Positions 1-64,000 of a DNA stretch of 64,000 nt are shown here, in pieces. The notes beneath the pieces were generated by a model that saw only the letters and a list, made by a program, of their open reading frames with translations, did not search any database and had not been told where the DNA came from. A program made the position numbers and the translations under genes. Source of the DNA: Fragilariopsis cylindrus CCMP1102 (lineage: Eukaryota; Bacillariophyta; Bacillariophyceae; Bacillariales; Bacillariaceae); the NCBI GenBank assembly GCA_900095095.1, contig FMBT01000455.1, positions 31,451 through 95,450 of the forward strand, written 5' to 3'. Positions within the stretch are counted from its first letter, which is position 1. Each line of letters opens with the position of its first letter.

Positions 1-3000
1 AGGAGGTATTAGAAATACCAGTATCTGCTGAAGTAGAAGCAGCAGATCATGGATTGAGAAATGATGGAGGAGTTGGTGGTCCTAGTCTTGCAGAACGGAT
101 CAATGCTGGTTCAGGAATGTTAACATCAACAACGAAGTCCACCAATAAAGATACTACAAATGATGTTGTGAAAGACGTCAAGAAGAAAAAGGAAAAGAGT
201 AAGATGCCATCACGTAAACCACCATTACCACCACCACTGCCGCCACCGCCGCCACCACCACCACCAACAAGTGACGATAAATACTTTAAAGCACAAAGAC
301 AACAGGAACAACAACAAAAACGACAGCGACCACGGCAAAGAACCGATAAAGATAATTTGTTTGAAGTTATTGGTCGAACGGTAGAAGGTGGTACTACAGG
401 GAATATTGATAAGAAGGTTGGTGGTGGTGGTGACAGTGGTGGTGCTGGTGGTCCACCTGCATCATTTGGTGAATCTGTTGCAGCTTCGTATAGTAGTAAA
501 GCAGGAAGTGCAAGTGATGTAATTGCAAGTGACGCCACAGGAAATAAGCAACAACAACAACAAGATCCATCAACACCACCACCAGTAATACCAGAAGAAT
601 TGAAGAAAAAAGGACCACCATCAACATTTGGTTCTTCTGTTGCTCAAGCAAGTGGTGCACAAACGGGTATTATTCCACCTGCTGATATTGATCGAACTAT
701 TGATCCAGGGGAGATTGCTGGTAGCAAACAAAATAATAAGAACTCAAATGAAAACGACAAAGGCCCACCTGCATCCTTTGGTGTATCTGTTGCTATGGCA
801 AGTTCTGGACAAGTGTCACCATCATTATTAAGTCGTGGTACAGCATCGACGGATGCCGCAACAACAGGTAATGGTGGTGGTGGTGGTAATGGTAGTGGTG
901 AACCGATAAGTAGTAGTACCGGGAGTACAACGGGATCAGCATCATCATCATCATCATCATCTTCTATGAAGAAGTCACCATACGACAATATTATTGATGT
1001 ACTTGATGTCGTATTTACTAAGAAAGACGACGATATCAAAAAGAGAAAGCAGAAATTATCTGCTACTGTCACTACGCCTACTACTAAAACAACATCAGCA
1101 TCAGCATCGTCATCGCTGCCTCCGTCTCCTCAAAAGGTCAAGACTATCGATACCACTATCAATACCCCTATTACCAAAAATAAGAAAGATCAGCAGCAGC
1201 AGAAAGAGGAGAAGAAGGAAATCAAAATACCACCACCACCTCCAGCAGCAACATCAACGAAAAAGACTCCCTTCCCAATGAAAGTGAGCGAAACTGTGAG
1301 GACAAAGACGACAGCGTCGACAGAACAAAGTAGTAGTCCTTTTCCAAAGAAGAAGGAGCTTGATGTTGTTGTCCCTTCCCCTCCTTCTGTTAATATTGGT
1401 CGTCGTATGATGCCCGATCTTAATAAAGATGATACTAAAAAAGACATGAAGAAGAATTCGATGAACGATCAGAATAATGACCTACAAGTGAAGCAAGAAA
1501 TAAAGAACACTACCGAGAAGCCTGTTGTTGTAGCGGAAGAAAAAGAAGACACAGAAGAAGAAAAGAGTATGGAAGAAAGGGTCGCAGAATTGCTGAAGGA
1601 GGCTTTTTCATTAAGTAAAGAGGATAGTAGGGTTGCTGATTTATTGCAAGGAGTGGTTTCATTAACTGCCACTGGCAGTAGTAGTAGTAAAATGGACAAA
1701 AATAAGAAGACGAAAAAGAAGAACACTATAGATATGGCAGATAACGAGAAAGATAACAGTGCCGACGCAAGTGTTGTTCCCGAAATAGCTTTGGACGATA
1801 ATTCTGAGGAAGACGACGAGGAGGGTGAGGAGGAATTAGGCGCAGACGATTTCGATGAGGATTACGAAGAAGATGAATTGGGAGAGGATGACAACGACGG
1901 AGACTATGAAGACGAGGACGACGACGACGACGACGATGAAGAAGATTACAGAAGAAACGATTCAAGAGGAGATTCAGAATTTCTCGATGAAAATTATCGC
2001 CGAAACTCACCACCCGAGCCTAGGATTGAGAATGTAAGGATCGAGAATGAGTGGGGTGATGATGCATATATAGAAACTCCTATTCCGTTCGATAGAGACA
2101 ACAATGACGCCAGAAGAAGAGGGGCTCGCTACGACGATGACGACTTTAGGCGCGAAAGAGACGGGTACGATGATAGATACGATGACGAGTACAACAGCTT
2201 TAGGGACAGAAGGGGAAGGGGACCACGGCAGCGACGAGGACCGGAACCACCTATGCAATCTCGTGAATATTCTGTCCGACCACCACCATCTGTCCGGCCA
2301 CCACCACCGCCTAAGCAACGTTTTGAGAATGACGATGATTATTATTTTCTCAAATTTGGTTCTCCGCAACCTCCTCGGTTTAATGATGACATCGAAGACG
2401 CGTATTTTGAAGACGACGATGACTGGGATGATAATTATGACGAAGACGAAAACGACGACGACGATTATGACGACGACGACGATGGTCTGCAACCTGGAAA
2501 GGTTCGACCGCTATTTGAAGTCTCCGATGACGGTCCCAAGGGACCACCGTCTTCATTTGGAAATTCTGTCGCTTCAGCAAGTATGTCGAAAACGGGCTAT
2601 GCCCCGGTGTCGATGAAAGAAGATAATGATTCTCCGAACGGGGTTTCAGACGGTGAGACGTACGACAACAACGATGACGGAGAAGATTGGGGTGAAGAAA
2701 AAGGGGCTAATACCGGTAGCATGATGTCTCCACAAGGAGTAAATAAGAGCGCTGTTAGTGGTGGTGGAGGCGGTGGTGGCGGTGGTTCCCAACAACAGAA
2801 AGCGTCATTTGTTGTATCTGAAGATGAAACCGATAGTGGAGGTCGAGGAAAGAAAGGTCCCCCTTCTTCTTTTGGGAACTCCGTTGCTTCGGCTTCTGAA
2901 TTTCAAACAGGTGAACTTCCACCACCTATCAAGGGCGAAACACCAACTGGAAGTATGGCTTCTCCCAAGAGAAAAATACCTCGTCCCGCTGCAGCTGGTG

Positions 3001-3875
3001 GTGACAATCCAACCCCAGCCTCTACTACTAGTGGAGGAGGACGAGGAAAGCAGCAACAAAAGAAAGCATTGTTCGTTATTTCCGACGACGATGCTCCAGG
3101 TGTAAGATATTACGGTTTGTTGTTGCTATCGCTATCGCTATTTGTCTGTATCGTTTGTTGTTTTTCAAGCTCTGTCGTTCTATGCACCGGCACCTCTAAC
3201 ATACGCTGTCCTTCTCTTCTCTATAACAGGTACCTGATTTCGGTGGATCGGTTGCAGAAGCTAGTGGCTCTAAAACTGGATGGGCACCGAAGGCTACTAA
3301 GAAAGCAGTAAGAAACACAATAGACTCATCGGGTAGCGGCATGACCGGAGGAATGCGCCCAAGTGGAATTACACCGAAGAAATCTACTACGTCATCATCT
3401 CAGCGTACTCAACATCAACAAACACCTTCTCGTCCATCTTTTGGCTCGTCTGTGTAAGTTTGGTTATTCAATCCCCCTCAATTTGTTCAATTTGATAGAC
3501 TACACCTTACTTCTTGTGTACATCGTAACTAACTAACATGCGCGTTCATTGATTCGATCCGCTCTCCACCTAACTTACCACAGGTACGAAGCTTGTCCAA
3601 CATTACCTACCGAGACGTATAATACGCCAAATAACACCCCTCTGGCACGTAAACAAAAATTTGTTGCATCAGATTTGCAGCAAAAACTACAAAGGAATCC
3701 TGCAGTTAACCTACTCGACGGAGGCGCATCGAAGGAACCACCTAGGACTTTACGATATGCTGGTTCGATGATGGCAGCTCGGGTTCCTAAGACAGTCGAC
3801 CAGGAACCACAGGATTCAACGCCCGAAGAAGGGATAGAAGAAGATTCGGAAGAGGAAGAAAAGGCAAATAAATAA
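1..3875 (+). CDS. acidic low-complexity protein with SFG repeats, 5' partial, three exons
   Basis: The reading frame is open to the left edge, so the start lies outside. Exons are about 3..3101, 3230..3453 and 3584..3875; the introns begin GTAAGA and GTAAGT and end CAG. The motif runs through both joins (APG|VPDFGGSVAEAS and SFGSSV|YEA). About seven copies of a motif GPPxSFGxSVAxAS, usually followed by TG, are scattered near positions 450, 610, 763, 2540, 2853, 3230 and 3432. Between them lie Lys/Pro/Gln-rich stretches and a long Asp/Glu block (about 1790-2500). No signal peptide, membrane helix or catalytic motif is visible in the part seen. I do not recognise a family. The charge and regular short motif suggest a scaffold or multivalent binding protein, which is inference only. 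The exon structure is well supported. Confidence 0.8.
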
Positions 3876-4565
3876 AAACATAAGCATACTGCACGAACTT
3901 TCAAAGCAAAACAACTCAGGGACAAATAAAATAGGACTTATTAGATGGAGAAAGAACGACATCGTTGGGATTACTTTTCTTTCGTATCTGCTGCAATGTA
4001 ACAAAACCATGATGCTAGTAAGTAAGTAAGGCCTATTTGATGAAGAAAGAAGAAAATACTGCACCGCACAAAACAAGGGGGAATTAAAAATAACACAAAT
4101 ATGTACACGACGAAACTTCTATTCAAGCTATAAAAATAAATAATATGTAATTCGGAAAATTATATGTGTCAACACTTATGATGGGATACTTAGTATTATT
4201 CAATTTCTAGATATATATGTTAATCATCTGCGAGCTGTTTTCTAATTAAAGGTTCTGATCTACTTCAGTTCCTTCTGTTTCGGTAGACTGTGTTTGGTAG
4301 TATGAATAGGAACCAATATGCAAAGCGAAACAAGCAGCCTCGATTACCAGAGGTCGGCATATATGAGTGGCATGGTAACGAATTCGCAACCGCCACACCA
4401 TCATAATCATGTTTGTTTAACACGTTGTACGACAATTACAACCGCCTCCGACTGATTCGTAGTCCATTATCCCCCATGGTGACGCCTGGGCCATCACAAA
4501 TACCGCCACATCCACCTACCTCTATCATTGCCCCCAAGTTTCAATACTAAATGTTGTGATTGCCG
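3876..4565. other. intergenic spacer
   Basis: AT-rich spacer between two plus-strand genes. It should hold the 3' UTR of the SFG-repeat gene and the promoter of the DUF6824 gene. I see no gene, RNA or convincing repeat here. Confidence 0.5.
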
Positions 4566-5171
4566 ATGTCATTCGACATTATCACAAATGGAGTACTTGT
4601 TGTGATTTACTTGCCCAATACATCACCAGTAGTGGGGGGCGGATCGATCAAAAAAGAGACTCTCTTCACGTTGCAAAATCTACATAATAATGGTAACGGT
4701 AGGGTATACAGGGAACTAACAAACAATGATGTTGTGTTTGGTCGTGGTGGGAAAGCCAATCATCATTTAGGGAATGTCCGATATAGGAATGAGATACAAC
4801 GTTTTGAAAAGTGCTACAAATCTGCAGTAACACGATCGGAAAAAGAATGGATAGTGGATACATTTGTACAATGTCTACAATCCGATGGTACAACAATTAA
4901 TTTCCTGGAAAAAGAGAGCAAAGGCAAAGGCAATACTACTAATTGTAACTGTTGGTTTGTTGTGGATGATGATATTATTCGTCGTAAAGTACATCAAGCT
5001 TTACGAGAAAATAGAGATCCGAAGAAACGTGCAGCAAAACGTCGACGTTTCTTAGCAAAGAAAGCAGCAGTAGCAGCAGTAGCAGAAGTAGCAGCAGTAG
5101 CAGTAGCAGCAGCAGCAAAATATAAAACAAAAAAGGGAGAGAAAATAAATAAACTAGATAGATATATCTAG
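4566..5171 (+). CDS. DUF6824 domain protein (diatom family)
   Basis: About 201 residues counted from the ATG at 4566; the frame is open a little further upstream, but only with a TTG. The centre matches the DUF6824 signature as I know it: NNDVVFGRGGKANHHLGN near residue 55, then a basic, aromatic stretch, a WFVVDDD segment and the closing VHQALRE. That domain occurs in many diatom proteins, often near low-complexity regions; its biochemistry is not established, though a DNA-binding or regulatory role is often guessed. The C-terminus is a Lys/Arg cluster (KKRAAKRRRFLAKK), a possible nuclear signal, then an unusual Ala/Val run encoded by GCA/GTA triplets. No intron is needed. A missing upstream exon cannot be excluded. 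Confidence 0.75.
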   Translation: MSFDIITNGVLVVIYLPNTSPVVGGGSIKKETLFTLQNLHNNGNGRVYRELTNNDVVFGRGGKANHHLGNVRYRNEIQRFEKCYKSAVTRSEKEWIVDTFVQCLQSDGTTINFLEKESKGKGNTTNCNCWFVVDDDIIRRKVHQALRENRDPKKRAAKRRRFLAKKAAVAAVAEVAAVAVAAAAKYKTKKGEKINKLDRYI

Positions 5172-5913
5172 CTAAATGTTTAAGCGATACTGTACATACA
5201 CAGCTTTGTTTGGTACTATTCTTCTTCAATCGGACAGTCGATGCACACCGTTACTAGGGGATCGCCCTTATTGTCATCGTCGAAAGTTCCGATGTTTGTT
5301 TTGTAGGGGTGTAGTTATCATTCCAATCTTTTTAGGTTCCTGAAAGTTTTTTCAGTTGGGATATTGCTTTGAAGCATTGATTCGAATTTCTAGATTCGAT
5401 TGATTGAGATGATTCATACGTCCTTTCGCTGACCACACAAATTTGAAACGAAATTTGTATCGTGGTAAACTAGAACGTGAACCTGAGCTTCGTTTTTAGA
5501 ACTTCTTTGTTCTTTTTAATTCTACAATAACAACAACAACAACAACAACAACAACGATAACGATAACGATAACGATAACGATAATAACAGCAACGGTATC
5601 TGTTGATGAAGCTACAGAATAATCATCAAAGGATTCTTACTCACGCCTTTGCCGGAAGAGTATTCGTACGACGAGCTAGTTAGTTATCTACCGAATAGCG
5701 ATTGGCTTCTAGAATTGAGTTCCGTGCATAATATTATAACAAGTATATATTTTAACATATTATTTTCAAAATGTATTATAGTTAGTAGTAGTAGATGTCC
5801 GATATACCATCCGCTAGGCCATATTATACTATCGAAGCTGCGGTTTCATCGGAACTTGGAGTAGAAGTACATCAACAACCAGCATTGTTGGATGGGCTAT
5901 CTACTCTTTAAGG
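5172..5913. other. intergenic spacer with triplet and hexamer repeats
   Basis: At about 5523-5597 there is a (CAA)n run followed by (AACGAT)n. A 71-codon frame at 5649-5864 (PEEYSYDELVSYLPNSDWL) reads like protein but has no ATG and no recognisable family. It may be a gene remnant or a 3' exon. Otherwise nothing is seen. Confidence 0.4.
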
Positions 5914-6756
5914 TTAAAGAAGATACGAGAATTCGTTGGGTTTCTCGGCGCTGGTTTCCGTTACCCCATTGTCACTCACAACACTCGGGTTGCGATCCTC
6001 GGCAACGAACAGAATCGCGATCCCGACAAGATACACCACGTGGAACAATCCGTTGTGGTTGAACACCATAGGATTGTTGAAGGGGCAATTCTTGAAACAG
6101 TCCTTATAGGCGGGATCGCCGCACTTGGTGCGAAGGCTTATTTGGATCACGAGGCCCGCGAGCATAATAAGCGTGCCAAGGGCCTTGATAACGTAGATTT
6201 TGGGTTTCGCCACGAGGTAGAGGACGGTGGTGGTGAGGTACACGAGCATGGCCATGAGCACGACAGCGGCCAACATCTCAACCACCGCATAAACCACCAC
6301 GGTAGTCAAGAGTGTCAAGGTGGTCCACCAGATCCCTTTTTTCCACTTCTCGGGGCTAAGCATGCAAATATTGACCAGCGCAAGTCCATAAAGAGCCAAA
6401 AGAATAGATGAGCCACCCAAAAAAACCGCGGTGATGATCTCAAAAATCGCTTTTGACGGTTTCTGGCTTCTTGAGGTCACAACGATGTGGCCAATCGCGG
6501 CGACGAAAAATGATATGCCCATGGCGAGGAAAAAGTAGGGCATTAAGACGTTGTTATAGTGTGATGCAGATGCGCAGCCGTAACTGCCGAGTTTTACAAA
6601 GGCAGCCACGCCCACAAAGGCAACGGCAAAGTTGGTGGACCACGTCCCGATGGTGGTGTCTAGCTCGAAATCCTGGTTGTAGTCGGCTTCAGGGCATCCC
6701 GCGTCGATAAAGTTTTGGTCGTAAAGGATCCGGGAAGTTGGTTCGAAGAAGGACAT
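5914..6756 (-). CDS. seven-helix membrane protein of unknown function
   Basis: 280 residues, intronless, ATG at 6756. Hydrophobic segments lie near residues 41-60, 71-94, 103-130, 143-160, 161-183, 189-208 and 233-252, giving seven predicted helices. A Cys-rich loop (CGDPAYKDCFKNC, about 212-224) precedes the last helix, which opens with NHNGLFH. Histidines at about 66, 90, 234 and 239 near membrane faces recall the CREST hydrolase group (alkaline ceramidase, PAQR, TMEM8), whose last helix carries an H..(L/F)WH-type motif. That link is a guess. The coding sequence is visibly richer in G/C at third positions than its neighbours and lacks their amino-acid runs. It is divergent from the reductase gene starting at 7164. 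Confidence 0.7.
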   Translation of the reverse strand: MSFFEPTSRILYDQNFIDAGCPEADYNQDFELDTTIGTWSTNFAVAFVGVAAFVKLGSYGCASASHYNNVLMPYFFLAMGISFFVAAIGHIVVTSRSQKPSKAIFEIITAVFLGGSSILLALYGLALVNICMLSPEKWKKGIWWTTLTLLTTVVVYAVVEMLAAVVLMAMLVYLTTTVLYLVAKPKIYVIKALGTLIMLAGLVIQISLRTKCGDPAYKDCFKNCPFNNPMVFNHNGLFHVVYLVGIAILFVAEDRNPSVVSDNGVTETSAEKPNEFSYLL

Positions 6757-7163
6757 CTTGATACTACTGTTACTAGAGAGGGTTCAAAATGTTGTTTCAG
6801 CATACACGCATTATATTTATGAGAATGAACGTACAGTAAATAATTGATTGACAAGAGACGAAATGTGGTTTTTACTAACTCTGTCCACGCAATAAATGGG
6901 AAAAATACGGATCGACCGTTGAAATCAGTAACAGTAATATAGGCTACTAGTATGTGATAATCCTTGAACAAGATATTTCAAATTAAACAGTTCTTTTTCT
7001 GTAGGCATATGTGTTTGAATACTTAAGGAAAATGCTTTATCTAGGAATTTTCTTTGGTCCTCAACGGTTTTAATCACGCGATTGCGTGTTTTTGTCGCGT
7101 TATTAACTATCATGCATAACCCAAGCAAAAGCGAAGCAAAAGCAAAAATCATCAAAAATTAAA
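6757..7163. promoter_or_regulatory. shared upstream region of a divergent gene pair
   Basis: 407 bp between the start codons of the 7-TM gene (-) and the reductase gene (+). Both promoters must lie here if the starts are right. The reductase ATG has the context AAAATGGC. I cannot assign a TATA box or operator. Confidence 0.4.
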
Positions 7164-8263
7164 ATGGCAAACTTTGATACTACTTCACCTGTAATGGTAA
7201 CTGGCTCAACAGGATACGTTGCAGGCGTACTCTGTAAGGAGCTCCTCAAAGCAGGACTGACGGTTCATTTGTCCTGTGAGAGAGATCCTACAAACGAATC
7301 GAAGATCCAACATTTAAAGGATATAGAGGCTAACTCCGACGGTACACTAAGATTCTTTAGAGCTGATTTGTTGGATGATGGTTCATACCTTGAATCTATG
7401 AAAGATTGCTCAACCGTATTTGATTCGGCATCACCATTTAGTATGAGTGTACCAAAAGGGAAAGAAATAGAAATACTATTAGATCCAGCAATTAAAGGAA
7501 CAAAAAATGTTCTTCAAAGTGCAAAGGAAACTCCAACAGTAAAGCGTGTTGTATTGACATCGAGTATAGCCGCAGTTGCTGCTGATGGTACTGACAGAAA
7601 GGAATCTTTCCAAAAGACTAGTAAAATGTGTAATGAAGATAGTTGGAACGAAACGGCAAGTGTAGATTATAGCCCGTACGGGTATTCAAAAACGTTAGCA
7701 GAAAAAGCTGCATGGGAATTCGTCAAAGATAAGGACTGTAATTACGAGTTAATTGTTATCAATCCGGGTTTTGTGATGGGTCCAGGTATTATGGTCCATC
7801 CTACATCTGAATCATATCAATTTGTTCAACGATTAGGCAATGGTGTTATGAAATATGGCTGCCCAAATACTGGAATTGTGGCCGTAGATGTACGTGATGT
7901 AGCAAAAGCACATTTTAATGCTGGCTTTACGGAAAATGTTAATGGTAGATACCTTGTTGTTGGTCACAATACTAATATAATGGGAATTGCAGCTGCATTG
8001 AGTGAAATTTCTCGGAATATCCTTTCCCCAAAAATTCATTCCCCAAGTGGATACTTTGGTTGATCGCACCATTAATTGGCATGACCCGTACTTATGTATG
8101 GCGTGCTGTTAATGTTGAAGCAGGAATGGATAATTCCAAAAGTATTAGGGGTTTAAACATGGAATACAAACCATTGAATGTCACTATGCAAGATATGTTT
8201 ATACAAATGGTTGATGATGGTTTCGTGAATGATCCTACTATTGCTGTTAAAAAGGAAGAATAG
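7164..8263 (+). CDS. dihydroflavonol-4-reductase-like NAD(P)-dependent oxidoreductase, one frameshift
   Basis: Extended short-chain dehydrogenase of the DFR/cinnamoyl-CoA-reductase group. Residues 11-20 hold the Rossmann turn VTGSTGYVAG. TSSIAAV near 132 and the Y-x3-K pair (Y172, K176) with SKTLAEKAAW are the catalytic region, and INPGFVMGPG follows. The first frame ends at 8061-8063, but the family's C-terminal sequence (FPKWILWL, DNSKSIRGL, DMFIQMVDDG) continues in the -1 frame from about 8006 to 8263. The break sits near the A/T run at 8004-8010 and is cured by one extra base. Both halves are conserved, so this is one gene with a consensus error or a very recent mutation; the heptamer there is not a canonical slippery site. 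The substrate is unknown, and diatoms are not expected to make flavonoids. Convergent with the LRR gene. Confidence 0.85.
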
Positions 8264-8606
8264 AATGATTATAAATTTTACTTAAATGTATGTAAAATGA
8301 GGATAGCATTGTTGATAGAATGCGAGAGACGGAGAAAGGAAGGAAGGAATGAGAAATAATCCCCGCCTCGCGTATCCATGTAGTATACATTTACTGCATC
8401 TGATTTGTGTAAAACTCATTATATATAACATTCTACTTCTTGTTTTATGTGGTACATATCATTATAACATCGAAATCATGACGTTGTTGTTGAAGATTCG
8501 GGTGCAACAGCGAATAGAGCGAGAGAAAACACTGCATATATTCTCGCCCGGTCAAACACTCTCCTACTGTGACTGTCATATTCACTGTTAATATCAAAGT
8601 CATCTT

Positions 8607-10838
8607 TCATTTCGTAAACTTAATCTGTTTTTTAACACCACGAGGATAATATTCACGTTTACGTTTATACCGTACTGTTTGTCCAGATGCAAAGACTGGT
8701 CCATTTCGTAATAAATGATAAACAACATCATATCGTATTTCTTTTCTAAAAGTATCTTCATCACGTATATCACTATCTTGATTACATGTTCGATACGATT
8801 TACGGAATGCTTTAAAAATTGCCAGTGGCCAAACTGAAAGAGGAATTGTTTCTGGTCGTTGTCGTACTCCTCCTCCTTCTCCTTGATTGGTTGTCGTTGC
8901 CAATGCCGATGCACCCATCTCTTCAGAATTCCCTAAAGGATTTCTTCCATCTTCACTTCTAGTACTATCAGCAGCAACAGCACCGGGAATAGTAGTAATA
9001 CGTGTACCACCACCACCACCACGAATTCCACCACCCCCTGTCATTGAAAATGCATTGGTAGAATTCATTGAAAGTAAATATTCAATCTTGTTTATCTTTT
9101 TCCTTTGATCACTTGGAAGTAATATCATACGCTTGTTGTGTATGTGTGTAATTGAAGGACTGTTTTCTCTAAACGAAACAACACCATCTTTACCCGTACA
9201 TGAACCATAACAAAACACTTTCATTATACCCACCGTCGGATAAAGTTTTTCCAAAAAGTATATAACACTATCTAATTCTTCATTATTCACTTGAATTCTT
9301 GTACCTGATAATTTGATTGTTTTTAAATTCGTTGCCATTGTTGGCACCACTGGAACATAGTTATGTGGTGGTGGTGGTGGTGGTGATAACTGCAATACGT
9401 CCATAAATGAATTAATTTCAGGATTATCATTTATGATCAGAGTATGTAAACTAGGAAATCTATTACCAACTAACATACGAAATAAAATAGTACTTAAATC
9501 TTTATTTGTCAAACGTGAACCACTAAATGTTAAACACTGTAATGACAAACGGAATTGAAATTCGTATTCTAATACTTGTAACGGTACTACCGGCTGCTGC
9601 TGTTGCTGCTGCTCGTTCGATGGTACTATTACATTGTTGTTGTTGTTGTTGTTGTCATTCATCGACGATGACGATGCCACCAACGACACTTCTGTTGTTG
9701 TTGTTGTTGCTGGTGCTGAAACAACAACTGATGCTAAAGACAATTCATCTATCCAACGATGACCTAAATTAATTGTATTATTATTTGATTTATCCCATCT
9801 CATTAATGATATACGTTTCAAATTGGATAAATTACGAAATTTAATTGGTGTTAAATCTTCACAATCAGTAATCTTTAATTCCATCAAATTATGTAATCTA
9901 TTATTATTCTTATTGGTGTTAATGGCAGTAGTACTATTACCTAATCCTAGTCCTAATAATGACAAATCAATATTTCGACAACCATCTAATTGAAGACGTA
10001 CTAAACAATTTAAATAATTCATTGATTTTGGTAACCGACCAGTACAACGATATAATTCCATTATTTGCAATTGATCCAGAATAGCAATATCTTTTGTCAT
10101 TCTCCACATTGGTCTTGGACCCAAAATTCTTGGTGGTAATTGCAATTGTTCAAGATGATCATGATGATCATGATTGCGATTATTTGCATTATTTCTATTT
10201 CTATTTGCTGCAGCTGCATTCCGAAATGCTAATATCAATTGAAGACGTTCATAAAAGGTATTATCAATAATTTTCAGATGTGTAATACGTCGACTACTAA
10301 TACTCCTACTCCTACTACTACCATCTACTACGAAATCGCCATCGCCGTCACCATCACCAGTAGGATTAGTATTCGTATTAGTATTTGTTAATGATTTTTC
10401 ATAACATTGTTGTGGTCCTGATGGATAGGATCTCCATTTCGAACGATCTATTAATTTTAATAAGACACTCTCTTCCATTCGTTGTATTTGTTGGATGGTT
10501 GGTAGTCGTTTTGGATAATGTAGTTCCATATAGGGATGATGTAATACTGCTAATAATGGTTGTAACTCAGCAGCAGCAGCAGCAGGTTGAGGAGTAGTAA
10601 CTTTTAACTTCTTCTTCTTCTTCGCCTGCAAATGAGAAGGAAAAGAAGTTTTTTTCTTCGTCTCTGTTGCTGCTGCAGCTAAAGGAGATACATTCTTCTT
10701 GTTCTTGTTCTTGCTATTGCCTTTGTTATGTTTTGCTGTTCCATTTCTCTCACCATTCTTCCCATTCCCATTCTCATTCTCATCATCATCATCAATCTTT
10801 CGATTTCTTATAGATCGACGTAATAGTAGTGGCGCCAT
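8607..10838 (-). CDS. leucine-rich repeat protein, diatom type
   Basis: 743 residues, intronless, ATG at 10838. The N-terminus is Lys/Asn/Ala-rich. The middle (about 180-560) has irregular leucine-rich repeats such as LQIMELYRCTGRLP, LVRLQLDGC, LMELKITDCEDL and LKTIKLSGTRI. They are interrupted by Asn, Gln and Ser/Thr runs encoded by triplet repeats. The C-terminus carries PLSVWPLAIFKAF (from residue 666) and YHLLRNGPVF (to 716), a pairing I know from many diatom LRR proteins, where it usually reads PLSLWP...LLRNGPA. No signal peptide or membrane helix is seen. A protein-interaction role is likely; the partner is unknown. The gene is convergent with the reductase, about 340 bp apart. Confidence 0.8.
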   Translation of the reverse strand: MAPLLLRRSIRNRKIDDDDENENGNGKNGERNGTAKHNKGNSKNKNKKNVSPLAAAATETKKKTSFPSHLQAKKKKKLKVTTPQPAAAAAELQPLLAVLHHPYMELHYPKRLPTIQQIQRMEESVLLKLIDRSKWRSYPSGPQQCYEKSLTNTNTNTNPTGDGDGDGDFVVDGSSRSRSISSRRITHLKIIDNTFYERLQLILAFRNAAAANRNRNNANNRNHDHHDHLEQLQLPPRILGPRPMWRMTKDIAILDQLQIMELYRCTGRLPKSMNYLNCLVRLQLDGCRNIDLSLLGLGLGNSTTAINTNKNNNRLHNLMELKITDCEDLTPIKFRNLSNLKRISLMRWDKSNNNTINLGHRWIDELSLASVVVSAPATTTTTEVSLVASSSSMNDNNNNNNNVIVPSNEQQQQQQPVVPLQVLEYEFQFRLSLQCLTFSGSRLTNKDLSTILFRMLVGNRFPSLHTLIINDNPEINSFMDVLQLSPPPPPPHNYVPVVPTMATNLKTIKLSGTRIQVNNEELDSVIYFLEKLYPTVGIMKVFCYGSCTGKDGVVSFRENSPSITHIHNKRMILLPSDQRKKINKIEYLLSMNSTNAFSMTGGGGIRGGGGGTRITTIPGAVAADSTRSEDGRNPLGNSEEMGASALATTTNQGEGGGVRQRPETIPLSVWPLAIFKAFRKSYRTCNQDSDIRDEDTFRKEIRYDVVYHLLRNGPVFASGQTVRYKRKREYYPRGVKKQIKFTK

Positions 10839-12823
10839 ATCGTAGGTATAGCGTGTGATGTGATGTAATGGAAGCTCGTTTCGTTTCGTTTTGTGTTTCG
10901 TATCGTTTATAATGACAGAGATGTGAGTTTGTTTGTTGTCCCGTCGAGGAAAGAAAGAAAGAAAGCAATAAGAAGAGTACCTATCTGCTCTTTGATACTG
11001 CTCGTATTGTGTTTATCTTATATCTCGAGTTGTGTTGTGTTTTACTTTGTATCAAGATTGATTTTATGATGAATTTATTTTTGTTTGGTTGGTCGTTGGT
11101 TGTTGGTTGTTGGTTGTTGCTTCTTTTAGAGTAACTCTTTCTTTGTGTGGTTTGGAAAACAAATGAAAAGAAGTAGGGAAAAGAAAGAAATAGAGAAAAA
11201 AATATTGAGAGAGAGGAAGAGAGAGAGAGAAGAGAGGATTTGCATTGCGTTAACTGCCTACTAGCCTAGAAAATAGCTAGTACGCACCGTACGTTGTAGT
11301 TCAATTAATTGATGTTTCAATTGAGTTTTGAATTTGAATTTGAATTGGATTCCGTGTGTAACAGACTGAACTGAACTTAGAATAGAAACTATGCGTTGGT
11401 ATGGTCGTAAGCGAACACGAATAAAAATGCCTCATCACTTTACCTACCGTATGTACTGTATGTAACAAACTAAGCTCGAGGAATACATGTATGTTGTACG
11501 ATATATAAGGATTTGACTTGACTTATTTACCTAAAGTACTTACAGTATTCTGTATTGTTTTTTGTGACATTCGATTCGATTCGATTCTATTCTATTCTAA
11601 AGTTTTAATACCGTAAGAAAGAACAGTTTTCTTTTCTTTTCTTAAGCTACTAAGAAAGAAAGAAAGAAAGAATAATTAAAAGTCAAGAATAGAGGTCGAC
11701 TCGACTCGACTCTTCAATACTAGTAGGTGCGAACACTCCATCCATCAGCAAAGAAGGGATGAGAGATAACTGTACTGTACTGTATGCCGTGTGGTGTGGA
11801 GTACGTGCGGAGTCCATGGAATACTGTACTGTAGGCTATAGATACAGTATTTATTTTCCATCAAAGAAACGACATACTGCCCAGGAAGCGAAGATGAAGA
11901 TTTTTTAATAACACGAAACGCTTCACACTTGATGTTCGAATCTCATGTGTATCGATCGTATAAATGGGCTGATGTTTGATTCATTGATTGATTGTGGTTG
12001 CGTTTGTTTATGATGGCACACACATGAAAGACATCATTTTTTGGGGGTTCGCGCATACATCTTTATATTTTGAGCAGATTGCTGCTGAGTGAGTCGACAC
12101 TCCGATTGATTTAATCCAATTTTACTTATGCCCAAATCAAACGTACTGTATGTGATGTAAAAAATAATTGGTTACGCGTCGTGACATGACATTAAAATTG
12201 TGGATAACGAACTCTACGTACAGGCTATCACTCTAGCTAACTTGGAACCTGGACGTCACACACTAAGATCAAAATTCTATACACTTCGTCTACACTGGTG
12301 TTTCGATCATGGCTTAAGCCAAATGAGATGATAGAGATTATCATCATCAGTACACAGTTACAGAAGGCCTGATTATCTCACACTAAGCCTCTACAATCAA
12401 TGCCTTTTACGATTAACAGAAAGCTCTCCGTGGGCTGGTACTACCAGAAAGAAAGTAATATATAGTTCGGGTTAAATCTAACCATGTATCTGATTAGAAA
12501 CAAAGTCATCTAAATACAGATGTCTTCTATGTCAATGCTCGCTAAACTAGTGATATTCTAATGAATGTGCATATGTCGTTTATTGAGAAATATCACCAGT
12601 GGCAGGTAATACATATTATGTTATAGACCCTCTTATCTTGTCCATACTAAGAAATTTCAGATAGGTATAACAAACAACATTAAAGTGGAAATAAAAACCA
12701 AAATGGTCCCAGAGTAAAAATAATAGTTACATTTATTTAAATAACGAGTGGAAGAAGAAAATATCTTCGGATGTGGTTGCAGGATAAGACGCTTCTGATG
12801 CTGCAGCAGCAGCAGATACTGGT
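10839..12823. other. 2-kb noncoding spacer
   Basis: No convincing gene on either strand. The LRR gene promoter must lie at the left end. There are short tandem runs (TTGGTTGT about 11088-11116, GAGAGAGA about 11210-11235, ATTCG about 11570-11595, GACTC about 11698-11712) and several TACTGTACTGTA-type palindromes (about 11770, 11822). The right end is the downstream flank of the PSD-repeat gene. Confidence 0.5.
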
Positions 12824-15690
12824 TTATATAGAAGGTGATAAGCTCGGTGCATTACTCATACTAGGTATATCACTGGGTGCAATACTCATAGAAGGTACAA
12901 AGCTTATGCTGGGTTCAGTACTGGGTGCAATACTCAATGTGGGTACAAAGCTTATACTGGGTTGAACACTGGGAGATGCACTCGGTTCGGCACTAGGGAT
13001 GGAGCTTGGTGAATCACTGGGTTCATCACTCGGTGCAGTACTTGTGGTGGGTACAAAGCTTATGCTGGGTGCAATACTGGGTGCTAAACTTGGTGCTACA
13101 CTAGGGACGGAACTTGCTGATGATGTTGGCGGTAACGTGGCAGTAGGTGATGCAGTAGAAGGTGATGTGCTTGGTACATTACTCATGCTAGGTATATCAC
13201 TGGGTGCAATACTCAAGGAAGGCACGAAGCTTATGCTGGGTTCATTACTTGGTGCAATACTCAATGTTGGTACAAAGCTTATGCTAGGTTGATCACTGGG
13301 AGATGCACTCGGTACATCACTAGGGACGGAACTTGGTGAATTACTGGGTTCATCACTAGGTGCAGTACTTGTGCTGGGTACAAAACTTATGCTGGGTGCA
13401 ATACTGGGAGATAAACTTGGTTCTATAGAAGGGACAGAACTTGCTGATGATGTTGGTTGTAATGAAGTGGTAGGCGATGCAGTAGAAGGTGGTGTGCTTG
13501 GTACATTACTCATGCTAGGTACATCACTAGGTGCAATACTCATTGTAGGAATAAAGCTTATGCTGGGTTCATTACTGGGTGCAATACTCAATGTGGGTAC
13601 AACGCTTATGCTGGGTTGATCACTGGGGGATGTACTTGGTACATCACTAGGAAGACCACTAGGAACATCACTCGGCTCATCACTAGGTGCAGTACTTGTG
13701 CTGGGTACAAAACTTATGCTGGGTGAATTACTGGGGGATAAACTTGGTTCTATAGAAGGGACGGAACTTGCTGATGATGTTGGTTGTAATGAAGTAGTAG
13801 GTGATGCAGTAGAAGGTGATGCGCTCGGTAGATTACTCATACTAGGTACATGACTAGGTGCAATACTCATTGTAGGTATAAAGCTTATGCTTGGTTCAGT
13901 ACTGGGTGCAATACTTGTCGTCGGTACAAAGCTTACACTGGGTTGATCACTGGGAGATCTACTCGGTACGTCACTAGGAAGAGCACTAGGAACATCGCTT
14001 GGTTCCTCACTCGGCCCAGTACTTGAGGTGGGTATAAAGCTTATACTGGGTGCATTACTGGGTGCTAAACTTGGTGCTAAACTAGGGACAGAACTTGCTG
14101 ATGATGTTGGTTGTAATGAAGTGGTAGGTGATAAAGTAGTAGGTAATGAGCTTGGTACATTACTCATGCTAGGCACATCACTAGGTGCAACACTCAAACT
14201 CGGTACAAAGCTTATGCTGGGTTCATTACTAGGTGCAATACTTGTCGTCGGTACAAAGCTTACACTGGGTTGATCGCTGGGGGATGTACTCGGTACATCA
14301 CTAGGAAGACCACTGGGAACATCGCTTGGTTCATCACTGGGTGCAGTGCTTGTGGTTGGTACAAAGCTTATGCTGGGTGCAATACTGGGAGATATACTTG
14401 GTCTTTCACTGGGTGCATTACTTGCTGCTGCGCTTGGTGCGGAACTAGGAACATCACTAGGAACATCACTTGGTTCATCACTAGGTGCAGTACTCGTTGT
14501 TGGTACAAAGCTTATACTAGGTGTAATACTGGGGAATAAACTTGGTGTTAAACTAGGGACGGTACTTGCTGATACTGTCGGTTGTGATGACGTAGTAGGT
14601 GATAAAGTGGTTGGTGATGCGCTTGGTGCATTACTGATGCTAGGTACATCACTGGGTGCAATACTCATTGTAGGTATAAAGCTTATGCTGGGTTGATCGC
14701 TGGGTGCAATACTCATGGTGGGTACAAAGCTTACACTGGGTTGATTACTGGGGGATGCACTCGGAATATCACTAGGAATATCACTAGGAACATCGCTTGG
14801 TTCATCACTGGGCGCAGTACTAAGTGTTGGTACAAAGCTAATGCTGGGTGCAATACTGGGTGATATAGTTGGTGTTACACTGGGTACATCACTCGGTGCA
14901 ATACTCATGGTAGGTATAAAGCTTATGCTGGGTTGATCGCTGGGTGCAATACTCATGGTGGGTACAAAGCTTACACTGGGTTGATCACTGGGGATGCACT
15001 GGGTACATCACTAGGAACATCACTAGGAACATCACTTGGTTGATCACTGGGTGCAATACTAATTGTTGGTACAAAGCTTATGCTGGGTGCAATACTGGGA
15101 GATATACTTGGTCTTTCACTAGGTGCATTACTTGCAGCTCCGCTTGGCGCAGAACTTGGCAAAGCAGATACTGTTGGACTAACTGATGGCATATTAGTAG
15201 GATTGGAACTATCTGATGGTACACTGCTAGGATATGAACTGATTGATGGCTGATCACTAGGTGCAACACTCAAAGTCGGTACAAAGCTTATACTGGGTTG
15301 ATCACTGGGTGCAATACTCGACGTTGGTACAAAGCTTACACTGGGTTGATCACTGGGAGATACACTTGGTACAGTACTAGGGACATCACTTGGTGATGTA
15401 CTGGGTACATCAGATGGTGTAGTACTCGGTTCTAAACTAGGAGCGGAACTTACGCTGGGTTCATTACTGGGTGCAGCACTCGTTGTTGGCACACTACTTG
15501 AACTAGGAGATAAACTTACGGAAGTTGGTGAATTCGATAATGTTAATGTCGGTGCAAATGTAGTAGTAGGTGATGTGCTGGTGCAGCACTTGTGGTGGGT
15601 GCAGCACTGGGTACAAGACTTGCGGTTGGTACAAAACTTATACTGGGTTGATCACTGGGTGCAATGCTCAGGGTCGGTACGAAGCTTATA
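12824..15690 (-). repeat. PSDxPS coding repeat with a 109-residue higher-order unit
   Basis: Four-residue PSxx steps are nested in a unit of about 109 residues (327 bp) marked by SASSVPS and LSPTTSLQPT. Five marked units lie between about 13.1 and 14.6 kb; the anchor gatgttggttgtaatgaa recurs near 13453, 13780 and 14100. Copies differ at many positions, so expansion is not very recent. Confidence 0.85.
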
Positions 15691-18154
15691 CTGGGTGATC
15701 ACTGGGGGATGCACTCGGAATCACTAGGAGATTCACTTGGTGATCACTTGGTTCATCACTAGGTGCAGTACTAATTGTAGGGACATCACTTGGTGAATCA
15801 CTTGGTGAATCACTTGGAGATGCACTTGGTTCAACACTAGGGACAGAACTTGGTGAAACACTTGGTTCCCCACTAGGTGCAGTACTAAGTGTAGGGACAT
15901 CACTTGGTTCATCACTTGGAGATGAACTTGGAGATGAACTTGGTTCAACACTAGGGACGGAACTTGGTAAATCACTAGGGTCATCACTTGGAGATGAACT
16001 TGGTTCAACACTAGGGACGGAACTTGGTGTCTTCGTACTAGTTGGATTTTCTGAAACCGTTGGACTCGCTGTAATCGTTGGTTCATTTGTTGGATTCTTC
16101 GTACTAGTTGGATTCTCTGAAACTGTCGGACTCGCTGTAATTGTTGGTTCATTTGTTGGATTCCCCGTACTAGTTGGATTCTCTGAAACTGTCGGACTCG
16201 CTGTAATTGTTGGTTCATTTGTTGGACTCTCCGTACTCGTTGGATATGCTGAAACCGTCGGACTCGCTGTAATTGTTGGTTCATTTGTTGGATTCCCCGT
16301 ACTAGTTGGATTCTCTGAAACTGTCGGACTCGCTGTAATTGTTGGTTCATTTGTTGGACTCTCCGTACTTGTTGGATACGCTGAAACCGTCGGACTCGCT
16401 GTAATCGTTGGTTTATTCGTTGGACTCTTTGTACTAGTTGGATTCTCTGAAACTGTCGGACTCGCTGTAATCGTTGGTTCATTTGTTGGACTCTCCGTAC
16501 TAGTTGGATACGCTGAAACCGTCGGACTCGCTGTAATCGTTGGTTTATTCGTTGGACTCTCCGAAATCGACGGACTTTCCGTACTAGTTGGACTTTCCGT
16601 AATCGTTGGTTTATTCGTTGGACTCTCCGTACTAGTTGGACTCTCTGAAACCGTCGGACTCGCTGTAATCGTTGGTTTATTCGTTGGACTCTTTGTACTA
16701 GTTGGACTTTCTGAAACCGTCGGACTTGCCGTAATGGTTGGTTCATTCGTTGGACTGTCCGAAGTCGATGGACTTTCTGTACTAGTTGGACTGTCCGTAA
16801 GCGTTGGTGATGCTGTAACCGTTGGTGATGCTGTTGTTGGTGAATCAGTTCTTTTGCATCTGCTTTTGCATGTCGCTGGACAAAAGAATCTAACTTTTCT
16901 ATTTGTACCAGGTTGTTCCTTTTTACATCTCTTGTAAGGTTTTACTGCTACGTATGAATCACATGTTTTACCCCCTTCATCGCCATTGTATGGTCCCATA
17001 CCCGCACTGAATTGTCCTGAGACACTGAATTTTCCTGTTTGATTGCCTAGGAATACGAATGAATCTGAATTTTCACATGGACCCCGAAATGCTGTTGGTG
17101 ATGATGTTATTGTTGGTGATGATGTTGGTGTTTTAGTTCTTTTGCATCTTCTCTTGCATATTGTTGGACAAAAATATTTTAATTTTTTATCAGTACCAGG
17201 TTGTATCTTTTTACATCTCTTTACAGGTTTTTTTGCTACGTATGAATCACATGTTCTATCACCCTCTTCGCCATTGTATGGTACATTTGCACCCACACTG
17301 AAATTTCCTGTTTGATTGCCTTGAAATACGAATGAATCTAAATCTTCACACTTACCCCGAAATGCTGTTGGTGATGATGATACTGTTGGTGACGATGTTG
17401 GTGTTTTAGTTGTTTTGCAACCTCTCTTGCATATTGTTGGACAAAAGAATTTTAATTTTCTACCAGTACCAGATTGTTTCTTTTTACATCTCTTTACAGG
17501 TTTTTTTGCTACGTATGAATCACATGTTCTATCACCCTCTTCGCCATTATATTGTCCCTTGCCAAATCGTCCTGTTTGATCCTCTTGATATACAAATGAA
17601 TCTAAATCTTCACACTTACCCCGAAATGCTGTTGGTGATGATGTTACTGTTGGTGATGATGTTGGTGGATTAGTAGGAGTGCCAGTAGGAGTGCCAGTAG
17701 GAGTGCCAGTAGGAGTGTCGTTGTCATTGTCACTTGGAGTAGGAGCAGTCAATTCAGTCAATCCAGTGGGTAAAGCACTGACAGAAGGTGCAGGTGATGG
17801 TGTTTGACTCTTACTTTCTTTACTACTCTTACTTGATTTCGACGATTTCGACGATTTTGATGATTTACTTGATTTTTGATATGTGCTAAATGTATCACCA
17901 AGTCCTAAACTTTTGTCTTTTTTTAATCTACGACGAATATTGTTCTCGTTACTTTCATCATAATGATCGCTCACACCGACTACGGAAGCGGAAGCGGCAG
18001 TCTTGTCAGCGGAGGAGTGTAGTATCCGGAAACGAAGATTCTTTTGTCGATGTCGATAGTGTATGGTATTATATTGAATTGAAGTGAATTGTATTGGATT
18101 GTATTGCATTGTATGGTATTGTATCGTAGTGTGTATTGTATTGTGTTGTATCAC
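12824..18154 (-). CDS. giant secreted-type repeat protein: lysine cluster, three Cys modules, SPT and PSD repeats; frame-broken
   Basis: About 1,750 residues read from 18154 down to 12824. In order: an N-terminus whose first 35 residues are translated TTGTA repeats (the true start or a signal-peptide exon may differ); RRRLKK; lysines every third residue at about 94-115 (KSSKSSKSSK); three ShK-like six-Cys modules at about 181-246, 269-337 and 360-433 (C..D, TCDSYVA, KRC, FFCPxxCxxxC); a Thr-rich SPTNEPTITASPTVSE tract; then PSDxPS repeats to the stop. The frame breaks at about 15690-15750, 15570 and 14985, each fitting loss of one base in a CC or AA step while the repeat continues. Such proteins in diatoms are usually extracellular or wall-associated. 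The lysine spacing resembles silaffin pentalysine clusters (K-x-x-K...), so cell-wall targeting is a plausible inference. Confidence 0.75.
16030..16800 (-). repeat. 66-bp (22-residue) coding tandem repeat, SPTNEPTITASPTVSE type
   Basis: A unit of exactly 66 bp: the anchor ctcgctgtaat recurs at 16065, 16131 and 16197. It is repeated about eleven times and encodes Ser/Thr/Pro-rich 22-mers, likely heavily O-glycosylated or phosphorylated if secreted. Confidence 0.85.
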
Positions 18155-19096
18155 CGTGTGTGGAAAGATAGAAAGAGAGATGCAGAATGAACGAGAAAAT
18201 AGATCAAATTAGTTTCGTTCGTTGGAACATCACACCACATCACATCACATCACATCACATCATCACATTACATATCGCGTTCGTTATCAAGAAATCGATA
18301 TAGAGTTACGGTAGAGGATCTTTTTTGCTTACCCTTTTCGCCTCGACGCATGAAGAATGATGTGTCATTAACAACAACGGTATGACAAAGAAGATGGATG
18401 CGTTCATGGATGATAGTGTCATGGTTGTATAGGAAGAAAAGGTAAACAAATAATATATACAGTAGTAGCGTTCTTCTATTGTATTCTGTTAGTTAGAATC
18501 TAATAACGATGTTCTTTTTGGTTAAAAATCTAATGTCAAGTTATTGTCTTCGTGGTTAGGTTAGTAACTGTTCTTGTGTTTTGGTTATGGGGATACTAAT
18601 AATGATGTTGACGCATCTATTTTAGACGAACTCTGAATGATGCCGATGAACATACTTCGCCGGTGGTTGTTTTTGTGTTTAGCATGTGCTTATGGACTAA
18701 ATTATGGATATATTTTGCCGGGTATAGTATGTAGTTTTTCATTTATGGTAATTCTTCTCGTAATTAGTGCGAACCAGACAATAATACGCCTTTTTAACGA
18801 GACGTCGATACAGGAACCGCCGTACTGAAATACGGTAGTCGTTGAAGTCAATGTTGTCTTGTTCATACATAAGCCTTTTATGTATTTATGGTACACATAA
18901 CAATAAATATTAAAACATATAGGTACGGCGGTCATAGTACGTGTGACATTAAAAAGTGTGACCGCATACAAACTTGTAAAGAGTTGTACGGAAGCTGTGT
19001 GAAGAGTATTCGATAGTGAAATGAAGAGTATTCAAGAGATAGTTGTTCCCTACCGTACATAATTTTAGCGGTCATAAAACCTAAAAACGTCGACTG

Positions 19097-19359
19097 TATC
19101 AAATTTTGGTTGTCAGCAATCAAATGTGCCAATCAGAAGCTTTCTGAATTTATCAAATTTTGAGTGTCACCAATTATTTTTAGAATGACTTTAGTTTTAA
19201 GAGCGAATGAAAGAATGGCGAGTATTGAAGAGATTGTTCGCACTAGTTAGATAAAGTGGGTGGCAATAAGAACTAAAACCTTAACGTTAACGTCAACTGG
19301 GTTACTGTACGAAGAGAACTGTATCTGACTTTATCACATTTTGGGTGTCAGCAATCATT
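19097..19359 (+). repeat. three dispersed copies of a 26-bp motif
   Basis: Diverged copies of TATCAAATTTTG.GTGTCA.CAAT begin at 19097, 19151 and 19332. No flanking duplication is evident. They may be relics of a short interspersed or MITE-like element. Confidence 0.55.
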
Positions 19360-19497
19360 TTTTTAAAATGGTTTAGTGTATAATTATAGTCCAGAACAAA
19401 AGTAATCATTGTTAGCTGCACATCTTTCTGCATAATAACAATTAGCGGTTTGCCACTGGATCATTGCACGTTTTTTTGCTACTGGTATGTTGTTCTT

Positions 19498-19551
19498 CTT
19501 CTTTCAGAATTATGCTGTTCTTTTCTTCTTTCAGAATTATGCTGTTCTTTT
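19498..19551 (+). repeat. 27-bp tandem duplication
   Basis: Two perfect adjacent copies of a 27-bp unit beginning CTTCTTTCAGAATTATGCTG. Confidence 0.85.
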
Positions 19552-22500
19552 CTTCTTGATTCTTAATCCATCCAATTTTAAATCTATTTACAGATGATTA
19601 TGTTTCTCATTCAGTAAAATCAAATTCAAAAGCCTCAGGATTCATTCGGTTCGTGCGTATTCTTCCATGATTGACGTATTATACCAAAGTCGGCATAGTC
19701 AACGGCACAATACTAGTATTGCAAGAAATATTCCATCTACATGAAGTAACTTGGATACAAGCTGTATCGTATCCTGCCACGCAATTGGATCACGGTATTC
19801 GATAGCGGTCGTACACGTATGTAAAGAACGCACATTTACTGTACAAATTCTTCAACATTCAACCAGGTATTACGATCTCTTAATGTCTACCATTTTTATA
19901 CGATCTTAAATGGTTTTGAAAAAAGTTTTTCGTTCTATTATTCTTTTGCAAATCATATAGCATCGCCTCGTGCATTCGAAGAACATCCTCCGTAGAAGAT
20001 AATTTCTTTCTTAAAAGCTTTTACTTGATTCATTCGTTTGGGTCGTTCGAATTTTTTAATATTCCATACCGACCCGTATTCTACAGATGTGCATGGCGGT
20101 TTTTAAATCCTCTTAGTTCAATCGGATTACAACCAAAAACGAGTTGATCATCCTCGTTTACAAACAGTGGTGTATAATTTTTCTAATTGATATATAAGAA
20201 TTCCTTCCCTGTTCTTTCCTCCTTATTATCAGTTGGGTACCAACAAAGTCTTAAATTAGTATTTCTCGTGGCTGCTCCTGCTGCTGCTACTGCTGGATTT
20301 GATGATGTTGCAGCTAATGCTACCGATCCAACAGAAGAACCGGCAGCAATGTTGACGGTGGGATTTTTGGTTTGTTTAATAATAAGACTGACGATGACCC
20401 AACCGCGATGACTTCATTTTCATCATCCTCATCATGAATGACGACGATGCAATTTGGCGAAGGTATCAATACGGTTCTTGAAGCAATGACAATACAGGTC
20501 CATAGTCAAAACGAAATCGTATCTTTTCCTCGTGTAATTTTTCTTTTGTTGGTCTACTGTACTATTTATTCTATCAATATCAATCATCATAGGTGCGATA
20601 CCTTTTTCTGAACACAACTGACTGTGAGTTCTTTTTTCCTTTTCTGGAGTGTATCTGCGATATCATTCATCCAATTTTTTTTAATTATTCGATTTCAAAT
20701 TACATATATATTAGCAAGAGGCATGACGAGTGAGTCAGTCAGTCGTATTTTGGTTGTGTTTCTTTCTCAAGCAAGTTTTTACGGTATGTCATTCTGTTGA
20801 TCGAGAGTTGCTTTGCTTTGCTGCTGTTGCGACGCAATACATCTTTCGATTGGTCTTCATTCGTCTGTACAGTCGGTACTGATCTAATAGCTAGTAGTGT
20901 TCATCCCATCTTATTTCGCTTCATCTAAAATTCTTGCTGTGGTATATGTGTCGTGAAGTTTAAAAAAATATTGTTACCTCCGTTCCGGAGGGGGACTACT
21001 AAGTTAGGGGTCATAAAAGCACTCTAGTACCAATTTGGTGCGTTACACCCCTCAAATGTTTGAATTTTCGCGCCGGGTGATCTAGCGAAACGCTTAAATA
21101 AAGCTCCGCGTGGAATTAGTAATTAATATAAAAACTAAATCATGCCCATATTTTACTAGTATTTGTTAGTCTAGTATATAATAACAACTTCAGCATCAAA
21201 TATATACACCTAAAAAGTCATTTTTTTGAGAACATAAAGTACAAAGTTTACAATTGACCAATTGGATGGAGGACAGTTATATTCCTTAGTCTCCTAAGCC
21301 AACTGGTATCTCACAATGTAGGCTCACACACAGCACACATTTTAGGGATTTTGAAAACATATGTGTACACACAACAAAATATCTCATTTGAAAGTGTTGC
21401 AGAGGACAACACCTTCTGGGCCGGATGCACTAGCATTCTTATAGTATATTAGAACATTGTAGTTGCCTCCTACCACTTTTTTGTTCTTGTGGTTGTTGAA
21501 TAAATTACAATCTGCTGTTATGGAAGGCACACAAACAACAAGCTTTTTGACCAGAAATTGTGAACAACAATATATCTCATTTGAAAGGGTTGCAGAGGAC
21601 AACACCTTCTGGGCCGGATGCACTAGAATTCTTATAGTATATTAGAACATTGTAGTTGCCTCCTACCACTTTTTTGTTCTTGTGGTTGTTGAATAAATTA
21701 CAATCTGCTGTTATGGAAGGCACACAAACAACAAGCTTTTTGACCAGAAATTGTGAACAACAATATATCTCATTTGAAAGGGTTGCAGAGGACAACACCT
21801 TCTGGGCTGGATGCACTAGCATTCTTATAGTATATTAGAACATTGTAGTTGCCTCCTACCACTTTTTTGTTCCTGTGGTTGTTGAATAAATTACAATCTG
21901 CTGTTATGGAAGGCACACAAACAACAAGCTTTTTGACCAGAAATTATGAACAACAATATATCTCATTTGAAAGGGTTGCAGAGGACAGCACCTTCTGGGC
22001 CAGATGCTCTAGCATCTATTATACCTATACCTACAAGGTCCTCATAATGCTTAGGTTTCTATTGAGGTTATGAAGTTGTAGGGCAGCATTAACCAGAAAA
22101 TAGGCCATTTAGGCCCCCAAAACAGGTTACAACATGGTTGTACACTACATACCTGTACATCTACTAGTACTAATGGTTGCACAAACCTCCCGTACATTCT
22201 TCAGGACATATTTTCTTGTGGGCTATCGCCTAAAATCTAATATATTTTCTTCCTACTGTACCTTGCCTTTTGCTCTCCTTCTCTCTCATGTCACCAGAAC
22301 AACATATGTGGTAAAACTGCACTGCCTGTCCTCATTGACACAAACATCATGTGGTGCGAAAATAGGTGATCATGAATGTACTCACTATTGATTCCTCCTC
22401 TAACTTTTTGAGTATAATATAGCAATGTTTTCTTAGAAAAAATCCCTTTTGTGTTTTGACTCATAGATCCAATTATCTGTACAATCTAATGTTGATTAGA

Positions 22501-22958
22501 ATCTTTGTAATGTGTGGACAGTTCTTGCACTAGCTATATTCAAAGGAAACTGTGTCAATCTGGTCCTTGTGTGCTGCTGTCTTTTGTTCTGGATGTTATT
22601 GCTGACTCAAATGTAGGTATTGGTATAAATAAAAGATTGAGCTAAGCTCATAAGGAGCAGTGGTCCCCAAAGATCACTTAGGCATCCTACAAAATAGTTT
22701 CTCAAAATTTTGGGTCTCCCCCAAGACAGACCACTTTTTTTTAAACAGCTTAGATCACAGCCATTGGACAAAGACTCTAAGCAAAGCAATGAAAGAGCTG
22801 CATGCCAACTACAGACCTACACTAGCATAGAGCACTGTGCATACATAACAATATCTAGAGCAAAATAGAGGCAGCAGCCTTCCTTTGTGATCTAGGAGCA
22901 ATGGACAACATGTAATAGGACAAAGTCCAATCCCTGAGTAACTAGTGAGCAACTTGGG

Positions 22959-23021
22959 TTAACAGGATTCAGGTTATAAGGTATTTTGGTGGTATTTTTT
23001 TACGCGTGTAAAATAAACGCA
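22959..23021 (+). mobile_element. PiggyBac-like terminus with TTAA target
   Basis: TTAA is followed by CAGGATTCAGGTTATAAGG and, a little further on, GTAAAATAAACGC. The same TTAA-CAGGATTC..GTTATAAGG arrangement occurs at 60397-60419, next to a PiggyBac-like transposase remnant. TTAA is the known target of that superfamily. The opposite end was not found, so this is probably a solo or truncated copy. Confidence 0.5.
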
Positions 23022-23640
23022 ATAAAAATGGTAAAAATAACTAAAATCTTTGAAGACTAGATTAGAGGCAAAGAAGAGGACAAAATAAATCAAGATTCTG
23101 TTAATTGTGCTATTATTTTGAAAACTCAAAGCACAGCACATGCTATTGTGAGGGCTAAAGTAGTGATTTTTGGCAAAGCTGTACCAGAAATATGGATGGA
23201 AACACCAGAATTCTTCAGGACAGGGTCTGGTCCTGGTAACAAGTGACTCGTGGAATTGTGACATTTTGAAAACTCAAAGCACAAGCTACTGTGAGACACA
23301 AGTAGCAGCTTTTTGTGCATGCACTTTCACCATGAAGTAATAGGAATTCCAGCGCACCACCTAGTTTCTATGATCCACTGTCACAGAACAGTAAATGAAT
23401 GGGTACGCCAAGGATTGGAAAAAATATGAGAACTATCAGGCTGGTAAATCATAACTACTCTAGTACTATGACAAGATTGGAGATAGAAGAACCTGTAAAC
23501 AAACATAGGTGAAGAAGGAACTAAATCTTAGAATATCTCCTGGCTTGGAATCTCCTATCCAAAGTTGGAAACCTACTGGAAAAGGTGGGTCAATTGAATA
23601 TCAGCTTGAAGACATCTGTTTTTCTGATGACATCTGATGA

Positions 23641-23877
23641 GTGGACAAATTCACAGCCATCATTGATGTTGAGGATTATATGGACGTTCAGATGGATCAG
23701 TAGCATTCAAAGAAAAATTCAAAGCAGATAGATAGCGCAGCAACAGAGCAAATAATGGATGCTGTACTTGTGAATGTGCTGGTACAGAAGTGTCAAGGAA
23801 TGACATATGCTCCCTTATTTCACCTGATGTTGAGTGACTACATTCAACTTGTTGCTGTGCATGATGGAAATCATTAA
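23641..23877 (+). pseudogene. decayed reading frame inside the foldback-like core
   Basis: One frame reads VDKFTAIIDVEDYMD..., an in-frame TAG, then KCQGMTYAPLFHLMLSDY and a stop after HDGNH. The composition looks like protein, unlike the flanks, but I cannot name a family. It may be part of an element-encoded protein or a captured gene fragment. Confidence 0.35.
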
Positions 23878-24557
23878 TTCAACTTTTTGTTGTGTGTGAT
23901 GTTGTGTGTGATATTGTGTGCGCACATTCAATTTGTCTAGTACTGTTATACCATTGTGTTTCATACCTGCCTACACCTAGATGTCTTGTTCACTTAGTTT
24001 TTTTTTGCCTTCTGTAACCACAGGAACAGAAAAGTTGCAGGTGGCACAAACAATGTTATAGTACACTATGTGTATATTAGTGCACCCGGCCCATTTGGTG
24101 TTGTCCTCTGCACCTGTTTCAAATGAGATATTTTGTGGTTCATTATTTCTGATCGAAAATCATGTTTTTTGTGTGCCTCCCATAAAAGTGAAATGAATTT
24201 TGTTCCTCAACCACAGGAACAGAAACGTTTTAAGAGGCACAAACAATGTTCTAGTACACTATGTGGATGTTAGTGCACCCGACCTATTTGGTGTTGTCTT
24301 CTGCAACCCTTTTATGTGTATACTAAAGATGGTATTTGTTATGATAAAATATGATTGATGACAATAATATATACTGGTAAAAAGTCTGAGGAGGATTACT
24401 GATGTACAGTATCAGGAGTATGGTGAAATTTGATGCATAGAAAGGAAGTAAATTTGTTATAATACTGTATGTTACTATGATTTCATTATTTATTAACTAT
24501 GTTTATAATGAATTGTCACTCAGTACTATACATCGTTGTCTGTTTAACGTGCTTTTT

Positions 24558-24788
24558 TTAAAAACCGAAGATGGCAGCGGCAGTGGCAACGGCAGTAATC
24601 GACGCAATAGCGACTGATAAAGATGCAGAAGCACCGAATTCAATAGTAGGAAGTACACCGACATCAGGAGCATCTAATGCAATAGTAGTTTCATTAGATC
24701 CCTCAGTCCAATCTTTTGCAGAAACAGAGGAAAAGTCGGCCACGGCGGCGAAAAATAATGCGAAGGTAGTAATACGTTGGATAAACAT
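24558..24788 (-). CDS. small secreted, possibly GPI-anchored protein
   Basis: 76 residues from the ATG at 24788; a longer frame upstream is AT-rich and unlikely to be coding. Residues 1-20 form a signal peptide (MFIQRITTFALFFAAVADFS). The mature part is short and acidic with one N-glycosylation sequon (NET). The last 25 residues are small and hydrophobic (Ala/Ser/Val/Ile), as in a GPI-attachment signal or a C-terminal anchor, and they end directly at the stop. No homologue is recognised. Cell-surface location is inferred from the two hydrophobic ends. Confidence 0.6.
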   Translation of the reverse strand: MFIQRITTFALFFAAVADFSSVSAKDWTEGSNETTIALDAPDVGVLPTIEFGASASLSVAIASITAVATAAAIFGF

Positions 24789-24964
24789 CGTGTTGAAAAT
24801 TTGTTTAGTGTAAGTTTTGTTGTTAATGTTGTATTTTATCTTTGGTTCGGAAGATAAAACTAGTTTTATGTGATTGTGATAAAACTTGTAGAAAAAGTAG
24901 ATCTCGACAATATTGATTACAATATATTTGTTGAAAAGATTCATCATCAAACACGTTGTAACAC

Positions 24965-25154
24965 GGAAAAGAAGAAGTACGTTCACGTTCATTTGCATCC
25001 GCCTTCATAACACGGCTCTCTCCCTAATCAGATCAAAGTATCATTCATTATTGTATGCATTTTTGTTTGGAAAAGAAGAAGTACGTTCACGTTCATTTGC
25101 ATCCGCCTTCATAACACGGCTCTCTCCCTAATCAGATCAAAGTATTATTCATTA
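24965..25154 (+). repeat. 86-bp direct repeat, 104-bp period
   Basis: 24965-25050 and 25069-25154 match with one visible mismatch, separated by 18 bp. They lie upstream of the small secreted protein gene (-), so one copy may be within its regulatory region. Confidence 0.85.
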
Positions 25155-25315
25155 TATACTTTGATCGCCATTTTTAAAACGGTAATGGAATTGGGCTAAC
25201 TTTATGTATAAATAAATAAATGGCATCAAATATTATTATGTATTCAAAAGAGAGAGCTACTAAACGCGCTACCAAACGATCTTTGTTTATGGTGTACTCA
25301 GTAATCGAAGAATGA

Positions 25316-25564
25316 ATGAAATCAATTAGTCAGTCATGTCATAATGTACACAGTTTATTACTATTCATCATTTTGATTACAACATGTCAAGAGTACTTCC
25401 TCCATGCACCGGAAGGTGTCGACGGGGATACTAAGTGCGATAGCAATTTACGCGACAAATGCACGCAGAATCATGAGTGCTTTGAGAGGAAAATAATAAG
25501 GCGATCCTTGAAAAATACTTTTAAACAAGATTTTCGAGCTAGATTAGTTTCTTTTAAAAACTAA
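25316..25564 (+). CDS. possible small secreted Cys-containing protein
   Basis: 82 residues from an ATG. Residues 11-24 are hydrophobic (SLLLFIILITTCQ), compatible with a signal peptide. A short Cys-bearing region follows (TKCDSNLRDKCTQNHECFER), then a basic tail. Four Cys lie in the mature part. No family is recognised. The length and AT-rich setting leave a chance frame possible. Confidence 0.35.
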   Translation: MKSISQSCHNVHSLLLFIILITTCQEYFLHAPEGVDGDTKCDSNLRDKCTQNHECFERKIIRRSLKNTFKQDFRARLVSFKN

Positions 25565-25926
25565 CGGTAGCCCTAACCGCCATTATATTGTAGCCCCTAC
25601 TACGGTACAATTGTAGCTATTATTAAATTTTGTTGAGATTCAAGGAGTTTAAAAATAAAAATAAAACGATATTTATTTATTCTTCCCCTTATTTATTATA
25701 TGTACTATAATGTAGTGTATTATCAATACCTATTTGAGCTCTATCAATTCAATCTCACTACAACACATTTTTTGTTTCTTTCTGGTCGAGTGAATGAATC
25801 CTTCTAATATGCTTAAAATTACGATTCGATACAGATTTTACGGGTCCTGCCGTTGCCGTCGCCGCACATACGTACTTACTTTACGTCCGTCCACTCTCAA
25901 CCTTATTTATTTATTCATGTATCCAT
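25565..25926. other. intergenic spacer
   Basis: AT-rich spacer between a possible small secreted gene (+) and the tail-anchored protein gene (-). No gene or repeat is seen. Confidence 0.4.
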
Positions 25927-26904
25927 TTAACTCTGTTTATTTCGATATATAATATATCCACCATAGGCAAATAATATACACATCGTAATAAATATAATAA
26001 TACCAATAGTATAATATATTTTCATTTCCATAATTCTTTTTTTGGTATGACGTGACATCATTTTTGATTCAACTACTACTACTGCACTATTATTCTCTTC
26101 GTCTATATTATCATTATAATCATCACTTTTAGATTGTTGTTTTGATATTGGTGATGATGCAATTTTTAATAATCCACGTTGTTTTTGTTCCTGGTAGTCA
26201 CGTGACTCACGCGAACGTTGTTCTTCCTCTTCCTGTTCTTTATGATCATGTTTGTAGTTAAGTACAACATCTTCAAGTTCTTTTAATTCTTTGTCACGTT
26301 CAATTTGTCCTTGTATTATCTTCTTTTTAATATTTCTGTTACTACTACTACTACTACTGCTAATTTTTCGTTGCTGCTGCTGTTGCAATTGCAATTGATG
26401 TTGCTGTCGAATTTCCTCTTCCTCTTCGATTATGATAGCTTGAGCTTCATATTCATCATATTCATTAGCAGTCTTATTAAGATCATCCAGAACATTTTTT
26501 GGATCTAAGAATAAACTACTCATCCCTAATGCACTAATTGTACTGGAACGAAAATTCCCGGCAGTTGTGATCATGGCATAATTCCCTCCTTCTTCTACTA
26601 CATCTTTTAGACCACCACATTTTAAACCACCATTATCATTATAATCATCATCTTTATCTTTATTACGTGTATTCCTCATTCTATTTTGTTTTGCTTTACT
26701 TGGATATTTACTTTTTCCTGCTGTACCTTTTCCTATCCCAAATCTTGAATTATACCATTCATGTTCTCCTTGTTGTTCTAACGGTGGTGGTGGAGATTCT
26801 TCGTCGTGACTACTATCGTACATGATGAGTCGATGATGATTGATGGTGTGTTGGGTGTTCGTTGTTTGTGTTTGTGTTTTGTGTGTCGTGTTTGTGTTTG
26901 ACAA
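25927..26904 (-). CDS. tail-anchored-type membrane protein of unknown function
   Basis: 325 residues from the ATG at 26904; a Met at residue 28 is an alternative start. Most of the protein is charged and predicted to be soluble or coiled, with Gln, Glu and Ser runs (about 155-190) and a Lys/Glu-rich helix. One hydrophobic segment near the C-terminus (YYTIGIIIFITMCILFAYGG, about residues 298-318) is followed by only a few residues (YIIYRNKQS). No signal peptide is seen, so a C-tail-anchored topology on the ER, mitochondrion or another membrane is the simplest reading; SNARE-like proteins share this layout, but no SNARE motif is recognised. Confidence 0.6.
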   Translation of the reverse strand: MSNTNTTHKTQTQTTNTQHTINHHRLIMYDSSHDEESPPPPLEQQGEHEWYNSRFGIGKGTAGKSKYPSKAKQNRMRNTRNKDKDDDYNDNGGLKCGGLKDVVEEGGNYAMITTAGNFRSSTISALGMSSLFLDPKNVLDDLNKTANEYDEYEAQAIIIEEEEEIRQQHQLQLQQQQQRKISSSSSSSNRNIKKKIIQGQIERDKELKELEDVVLNYKHDHKEQEEEEQRSRESRDYQEQKQRGLLKIASSPISKQQSKSDDYNDNIDEENNSAVVVVESKMMSRHTKKRIMEMKIYYTIGIIIFITMCILFAYGGYIIYRNKQS

Positions 26905-27846
26905 AATGAGACGCTTATTTATCCTCGAGCCGGTTTATGTCGTGTAGTATTTATCGTATGATCAATTAATTATTTTGATTTGAACGAGACATCATACAGT
27001 AACGGCAAGTAAACAATATCCTTTTTGGCGTCTTCGTGCACCTCCGAAAGTCGGTAGCATACCGGTATGATTGTTTTCATTTAATAATTTACGTACGTAG
27101 TAGCGCGCGCTTTTTAATACGAATGAATCAATCAAAATAAGCCCCGCTTTAATTCTCATTGATTTTTGAGCGCGTACCGCCCAGTGTAATAATTATCGGG
27201 AGGATCGATTGTTGTTTCCCCAAAGAATATCAGGTTTCTTTCCCCTGTACGAGTGTACAGTATGTGTAGTACAGTAGCTGCACTCTGTACCTCTTGTACC
27301 GTATTATCAGGACCGCAACCAAATCTAATCAATCAACAACTCAATCAATGCCACAAGAGTGAAGTATCTAAGACGATATACTGCTAACTGAACAAATAAA
27401 GCATCGAAGCAATCAATCAATCAATCAATCAATATAGGTTAACAAATAATAGTTGATATATATATTGAAAAAGTCATTTTTCTTAGGGATTATTACTATT
27501 ATTTTTCATTTCATTTTACTTTACTTCCTATATAATTATTTTTTCTTCTCCTTCTTCTTCTGGGGGGGGGGGGGGGGGGTAACAATGATATAGAGGAGAT
27601 AACTAATCAATCAATCAATCAATTCAACACATACATGCATACATTATTTCGTTTCGTCATTAAATTGTTGTAATAGAACACTTCACAAGATGTTAGATAA
27701 CACACACAACACAACATAATATAAATATTTCCTCGGGGGAGTTTTTCGGCAACTAACCGCAAAAACGAAAGATCTTGTTCATCTTTCTTTTTCACAAACC
27801 ATTTTTTTCTTTTTTGTTTTTGTCTCGTCTCAGTCTTGAATTTATA
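26905..27846. other. intergenic spacer with G18 tract and AATC repeats
   Basis: Holds the upstream region of the 25927-26904 gene. It contains (CAAT)n runs at about 27411-27431 and 27606-27623, TGTACAGTA-type palindromes at about 27250-27300, and an 18-base G run at 27562-27579 flanked by CTTCTTCTTCT. No gene is seen. Confidence 0.5.
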
Positions 27847-28398
27847 TTAAAGTTCTTCCCCTTCTTGATCTTGTCTTTCTTTCCGTTTCCGTTGTCGTTC
27901 TACACGTTTTGCTTCACGTTCTTCTTTCCGTGCACTACGTTTTGCTTCCTTATCACTTCTACTTAGATTTTGTCTTTCATTCCGACGTTGTTTCCGTTCT
28001 TCTTTCCATTTTTGTTTACTACCACCACCATTATTACCTGGTATGAAATCATCATCATCATCATTATATTTCATTCTACCACCACCATAACCTCTTTCAC
28101 CGTCACCTCCACCACGTTCTTTATTTTTATTTCGTTTTGCCATTCGTTCTTCTTTAAATCTTTGTTTTTCAGATGCACTTTTACGTTTCTTCTTCTTTTT
28201 ATAACTATCATCACCAATGTTACCACCAATGTCACCGTTACTAGATGATGCTGTACCCTTATTGTTAAATTTTAGACCAGATTCACGAAGACGACTTGGT
28301 ACATCATCAGCAGCAACAAAGCTCATCATTGCGAATGATAAACAAATAATAAGTAACAATAAAGTTGTTGTTTTCGTCATCATCATCATCATCGTCAT
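27847..28398 (-). CDS. secreted, highly basic Lys/Arg-rich protein
   Basis: 183 residues; ATG at 28398 or, more typically for a signal peptide, the Met at residue 7. Residues 8-30 form a signal peptide (TKTTTLLLLIICLSFAMMSFVAA). The mature chain is almost wholly Lys/Arg/Glu with Gly-rich spacers: KKKKKRK near 68, a GGGDGERGYGGG patch, an Asp run, then a long Arg/Lys/Glu helix. No Cys, no ER-retention motif (it ends GEEL) and no known domain. Secreted polybasic proteins in diatoms can be silica-associated, but without a repeat or phosphorylation signature this is only a suggestion; a lumenal coiled coil is the alternative. Confidence 0.6.
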   Translation of the reverse strand: MTMMMMMTKTTTLLLLIICLSFAMMSFVAADDVPSRLRESGLKFNNKGTASSSNGDIGGNIGDDSYKKKKKRKSASEKQRFKEERMAKRNKNKERGGGDGERGYGGGRMKYNDDDDDFIPGNNGGGSKQKWKEERKQRRNERQNLSRSDKEAKRSARKEEREAKRVERQRKRKERQDQEGEEL

Positions 28399-29193
28399 TT
28401 TTCTATTCTTTTTTTTTTCTTCTTCTTTTTCTTATCACGTTAATAAACAGTGGTCTACTGTAGTAGCTGCCTAACACACAATTTTATGAAGGTTTACTAC
28501 TGTGTCTATATTTACTGGTGCTTACAGTACTGTACTTGTACTTTTGGTAGTACAGTATCCACGAAATAAGATGGATGCATGTGAGGAATGTCCTGAGCGA
28601 TCCTGATGACACGTTAGTACAGTACTAAAAAAAGACACACTAAGCAAGCAAGCAACAAAGATCGAGCGATGTTAATCTTTTCGTTTCTTGTCGTGCTGGG
28701 CCTTCTCCTTGCTTCCTTTCAAAGTACTTCACAAAAGTGACGCTACTACTGTACTAACTTAGTAATTTACAGTACAGTATCCTGCCCCCAAAAAAATTCT
28801 GACACGCCACGGGACTGGTATTTAATCACGGACGGAAGAACTAAAGTAATACCTTACGCTTTGAACCTATGCTTTGTATCTTCACCTCTTAGAGAGATCC
28901 AAGAATTGCCGGCATGGCATGGATGACTTCTTCTTGACTCGACTCGACTCACTCGACTTCACTGCTGAAAATGATTTCAAATGAAGCAAGCAAAAATGAT
29001 ATCTTTTTTTTTTCTAAAGGTTTGCATTGGCATGCGCGAACGTCAGAAAGAACTTCTTGACATCAAAACAAATCACATCATCATACGATCAATCAATAAC
29101 ATACAATATTGGCATCAATCAATTTCAATTCAATTCAATTCAGTTCAATTCAATTCAATCAGTCAAAAAAGCAAGCATAATTAAATTAATACT
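28399..29193. promoter_or_regulatory. divergent intergenic region
   Basis: Lies between the basic secreted protein gene (-) and the transporter gene (+). It has several ACTGTAC / TACAGTAC palindromes (about 28526, 28613, 28750, 28770) and a TTCAATTCAA run just before the transporter ATG (about 29126-29160). No gene is seen. Confidence 0.4.
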
Positions 29194-30495
29194 ATGACAG
29201 GATCAACATCAATTATGTCCTCCATTTTGACCCAATCGAATAATCCTGCTGTACATGCTGCAGGTCGTGCGACACTGGAAATTTTCATATCTAGTATAAT
29301 TGGTATCGGGTGTATTGATTATAAATTAATTAATCAAACTACCATAAGTGCCTTAAGTTCCACTACCTATAAAATATTACTACCCATGTTTTTAGGGACG
29401 AACATCATCAAAACGATTACGAAAACAAATGGTTTGACCAAAAGTTCAATGACCTTACCACTGTTAGCATCCCTCCAATCATTTATACTGTATATGATTA
29501 CCACCAAAATTATTTTTCCATTACTACTACTCCTTGACGACGGCAGTAATATTGTTGATAGTAATACTATCCGTAATTCAGATGATGGACGTGGTATATC
29601 AATTTGTTCCTCATTTGGGAATGGGGGTGTGGTACCATTAATATTTTGTGAATCATTATTTGGTAGATCGTCGTCAAGTGGTGACAATGACTTACTTGCA
29701 ATAAGTACAGGTTGTGTTGCACTGTTCTTAGTAGGATGGTCACCATTCTTTTGGGGTTTTGGTCGTTCAATTTTATTAGGTGACGATGCCAATGCCAGCA
29801 GTAGTAAAGACAAAAAAACAATAATTGCAAATAAATTAAAATCAATGTTACCACCACCGGTAATTGGTGTCTTTATTGGTATGATTATTGCAACAATACC
29901 AATTATACGTAAATTGTTCATTACTAATGACGTTGGCGCTTCAGTAAGTAGTCCATTATTTGGTGTTGTATTTGATACAATGCAAAATTTTGGTAAAGCA
30001 GCAAGTCCATTATCATTATTAGTATTAGTATCATCCTTAGCATTAGGTGCAGGATTTGGTAGTGGTAGTACAAGTGCTACTACTGGTAGTACAAGAACTG
30101 GTACTAAAAGTAAAAATGAATCAACAGACACAACCTCATCGACTATAGTGTATGAAATACCATTTTGGAAACGATGGGGGATTGTCTCATTTATGAGATT
30201 TATTATATCACCAATAATAATGTATAGTTTATTAAAAGTTGTATCATCGCCACAAATTGGTTTAATTGATTCTTATAAAACTACTGATAGTACGTATACA
30301 TCGATGATATGGTTTATCTGTATATTAGAAAGTATTATGCCACCCGCACAAAATCAAGTGACATTATTACATGTTGCAAATAAAACAGACAAAGCGAATG
30401 AAATGGCCACATTTTTATTCTTCATTTATACGACATCCATGATACCACTTGTCATTATATTATCAATGGCATTACAACAATTTCAATTAATATAA
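29194..30495 (+). CDS. auxin efflux carrier (AEC/PIN-like) family membrane transporter
   Basis: 433 residues, intronless. About ten hydrophobic segments are split by a hydrophilic centre. The first half holds NNPAVHAAGRATLE, LLPMFLGTNII and SFGNGGVVPLIFCESLF, which corresponds to the GN.G.LPL helix break of PIN-like (PILS) and AEC proteins. The second half holds FMRFIISPIIMYSLLK and MPPAQNQVTLLHVAN before the last two helices, a hallmark of the family (PF03547 as I know it). Function in eukaryotic algae is unproven; related plant PILS proteins act at the ER on auxin, so export or compartmentation of a small organic acid is the likely role. Low-complexity Gly/Ser/Thr loops separate conserved helices. 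Confidence 0.8.
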   Translation: MTGSTSIMSSILTQSNNPAVHAAGRATLEIFISSIIGIGCIDYKLINQTTISALSSTTYKILLPMFLGTNIIKTITKTNGLTKSSMTLPLLASLQSFILYMITTKIIFPLLLLLDDGSNIVDSNTIRNSDDGRGISICSSFGNGGVVPLIFCESLFGRSSSSGDNDLLAISTGCVALFLVGWSPFFWGFGRSILLGDDANASSSKDKKTIIANKLKSMLPPPVIGVFIGMIIATIPIIRKLFITNDVGASVSSPLFGVVFDTMQNFGKAASPLSLLVLVSSLALGAGFGSGSTSATTGSTRTGTKSKNESTDTTSSTIVYEIPFWKRWGIVSFMRFIISPIIMYSLLKVVSSPQIGLIDSYKTTDSTYTSMIWFICILESIMPPAQNQVTLLHVANKTDKANEMATFLFFIYTTSMIPLVIILSMALQQFQLI

Positions 30496-30871
30496 ATACA
30501 GAACACGCATGCATGCAGGCAGATAGATACTGTAGTAGAACAGAACAGAACAGAAAATCAATCACAAGCAAGCGAAACAAAACAAAACAAACCGAATATG
30601 AAATTGATCTTTTTCTCGTAGTACTAGTAATAGTAGTAGGACATATCACGTAATAATAATAATAAAAATTGTCTTCAATTTTTAATAGTTCTTCGTACGT
30701 TTCTTTTTTATATATTTAAAACCCTAATTTCGCATTTTGGGCGTATAAGGATGTACGGTAGGAAAAACCGACGATTGTTCCGAATAAGTTATATATATAT
30801 CGTTACAATTAATTGTTTACACTTAATTCGTCAGTCATGATGCTTGCTATCGTTACAGAATACATTTACAA

Positions 30872-32256
30872 TTACAATTCCCCCTGTGATGATGATGATG
30901 ATAATATACGTAATGAATCTAATTTTTTTCTTTGTAAATTATGTTTTGCTTTTGCTTCTTGATTCTTCTGGGATATAATTTTAGTAATATCATTTTGTGT
31001 ATTCACACGAACAACACTAAATAGTATAGTATAGTACAGATATAATATAATACAGTAATTCAGTATATAAGTTAGAAAAAACAAAACAAGAACAGTCAGA
31101 AAATTCATACAGTAGAAAGTAGAACAAACAAAGCAAAAGCAAAGCAACAAACACTGGCTACTTACTGGCATCGATTACATGATTTTTTACAATTCGTATG
31201 CATCCATGTACGATTATTTTTACATTCTCCCTAGTGTATATTTGTGTTTTGTGTATGTTTTATTTAAGAACAGGAAAAAATAGTAGAGCAAGAAAGTAAA
31301 GAAAGAAAAGAACATAAGGATTGATTGTGTTTATACAAAAATTAAAGTTTGTATAATTTATTTGTGAAAAAAGTTATTTGTACAAATACGATTCTCTCTC
31401 TCTCTCTCTCTTTATGTTTTCCAACGTGTATGTATTGTATTTACGTTACGTTACTACGTACCGTAATAGACCAATATGGACAATTTTTTTCATCTTGATC
31501 TATACATTCAAGTCCAGTATCTGCATCAATAATAATTTTCTTCTTCTTTTCTACTGTCGATGAAGTAGATTTCGTTTTCGTCGTCGTCGCCGTAGCAGTA
31601 TCAGTGGTTGTGCTGCCGCTGGAGACGACAGTTGTTTGTTGTTGTCGTTTTCCTTCTTCTTCGGTATTGTCATTGTGGTCGTCATTGTCATCGATGGAAC
31701 CAACTGTTGTAGTAGCAGTAGTAGTAGTAGTAGCAGTATCGTCGTCATTCAATTCTTCCTGCTGTAGTAGTTCCCTGGTAATAGTCGTTTTCGCTGTTGT
31801 TGTTGTCGTCGTCGTCGCTGTCATATCTTCATTATTTTCGGCAGCACTTAATATAGTCAATGATTCTTTTAATTTTTTTCGTTCGGAACGTTTATATTCT
31901 AATTCTTTTTTTTTGTTCGCAATATAAGAATTCATTTCATTATGATTTTGGACACGGACAATATTACATCGATTGCAAGATAATTTACAATTGATATTCA
32001 TATAGGCTTTATTGGTAATACATTGATTGGTAGCGGCCCAATAGGGACAATTCTTTGTATCACTATCAATACATTTACCACCATTTTCGACATCCAAAAT
32101 AATCTTATTATCTGTATCTTCTATTGCTGCTGCTGCTGCTGCTGCGTCTGCTGCTGCTGCGTTTACGATTACTCCTGATAATGTAAATGCGAACATCAAT
32201 ATTGATAGTTTAACTATAACCATAGTCCTACCCTGCAAACAACCTGATGATGGCAT
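30872..32256 (-). CDS. secreted protein with two ShKT domains, three exons
   Basis: Exons 31462..32256, 31166..31230 and 30872..31016 (334 residues). Introns are GTACGT...TAG (231 bp) and GTAAGT...TAG (149 bp). A signal peptide starts at Met12 (or Met1) and ends near NAAAAD. The first ShKT domain has Cys at 62, 70, 79, 90, 94 and 97; the second, split across exons 1 and 2, has Cys at 251, 259, 268, 279, 283 and 286, with identical spacing (8-9-11-4-3). Each domain is followed by a similar charged helix (IVRVQNHN versus VVRVNTQN), so a whole module was duplicated. Between them are Thr/Asp/Ala runs. The domain is named after a sea anemone peptide, but ShKT is a general extracellular disulfide module; nothing here points to a toxin. 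The role is probably extracellular binding. Confidence 0.85.
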
Positions 32257-33475
32257 TATTACTTTATACCCAATAAACGCTGCTACTGTTATTGTCGTTG
32301 ATGTTATTGTTGTGGGTTGCTGTACAGTGTAGTAGTTCTTTATTATATATTTTTATTGTTGTTTTGTCGTGCTGGTCATTCTACTCGTAGACGAGGTTGT
32401 GAGAATGACACCACACAGGCTTGAATAAAATTGTGACTGTTGCTTCCCAGTCGTGAACTAAAAAGGGTACTGGTGTAGTTGTTTGTTTGGTACAGTACTA
32501 ATATGGCTGTTTCATCAACGCTTATTCACAATTACAGTTTGAAAGCAACACACATTAACTTTTCTATTTGGGTTTCCTGAAAAACTAGTGTTTTTAGTTT
32601 TTTAATCCCTAAAAGTGTAGATAATAATTAAGTCGTATTCGAGTCCCATGAGTCGAATGTTCACCGTTCAACTCATGAATCAAATATTTTTGAGTCGAAT
32701 CGCCCGGCGCTTGGGGGTTATGAATTTTCATTGATTGATGAGGGGCATCAAGGTTCCTGTTCTCCGTAATAATTGAAATAGACACATTTGAAACAACAAA
32801 ACAAAGACAATTTCGAAAAAACAACAACAGAGAAACAGAAAAAAAACTAAATATGACGGATGATGAGGAGTGAGTCGTTTGTTATTGAGTCAAGCCAAAA
32901 TATGGAATTGGAAATGGAAATGGGTATGGATGCGGAAACATGGATGTGGAAACATGATAGAAAATGTAAAAGAAGGGGTTGCTGCATTGGCCTGTTTTTT
33001 ATTTTATTTATTGTCTGGGAATTATATTTCAGTTTGTTACAGTATTCGCACCAGGAGAGGACGACACTAGACTAGTGGATGACAATTTGTTTTGGTGCTT
33101 GTTCTGGGGGGGGGCGATGTTAGTCATTGTATCTTTAATCCCGGTCGTATTGTGTATTTTTAGTTGCCATCAACTCAAGCTGGAAGGAACTGAAATCAGG
33201 TTTGAGATATTGTCAATCGCATTTGTTGATGCTTGGGTACATAAACTAGTGTGAAGCGTTGATGTTTGCTATTTATATTCATATTATGTTATATATATAA
33301 TTTAAGAAAAAAAACAAGATTGCATTGTAGAAAAACAAAACAATTACTTTATACTTAAAAATATATACTACTGTAGTACCACTGTTCCAAGACTCTTTCT
33401 AATAATAATAGTAATAATAATAGTAATAGTGAATTTGGTTGGGTTTATATTGTTTATTTTTCCGCACTAGTACTA
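32257..33475. other. intergenic region with a possible broken small membrane protein
   Basis: On the plus strand, 32954-33070 (starting MIENVKEGVAALACFLFYLL) and 32970-33254 (FQFVTVF..., FWGGAMLVIVSLIPVVLCIF) are hydrophobic frames that overlap and could form one small membrane protein if a short intron or a one-base break is allowed. Neither has a recognisable family and the second lacks an ATG. The rest is AT-rich and holds the upstream region of the ShKT gene. Confidence 0.25.
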
Positions 33476-36400
33476 TTACCATACACTACTACTTTCACCT
33501 ACTTTATTACGACGACACTTGTCATTATCTTGATGCATTGCCATATCTTCCACCCGTAGTGTACGTTTCAATAGATTTATAGTATCTTCTATTGGCATTA
33601 TTGGATCATCGTCATCGTCATCGTCATCGTCTATATCAAACGGATAAAATTCTATGATAATTTTTCCACCTATAATAGTAAATGCATTATCACTAAAACG
33701 ACCATGTGCCTGTGTTGTCAATACAACTAATAAGGCTACCGGTACTAAAGCTGTTACTTCAATTTGTATTATCGTCGGTATAAGAATTTTTGGATCATAA
33801 TATTCAATAGTTTCAAATTCAGTTTCAGTTCCAGATTTTTTGTCGCCATCATAATCAAGAACGTTGACATCTAAACCACTATCGCACCAGATTGTTGTAA
33901 TATCCTTTGGTGGTGAAAATAATAGAGGTGAATTATGAGATTCTAATTTACGACGACGACGACGACGACGTTGTTTTCCACGACTACTAGCATCAGCACT
34001 ACCACCACCACCAACACTGCCATCGCCGTCAGTAGCATATCGAAACACATCAATTGACATGAAATGAGTTGTACCATTAATGTTATTGGGACAATTTAAT
34101 TTTTTAAGTGACCCTGGTCCAGGTGGTAAATATATATCACTATTTGTTTCTTTTTGATAATAACTGTCGGTATGACCAGTTTCGATATTAATTACATTCA
34201 TTTCAACAACACCAGTAAAATTTCTTTCACCGGAATCATTTCGAATGTATCCAATCCCATTTGCACCACAGGTGGCAGATACATCACGAAATAATGAAGA
34301 ACGATAAAAGTAATGTAGTGGCTTCCATCGTCCACCAACAACCTGACCACCTTGAGGTAAGTTATGATTGCCATATTCTAAAGAACCCCAACCACCTGCA
34401 ATGATAAATGTAAATTCGAAAGGCACAACAACGGCAATAACATCAAGTTTGGAGGGAAACAACAACAACAGCATCAATAAGAGAAAAAAAAGCAACAACA
34501 AAAAAATCAAACAACAATAACGCGGAGCCAGCCAGTACGCACGTACCTGTCGGCCAAATTTCATTCAATTGCCATACTAAATGTCCTAATTCGTTTTTAG
34601 ATTTACGTTTCTCAATAATACTTTTTACCTGAAGTGCTTGTCCTATCATACAATGATATAATTGTTGTTGAAATTTTTTCTTGATCTGATTGCTGCCTTT
34701 AGTATTATTCTGATGATGTTGGAAGTATTCGTTTGGTTTATCAACAAAATATGCAAGTATAACGTTATCACTTCATACAGAACATTAAATATATATATAT
34801 GTAATACAAAAGGTCGGTCAACGATGAGAAAAAAAGGGAGATCCGTAGGAGGAAATGTGAATTCAAATATAATTCACTGCATATATTTATATCTCCCACA
34901 TATGTACGTGGTGGCAGAGCCGGTACATTTAAGTAAAACTTACCATGGATAATTTCTTTGTGCCATAGTATTGTTACCAACACATTTTTTATTATAGTCA
35001 TTATCATCAGTACATTGATCTGGTTTCGAGTTTGGTCCACCATGTAATGACCAATTCTCTCTCGATAATGTTGCACTCATTGATTCAAATGAACTCATTA
35101 CACCACCGACACCAAATTCACTAACAAATGTTGATGGGTAGGATATGCCCATTTTACTGTGTTCTTCTTGAATGTGATCAAGCTGTATAGGTAATTGTGG
35201 ATCAATTATTGGTTTCATATGATTATTACCATTCATTGCCGGGAAACCACCACCATGTATATATGGACCATGTACTTCTATTGTATGTCTACTACGATTA
35301 TAATTTGGTGTTATTAATGGTTCTTGTCGTTGATATTGTTGTTGTTGGTGTTGTTGTTGTTGTTGTCGACTACTACGGAATGGTCTGGATGTTAATTTAT
35401 CAACACCAGACGTCCAACCATTTCCTGGACAGGATGGCCATATAGAACGCGAATAGTCTTCTTCGGCAACAATACGCATCACAAATGTTGCATAAATACT
35501 TGTATTTGGATCATCCATATATACTTGACATTCATTACAACCATCATATATAATAATTGATGGATGTTCACTTAATAACCTAATATTGTGTCGTATTTCT
35601 AATTCTTGTGTTTTTTCTTCAGTAGGTTGATGTCCATTTTGTGCATACCTGTTTTAAAACAAGTTACAGTTGAATGGATGATTCCGAAGCGGATAAGAAA
35701 AAGGGGGGGGGGGGGAAAGAAAGGGAACCGATCCAGAGGAAGTGTAGTATGAGGAGGGTGAGGAATGATTCGAGAAGGAAAAGGACCGGAAGGGGTTGGA
35801 TCATAAAACAAAACAAAGTACCGGGAGGAGAATTTGAACCGAAAGGGGAAAACAAAGAAGGATATGGACGACGACGAAATAGGAAGGACGTTGAAGACGA
35901 CTCAAATCAAAAAAGGTTTGGGCCAAAGTAGTAGTTGTTTACTTACATTTGGTCTTGTATCACTAGTATACCATAGTCATCACAGATATCATACCATAGT
36001 TTTGGTAAAAATATACCACCACCCCAGACACGTAATGTATTCATATTGGCATATATTGCTGATTTAATTAGTTGTATATGTCCTCTTATCGTATACCGGC
36101 CTTCTAATATATCCATTGGTATCAAATTACCACCTCTAGACCATATTGGTATACCATTGATTCGATAATACATCCCATGGAATTCGGTACCTTGTTTGTT
36201 ATAGGAATTAGTAACATAATTTAGATCAGTATCGTTTCCTGTCACTAATGCAAAATGACGAAATCCTATTCGTCTTGTATCTTGTATTATCCCACCATTA
36301 TATGTTTTTGGATCGGCAGTAGTGTCAGGAATAAATCGAACATGGATATCATATAAATGTCTTTCAATAAGTATTAGTTCTTCTACCGACGACGGCCGTA

Positions 36401-38066
36401 TTATTTCGTCATAGTTCTCATCATCATCATCATCATCATCATTATCATCATACATTGCTGCTGCAGTTGCAGTTGCAGTGGTTGGACCCATTCCAGTTGG
36501 CCACCATAATTTTATATCCTTTGAATCAGCTACTAGTGATACTGTTACATTCATTTCAATTTCAGTACCACTACTATTACTTCCACTACTTACGTTATTA
36601 TCCCATTGAATTATTTTAGATATGACAGTTTGAGATCCCCACATCCCTTGTACCTCCAGACGTCCTTTCGCTTGAACTTGAACTGGTCTTATGTTTGTTA
36701 CTACTGGTGATGATAGTATAATTAAAAAATGGACTCGAATATTCACATCAAATCCATCATGCTCACCATCTATTAAAGATAGAATAGGATAATCACCACG
36801 ATACATGATTTGTGGTACAATCGCTGTAATGAATACAGCACTAGCAGTACCATCAGTACCAGTACCAGTACCAGCACCATCACCATCACCACCACCATCA
36901 CCACCAGTACCATCAGCACCACCATCACCAGTACCATCAGCAACTGATACAACAGAGTTTGTAGTAGTAGTATTACTTGATTTCAATTTCGAATCTTCTG
37001 ATTTCAATTCCAATCCAGTAGCAGAACTAGCAGAAACAGAAACTGAATTAGATGACGATACTAAATAGACAGATTTCGTGATACCAAATGTATATGTTTT
37101 TGAATTCGTATCCGACGTATGTGGACAATTACTATAGGGTGCCCAATCCCATCCACCACTACAGGCACTAAATCTACCATTTGTATTTAATATATTACTG
37201 TTATTGTTATTATTACCAGGATCAAAACGTACAGCTAATGTATTTAAAATACCAGCATTATTAAGAATGTTTTTTTGTTGTTGAGTAGTGGAATTATTTT
37301 TATTTGTAGAATTCGAACTCGCAGCTGAAGTAGTAGATGTAGAATAGGATAATGGATATATATAACGTAAAAATTGGTCGGTGGTGGTACCTAAATATTG
37401 ATTATTTAAATATATTTGACTTCCCATTCTAATTCCATCAAATACTAATAAATAACTTGTTGTTGTTGAAGACGTTGACGTTGACGTTGATGAATATGAA
37501 TCAGAATTGTTGTCGTTGTTGTCTTCATCTTCATCTTCATGATCAATTATGAGAGATGATATATCAAATTCAATACTATATTCCCATAGAAGATGTTGTT
37601 TATTACTTGCTGACGTTTCACTGTCACCTTCATCACTATTATTCATATCACAAAATGAGGTATTTTGAAATTGATTATTATAATATGGTTCATTGTACCA
37701 ATTATTAGAAATTAAATCTGATACTATATCACCAGGTACTGTTGCTGACATAACCTTGCTTATACTTTTACTATTACTTTTATTATCGTCGTCGTCGTTG
37801 CTGTCGTTGCTACTCACAAGTTGTAATGTCCATTTATTCTTTGAAGAAGTAGTAGTAGTAATAAATTCAGGATTATTATCTAAATATAAAATTGAATTAC
37901 CTTGAATAGGTCGATCACGTAAACTTCTTCTTGCAACAATATCAACAGCAGTAACAATATCAACAATAGCAACATCCATCAATAGTAGACCAAAATAACA
38001 ATAACATCCGATAATAATCGTAGTCCTACTAAATGTTATAGAACCACTACTCATAATCATAATCAT
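33476..38066 (-). CDS. beta-mannosidase-type glycoside hydrolase family 2 enzyme, four exons
   Basis: Exons 35947..38066, 34944..35648, 34547..34770 and 33476..34395 give 1,322 residues with all phases consistent; all introns are GT...AG. Motifs cross each junction: VIQDQM|YAQNGH, RNYPC|DN and NEIWPT(G)|GWGSLEYG. It is a GH2 exo-glycosidase expected to release beta-mannose from N-glycan fragments or mannans. The N-terminus has a hydrophobic signal or anchor (about 15-40). VPGDIVSDL and YNNQF belong to the sugar-binding domain; WSRGGNLIPMDI and NTLRVWGGGIFLP begin the barrel. The acid/base Glu is in DGCNEC (about 746) and the nucleophile Glu in VSEFG (about 884). The C-terminal part has a membrane-like stretch (VTALVPVALLVVL). 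Ser/Thr/Asn/Asp runs interrupt the first domain. Divergent from the MATE gene. Confidence 0.88.
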
Positions 38067-38641
38067 TTAACAGTTGCCTTTCTCTTCTATTTTGCTGTCT
38101 GTCTAACTTCGTAGCTATTCTCTTTTTTTTCTTTTTCTTCTTATGTCAGATCTTTCTTTGTTACATTACACATTGTTACTAATAGTGCCGTATTACATCA
38201 GATCTTTTTTCAAAATGATTGTTCTTGTGAAGAAAGAAGAAGAGATCAAGACGACGATGATTGATTTTTATGTATGTATGTATGTAATGTACATACTAAA
38301 CATATTTTTCATTCCATACAAGACATAGTTTCATATCTTTGTTGTTGTTTTTCTCGAAGCGGCGCACTATTCACTACCGATAATAAAGTAAAAAAAGATT
38401 GTCGCGAAAAGAAAAAAAAACGTGATGAATGCAAAAGATTTACTTTTTAATATTTTAGGCGAAACACGCACGAAAAATTCTCAAATCCTCCCTTTTCGCT
38501 CTTCGACAACAAACAACAACAACAACAACAACGGCGCTTCGACCACATAAAGTACACAAAACAAAACACTTAGCAACACATACAGCACTGGTACATACTA
38601 TTTAAAAAGAAATTCACCATCATCTATCTTCTATTGCAAAT
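38067..38641. promoter_or_regulatory. divergent promoter region of the glycosidase and MATE genes
   Basis: 575 bp between divergent starts. It contains TATG repeats at about 38270-38285 and a (CAA)n run at about 38509-38531. No gene and no assignable core element. Confidence 0.35.
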
Positions 38642-41584
38642 ATGAGTACCGATATCGATACCTATAATAATAATGATAATGATATGTCATGCACGATCAA
38701 GGATTTCATTTACTATGATATAAATGGAAATGTTGTGGAAGGGACAAAATCAAAACTTTTTCCGCCGTCCACATCATCGTCATCGTCATCGTTGTATGAT
38801 ACAAATAATGAAAACGAAGAAGATTCAGATTCAGACTACACGTGTATATTTGATACAGCAAATTGTCATCCATCCAGTTTACCACATGAGTGTTGTACGT
38901 ATAATAAAGCATCCATTATTGAACAAACTAATAGTTGGTCCACACAATATATGATAGTATGTGTATTAATACCAATATTATATATAAAAACTTCTATTAA
39001 AGAAAAAGAGAAGAAAAAGTCTGACAATGGAAGTACTGAGAATGACGAGAATGAAGCCGACGATGAAGACAAAGAAATGATTGATGACAGTAAAGTTCCA
39101 TGGTATATAGCAAACATACCAAAATCCAATAAATTACCAATACTACGTTCTTTGATGATCTGGATCTGGTCCAAAGGTTTTTTATCATTTATGATGTTAA
39201 CAGTACCAGCATCCATCGCATTACGAAATTCTTATCAAACCAATTTGAGTGTCTCACATAGAAATTTAATGATTGCAGCCGATGCATTTATGATACCCTA
39301 TCAAACAATATTTAATTTTATTGAAGATATTATATTAGGTACGTTATACGTTACATTACGTGGCAGAGTAATAAGAGACGTAATAATAAGACGTAGTAAG
39401 ACTTTTCGGATTTCAATTCATTGCGTTGAAGTACAGTACAGTAGAAAGGGATTTCTTTATGTAGATCGAGGGAGAAGTAAACTAACTCGTCACGAAGGCC
39501 AGCAAGCAATAAAGGAGTGGAATGCAATGCAAAAACCCCACTCTTATCTCTAAGAAATTGTACTATCTTATATCTGTCGTCATCTTGATATTCCTCCTCC
39601 TCTCTTTTGTTTTTGGCCCTCTTACCCCCCCCCCCCCCCCGCTCCCTCCCCCTACTTCTGCATTCCTTTTTTCATCTGCGTCTTTATAATTTTTGCTTAC
39701 AACTATACCATACTACTTTGTTTCTACTGTACTGTATATGTATGTTTAGTACAAATTGGTTATGCATTAGGACGGAATGATAAAATCAAAACAAATCAAT
39801 TAATACATACTGGTATTGCTGGTAGTATTGTTACAGGAATAATTGCTGGTGCCATTGGTACAGTACTTGGTGTGTTACCAACTATATTTCAATCATTAAC
39901 CAATCCTGGTCGAAGTCATGATCAAGTACTGTATCAAGGATGTGAATTTTTTGAAAACGATATATCAGAATCAGAATCATCAAAAACAGCAACAGCACAT
40001 GCTGCTGTATTACCATATTGGATGATGAAATCATGGTCCATGATATTTCAACAAATTGGTATGGTAATGAGTGGTTTCTATTTTGGTAGTAAAGCAACAA
40101 TGGTACGTACGTATACATGCAAAGAATTAAATCGTTCTTAGTCGTGAAGGTCCTCGTCTCGTCTCGACCGAATAATATACTTATCTCTTTCCTCTTCGCT
40201 TCCTTTTCGATTCTTTCCTACTTTCTTTCCTTTCGCGTCATAGGAAATTGGTTGGATAATGACAATATCATTAAGTCTTAATTTATATATATGGTTTACA
40301 TATGTTGAAACATCATCAAATCCATTAACATTAATTGGTATAGCTGATTACGTATATGATTTAACTATACCATTATTAACAATTCTTTATTTAGTAACAC
40401 CATTGGGATCTCAAATTTGTAATAGGACTGGTGTATATTTATCATTTACAAAATTATTATCAATATTTTTACAATTTAAACCGTCTAATAAAACTGCATC
40501 AGTATCTGCTTCATTGAAGTCCACCAGCGTCAATGAAACAACAAAACTGATCAAAGACGTTGATGACACGAAGAGGAAGAAGAAAGACAACGAAGAATCA
40601 ACATCAACTTCATCGTCGTCAACAATAGATTTATTATTAGATGGATTAAAAGTTATGTTTATGGATGTTGCTATACAAGGATGTGTATCATTTACATTAT
40701 ATGTGGCATTATTAGAAGATAGTGCTGTTGCATATCAAATTAGTGCACTCCAATCGGCATTGCCAGCATATGGGTATGGATACGCGTTAGGTATATCAAT
40801 GATGTTTAAATTAATTGGATCCACATTATTAGCACAAAGTAAGTATCTAAAATTTGTACAATTTGCAACACTATGTGTTCTATGTGTCTTATTATTAATA
40901 CCAGGAATTGTGATTTCTGTGGTACAGGATCGACATGAAATTGCTTTGATATATGGTAGTAATGCATGCGTCTATGCATCTAATAAACAATGTGTAAATT
41001 TCTTTATTGAAATTTTTGGTATTAATGGTGACGGTATTAGTAGTGATGGTGGCGATGGTGTTGGTGATAGTGGCGATAGAGGTAATTATACATTACAATA
41101 TACAATGACTGCATTAGCAGTTGGTAGTATAATTGATTCTATATCATTAGTACTACGTTCAATATTACTATCTTTACTGGATTTTAATTTTTTAGTCAAA
41201 AGTACTATTTGTGCTGTGATATTTGCATACATCCCTGCTATGTATGTGGCAACATATGGTGCTGGCGTGTATTATGATGAATTTCAACGAACAGCATTTG
41301 CATGGTATATTGCAATGAATATACCACAATTATTTCTAATAGTTGCATTCTTAATACGATTATACTACAATCTTAAACGTTTATTAAATGATGATGATGG
41401 ACCATGGATGATAGAAATGGACGCAGTAGATGATGATGATGATGATGGCAACAGAAGTTCCAGTGACGCTTTAACTTTGGATCGTACAAGTACTACTGCT
41501 ACTAAAGAAAAAGAACGAAGTTACAGAAGTGAATTGACACCACTGCTTCTTTCACAACGTAGACGAAGTAGTACTTCTGCGTAA
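38642..41584 (+). CDS. MATE-type multidrug/toxin extrusion transporter, three exons
   Basis: Exons 38642..39338, 39750..40102 and 40244..41584 give 796 residues with consistent phases; introns are GTACGT...TAG. Motif continuity FIEDIIL|VQIGYALGRND and SKATM|EIGWIM supports both joins. The N-terminus is acidic and Cys-bearing with one hydrophobic segment (about 100-117). The MATE core starts near SKGFLSFMMLTVPASIA, with QIGYALGRND as the usual G.ALG(R/Q) signature between helices, and the second half opens at FMDVAIQGCVSFTLYVALLEDSAVAYQ. Two bundles of about six helices fit the family; a Ser/Lys loop separates them. MATE proteins export cationic or organic compounds using H+ or Na+ gradients; the substrate is unknown. 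Intron 1 contains a 16-base C run. Confidence 0.75.
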
Positions 41585-43521
41585 TACTATAGTATTGTAT
41601 TACTGTAGGAAAGTGGTGATTGTGATCATACGAAATACTAAACATCCACACCAACTGGTAGGGAGGCAGTGAATGAATTGAAAGCAACAACATTAATGTA
41701 CACACATAATTTTCTTTAGATAGGTTTACATTGTAGTCCATAGGAATGTAGTTCAGAAAAGTTAGTGAAAAAAATGCTTTTTGATTGTGTTGGAGCTGAA
41801 TTTGTGAGCGAACGGTATGTTTACAGTCGTGCGCGCACTAGTTTTGCCGTATACTGTAATAACGCGTGTTAAAATACTCCCAACATGCTGGTCTCTGAAT
41901 CACTACTTTCTCTCCCAGATGCAAAAAACAAAAAAGACTACTAGTAGAAGAAAAACTACAGGGTAAACAATGATATAGCCCTACAACAAGCAACACCAAG
42001 CAACACCAGAGACCCCCCCCCCCCCTTTTAGGTACGCAACAGAACCCTAGATTATTTGCAACATGGCATGAAACAACAACAAGGTATAATGGATGAAACA
42101 AGGTTATAAGCAAGTTGCCTTAAGAATCAAACAAGAGGGAGGGCAACACAGCACTAGAAGATTGGCAACAAATAGAGCACAATGAACTTCACACCATACT
42201 ACTATAAGATATGAGGACACTCAAGGAGCTGAAACCTACTAGACCCCAATGGACACTCAGACCTCTGTATACATAGCATTACTACTAGAGTATATTATCA
42301 GCTGAGTCTCCATTCAAAAGAAATGTAAAAGCATCTGGCTGGAAATCATCAATATCTTAAAGGCTAAGTGATGATTATATATTAACAAGGTGGGTAAATA
42401 ACAGAGCACATGATGGAACAAAAGGAACACATAATAGCAAGATGAGAGAAAGAAAAACAAGAAGATGAACTACAAGGAAAGTAAGTAGAAGAGCACATGG
42501 ACGGAACAAAAACAAAAACAAAATGCACTTAGTACAAAACAACAACAAGGTGAATAGAGCATGAGACAAATGCTGACAACCTTCCCTGGTGGTTGATTAT
42601 CATTTGATCAAGGTTAATCTGGCTCAAGTAATTGTTTTGATGCATATTCTGAAGTGGCATTTAATTCTGAAACTCTAGAAAAAGTTTGAGATAAGGAGCT
42701 AAATGAAAAACACACTAGTAATAATTACTTGGAATTGCATCTTTTGCAATGCAATTAGATGACACTTTTTTAAAACGACCTTGATATCTGAGGTCCATTT
42801 GCACCTAAGCCTCCATGCTCAACACACAACAGATGACCCCCTATATGTAAATTGAGTAGACTTCCGTATGTCTACAACTTCAACCATCCCAATTTGTCAA
42901 TTTTTTATCATCTCAAACCTCCATTCAAATTTCAAACAAAATTGCTGCAAACAATATGCTTTGCTTATACAGCACAGGGCAGGGCAGGAACAAATTACCT
43001 TTTTTCTTTTTTTAGATTAGCAAGTTCTATTATTTTGCAAGACTCAATATTATTATACTGAATCTTGGTGGCTGTTGGCCATCCATTATTAATTAACATG
43101 TATTAGACCGCGTAAAATAAACGCTCGGTTGAATAGGACGGTTAAAATAGTTAGTGATTTATAAAATTTGAATTTTGAATCAAACAAAAATACCGTTGCT
43201 TTTTTTCCCCTTAACCTAAAAAAAATAATTTTATCTATTTTTATTTTATACTTTATGTCGACGTCTCATTATTCGCAACATACTTTTATGCTTGTTTCCT
43301 AACCACGCGACAGAAATAATACGTACCTTAATAACAATTGTGTACATAATAAAGCAAAAAGTTCAACAAAGGTATATAATAGCAGGAGCAGCAAGGAAGC
43401 AGCGATATAGCACAGTCCTCCTCCCCCAAACGAAAACAAAACAGAAAAAGGTATCAGCTTAATCGCCAATAACAGCAACAACTATAGCTAAGTACCTATC
43501 TCATATTTACTTGTTTGCACC
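41585..43521. other. 1.9-kb gene-poor region, probably transposon-derived
   Basis: No intact gene. 41867-43080 has a base composition and word use (AACAACAAGG, GAGCACATG) unlike the neighbouring AT-rich spacers and similar to 22-24 kb. A 13-base C run lies at 42013-42025. At 43093-43121 TTAA is followed by CATGTATTAGACCGCGTAAAATAAACGC, which shares 13 bases (GTAAAATAAACGC) with the PiggyBac-like end at 22.98 kb. These look like old mobile-element remains. The right end is the glycosyltransferase promoter. Confidence 0.4.
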
Positions 43522-45780
43522 ATGATGAATATGAATATGAAAATCTTTCTATTATATTTATTTCTGATACTATCATCATTATATCAAATTAAAAATAGTA
43601 CATTAATAAATTGGGGAGTTGGAGTTGTAACAGTTGAAGAAGATAAGCAAGTAGAGCAAAGCAATAATGCACAAAGCAATATCAACAACGATGACAGCAT
43701 CCCATTGTCATCTTCATCTGCGACGACGACGATGATGGCTCCAATAAGAACGGCGTCTGCATCTTCTCCGACAAAAAATGGGAACATGACGACAACGTCG
43801 ATTAGAACGGAAACGAAAGTTCCAGTCACCGATGTACCAGCAACAACAACACTAACGACTCCTACCATCGATAATGAAAATGACAACAATGACAATACCA
43901 ATACTAATACTATCAAACGTGGTATCTTCCTGATAAGTATGGGTAAAAAGGCAGCCAAGACTACATTAGTCGAACGTTTTATCTGGTCGGCACGTAATAT
44001 TGGTAATTATACGGATTATATTATCTTAGTCACCGATGCAAATGAACAACGGTATGAATATACTGAATATACTGAATATACTGAATCTGATTTATTATTA
44101 CTACCTAATAACTCAACAGCAACAACAGCAATGAATACGAACAACAATGATGCAACAGCAACCAATACTAACAATAATAATAATAATAATAATAATTTAA
44201 GGAAGAATGATCCAAACATTATAATATTTTACACTCAAGATAAATCAATTACCACCACCATGAAACATAAAAAATTTAAATCCACGACCATGAATTCAAA
44301 AGTATATAAAACCTATATTTATGATTATTTAAAATTAGATGATCGGTTACAGGATATTGAATTACTGTATTATTTAGATATTGATATCATCGTTGGTAAT
44401 CCATTACTACCATTATTTCAAGAATATGAAACTCTCTATCAAATAATACATAATACACAACATAATACACAACATAATGAAGAAGAAGAAGAAGTACAAG
44501 TTATAACTACAAATACAACTACGGGTACAACAACAAAAGAAACAACAACAGCAAAAAGAAAGCTTACTACTGCTAGTAGAACAGCAAAAATATACTTCTT
44601 TGAAGGGAATGGTAGTCAAGAAATACAAGGTGGACAATTTATATTACGTGTACAACCATCCTCAAAATCTAAATCAAAATCAAGTAATACTAATCCTAAC
44701 ACTACTACAACTACAACTATTGCTAACAACAACAACAATAATAATTTTATATCATCGGAAATATGTCTGGAAAGATGGAGAATATTAATGCAACAAAATA
44801 GAACAGAACGATTATTAAAAGGTAAGTAAAGAGACTCACACTCAACTCAACTCAACCTGATATATAATATAAAATAAAATCGAGATTTATGCTATCAGTG
44901 CAGTGCTGCCTGGTCTGTCTACTTTACAGTACAACATTACGGTGGTATGATATGATATGATGTCTGTATGTATGCGTTGCGATTTGATTGATGATGTCTG
45001 CTCTACGTCAACGACTGACTGATACCAAGAATTATGATCTTGAAGCAAATAGTTTGATACGCGATAGATTTAAAAATTGTTCTCTATCGCGTGTATGTGA
45101 ATCGTTAAAACTGAATTGTTCAGTTTTTGTTACTTTCTTTGTTGTGTTGTTATATGTAACTCGCTACAGTCTAACTTCTATCATCTTCCATTCGATTCAT
45201 CGTCCATTCATTCGATTCATTATACATTGCAGATCAAGTATCATTAACAATGATGTTACAGGAACAACGTCAACGTCAAGAAAAACTTGAAAGTCGTAAT
45301 ACCAGCAGTAGTAGTAGTAGTAGTGACACTGATACTGGAAAAGATGTAAATGGTAAACGTAAACGTCGTAGAGGGAATAAAAATCCAAAGATTGAATGTG
45401 AAATCATTCTAATGAAACAAAATACCAAGTATATCCAATTTCCAGAAACTATTAATATCACAAAACGATATGATGAAATTATGATACAACAGCAACAGCA
45501 ACAAATAGAACGAATCGATGGTAGTAACGAACAACAACAACAACAACGTCATGAATATGCAACATTAGTTCATTTTAGAAATTCAGCCAATGTCATGCGT
45601 GATGTGGATGAGAAACAATTACAATATTATATCAAGGATATATTACGATTTGATATTAGTACAAATAATACTAACAATACGAATAACAATAACAGTACTA
45701 CCAATAATAATGCAAATAATAACAACGATGATGGTGATGATCCGTATGGATTTTCAAATAAAATGTTATTCAACCGTTAA
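43522..45780 (+). CDS. type II membrane glycosyltransferase, GT8-like, two exons
   Basis: Exons 43522..44821 and 45233..45780 (615 residues); the intron is GTAAGT...GCAG and the join restores LLK|DQVSLTMML. A signal anchor (MKIFLLYLFLILSSLYQI) suggests a Golgi type II protein. After a Ser/Thr/Asn stem, the catalytic region has KRGIFLISMG, VERFIWSARNIGNYTDYIILV, YIYDYLKL and the DxD-type metal/nucleotide site LLYYLDIDIIVGNPL near residue 285. IQGGQFILR and, after the intron, KDQVSL correspond to the distal GT8-type pattern where a line of Gly and a (D)Q loop follow the DxD. TLVHFRNSANVMRDVDEKQL is near the end. Long Asn/Thr/Gln runs sit between motifs. The sugar donor is unknown; protein or wall glycosylation is likely. 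Confidence 0.7.
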
Positions 45781-46567
45781 TTATAATAGAATTTATAATA
45801 TAGAATATAGAATACAATAAATATTTACTACTCTTTCTTAAAATTCATTCCGTCCTTCCTTTGGCCTATTTTTTGTTGTTATTGTTAATCATCTTGTTTT
45901 TTTTTCATCTTCCCTTTTGATTTCTTTGTGTACTCTTTTTTAGGAGGTGATGATGTTGGTGGTAGATAGATCTTTACTGCAGTAGTATTTTTCGATAAGT
46001 TTTAGCTAAATGGATTTTTGAAGCTTGAGTCGAGTGCCCCAGTAAAAGATGAGATCAGTCCCAGGAGAGCGTGACTAAAATATGCGTCAAACCCTATTCT
46101 TTAAGGTTTAAATTGATATATAACTTCATTGGGCTTCCGCGCATTTGAAATATAAAAAAATTTGCGAATTTCGAGTGAACAGTATTTAAAATAAAATAAA
46201 ATTGGGGGAAAAGGTGTTTTCGAAACGACTCACCCTGTATCCGCTCTGTCTCGAATCGACTAAAAAATAGAACGCTTATCAGCAATCCCCCAAATTGCTT
46301 CCAGAAGTCATCAAATAAAACATGCGATCTAATAGGGCCTGTTCTTCGTTTTACGTTATACAGTACAGTGTACAGAAGATACTTCAACAATTTATTACCA
46401 CAGCCATGTAACACAAATGAATGTTCGATATCATAAAATATGAAGTATATTTTCGTTCATGTTTCACAGTAATAATAGTATTTTACTACACTACACGTAA
46501 CCAGCAAATATAATAGAAGCAGTCAAAAAGCATATCGATAAGAACGAGAACGAGAACGAGAACGAGA
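45781..46567. other. intergenic spacer
   Basis: AT-rich at first, then a stretch around 46010-46280 with locally different composition (CGAGTGCCCCAG, CACCCTGTATCCGC) that could be mobile-element debris. A run of GAACGA units (46539-46566) leads directly into the ATG of the Gln-rich gene. No gene is seen. Confidence 0.4.
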
Positions 46568-46879
46568 ATGACGAATAATAATATTGATGATGACGACGAT
46601 GATTATACCGCAGAGCCAAATGACGAAGCCCAACAACCGACGAAGAAGAGAGTAAAGAAAGGTGAAAAGAAAAAGAAGGAGGAAACAGAACAGCAGGATG
46701 ATTACGATGAAAAAGAACAGAATAGAATAACAACAGAACAAGCAGCTTCAACAACAACAATACAAACACAACAAATAATTCAACATGCTCATCAACAACA
46801 ACAACAACAACAACAACAAATGAACATTATGGCATTGCAACAACGTCAACAACTTGATCTTCAGACTATGCATCAGCAG

Positions 46880-46911
<32 letters not shown>

Positions 46912-48048
46912 TAATGGCATCCTCTTCATGGTCGTATATTGGGTGGTGGACATCATGTCACCGGAAGTCACGGAAATGATGGAGTCGCTGCTGATGTCGT
47001 TGGTGTTGGTGTTAGTGGACACGGACTACATCACGAAGGTGTTGTCGTCCCTGTTGTCCCTATCCTTCCAACTATCCCTGCTACTGACACTGCTACTGCT
47101 ACTGATTATGCTAAGGAGGCAGCCGCTGCAACTATGCATAATAACGTCTATCATTGGATGCTACAAACGCTGATGAGACGCCGTCGTCAGTGTCAGCGTC
47201 AGGTCAACAGTCGCATCTACCGCTGCTTCAACTGCTACAACAGGGATGATGATGTTGATGCAACAACAACAACAACAACAAGAAGCTCAAGCTGTCCTTC
47301 AACAATCTCGGCAACGACAACAGCACCAACAATACCCCACTTCGTCGTCGCCACAGTTATCGCAATTTCAACAGCAGCTACAACAGCAGCTGGATCACCT
47401 TCAACAGCAACAGCTTCAGCAGCAATTGGCAGCAGCAGCAGCAGCAACAACAACAACAATAACAACAACAACACCAAGGAATATGAGGACTGTTACTGCT
47501 CCAAGTCCTACTAGCCCGAATCCGACGAGCACTTATAATATGAGCAGCACTATAACTCAAATGAAGAAGATGGATCTTCTCAACAGCAACAGCATCAACA
47601 GTCATCCCCGTATTATTATTCTATTGCTGCTACTTCCGCAACTACTACGACCCCAGTAGTCGTTTCATCGTCCGCTTTTACTACTACTAGTTCTAGTATT
47701 GATCCTGCTCAAGATAATAAAGACGATGACGATGACGATCAACAACAAGAGCCAGAACAAGAACAACGGCAAACTCTAAATCCACAATATCCACAAAATA
47801 ATCAACAACAACAAGATCAACAAGAACAAGAATGGGAAAAATATTATAATAATATATTACGTCCGTTAGAAATTGTATGTGAACGTTTAAAAAAAGATTA
47901 TGAAGATGGCATGATAGAATCATATAAGATTGAAAATGAATTAAAAGATAAAATTAATTCAAGAAATTTATTACAACTTAAAATACAACAAACATCAACA
48001 AAAATTGCAAAAGTAAATAATGCAAATAATAAAACCAATGTAGATTAA
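46568..48048 (+). CDS. glutamine-rich protein, broken by several frameshifts
   Basis: Coding-like sequence runs through all three plus frames in turn. It starts with TNNNIDDDDDDYTAEPND and a Lys cluster (KKRVKKGEKKKKEE, possible nuclear signal), then Gln runs to about 46920. From about 46921 the next frame gives a Gly/His/Val region and AKEAAAATMHNNVYHWML (to about 47165). Another gives ADETPSSVSASGQQS (to about 47245), another MMMLMQQQQQQQ (47246 to about 47560), and another from about 47590 to the stop at 48046-48048, ending in a helical KYYNNILRPLEIVCERLKKDY segment. Gln-rich nuclear proteins are often transcription cofactors, but no DNA-binding domain is seen. The last segment is likely the structured part. 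At least four breaks suggest consensus errors in CAA/CAG repeats, or a pseudogene. Confidence 0.55.
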
Positions 48049-48198
48049 AAAATAATATTATATAATATAATTATATGTACTATTATTATAGTCTATTGTA
48101 TATTTATCTAGACCCCGAGCGACAAATCACTTATATTTTGCTCATCTTTAAGATCCAATAGAGTCTTTTTATGATCCTTCATTGACGAGGAATGCAAT

Positions 48199-50554
48199 TC
48201 ATCGACCATGTTCGTCAAAAGCTTCGGTTCGGATGAGAAAGCTCGCCAGAAGCGCCATTTGACTTTGCCTTTTTTCTGTTCTTGATGTGTTAAAAAAACC
48301 TGTGTTTCTTCTGGGAAGCTTACTACGCCGAGAACTTCTAGTATCGGTTGCGTTAATCATAATTAAATCGTCGCAGAAGGAAACTGACTTACTACTGCCG
48401 GAGGAAACAACCTTAAGACTACCATTTGTAATCTGACCACTGCTGCTATCGTTTTCGATGGAAAACGAAACACTTTTGGAGGGTTTGTTTCTGGTATCAT
48501 TTTCAGAGATAACATTATCGTTATTATTATTTTTCCTTTTGATCTTCTCAGACACATTATGAAGATCCCCATAACAACATTCCTCCTCCTGACCCCAAAC
48601 AGTATCATCGTTGCTGGTCTCTCTTTGACGTTTTTCTAGTTCGTTGTTATGTTGTTGCAATATTCTCTCGCGTTTCTTCGCAGCAGCGAGTTCACGTTCG
48701 AGAGCTTTGATTTCTTTTGTTAACGTTTGTTGATTTTTCGTTGTTAAGATTCTTTCACCACCACCTCCCATAGAGAACCTGTCAATACTCGAGGTGCTCG
48801 AGGTGCTACTGGCGCCAATACGGCTTCCATTAGACGTAAAATCCGGAGAACTAAAGGACGTTCTTTCAAGGTGGTATATAATCTTGGGTATAAAAATAGA
48901 ACCGAGGGTACTGCTGGTAAGGACGAATATTAGAGCCGTCGAAATAAATGTAGCAGCATCCGGTTGGTCTTTGACAACAACAAGGATGGGAACTGTCAAT
49001 ATCGTTGCAATCAAGGTAATAGATAGTGCCATCGCGACGTACTTGCTTTCCGCGAATTCGGTACTTAGATTTCGAGCTTTCCAGGCCTGAAATATGGCAA
49101 GGCCTATCATGCCAAGATTAACTAGTAAGAGAGGGATTATAAAATGTAGAGAATCTTTGTAGCAGCATCGTCCATATCTTGTATGTCAAAATATTTGAGA
49201 AAGAAAAGGGAAATGATGGTTAGAACAAAATGAGAGTAAATAGTGCAGTGCTGTACATAAATTATCGAGTGCCTTCAACTCAGATCTCCACTTACTCAAC
49301 AGTTGGTCGGCCAAATCGGTCTGGATCATTTTGGATAGTCAGATATGTAATCGGTTTATAAACAAGCATAAATGAAAGCATGATGATATTGACTGTATTT
49401 GAAGAAGAAGAAAAGTTAATGCAGCAAGCAAACAAAGCAATTGCAACAGGTTAGTGAGTTCATTTTTATATGGTAACGATTTATAAAGTAACAAACATAA
49501 AACTTACAGATGAATATAATCACAACGGGGTATAATGTGTCTCGAACCGTTAGTTTGATTCGTCGACATAGTTTTGCATTCCTCATGATAATATTGATAC
49601 GTAATGTTTTTGCAAAGAGTGCCGAAAATGTAATACCAAAACCAATCACCAGTAGCCAGAAGGCTGAATTACAAGCCAGATCACAATAGTCCGTACTTAA
49701 ATGATCGTATGTCATAGGAATAATAGCGCACGCAAGAGTCCCAATTCCGATACCTAGAAGAAGAAGAAAAGACGGTAAGAGAACAATATAATCAACAATA
49801 AATACATGCATGTGTGTCGTAAGGTAAAGACAGAAAAGAAACTACAGTACTTACACAATAGGTACAGAAAAATGGTTGTGATGCTCGTACTACCTTAGTA
49901 GCACGATGTTCACACGTCCAAATGGCAAACCCAATCGTTGCTGTCATAAGTACTCCAAACAGTGTCAAACCTACCACTTGAGTTAACGGATTGATACCCT
50001 CTTGTTTTAATTGAAGTGGTGGTATACCAGCATTTAACGGTAGTGTTTTTTCACCGTTAACATAAATAAATGGTGCAATATTCTCCCAGTTATAATCCCC
50101 CCGGGTCGATATAAATCAGTTACCGTTTCACGGAATGTAATATTCCCTGTAGCAGTACCATTATTAGCACGTACTTCGAATGCACGAGAATTTTGAATGA
50201 CATATCGTACTGTATCACCAATCCTTGAACCGGTAGTAGGATCTAACAGGACGTAACCACTAACACCAGTAAAATTTGTTACCTTGATACGTTCATAAAT
50301 TTCTTCTCCCGTTAAATGCAAATGAGTATTATTACCAATAGCAGCATAATCATTCACAGCAAGTGCTGCTGCAGCTTTTTTTGCAGCAACCTCTCTACAT
50401 ACACTCATACCAATTAAGATTGTTGCATCATATGCATACGCTGCTGCGTCAAACTGTAAAAACTCTTCATTACGAAACCAATCATTTTCATCTAAATACG
50501 GTATATTTGGTGTAGTAAATAGCCATCTATCATTCTTCTTTGTCATCGTGTTCG

Positions 50555-50586
<32 letters not shown>

Positions 50587-52729
50587 GCAGTATTGGTGAT
50601 TTCGTTTTGGTTGTAATGTTCTTGATACAATTGTTGTTTAAGTTGTTGTGCTTGTTCAGTGAATAATTTATATTGTTTTGATTCTTTATCTGATGTTTGT
50701 ACTATACTACCATAACTATTATATGCCTTTGCAAGAATTAATTGTTGCGGATCATTCTTATCAAAAGTTCGACCTGCTAATATTAAATTTAAAGTATCAA
50801 ATGCCCACCAATAATAATAACCACTATCACCATCACCGCCATCACCAGTATCAGTAGGATGATCTCCTCCTGCTACCTTAGCAATATACGCGGTATACAT
50901 CAATGCGTCACTTAATGATCGATCTGGAACTAATGAAATAACGAATCTAAATTGAGATCTTTTTAAATTTTCAATGGCGGTTGATACACTACTAGTAGTA
51001 GATGATTGTTTAGTACCCTGAATTCTTCCTGGATCGATCATTTGTTCTTCCATATACATCACATTATCTTCATAATAATCATTCACATTATTATTATCAC
51101 GATCCAAATCCTCCGAAGAATCGGAAGTAGTAGTAGTCGAATTTCCAGTAGGTGCCCAACCTAATTTTTGTATCGATTCCCGCAAACCACGTACAATACT
51201 TCTTGTATAGGGATGTGATTCAAAGATCACATAGATATGTCGTACATGTAATACATCATGTAAGTATTTAATAAAAATTTCTGTTGCGAATCGATCCGAT
51301 GGCATAGTACGTCCAAATAAAGGATATTGTGCCCTATTATCAAGACTATCACTTGTTGATGCTGTTATCGTGTATTGTGTATTGTATTATTCATATAGAT
51401 ATAGATATATAGAGAGAATAAAAGTGTTGTGTGAGAGTTAAGACAAAGGCGGTAAATACCAGTTACTTTCAGGTTGGGGCGGCGTTTCCTCTCCATCAAA
51501 AGTTTCGAAAATAAAAAACGAATCGAAACGAATCGAATCGAATCAAATCAAATCAAATCAAATCAAATCAAATCAAATCAAGTCAAATCAGATTAGATTA
51601 GATTAGATCAGATTAGATCGAATCAGATCGAATCAGATCGAATCAGATCGAATCGAACCGAATCAAATCAGATCGAATCAGATCGAATCAGATCGGATCA
51701 AATCAAATCAAATCAAATCAAATCTATGAATCGGAGAAGGTTGCTGCCAGCAGTAGCAAACAAACTAAACTGATACAAAAATGAAATGAAATGAAATGAA
51801 ATTGCCACCCTGGTAGGTAGATGGGTACGCAGTTCGCCAATCGCAGTACCCATCTACGCTGTACTGTACTTGTACGTACCTGGTGATATTTGTGGAAATC
51901 CTCTCATACCAGAAACTAATGCCGTTGTTTTCGATGATTTTGAATCATGTGCACCTACTATGGCACATGGTAATAAATTATTACGTAATGATGATGATGA
52001 TCCAACACGTGTGTTACTACTACTACTACTACTACTAGGTTGTATTGCAGTGGTTGTATCTTGACGAAGATCGAATGATGAGGATGATGTTAATGTTGAT
52101 GCATTTGAGGTTGATGATGATACATTCATTAAATAGTCATACTCTGTCACAACAGTAGTAGTTCGAGTTAAGACATCTACTTCGGCAAAGGAGGTACTTG
52201 GATTTCGTTTGGTATCAAGATAGATGGATGAAAATTGAATTGGACAATCTTTATTAGAATTTGTTGCAGCCAATAATTCTGGTATAATAATAGAATTATT
52301 ATTATTTGGTGGTGTATTTAAATGTTGTATTGCTAATTCCATTGCTAAGGCAATTTCATATCCATACAGTAATGGAAATGATGTCGATGTTACAAATGGT
52401 ATTAGTCCTGCCAGATCACAAATAGCTGTGGATGTAGCTGTCGATGATTCTGTAGCTGATGAATCTCCTAAATCTCCTAAATCTCCTAAATCTTCATCAT
52501 GGACATCATTGACATCATCATTTTTATTTATTATACGTAAACGATTATTTGTATCTTGTAATTGTTGTTGTTGTTGTTCGAACACCAGCAGCTGTCGTCG
52601 TTTCCGTGACCGACGTTGCTGTTGTTGTTGTTGTTGATATTCGCTGCTCATTGTTGTTGTTGTTGCTGTTGTTGTGCTTATATCACTATGCTGCATTTTT
52701 TGCGCCTCTCTTTCGACTTTCACTTTCAC
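48199..52729 (-). CDS. class C G-protein-coupled receptor, GABA-B-receptor-like, five exons, one frameshift
   Basis: Exons 51880..52729, 49857..51361, 49508..49753, 49296..49392 and 48199..49177 (about 1,225 residues). Splice continuity: ISP|ASTSDSLDN, C|IGIGTLAC, F|NIIMLSF and PTVE|YGRCCYKD. The Venus-flytrap ligand domain spans exons 1-2 (PLLYGYEIALAMELAI, PCAIVGAHDSKSS, YPLFGRTMPSDRFA). Seven helices follow: TM1 ends exon 2, TM2-4 are in exons 3-4, TM5-7 in exon 5 (FQAWKARNLSTEFAESKY marks the TM5-6 loop). The TM3/ECL2 Cys pair is present (DYCDLAC, YGRCC). The tail has a coiled coil (ALERELAAAKKRERIL). At about 50096-50101 a six-base G run (minus strand) is one base short, shifting the frame before DYNWENIAPF. 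No signal peptide is seen at Met1, so an upstream exon may be missing. Confidence 0.85.
51519..51725. repeat. pentanucleotide satellite (AATCA/GATTA/GATCG) inside the GPCR intron 1
   Basis: About 200 bp of five-base units in blocks: AATCG, AATCA, GATTA, alternating GATCG-AATCA, then AATCA again. It lies wholly within the 518-bp intron 51362..51879. Confidence 0.9.
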
Positions 52730-53285
52730 TTTGACGTCACGACTGACTCGACTCGATTCAACTACAACTACAAGTCAATTTGTTTGGGTGTCGGGTGTGC
52801 GTGTTGTCCTTTCTTTTTGTGTCTCTATTTCACCTCTGTTGTCTTGGTTTTTTTTTGTTCCTTTTGTCTTTACTGTATGTCTGTCTTTTCGTCACTAAAC
52901 GATTTTTGATTATTTCTCTTCAGTTACATGCATGCATGCATACCGTATGCACGATTAGAGAATTTGTTTCTTTTAGTCGAAGCAAAACATCATCTTTATT
53001 TTAATTACAGTAATCATTTTCAATTTTTTCAAACTTCAAACGAATTGCGAATGAAGAATGAATATCAATCACGAGCAGTGTTTTTTGTTTTTTTAGTGCT
53101 ATATAAATCGAAATTACATAAGTAGATATGCGAGCGATGCTCACGGATTTATAAAGATAGAATCATTCGACGAGTGAGGAGTGAAGAGTGAGAGTTTAGC
53201 ACAGCAGTATATTCAAATAAGATAGAAAGAAAGAAAGAAAGAAATAATAAAAAGCGTTCCGTAATAATAGACTACACTACGAGCG
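52730..53285. other. intergenic region
   Basis: Upstream of the GPCR gene (-). An unseen signal-peptide exon of that receptor could lie here; I could not identify it. CATGCATGCATGCA at 52926-52941 and a GAAA run (53223-53246) are the only patterns. Confidence 0.35.
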
Positions 53286-54205
53286 ATGGAGAACAACGAG
53301 CAGCCAGGTGCAGCAGGTGCAGCAGCCACAGACAGTCTCAAAAACAACAACATTAATCAATCGTTGTCACCAGAGCAGAGGGACAAAAAAAATTCTTTCA
53401 GTTTCTTCACACCAAATCGTCGTTTACCACCCAAAAGTAGTTGAAAGTAATAGCAATGATGCATTGAATGATATAGAGCACCTCACTTTTTTTTCTAAAA
53501 TAAGATATGCTCTTTCAAACTTTGATCTTTGAAGACAGACAATGGCGATGATGAACATGAATTGAGCCGTCTGTAACTATGTTAATAATAAGATTAAAGA
53601 TGAAGATATGGATAAGGAGGAAGATGAAGACGAGGATAATCGTCCAAAGAGGAAAAAGAAACGAAAACACGGCAACGAAGATGATACTGAGACAACAATG
53701 ATAGAATTACAGCATACTCAAGAAAAAATGAAACGGCAGAGTATAGCAGAGAGGGTTGTTAGTAACACACTTGTTTATATTAGTCTATGGTTATTACAAT
53801 TCAACAAAAAAGATAGAGATAGTTCATTTCTCGTAATCTGTTCTTTTCTTTGTCTTATGGTATTGCGGTAAACGGTAACTTCGTACACAACGTTATTCGT
53901 AACAATCACTTCGTCTAAACCGGTATTTGTGTTCACACTTCTTTTCTTTGTGCTTCGACTTCCTATATATTAACACTTCTCTTTTATTTCTCTTTATTCG
54001 TGCTTCAACTCTTGCAGACACTTCTCCACTTGTTGTGTTTTGATCAGTTAATTTAGAATCAATACCTCCTGTACGATCTATGACCAGCATTGCTATGACC
54101 AGATTAGCCATAACAGCACTACACAAGGTCCTAGAGCAAGAATATGATCCGAACGAAGCACCACAGGTGTACTACAAGGCAGTACAAGATGCGCGGAATG
54201 GTTAA
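53286..54205 (+). pseudogene. broken or multi-exon small gene of unknown function
   Basis: An ATG at 53286 opens MENNEQPGAAGAAATDSL...FFTPNRRLPPK. The sense continues in the next frame as VVESNSNDALNDIEHLTFF, then TDNGDDEHELSRL, then from about 53585 as KDEDMDKEEDEDEDNRPKRK and TQEKMKRQSIAERVVS. After an AT-rich gap, a final stretch (54076-54205) reads MTRLAITALHKVLEQEY and ends DARNG. The acidic/basic composition suggests a nuclear protein. Introns explain some frame changes, but the first ones are too tight, so one-base errors or decay are likely. Its stop overlaps the stop of the next gene on the other strand. Confidence 0.4.
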
Positions 54206-55287
54206 GAGTGGCAGCAATTTTCGTACAACAAATCCCGCTTCATCAAACACTTCCTAGAACAAGTCATCATATCCCAATCTGACCTCTCACTTTCACTCAT
54301 CATATAATAACCACTTGCACTCAACATAAAATAGAGATGTGGATCTTCAAATTCACGATCTCTTTCACGTTCTTCTTCACGTTCTTCCCAGTCTGCCAAT
54401 TCGGTCGGGGTCGGCTGAAGAAGACGGCCAGTAAGAATATCGACACGTTGTTTTAATGCACGATGGATTAAAATGGGATCGAATGATGGCATGTCATCTT
54501 TCTTGTTTTCGTTCTGTTCAATATCATTATTGTTTTCCTGTAATAACATACGGCGTTTACGGCGTACAGCATTGCTACATTCTTCATTGGCTGTAAAGAT
54601 CATACTACCCATAACAATACGATCTTTCTTCCACGAAGCAGGACCAATCGTAACAGGCTGGATGCGGCTAATTTCAGTATCATCATCCTCATCCTCAGTG
54701 ATGATGCCATCATCATTCACATCTTTCACCATAACTAACCTTGCATCAGATCCTTGTTCATTTGCTACCCACATACTAGCAACATCTTCAGCTGAAACAC
54801 AATACGATGTATATGTTCCTGTTGATGTTTCATTCGTTTCCGAATCAAAAATGTCTTCCTCCACTTCAATACTTGCAACTGTTTTGAATGTTGTTCCTTG
54901 TGCCTTGACAGTAACAATGTCTACTCCGCCGGCACCATCATTGACTTTCATTACACCAGTTTTCATATCAACAATAGTATCCTTACTATTCTTGACGGCC
55001 ATAACAGTACCGGCAACAGTACCAATGAATAATAATACACATAAGATGGCAAGTCCGTACAATTGATTCTTGATTTGTTTGTTATCGTCCTTCAAGCTTT
55101 GATACTGTGCACCCAACGCAACAGCTTGTTGTCTTGATAAATGTCCTTTCCCTTCTACATCCATGTTCTTGGCAATACGTTCTGCATCGGTCAAGAATCC
55201 CTTTTCTGCTTCATCCCACATAGTACTTTCACGAGACATTTTAGCAGTCTTAGTGGCTGTTTCTTTTGGTTCAGTTGTCGAAGTCAT
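54202..55287 (-). CDS. single-pass membrane protein with EF-hand-like loop, diatom family
   Basis: 361 residues, intronless, ATG at 55287. Residues 30-70 read DAERIAKNMDVEGKGHLSRQ, an EF-hand-like helix-loop often seen at the start of a diatom-restricted family, followed by QYQSLKDDNKQIKNQ and one transmembrane helix (LYGLAILCVLLFIGTVAGTV, about 77-97). The C-terminal side has a canonical EF-hand loop, DVNDDGIITEDE (about 189-200), Cys pairs (YCV, EECS, MTCSRKC, ENCCHS) and an acidic/Arg linker. No cleavable signal is seen, so a type II-like topology with a lumenal or extracellular Cys-rich end is likely. Calcium binding is inferred from the loop. The function is unknown. Confidence 0.75.
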   Translation of the reverse strand: MTSTTEPKETATKTAKMSRESTMWDEAEKGFLTDAERIAKNMDVEGKGHLSRQQAVALGAQYQSLKDDNKQIKNQLYGLAILCVLLFIGTVAGTVMAVKNSKDTIVDMKTGVMKVNDGAGGVDIVTVKAQGTTFKTVASIEVEEDIFDSETNETSTGTYTSYCVSAEDVASMWVANEQGSDARLVMVKDVNDDGIITEDEDDDTEISRIQPVTIGPASWKKDRIVMGSMIFTANEECSNAVRRKRRMLLQENNNDIEQNENKKDDMPSFDPILIHRALKQRVDILTGRLLQPTPTELADWEEREEERERDREFEDPHLYFMLSASGYYMMSESERSDWDMMTCSRKCLMKRDLLYENCCHS

Positions 55288-55456
55288 GATGGATGTATTC
55301 TTTTGTTATTGCTTTCTTGTCTTGGTTGATTTTAAGATGAGGAAATATTAAAGTTGTGTGCTTTTCGGTGATGCTGTACACAGCAGAGTATCGTGTACGG
55401 TAATAATGGAAAGCATAAACTTCTTGTGTGAGATCTTAAAATATTAACTTCAATGT

Positions 55457-55534
55457 ATCTCGAGCGATGCATGAATTCTGTATACAATAGTAATAATCTC
55501 GAGCAATGCATGAATTCTGCATACAATAGTAAAA
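55457..55534 (+). repeat. 39-bp tandem duplication
   Basis: Two adjacent copies of ATCTCGAGC(G/A)ATGCATGAATTC..., differing at about three bases. Confidence 0.8.
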
Positions 55535-55545
55535 ATCTGCTAAAT

Positions 55546-55818
55546 TTGAAAATAGAAGTAAAGCTTTCGAACGATGTGAAGGTGTAAGCTAAGTCAATCA
55601 TACAAAATTGAAAATAGAAGTAGAGCTTTTTTCTTCTTTGTGTGTCACAATAATAATGTAGTTTGTTAATTGAATACATTTTTAATTATGATACAACTTC
55701 TACCTCGAAAATGACACATCAATGGCTTATATAATATTATGAAAACCGTAACTCTTCTACGTTGCAAGAGAGAAAGAGAGTGAAAATAGAAGTAGAGCTT
55801 TTGAACGATGTGAAGGTC
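55546..55818 (+). repeat. three copies of a 23-38-bp motif
   Basis: TTGAAAATAGAAGTAGAGCT occurs at 55546, 55608 and 55781 (variant first base). Two copies extend to GAACGATGTGAAGGT. Unequal spacing suggests a decayed dispersed element. Confidence 0.7.
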
Positions 55819-57096
55819 ACTCAAAAAACAAGGAGAAACGAACCACGACTAACATCAAGCGCGACGCGATGAAAGCAGCATAATTATTTGTCAGGAATAG
55901 TTACCGGTATGTAAATAATGTTAGACACGCTGTGTTAAACTCCTACAAACGGCAGCAAATTTTATCAACTGAGCGAATACCGTAAGCGAGTCAGTCCCGT
56001 CTGACTACCTATGTATAAGTATTTCGAAAAAGGTTCAATTAGGCAAGAATAATTTCAACTCCATTACCGTATCTGATGACTATGATTCCTGATACAATTC
56101 CGCCATCGAACATCTATGAAATAAATGTGTTCTCTTCAAATGCAGGCATTTGTTCGACTTCATTCACCTGACGATGTACAGTACAGTGCTCTTCAAGAAC
56201 TTTTACTTCTAAAAAAATTGACGCTTCTCATCATTCGAACTGAGAGTTCGTGAGTGCTGTCGTGAGGTTGTTCTCTATTCTCTAAATAGCTTTATGTTGG
56301 TACAGTAATAATATAACAGCGGGGCCACGCGTGTAACTGTGAGGGAAGAATGAGACACCTACCTTGCCTTCTCTACTAATCATCCTTTAAGATGCTCCGA
56401 TCAGCTTATAATATTACAGTAGTTACAATTACATATAGTACAGACCCATCATAAGCTACTAGTATTACTAGCATACCGTACGTTGTACTAGCTATATAGC
56501 TAGCTATCCACAATAATTTATTTCTTCCAACAGGTAGTAGAATAACGTTATTAGCGAAAATTAAAATCGATTCGAATCCGAATCCGAATCCGAATCATCA
56601 GCATACTGATTACTATATTATTTGAATGTCACTAAAAACGTAATAGTCGTCTGTAGTAGCGCATGTCTATCAACATTGCTTTTATTACAGTAGCCTGTAT
56701 TTTTGCTTTGCTTTGTTCTGTTTTGTTGTTTTGCTACCATCACAAAACGGTTCTCCCCCACCCATCGAAACGATCGTAATGGCAAAGATTCGATTTGATT
56801 CACAATCAATACTAGTAATCTTGTTATATAGTATTGTATTTAGGATGATAACATCTGCCATCGTTATTGTTGTTGACATGAATCAATAGACAAGACAAGA
56901 CAACTATTTCTACTAGTCTAGTATGCAGCATTTTTTGTGAAAAGTGAGATGTAAACTGTACTACACGTCGTCAATGTCGTCTTCTCCTTCACCATGCTCA
57001 TCGTCATCGTCATCGTCATCGTCGTCGACATCGTCCTCCAAGCTACTAGTATTCTGTAGCATTACATACAAGCTAGTATGATTACATTCTGCATTA

Positions 57097-58920
57097 TTAT
57101 GCATTTGCATCCATTCTTAGTTCCTCTAATCCACATAACATATACCCCATAATTGGTTGACATCGATTCAAACAGGAATCATAGATTGTACCATTATCAT
57201 ATTTCGTAGTGGACATACCCCCGGTAGTACCAATAAATATTTCAGCGATACCAATTGGTATTAATGTGGTAGTTGTATTAGTATTAGTATTAGTATGATG
57301 TATGGCATTTAATAATTTTGGTGCAGCACAATCACCAACACCACCTGGTAATAATGCTTGTTGCTGTACTTGTTGCTGTTGCTGTTGCTGTACTTGCTGC
57401 TGTTGTTGTTCTTTTAGTAGTATAGGTGGCATACGATGATGATGTCTTCTAATACTACTATTAGTTGTTGTTGTTGTTGTTGTTGCTGTTGCTGTTGCTG
57501 TTGCTGACGACGATTCTTGTTCTACTTCTTCTACTGATGTTGATGATGATTTTGCATCTACTAATTCTTCTTGTATTTGTGGTTGTTCTTGTTTTTGATT
57601 TTGATCATCATCATCATCAATAATCCCATATAGCTGCTGTTGTTGCTGTTGTGATTGCTGTTGCTGCTGTTGCTGTTGTTGTTGTTTCCATAATTGTCGA
57701 CGTTGACTTTTACGATTATTATTTTTAGTACGACGATCTAAACGTTTTTGTTTTTTATTGACATTATCATTTGTATTATTAGAATTACTCGGATACTTAT
57801 AATAGACAGTAGGAATTGATTTTGGTGATGATTCATCCTCCTTTCGAAAATTATAGATAAGTTGTGCATTTTGTAAAGATCGTAATCCTTTGGTAGCATA
57901 TTTTTTCCGTTGGGATTGCAATGTTGAAATTAGTTTGTTATTATCTTCCGTTGCAGTAACGTTAGTAGTAGCATTATTCATAGTCAGAGTCCTATTATTA
58001 ATTTGATAGGTTAAATTTGTCACATATTGTCCATTTTCTATAAATTCAGATACATTTTCTGGTATCACTATTGGTGGAACAAATCCAGTGTGACTCCATT
58101 TAGTACCTAATTTACCAGCATATCCCGCTAAATAAATAATTTCATTATTACTGTTACTTTCATTTGTATCTATACTTATACATTCCAGTACACCAATCAT
58201 TTTACCTCGTGTCGATAAGGATGTAAATAATTTATTATTCGTATTATTCGTAGTAGTAGTATTAGTAGTTGATGAGTTTGTTGACGATGCGTTTGTGGTG
58301 GTGGTTGTCGTCGTCGAGTTTAATCGTAAGGAAGAAGATAGTTCTATCTTCTTGTTGTTTTTTTCACGAGTAGAAGAGTGTTGTTGTTGTTCATTGACAT
58401 CAGTGACAGCATTGTTGACAGCATCATGAACAGCATCATTGACATTCTCATTCTCATTCTCATTCTCATCATTCTCATCATCAATCCACCAACGATCGGG
58501 AAGACAAATATCATTATTATCAGTGTTATTTTGATTATTATTTGCATGAGATAAAACTTTATGTCGTAATAGAGTCACAGCTTTTATTGCACCAGGTGTG
58601 GTGGGTAATGTATGAATTGTTTGACATCTTTTACAATATCCACTACAGGCCATCATTGACAAACAGGAACTTGAACTTGAACTTACTACAATACTAAATG
58701 AATTCACTTCAACTACTCGTACGACATTGACAACAACAACAACAACAACAATGCTAATAATAACAACAACAATTGTTCTCATTTTCATTATTATTGGTAT
58801 TATCATTGTACCGGTAGTACTCACTAATGATGATAATGATGATGATGATGATAAGTGGGCAGTATTATTATTACTATTATTATTGATCCTCCTCCTCCTC
58901 CTCTTCCTCCTCGTCGTCAT
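57097..58920 (-). CDS. protein with motifs of the RluA-associated N-terminal domain; no pseudouridine synthase domain
   Basis: 607 residues, intronless, ATG at 58920. One hydrophobic segment (about 45-70) is a signal anchor. CSGYCKRCQTIHTLP (about 92-106) is a possible zinc knuckle. GKMIGVLEC, YLAGYAGKLG and HTGFVPPI (about 245-295), then PGGVGDCAAPKLLNAI, PIGIAEIFIG and YDSCLNRCQPIMGYMLCGL near the end, match the domain I know in front of RluA-type pseudouridine synthases of many bacteria (GDCAAPKLL...AEFWWG...C..KC.PIL). The catalytic domain with its Asp motif is absent: the protein stops right after GL. About 230 residues of Asn/Thr/Gln-rich sequence separate the two halves. Function is unclear; the Cys pairs may bind metal. 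Homology is from motif memory, not a search. Confidence 0.6.
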   Translation of the reverse strand: MTTRRKRRRRRINNNSNNNTAHLSSSSSLSSLVSTTGTMIIPIIMKMRTIVVVIISIVVVVVVVNVVRVVEVNSFSIVVSSSSSSCLSMMACSGYCKRCQTIHTLPTTPGAIKAVTLLRHKVLSHANNNQNNTDNNDICLPDRWWIDDENDENENENENVNDAVHDAVNNAVTDVNEQQQHSSTREKNNKKIELSSSLRLNSTTTTTTTNASSTNSSTTNTTTTNNTNNKLFTSLSTRGKMIGVLECISIDTNESNSNNEIIYLAGYAGKLGTKWSHTGFVPPIVIPENVSEFIENGQYVTNLTYQINNRTLTMNNATTNVTATEDNNKLISTLQSQRKKYATKGLRSLQNAQLIYNFRKEDESSPKSIPTVYYKYPSNSNNTNDNVNKKQKRLDRRTKNNNRKSQRRQLWKQQQQQQQQQQSQQQQQQLYGIIDDDDDQNQKQEQPQIQEELVDAKSSSTSVEEVEQESSSATATATATTTTTTTNSSIRRHHHRMPPILLKEQQQQQVQQQQQQQVQQQALLPGGVGDCAAPKLLNAIHHTNTNTNTTTTLIPIGIAEIFIGTTGGMSTTKYDNGTIYDSCLNRCQPIMGYMLCGLEELRMDANA

Positions 58921-60182
58921 TATCGTCCTTTACTATCGTTTACTATATATCGTTATTGCTTATTCGTCGGCGTCTACAATAGAGCTACGGGTAGAGCAGC
59001 ATATGATCGATTGTAGGATTGTATGTAGGATATGATTGATTGTATAATATGTTTGTGATTTTGAAATTCGATTTTTTTGGTTTTTAATTTGAAAAATCAC
59101 GCCTAAAAAGAAAAATGACACGAGACAAGAAAGCAAGAGATGGATGGCGTCGTTACTGTTCGACTACAGTACAGGAGTGGATGATTGATTCCCGAATTCA
59201 AATAATCCTACGTACTGTGTACACGCACAGAAGGAATCCTACACGCACAGAAGGAATCCTACACGCACAGAATAAAATATAGACAAAAAACAAAATAATA
59301 CCGGTAGGTGCTACTTATGATAGCTTTATTTCTAAAGGGAATCTTACTTTTCCCCCTCTTGCATTGAATAATATATAACAATAATAGAGACATCTTTACT
59401 ACTAGTTTACCTCATACTCTACTGTTTGATTTTTAATCCTCCTCTCTTATATATGCACCTCTTCCTGTCATTTCGATATTTGCCTGCCACCCATACACAT
59501 CCTCATAGAATTTTCCCCAAATGACCAAAACTTTGCATCTCTATTGAGCATGTATATATATATATATATATATTTTGTCTGATTAGTTTGTATTAAATAG
59601 ATTGATATTCATGGGAGGTTCAATTCATTACATACCAATTTTCATGATGATGGGATAATTTTCAATTCAGTTCCTTCAAAATTACAAAATAATTTTCCTT
59701 GTTGCATGGTATTGCCCCCCACATGGTCAAAATATTCACAAAAAAAACCTCGACCATCCACCTTTTCAATTGATCTTTAATCCTCCTCTCTTATGCACCT
59801 CTTCCTGGTGGCCACCAACTTGGTAAGGATCCAGGAATTCAACCGGGTTTATCAAATATATGACACAAACTCCCAACATTTCACCTGGAATTCAGTCACT
59901 AGGTATGCAGCATTTTTCACCTGTTTCGTAAGGTATTTTTAACTGAAAAGTGACGGGGTTACCCGAAAATAAAACGCTCTTCACAAATTCAACAGAATAG
60001 AAATATGAGAGTTGGAATAACAGTGAGAAAAATAGGAAAGAATCAATTTCTTTGTTCCATGGTGAAAAGTTGGAATATCCACGGGAGACATTTTTTGATA
60101 AGAGTTGTCCATGGTCAATTATCCACGGTCAAGATACAGGAATGGATTCGGAGTCTTAGATGAGAACAGCCGATCAAAGTAA
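58921..60182. other. spacer and probable retrotransposon 3' flank
   Basis: 58921-59300 is AT-rich promoter sequence of the previous gene. 59300-60182 is probably the 3' region and LTR of the copia fragment at 60183-60398 (minus strand). On that strand TGTTGGGAG at 59878 resembles the TGTTGG start of the LTR at 61100. TTTAATCCTCCTCTCTTATATATGC at about 59431-59456 and a near copy at 59775-59797 form a diverged direct repeat. Confidence 0.4.
59220..59270 (+). repeat. 20-bp tandem repeat, 2.5 copies
   Basis: TACACGCACAGAAGGAATCC is repeated twice perfectly and a third time partially. Confidence 0.9.
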
Positions 60183-60398
60183 TTATAGGAAATGACGGCG
60201 GTAGTGACCCATGATTTTTCTTGCATGACGGGAGTGTAGGACCCATCCCAACGGCTTAGTAAGATTGTCACTTGGATTCAGGATACCAGGAATATGAATG
60301 AAAGGGATGTCTTTGCGTTGTTTCCAATCTTTAATGCAGAAGAATGGACCATCAATATGATGGGTTCGGTTGGTAGGGTGAAGAGCATTGATGATCTT
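60183..60398 (-). mobile_element. Ty1/copia (CoDi-type) pol fragment: RNase H C-terminus
   Basis: One open frame of 71 codons ending in TAA at 60183-60185. It reads KIINALHPTNRTHHID, IKDWKQRKDIPFIHIPGILN, PSDNLTKPLGWVLHSRHAR and GHYRRHF. The order RTxHID, HIPG..NPSDxLTK, WVLHxRHAR...GHY is the C-terminal end of copia-type RNase H as in diatom CoDi elements. The fragment stops upstream exactly at a TTAA (60397-60400), where a PiggyBac-like element starts. Confidence 0.8.
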
Positions 60399-61099
60399 AA
60401 CAGGATTCCTGTTATAAGGATTTTTTGTCTTTTTATTAAAAAAATTGCTAGTTAAAACACGTGTTATTTTTCCAAAAAAAATAATTTAACTTAGAGAATA
60501 TTGCTAATTTTCACTGGTTGATTGCTAGATAAAGACAAAATCATTCGCCATGTTAGTTTGCGCTAGATCGACTCAAACCAGTGACCTCAGTTAATAATAT
60601 TATCTTTTCAACCAGTTCAACCAAGAACTGTGGAAGATTTTATTACGCTGAAGATGGTAGAGCGGATTGAGTATATAAACCATAAAGCGCGCTAAATTAA
60701 CACGCGCTAAATACAGTGATTTTCGATCGAAAATCAAGATTGTTAATGGGAAATCCGAGTATACACACACATGCTAACAGTATGTGTGTGTATACTCAAC
60801 TAAAGTAGAAAAGAAGATAACGGACATGATCTCCATTAAATAGAGGTTATATATTACCTGGTTAAGTATCTACTACTCTGTTAGTTCGGATACAATAGTA
60901 CTAACACTAACACTACCTGGTGCTGTTATCTCATATAATTTCATGTCTACATGGTATGCTGCATGACAATTAACCACTGTCTTGATTCCATCCACTATTT
61001 TGATTGAATTACATAGCCAAAAATCGGATCCCTTCTCCATAGAACACTGCTCACATACATACTTTGATGGATACGCTCTTGATCTCTTTGCTCCAGTAT
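60397..61099 (-). mobile_element. PiggyBac-like transposon fragment
   Basis: One end is TTAA-CAGGATTCCTGTTATAAGG at 60397-60419. The other end is cut by the LTR at 61100. 60873-61099 (-) encodes a transposase C-terminus of about 75 residues: AYPSKYVCEQCSMEKGSDFW, LCNSI, then NCHAAYHVD. The C-x2-C ... LC ... CH-x2-YH pattern fits the Cys/His-rich end of PiggyBac (DDE_Tnp_1_7) transposases. TTAA as insertion site agrees. The catalytic core must lie on the far side of the copia insertion. Confidence 0.6.
60757..60797. repeat. perfect 16-bp inverted repeat with 9-base loop
   Basis: GAGTATACACACACAT (60757-60772), loop GCTAACAGT, and its exact reverse complement (60782-60797). It lies in the noncoding end of the PiggyBac-like fragment. 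It may be a subterminal transposase site or a hairpin terminator. Confidence 0.9.
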
Positions 61100-61490
61100 T
61101 GTTGGGGATTCAATTATTTATGGGTCCCGTGAGGTTTTCACAACAGTCATTTTAAGTCATGTCATGTACGTCGTGACACTTGTGCATGTTGTTTCCTCAC
61201 AATAAATATATATATGCTGCGCATTATCGTGTGGTTGATAATTGAAGAGAAAAGATGTGTCGTATTTACATTGCGTTAATGTAATGTAAGCACCTCCATC
61301 GGCACCTCGGATGTCAATCAATGTTGGTCATTATTTATTATAGAACTTATGCAATAGGTAAATAATAACAACAAGTTAATAAGCTAGCCATACATAGTAT
61401 TCAAACCTATATATCATCCTAGTATCTTCAAGCATTACGTAATAAGCAACATACCAATATCCACGGCGTTGCGATTACTGTATTTCAACA
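61100..61490 (+). mobile_element. 5' long terminal repeat of a copia element
   Basis: Begins TGTTGG and ends CAACA, giving the TG...CA ends and 5-bp inverted tips usual for copia LTRs; 391 bp. It directly follows the interrupted PiggyBac-like frame and precedes gag. The flanking five bases AGTAT at 61095-61099 should recur after the 3' LTR, which is outside the window. The ends are predicted from one LTR only. Confidence 0.65.
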
Positions 61491-61597
61491 TTCTATAATA
61501 AATAATCACAGTCATTGATTAAATTAATCGAATCAACAACAACAACCACCTTACAAGATATACCTATTAGTATTCCAATTACTATCACCTTGCAAGA

Positions 61598-62833
61598 ATG
61601 GCTGTCACCGACAATAAACCTGCTGACACCACCAGTACAACTGGTGGCGCCGGTAATGCCCTCTCTGCCAAAGAGAAGGAAGCGAAGGCTGCTGCTGCAG
61701 CTGCAAAGAACACAGCAAACCAAAAGAAGAAAAATCATCCATCGAATGCCTCAAACAAGAAGAAACAACAAGTTGCGAAATCCAAGTTTGAAGGTTTAGC
61801 CTCCGGTACCAATCCTATGAAAGGAACTGTCATTGCATTAGCTAATGGCAATCTACTGGGACAATATCGAACATACCAGAACACGTTGGCAGGATCGGCA
61901 GCTGCCGACAAAGCCTATGGACTTGATTCAGTTATCCTTGATTTGGTTGCTAAAATCGAATCTGATTTTGTTACATCAAAACCAGATCCTTTGCAACATT
62001 CAAACGTCGTTACCATCTACAAAAAAGATGCTTTGGGTGCAGATACTACTACACCAACTGGAGAGAAAAGACTAGTCTGTTTCGATCCTATCCTCAAGGA
62101 AAGTACGGATTCAAACTACTTCATCGATGTAAAGATACAAAAGGCCAACTGGAATAACTATGACAGGTTCTCCAAAGCATACTATCGTACAGCGATTGGG
62201 AATGTAGAGGATGTTATCATCACCTACTGTCGCGCCGACAAGAGAATGGCTCTTGTGGAAACTGAAAAAGATTTAATAGGATTCTTACAAATCCTCCGTT
62301 CAGTATGTGCACAAACCAATGGCATTGTTAAAGTCGATCAAGAATTCCAAAACCTCCACACCTTACATGCTGCAATTGCTTTCAAGCAGGCAGCTAATGT
62401 AGATGACTCCACATTCTCAAAACAAGTACAAGATCGATACAAATCAGCTATATTCACATGTGGAAAGTTCGCATTCGGACAAGCTTCATTTGACAAGGTA
62501 CTACAATCAACTCTTCCGGCACCCGTCACTCTCGATGCTTATCTCAAGCTTACACCGGAAGATCAAGCACCATATGATAAACTTGTTGAAGAGCGAATTG
62601 TCGCTCGACTGATTGTGAAGAATTCATTAAATAAGAATCTTAAAGCTCATTTAATGACCACTTACTCTACTGCTAAAGGCGATTGTTACCCCAATACAAT
62701 CAATGACGCGCTAGCGTTGCTATCAACCTTTGCTGGACCAGCAAAGAATGCACCTACTGAAGATGCTGTCGTGTCATATCACGAAAGCATCATCCGTACC
62801 GGATCCAGTGTCATCTATTCAAGAGGAGGCTGA
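61598..62833 (+). CDS. Gag protein of a CoDi-type copia retrotransposon
   Basis: 411 residues, ATG at 61598. The N-terminus is Ala/Lys-rich (to about 60), then KFEGLASGTNPMKGTVIA, GNLLGQYRTYQNTLAG, AYGLDSVILDL, RTAIGNVEDVIITYCRADKR, FLQILRSVCAQTNG, FTCGKFAFGQ, ARLIVKNSLNK and CYPNTINDALALL. I recognise this order from gag-like proteins of diatom CoDi copia elements. Gag coats the RNA in virus-like particles in the cytoplasm. No CCHC zinc knuckle is visible in this frame. The frame has no internal stop, so the copy may be recent. The last residues (after VVSYHES) run out of register with the next frame. Confidence 0.85.
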   Translation: MAVTDNKPADTTSTTGGAGNALSAKEKEAKAAAAAAKNTANQKKKNHPSNASNKKKQQVAKSKFEGLASGTNPMKGTVIALANGNLLGQYRTYQNTLAGSAAADKAYGLDSVILDLVAKIESDFVTSKPDPLQHSNVVTIYKKDALGADTTTPTGEKRLVCFDPILKESTDSNYFIDVKIQKANWNNYDRFSKAYYRTAIGNVEDVIITYCRADKRMALVETEKDLIGFLQILRSVCAQTNGIVKVDQEFQNLHTLHAAIAFKQAANVDDSTFSKQVQDRYKSAIFTCGKFAFGQASFDKVLQSTLPAPVTLDAYLKLTPEDQAPYDKLVEERIVARLIVKNSLNKNLKAHLMTTYSTAKGDCYPNTINDALALLSTFAGPAKNAPTEDAVVSYHESIIRTGSSVIYSRGG

Positions 62834-63908
62834 AGAAAACTTATCTGATCCAGAACAAGAACTAACAATTGAAGAACTGCCACCGGATGTCATCAGTCCA
62901 GTTGAATTCAATGCATCAGTTATGGCGACAGTCATTGCTGAAGCCACCAAAGAGGCTGATAACGATCGTTTCTTTGGAGCAAGCTTTGCACAACTACAAG
63001 ATGTCGATGACATCTATGATGACAATGAGCCAGATTTTGTAACCTGCGCCCATATCGCTGAACGTCCAGGAGATTCAACTGATTTTGACAGTAACTCTGA
63101 CATTGACCATGCAGGAGACCGACATGGTGATTCAAGTGACTGGGACACTGATGAATGGAATCGTGAACTTGATGAAAACAGAAATCGTCCTAAGACTGGA
63201 AAATCCCCCATCACCATCAACAAGGCGCATGGCTTTGAAACAGTTGTCTACCTCACAGCACAACGTGTTAAGAATACAGGAACAGTTCGAATCAAGCACT
63301 ATGGTATCGACGAGCCAGATCTCATCAGCTATGAATATGTTAGTCCTACCCCTGAACACATCATTGACTACTCTGATGTTATCCGTGAGAAATTGAAACT
63401 CTCAGGCATTCGTGATACTGAAACACTGGCTGAACTCTTTGAAGACTGCAGTATTGCAGAAGCCGCTAGAAGACTAGGTCAGCAACTTAGAGATGTCAAT
63501 CAGACTTCTCTACATGGTGATACAGTCCGCTACCTCAAAGAGGAAACAGAGAGACACTATGATCATATCAGGTTCTACTCTGCTAGATATATGATAATGA
63601 TCACTGAAATTGGTCCAGATGATGAACGCGAGCTCTTTCCTGCAGCTCATGTGTTGTTGCACCACACAGTGGTGGCTGTATCAATCAATCATCAACGACG
63701 TCGCAAACCCAATCGGTGGATCAATAAAGTGACCCGAAAATTGGTCAACTGCGGTGTTAACACAGTTGAGTTGCTTGAGTCCAAACTAAACGATAATACA
63801 CTAAACCTTGTGCTCCAACGCCATGGGTTACCGAAATTCCACATAATGACCATCCATGGATTCAATTTAATCCTAGATACGTCGGATTTTCGTCAGGGCC
63901 GTTCTTAA
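62715..63908 (+). CDS. second frame of the copia element (start of Pol), +1 relative to gag
   Basis: Open from 62715 in the +1 frame, overlapping gag by 119 bp, with no credible ATG of its own. It begins meaningfully at about 62785 with an acidic region (EEAEENLSDPEQELTIEELP), then ADNDRFFGASFAQLQDVDD, many Asp/Glu, a folded-looking part (ETVVYLTAQRVKNTG, PEHIIDYSDVIREKLKLSG) and RRRKPNRWINKVTRKLVNCG near 63.7 kb. I see no protease D(T/S)G or integrase HHCC motif in what is present; these may lie further on. After about 63850 the protein-like sense shifts to another frame (FNPRYVGFSSGPFLKEDRMP) that runs to the window end, suggesting a one-base break or the true continuation of Pol. Confidence 0.65.
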   Translation, partial: RCYQPLLDQQRMHLLKMLSCHITKASSVPDPVSSIQEEAEENLSDPEQELTIEELPPDVISPVEFNASVMATVIAEATKEADNDRFFGASFAQLQDVDDIYDDNEPDFVTCAHIAERPGDSTDFDSNSDIDHAGDRHGDSSDWDTDEWNRELDENRNRPKTGKSPITINKAHGFETVVYLTAQRVKNTGTVRIKHYGIDEPDLISYEYVSPTPEHIIDYSDVIREKLKLSGIRDTETLAELFEDCSIAEAARRLGQQLRDVNQTSLHGDTVRYLKEETERHYDHIRFYSARYMIMITEIGPDDERELFPAAHVLLHHTVVAVSINHQRRRKPNRWINKVTRKLVNCGVNTVELLESKLNDNTLNLVLQRHGLPKFHIMTIHGFNLILDTSDFRQGRS

Positions 63909-64000
63909 AGGAAGACCGAATGCCCTATCATCCGTATGATACTGGATGGATTAAAGCAATCTATTCATCCATCTGTTTAGGATGGTTTCTACTCTCCACC

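Follow-up and report, generated by a model that had tools for sequence, protein, structure and literature searches.

Evidence for a three-step transposon nest in the diatom Fragilariopsis cylindrus and for a candidate self-priming signature in its young copia element

Nested insertions at the end of the window

The right-hand end of a 64,000 nt stretch of Fragilariopsis cylindrus CCMP1102 DNA (assembly GCA_900095095.1, contig FMBT01000455.1, positions 31,451-95,450, forward strand; hereafter the window) very probably records three successive insertions: the remnant of a copia element (element 1) was cut by a piggyBac-like transposon (element 2), which was itself cut by another copia element (element 3). 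A preliminary description of this DNA had proposed this relative order, and it is supported by an empty site on contig C464 and by the right-hand remainder of the nest on contig C582. Since the homologous contig C464 kept the unbroken target, direct comparison gives the order of steps 1 and 2, and step 3 is placed after step 2 because element 3 interrupts element 2. Such transposon nesting is ordinary in diatoms, and the locus represents an ordinary but well documented clock.

In the proposed course of events, all that remained of an old copia element would have been a decayed RNase H remnant, which both homologous contigs carry. A piggyBac-like transposon of about 3.5 kb would then have been pasted by its own transposase into a TTAA within this remnant, duplicating the TTAA, on one of the two homologous contigs. 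Finally, a member of a multicopy copia family would have been inserted into the transposase gene by integrase, with AGTAT presumably duplicated in the process.

Several of these features are known from diatoms. The available sections of Maumus et al. 2009 (PMC2806351) describe CoDi copia insertions that often occupy one haplotype while the other is intact, copia insertions within other mobile elements, and, in P. tricornutum, a transposase with a weak relationship to piggyBac that has a T. pseudonana homolog. All three find counterparts at the present locus, which differs from what these sections describe by its three-level nest with an empty site.

The copia remnant and its empty site

Element 1 (60183-60400, minus strand) is what is left of the RNase H at the C-terminus of an old copia pol, with 45 of 68 amino acids identical to a copia pol C-terminus. 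It stops, as had been described, at a TTAA, which we located at 60397-60400. A Pfam profile search of this short remnant gave no match, and we identified it by comparing it with more complete copia pols; its C464 counterpart is matched by an RVT_2-bearing pol (35%, E 5e-6). The earlier designation as copia pol was correct as to the copia RNase H identity and too generous as to extent: inspection for copia pol order and LTRs recognised RNase H alone and identified no LTR, and what is present is a short decayed remnant.

C464 constitutes the empty site, with the RNase H frame open across one single TTAA. As the contig of the window, termed C67 in our analysis, terminates at window position 64000, the predicted right flank was sought in further contigs of this genome. 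C582 carries, in this order, the transposase remainder, the second inverted end, a second TTAA (2695-2698) and the upstream RNase H sequence. Thus most of the anticipated remainder of the transposase was found, as were the second TTAA end and the upstream RNase H sequence rejoining at TTAA. Past the TTAA, C582 and C464 share 98.2% identity across 2011 bases. The left part of the remnant was found in full length on C67 and C464 only, with a further 95-bp piece on C90, and the right part on C464 and C582 only.

C582 starts about 143 bp past the transposon point corresponding to 61099/61100. We infer that C67 and C582 are neighbours; the assembly gap between them would comprise these ~143 bp of transposon, the 3' LTR of element 3 and the second AGTAT, and the third insertion is therefore seen from its left junction only. 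A search for the right junction, LTR end plus AGTAT with up to 3 mismatches, returned 17 near-matches, 0 of which ended in AGTAT (reversed control pattern: 1). The 3' LTR and second AGTAT missing from the assembly, together with LTR copies elsewhere in the genome that are 100% identical to that of element 3, speak for ectopic recombination in which copies of element 3 (or transposon copies) brought pieces from different loci together, so that the junction at 61100 would not be an insertion record; a case of this kind in Phaeodactylum is described in the available part of PMC2806351. We consider this very improbable, because C582 carries the transposon remainder up to the same TTAA and, beyond it, the RNase H remnant that is also on C464, and because no third full-length remnant locus was found. 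Misassembly, with the LTR wrongly attached to the transposon at the contig end, is scarcely credible: C67 does end 2.9 kb into a multicopy element, and a break in the gag frame (see below) could be an end-of-contig error, but the junction lies exactly at the LTR start and C582 resumes just beyond the same point, as a repeat there would predict.

C464 matched the window at three probes, one of which (window 35000-37000) lies in inverse orientation on C464, and the two contigs are therefore not fully collinear. Moreover, substitutions relative to C464 are uneven, amounting to 4.1% on the left (171/4172, window 56094-60400) versus 1.2% on the right (24/1996). Both observations favor C464 being a paralogous duplicate rather than a homologous allele. 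We regard this as rather unlikely, since full-length copies of each flank were found at just two loci, a pattern that fits a diploid whose alleles are separated. Whether C464 is an allele or a paralogue has no bearing on the order of steps 1 and 2.

The piggyBac-like transposon

Element 2 is represented in the window by its left end and the 3' part of its transposase gene (60401-61099, minus strand). Its inverted end, CAGGATTCCTGTTAT, directly follows the TTAA, and the claim that a piggyBac-like end starts exactly there was borne out by TTAA plus an end of this type at all 20 loci read, including that of the window. TTAA was present at both ends in all eight copies with both ends found, a set that leaves out L035, the second copy in L036 and the L040 copies with one usable end each, and end variants were consistent within each of the eight. 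Furthermore, the first 19 bp, TTAA included, are an inverted match to the right end on C582. With 40 of 72 candidates scored, element 2 gave at least 49 similarity matches, namely the window's own, 8 short hairpin self-matches and 40 others with 80-98% identity, two of which belong to a single copy.

The cysteine-rich transposase C-terminus, about the last 75 residues, occupies 60873-61099 (minus strand) and was matched in tblastn by residues 750-824 of the C44 transposase with 64% identity. PF13843 (DDE_Tnp_1_7) was matched in both full copies scanned (C44, E 7.1e-12; C90, E 2.7e-12). A Pfam scan of the window's transposase fragment alone gave no piggyBac match and a weak zinc-ribbon match under the cut-off (E 0.0074), and a search of solved-structure sequences with the transposase returned one chance-level match (E 0.71). 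With TTAA target duplication, matched terminal inverted repeats and the DDE_Tnp_1_7 transposase core, besides the cysteine-rich C-terminus, element 2 belongs to the piggyBac superfamily. Its ends start with CAGG or CAGC, not with CC. Animal piggyBac ends mostly start with CC, which is a habit and not a strict criterion, and the lack of this start lowers the assignment only slightly. Among diatoms, the superfamily is listed for Cyclotella cryptica in the available part of PMC7466962.

A parallel to the present nest was found in the transposon copy on C205 (98% identity; the closest among the copies listed). It is cut by another copia-like element whose LTRs are identical over 252/252 positions; CTTAT flanks this element on either side, and the transposon sequence continues after it. 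A 41-bp hairpin (~60757-60797) was considered as a candidate for conserved pairing and rejected: at 4 of 20 loci one arm had been replaced while the other showed no corresponding change, which gives no indication of maintained pairing.

The young copia element

The 391-bp 5' LTR of element 3 (TGTTGG...CAACA, 61100-61490, plus strand) begins inside the transposase of element 2 and is 100% identical to both the 5' and the 3' LTR of the copy on C437. It is preceded by AGTAT (61095-61099), the left copy of the expected 5-bp duplication. The LTR start at exactly 61100, where it had been reported to cut the transposase C-terminus, was confirmed in three ways. With 40 of 97 candidates scored, an LTR search gave at least 41 matches, counting that of the window itself and a weak partial one; the full copies on C437, C306 and C184, the three relatives read at both ends, are each flanked, outside the same LTR termini, by a 5-bp duplication whose two copies match; and uninterrupted transposon copies continue across 61099/61100.

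The gag gene, previously called intact, turned out to be frame-broken. Its first part (61598-62833, plus strand) meets a stop 411 aa past the ATG, compared with 768 aa in the C437 copy. The second part lies in another frame (62715-63908 from stop to stop, plus strand), in which window positions 62784-63905 match residues 405-777 of the C437 gag frame with 99% identity. In three of three further copies gag is open over all 467 aa covered. The pol frame starts at 63797 (plus strand) and is cut by the contig end at 64000, ahead of the reverse transcriptase; its 68 aa agree without exception with the first part of the pol frame in C437, a frame that matches RVT_2 (E 1.2e-13). Element 3 is a Ty1/copia element, as indicated by RVT_2 in the C437 relative, TG...CA LTRs and the 5-bp duplications in relatives; the window copy itself displays the left side.

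Complementarity between the LTR and the adjoining site

A by-product of this analysis may outweigh the nest in importance. The 30 nt that follow the LTR from its first adjoining base (61491-61520, plus strand) are complementary at 26 of 30 positions to a segment within the LTR (61316-61345, plus strand). We propose the former as primer-binding site and the latter as self-primer. The site starts with TTC, not TGG. None of 5000 LTR shuffles reached the 16 perfect pairs that start from the LTR edge. Pairing is largely kept in 25 copies, read from 26 5'-LTR-like places (match 1-401; one on C134 left out): one pair is changed on both sides, and three pairs are broken in some copies, namely 61318/61518 in 11/25 and 61327/61509 and 61345/61491 in 2/25 each. 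Four of the 30 positions are never Watson-Crick paired.

Elements of L011 and L035, representing two further families assigned to copia on weak profile hits, likewise exhibit perfect complementarity from the LTR edge, over 14 and 12 nt (0/5000 shuffles each), and the site start lacks TGG in all three families compared. A search for inverted repeats at the copia end in L038 (C90) gave no useful result.

These sequence data suggest that element 3 probably uses its own RNA to prime first-strand DNA synthesis, in the manner of Tf1. The LTR segment 61316-61345 would fold onto the 30 nt after the LTR, the folded RNA would be cut at 61345, and the free end produced there would start synthesis at the last base of the LTR. 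A somewhat unlikely alternative is that the complementarity forms a structural stem involved in packaging or translation control, with a tRNA acting as primer. Stems between U5 and leader exist in retroviruses, which we count in favor of such a role. An ARAGORN scan found no tRNA in the window. A structural stem does not readily account for a complement beginning at the exact first post-LTR base in three families of unrelated sequence, reached by none of 5000 shuffles in each family, with none of the three sites starting with TGG.

Self-priming might even be general among the copia elements of diatoms, deeply diverged lineages included, a generalization for which we see even chances. It is put forward because all three edge-fixed families display a complement of their own LTR at the edge and none a tRNA-type start; the three represent two lineages, whose pols are barely alignable. 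If present in several diatom copia families, the signature would be predicted to widen the range of self-priming beyond Tf1/Sushi and one plant copia lineage, and it is testable at once in sequenced diatoms.

The Tf1 primer consists of the first 11 nt of its mRNA; the candidate primer of element 3 is defined by its DNA sequence. According to the available part of PMC6317226, self-priming LTR elements include Tf1/Sushi and Tcn1, and self-priming is predicted for the plant copia TAR lineage (Houba, Osr-1). The diatom elements share with these a post-LTR site complementary to their own LTR, which in all three families starts without TGG, and differ in host and in their 16, 14 and 12 perfect pairs. 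In the text of PMC2806351 available, 'tRNA' and 'self-prim' occur 0 times and the sole 'PBS' is a buffer, and priming is not discussed under those words; nor was self-priming in a diatom element found reported in the accessible portions of the literature (PMC5445492, PMC3601003). The fungal GalEa copia elements, as described in part of PMC5445492, carry a conserved hairpin site in place of a primer site and resemble element 3, which seems to have no tRNA-type site either; their authors detected no complementary LTR repeat, whereas such a repeat is present in the diatom element.

Empty site and right-hand side of the nest

The window covers bases 31451-95450 of contig C67 (95450 bases), so both end at the same base, with no C67 sequence further right; genome-wide searches covered all 818 contigs of the assembly (67.9 Mb). 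Because silicon transporter genes are present (27 PF03842 matches, each above cut-off, compared with a match in one of 14 control genomes, below cut-off), we regard the host as a diatom. The oldest component of the nest, element 1, is a copia RNase H tail on the minus strand (60183-60400), which shares 45 of 68 residues with the C-terminus of a copia pol on C90. Pfam yielded zero matches for element 1. The RVT_2-bearing pol of the C437 element matched the counterpart of element 1 on the homologous contig C464 at 35% (E 5e-6). Judged from sequence, element 1 is a remnant of a copia RNase H, since upstream of the site the C464 RNase H is split into frames and tblastn matches extend only to L041:4240-4684. 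At full length, its left part was found only on C67 and C464, with a further 95-base piece on C90; for its right part, C464 and C582 were the only contigs found.

C464 matches the window in the same orientation from 56094 to 60400 and from about 5001 to 6898. At the site it reads GATGATCTTAATACACGCC, with a single TTAA and an RNase H frame open through the site. In the window, TTAA (60397-60400) is followed by CAGGATTCCTGTTAT, the end of the piggyBac-like element 2; the C67 junction is GATGATCTTAA joined to CAGGATTCCTG, and that on C582 is CAGGAATCCTG joined to TTAATACACGCC. C582:1-2698 is transposon, 93.6% identical to the C44 copy of element 2 (2711 bases) and 97.4% to the C205 copy (784 bases), and past the transposon C582 is 98.2% identical to C464 over 2011 bases. 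We infer from C464 that C67 and C582 are neighbours. C582 starts at about L042:1563 of the C44 copy, some 143 bases beyond the equivalent of the insertion point of the young copia element 3 (L042:1419). From the right flank predicted in the preliminary description, most of the remaining transposase, the second TTAA end and the upstream RNase H were recovered on C582; missing from the assembly between the two contigs are those approximately 143 transposon bases, the remainder of element 3 with its 3' LTR, and the second copy of AGTAT. When the LTR end plus AGTAT was sought across the genome with as many as 3 mismatches allowed, not one of the 17 matches ended in AGTAT.

Most likely, the copia remnant, old enough for presence on both homologous contigs, would have come first, the piggyBac-like element would then have inserted at TTAA on one of the two, and the copia element would have entered the transposase gene last. 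The empty site on C464 and the right-hand remainder on C582 thus support the three-element nest and relative order proposed before; apart from an 'intact gag' the earlier observation held, and its interpretation stands with two corrections and one junction unseen. C67 and C464 differ left of the site by 171/4172 substitutions (4.1%), with 1/241 within window 60160-60400, and C582 and C464 differ right of it by 24/1996 (1.2%). Moreover, window 35000-37000 matches C464:161881-163915 in inverse orientation, with probes on either side in the same orientation, which reflects either a local inversion between contigs or a misassembly. This uneven divergence and the inverted probe speak against simple allelism. 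A nest of this kind is ordinary: for Phaeodactylum, PMC2806351 describes insertions that affect one haplotype and leave the other intact, copia inside other mobile elements and a transposase distantly resembling that of piggyBac, and nested copia elements also appear in PMC8147415.

A minus-strand frame of 610 codons with many runs of Asn, Gln and Ser lies at window 57097-58929; its C464 counterpart has 645 codons.

The piggyBac-like family

TTAA followed by a piggyBac-like end starting CAGG or CAGC was found in 20/20 loci read, the window's own counted, two of which, on C603, share flanks and represent one duplicated stretch. TTAA at both ends with agreeing end variants occurred in 8/8 copies with both ends located, a count that leaves out copies with a single end found. 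The C44 copy spans approximately 3.5 kb (L042:714-4253), and in each of the two full copies scanned the encoded protein is about 825 aa long and matches DDE_Tnp_1_7 (7.1e-12 on C44, 2.7e-12 on C90); of this element the window retains the left end plus the final ~75 transposase codons. The genome holds at least 40 other matches at 80-98% identity, two being pieces of one copy, a lower bound with 40 of 72 candidates scored (the 49 matches are made up of these 40, 8 short self-matches of a hairpin and the window itself).

The closest other copy among the matches listed, on C205 (98.2%), is cut by a different copia-like element with LTRs identical over 252/252 bases and CTTAT on both sides, beyond which the transposon picks up again, matching the C44 copy at 94.7% across 437 bases. 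Here the kind of event that the window reveals from one side can be seen in full.

A 41-bp hairpin lies in the left end of element 2 (60757-60797), one arm being replaced in 4/20 loci. Roughly 12 kb to the right of the nest lies another piggyBac-like copy (L060, C582:14500-16700), interrupted by a ~0.5-kb stretch that matches both ends of the transposon and may be a small derivative within a larger copy. On C809, one TTAA (L040:5679-5682) is common to two abutting copies. Directly before the catalytic core, the transposase ORFs contain a poly-Val/poly-Ser stretch built from short repeats; frames change near it in L036, L040, L043, L044 and L059 and are open through it in L037, L038, L039, L042 and L045, a pattern that an intron at this place might explain.

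The young copia element

The limits of the element 3 LTR (61100-61490) match those in three full copies, on C437, C306 and C184, flanked by 5-bp duplications (GTTTG, ATAAT and GCTAT, respectively). Over the 2.9 kb present, element 3 is 99.7% identical to the C437 copy (4 mismatches, 4 gap openings). Its gag, previously called intact, stops after 411 aa, compared to a frame of 768 aa in the C437 copy; three of three further copies are open across all 467 aa covered. This break near the contig end may be genuine or stem from misassembly, and copies without it exist. The C437 copy has gag (L046:835-3165) and pol (3057-7736) in different frames with a stop-to-stop overlap of about 109 bases, an offset that in this family may be bridged by frameshifting. 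Five family copies have pol frames of 1556-1560 aa; an in-frame TAG lies within the match of one, and others are shorter.

A possible self-priming signature in three families

The part of this work worth following is a self-priming signature. The LTR segment 61316-61345 pairs at 26/30 positions with 61491-61520, an arm that begins at the first base past the LTR, where a primer-binding site is expected. Pairing was read in 25 of the 26 copies with a 5' LTR-like match among the matches listed. Pair 61343/61493 is G-C in 14 copies and A-T in 11, with both sides changed. Since the copies belong to few subfamilies, one event may account for this double change; self-priming itself could also produce it, the primer being copied into the site. 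Counting against kept pairing, pairs were broken at 61318/61518 (11/25), 61327/61509 (2/25) and 61345/61491 (2/25), and 4/30 positions were never Watson-Crick in the copies read (three unpaired, one G-T). RNA folding of 61306-61530 gave z -3.6, with 0/200 shuffles equally stable. Priming of element 3 by its own RNA is probable.

In two more families, perfect pairing also starts at the LTR edge, with 14 pairs in the L011 element (C437; LTR 321 bp, duplication GTACT) and 12 in the L035 element (C205; also L081), for which the complement gave the first hint of the edge and the identical 3' LTR then confirmed it. In all three families no anchor among the next 119 positions equals the LTR edge, 0/5000 shuffled LTRs reached the observed pairing length (using for the C205 element the 250 bases before the edge, versus a 252-base LTR), and no candidate primer site (0/3) starts with TGG. 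Self-priming is thus suggested for all three. Tf1-type elements prime in this way, with a site complementary to their own sequence, and the TAR lineage of plant copia elements is predicted to do so too (PMC6317226); our literature searches found no report of self-priming in diatom elements.

The L011 and L035 pols are related (37-40%), and their alignment with the element 3 pol is very poor (best E 4e-4 and 2.1). Both elements are tentatively placed in copia from profile matches below cut-off (L011: RVT_2, E 0.0038, SH3_retrovirus, 0.00015; L035: SH3_retrovirus, 0.025, rve, 0.027) and from integrase-type matches ahead of the RT in L011. Above cut-off, the pols L035:2-2854 and L011:2828-5950 (minus) contain a PTM/DIR17-like Tudor domain (PF21743; E 5.4e-12 and 8.5e-10), which could steer insertion via histone reading; in L011 it sits between the weak SH3_retrovirus and RVT_2 matches.
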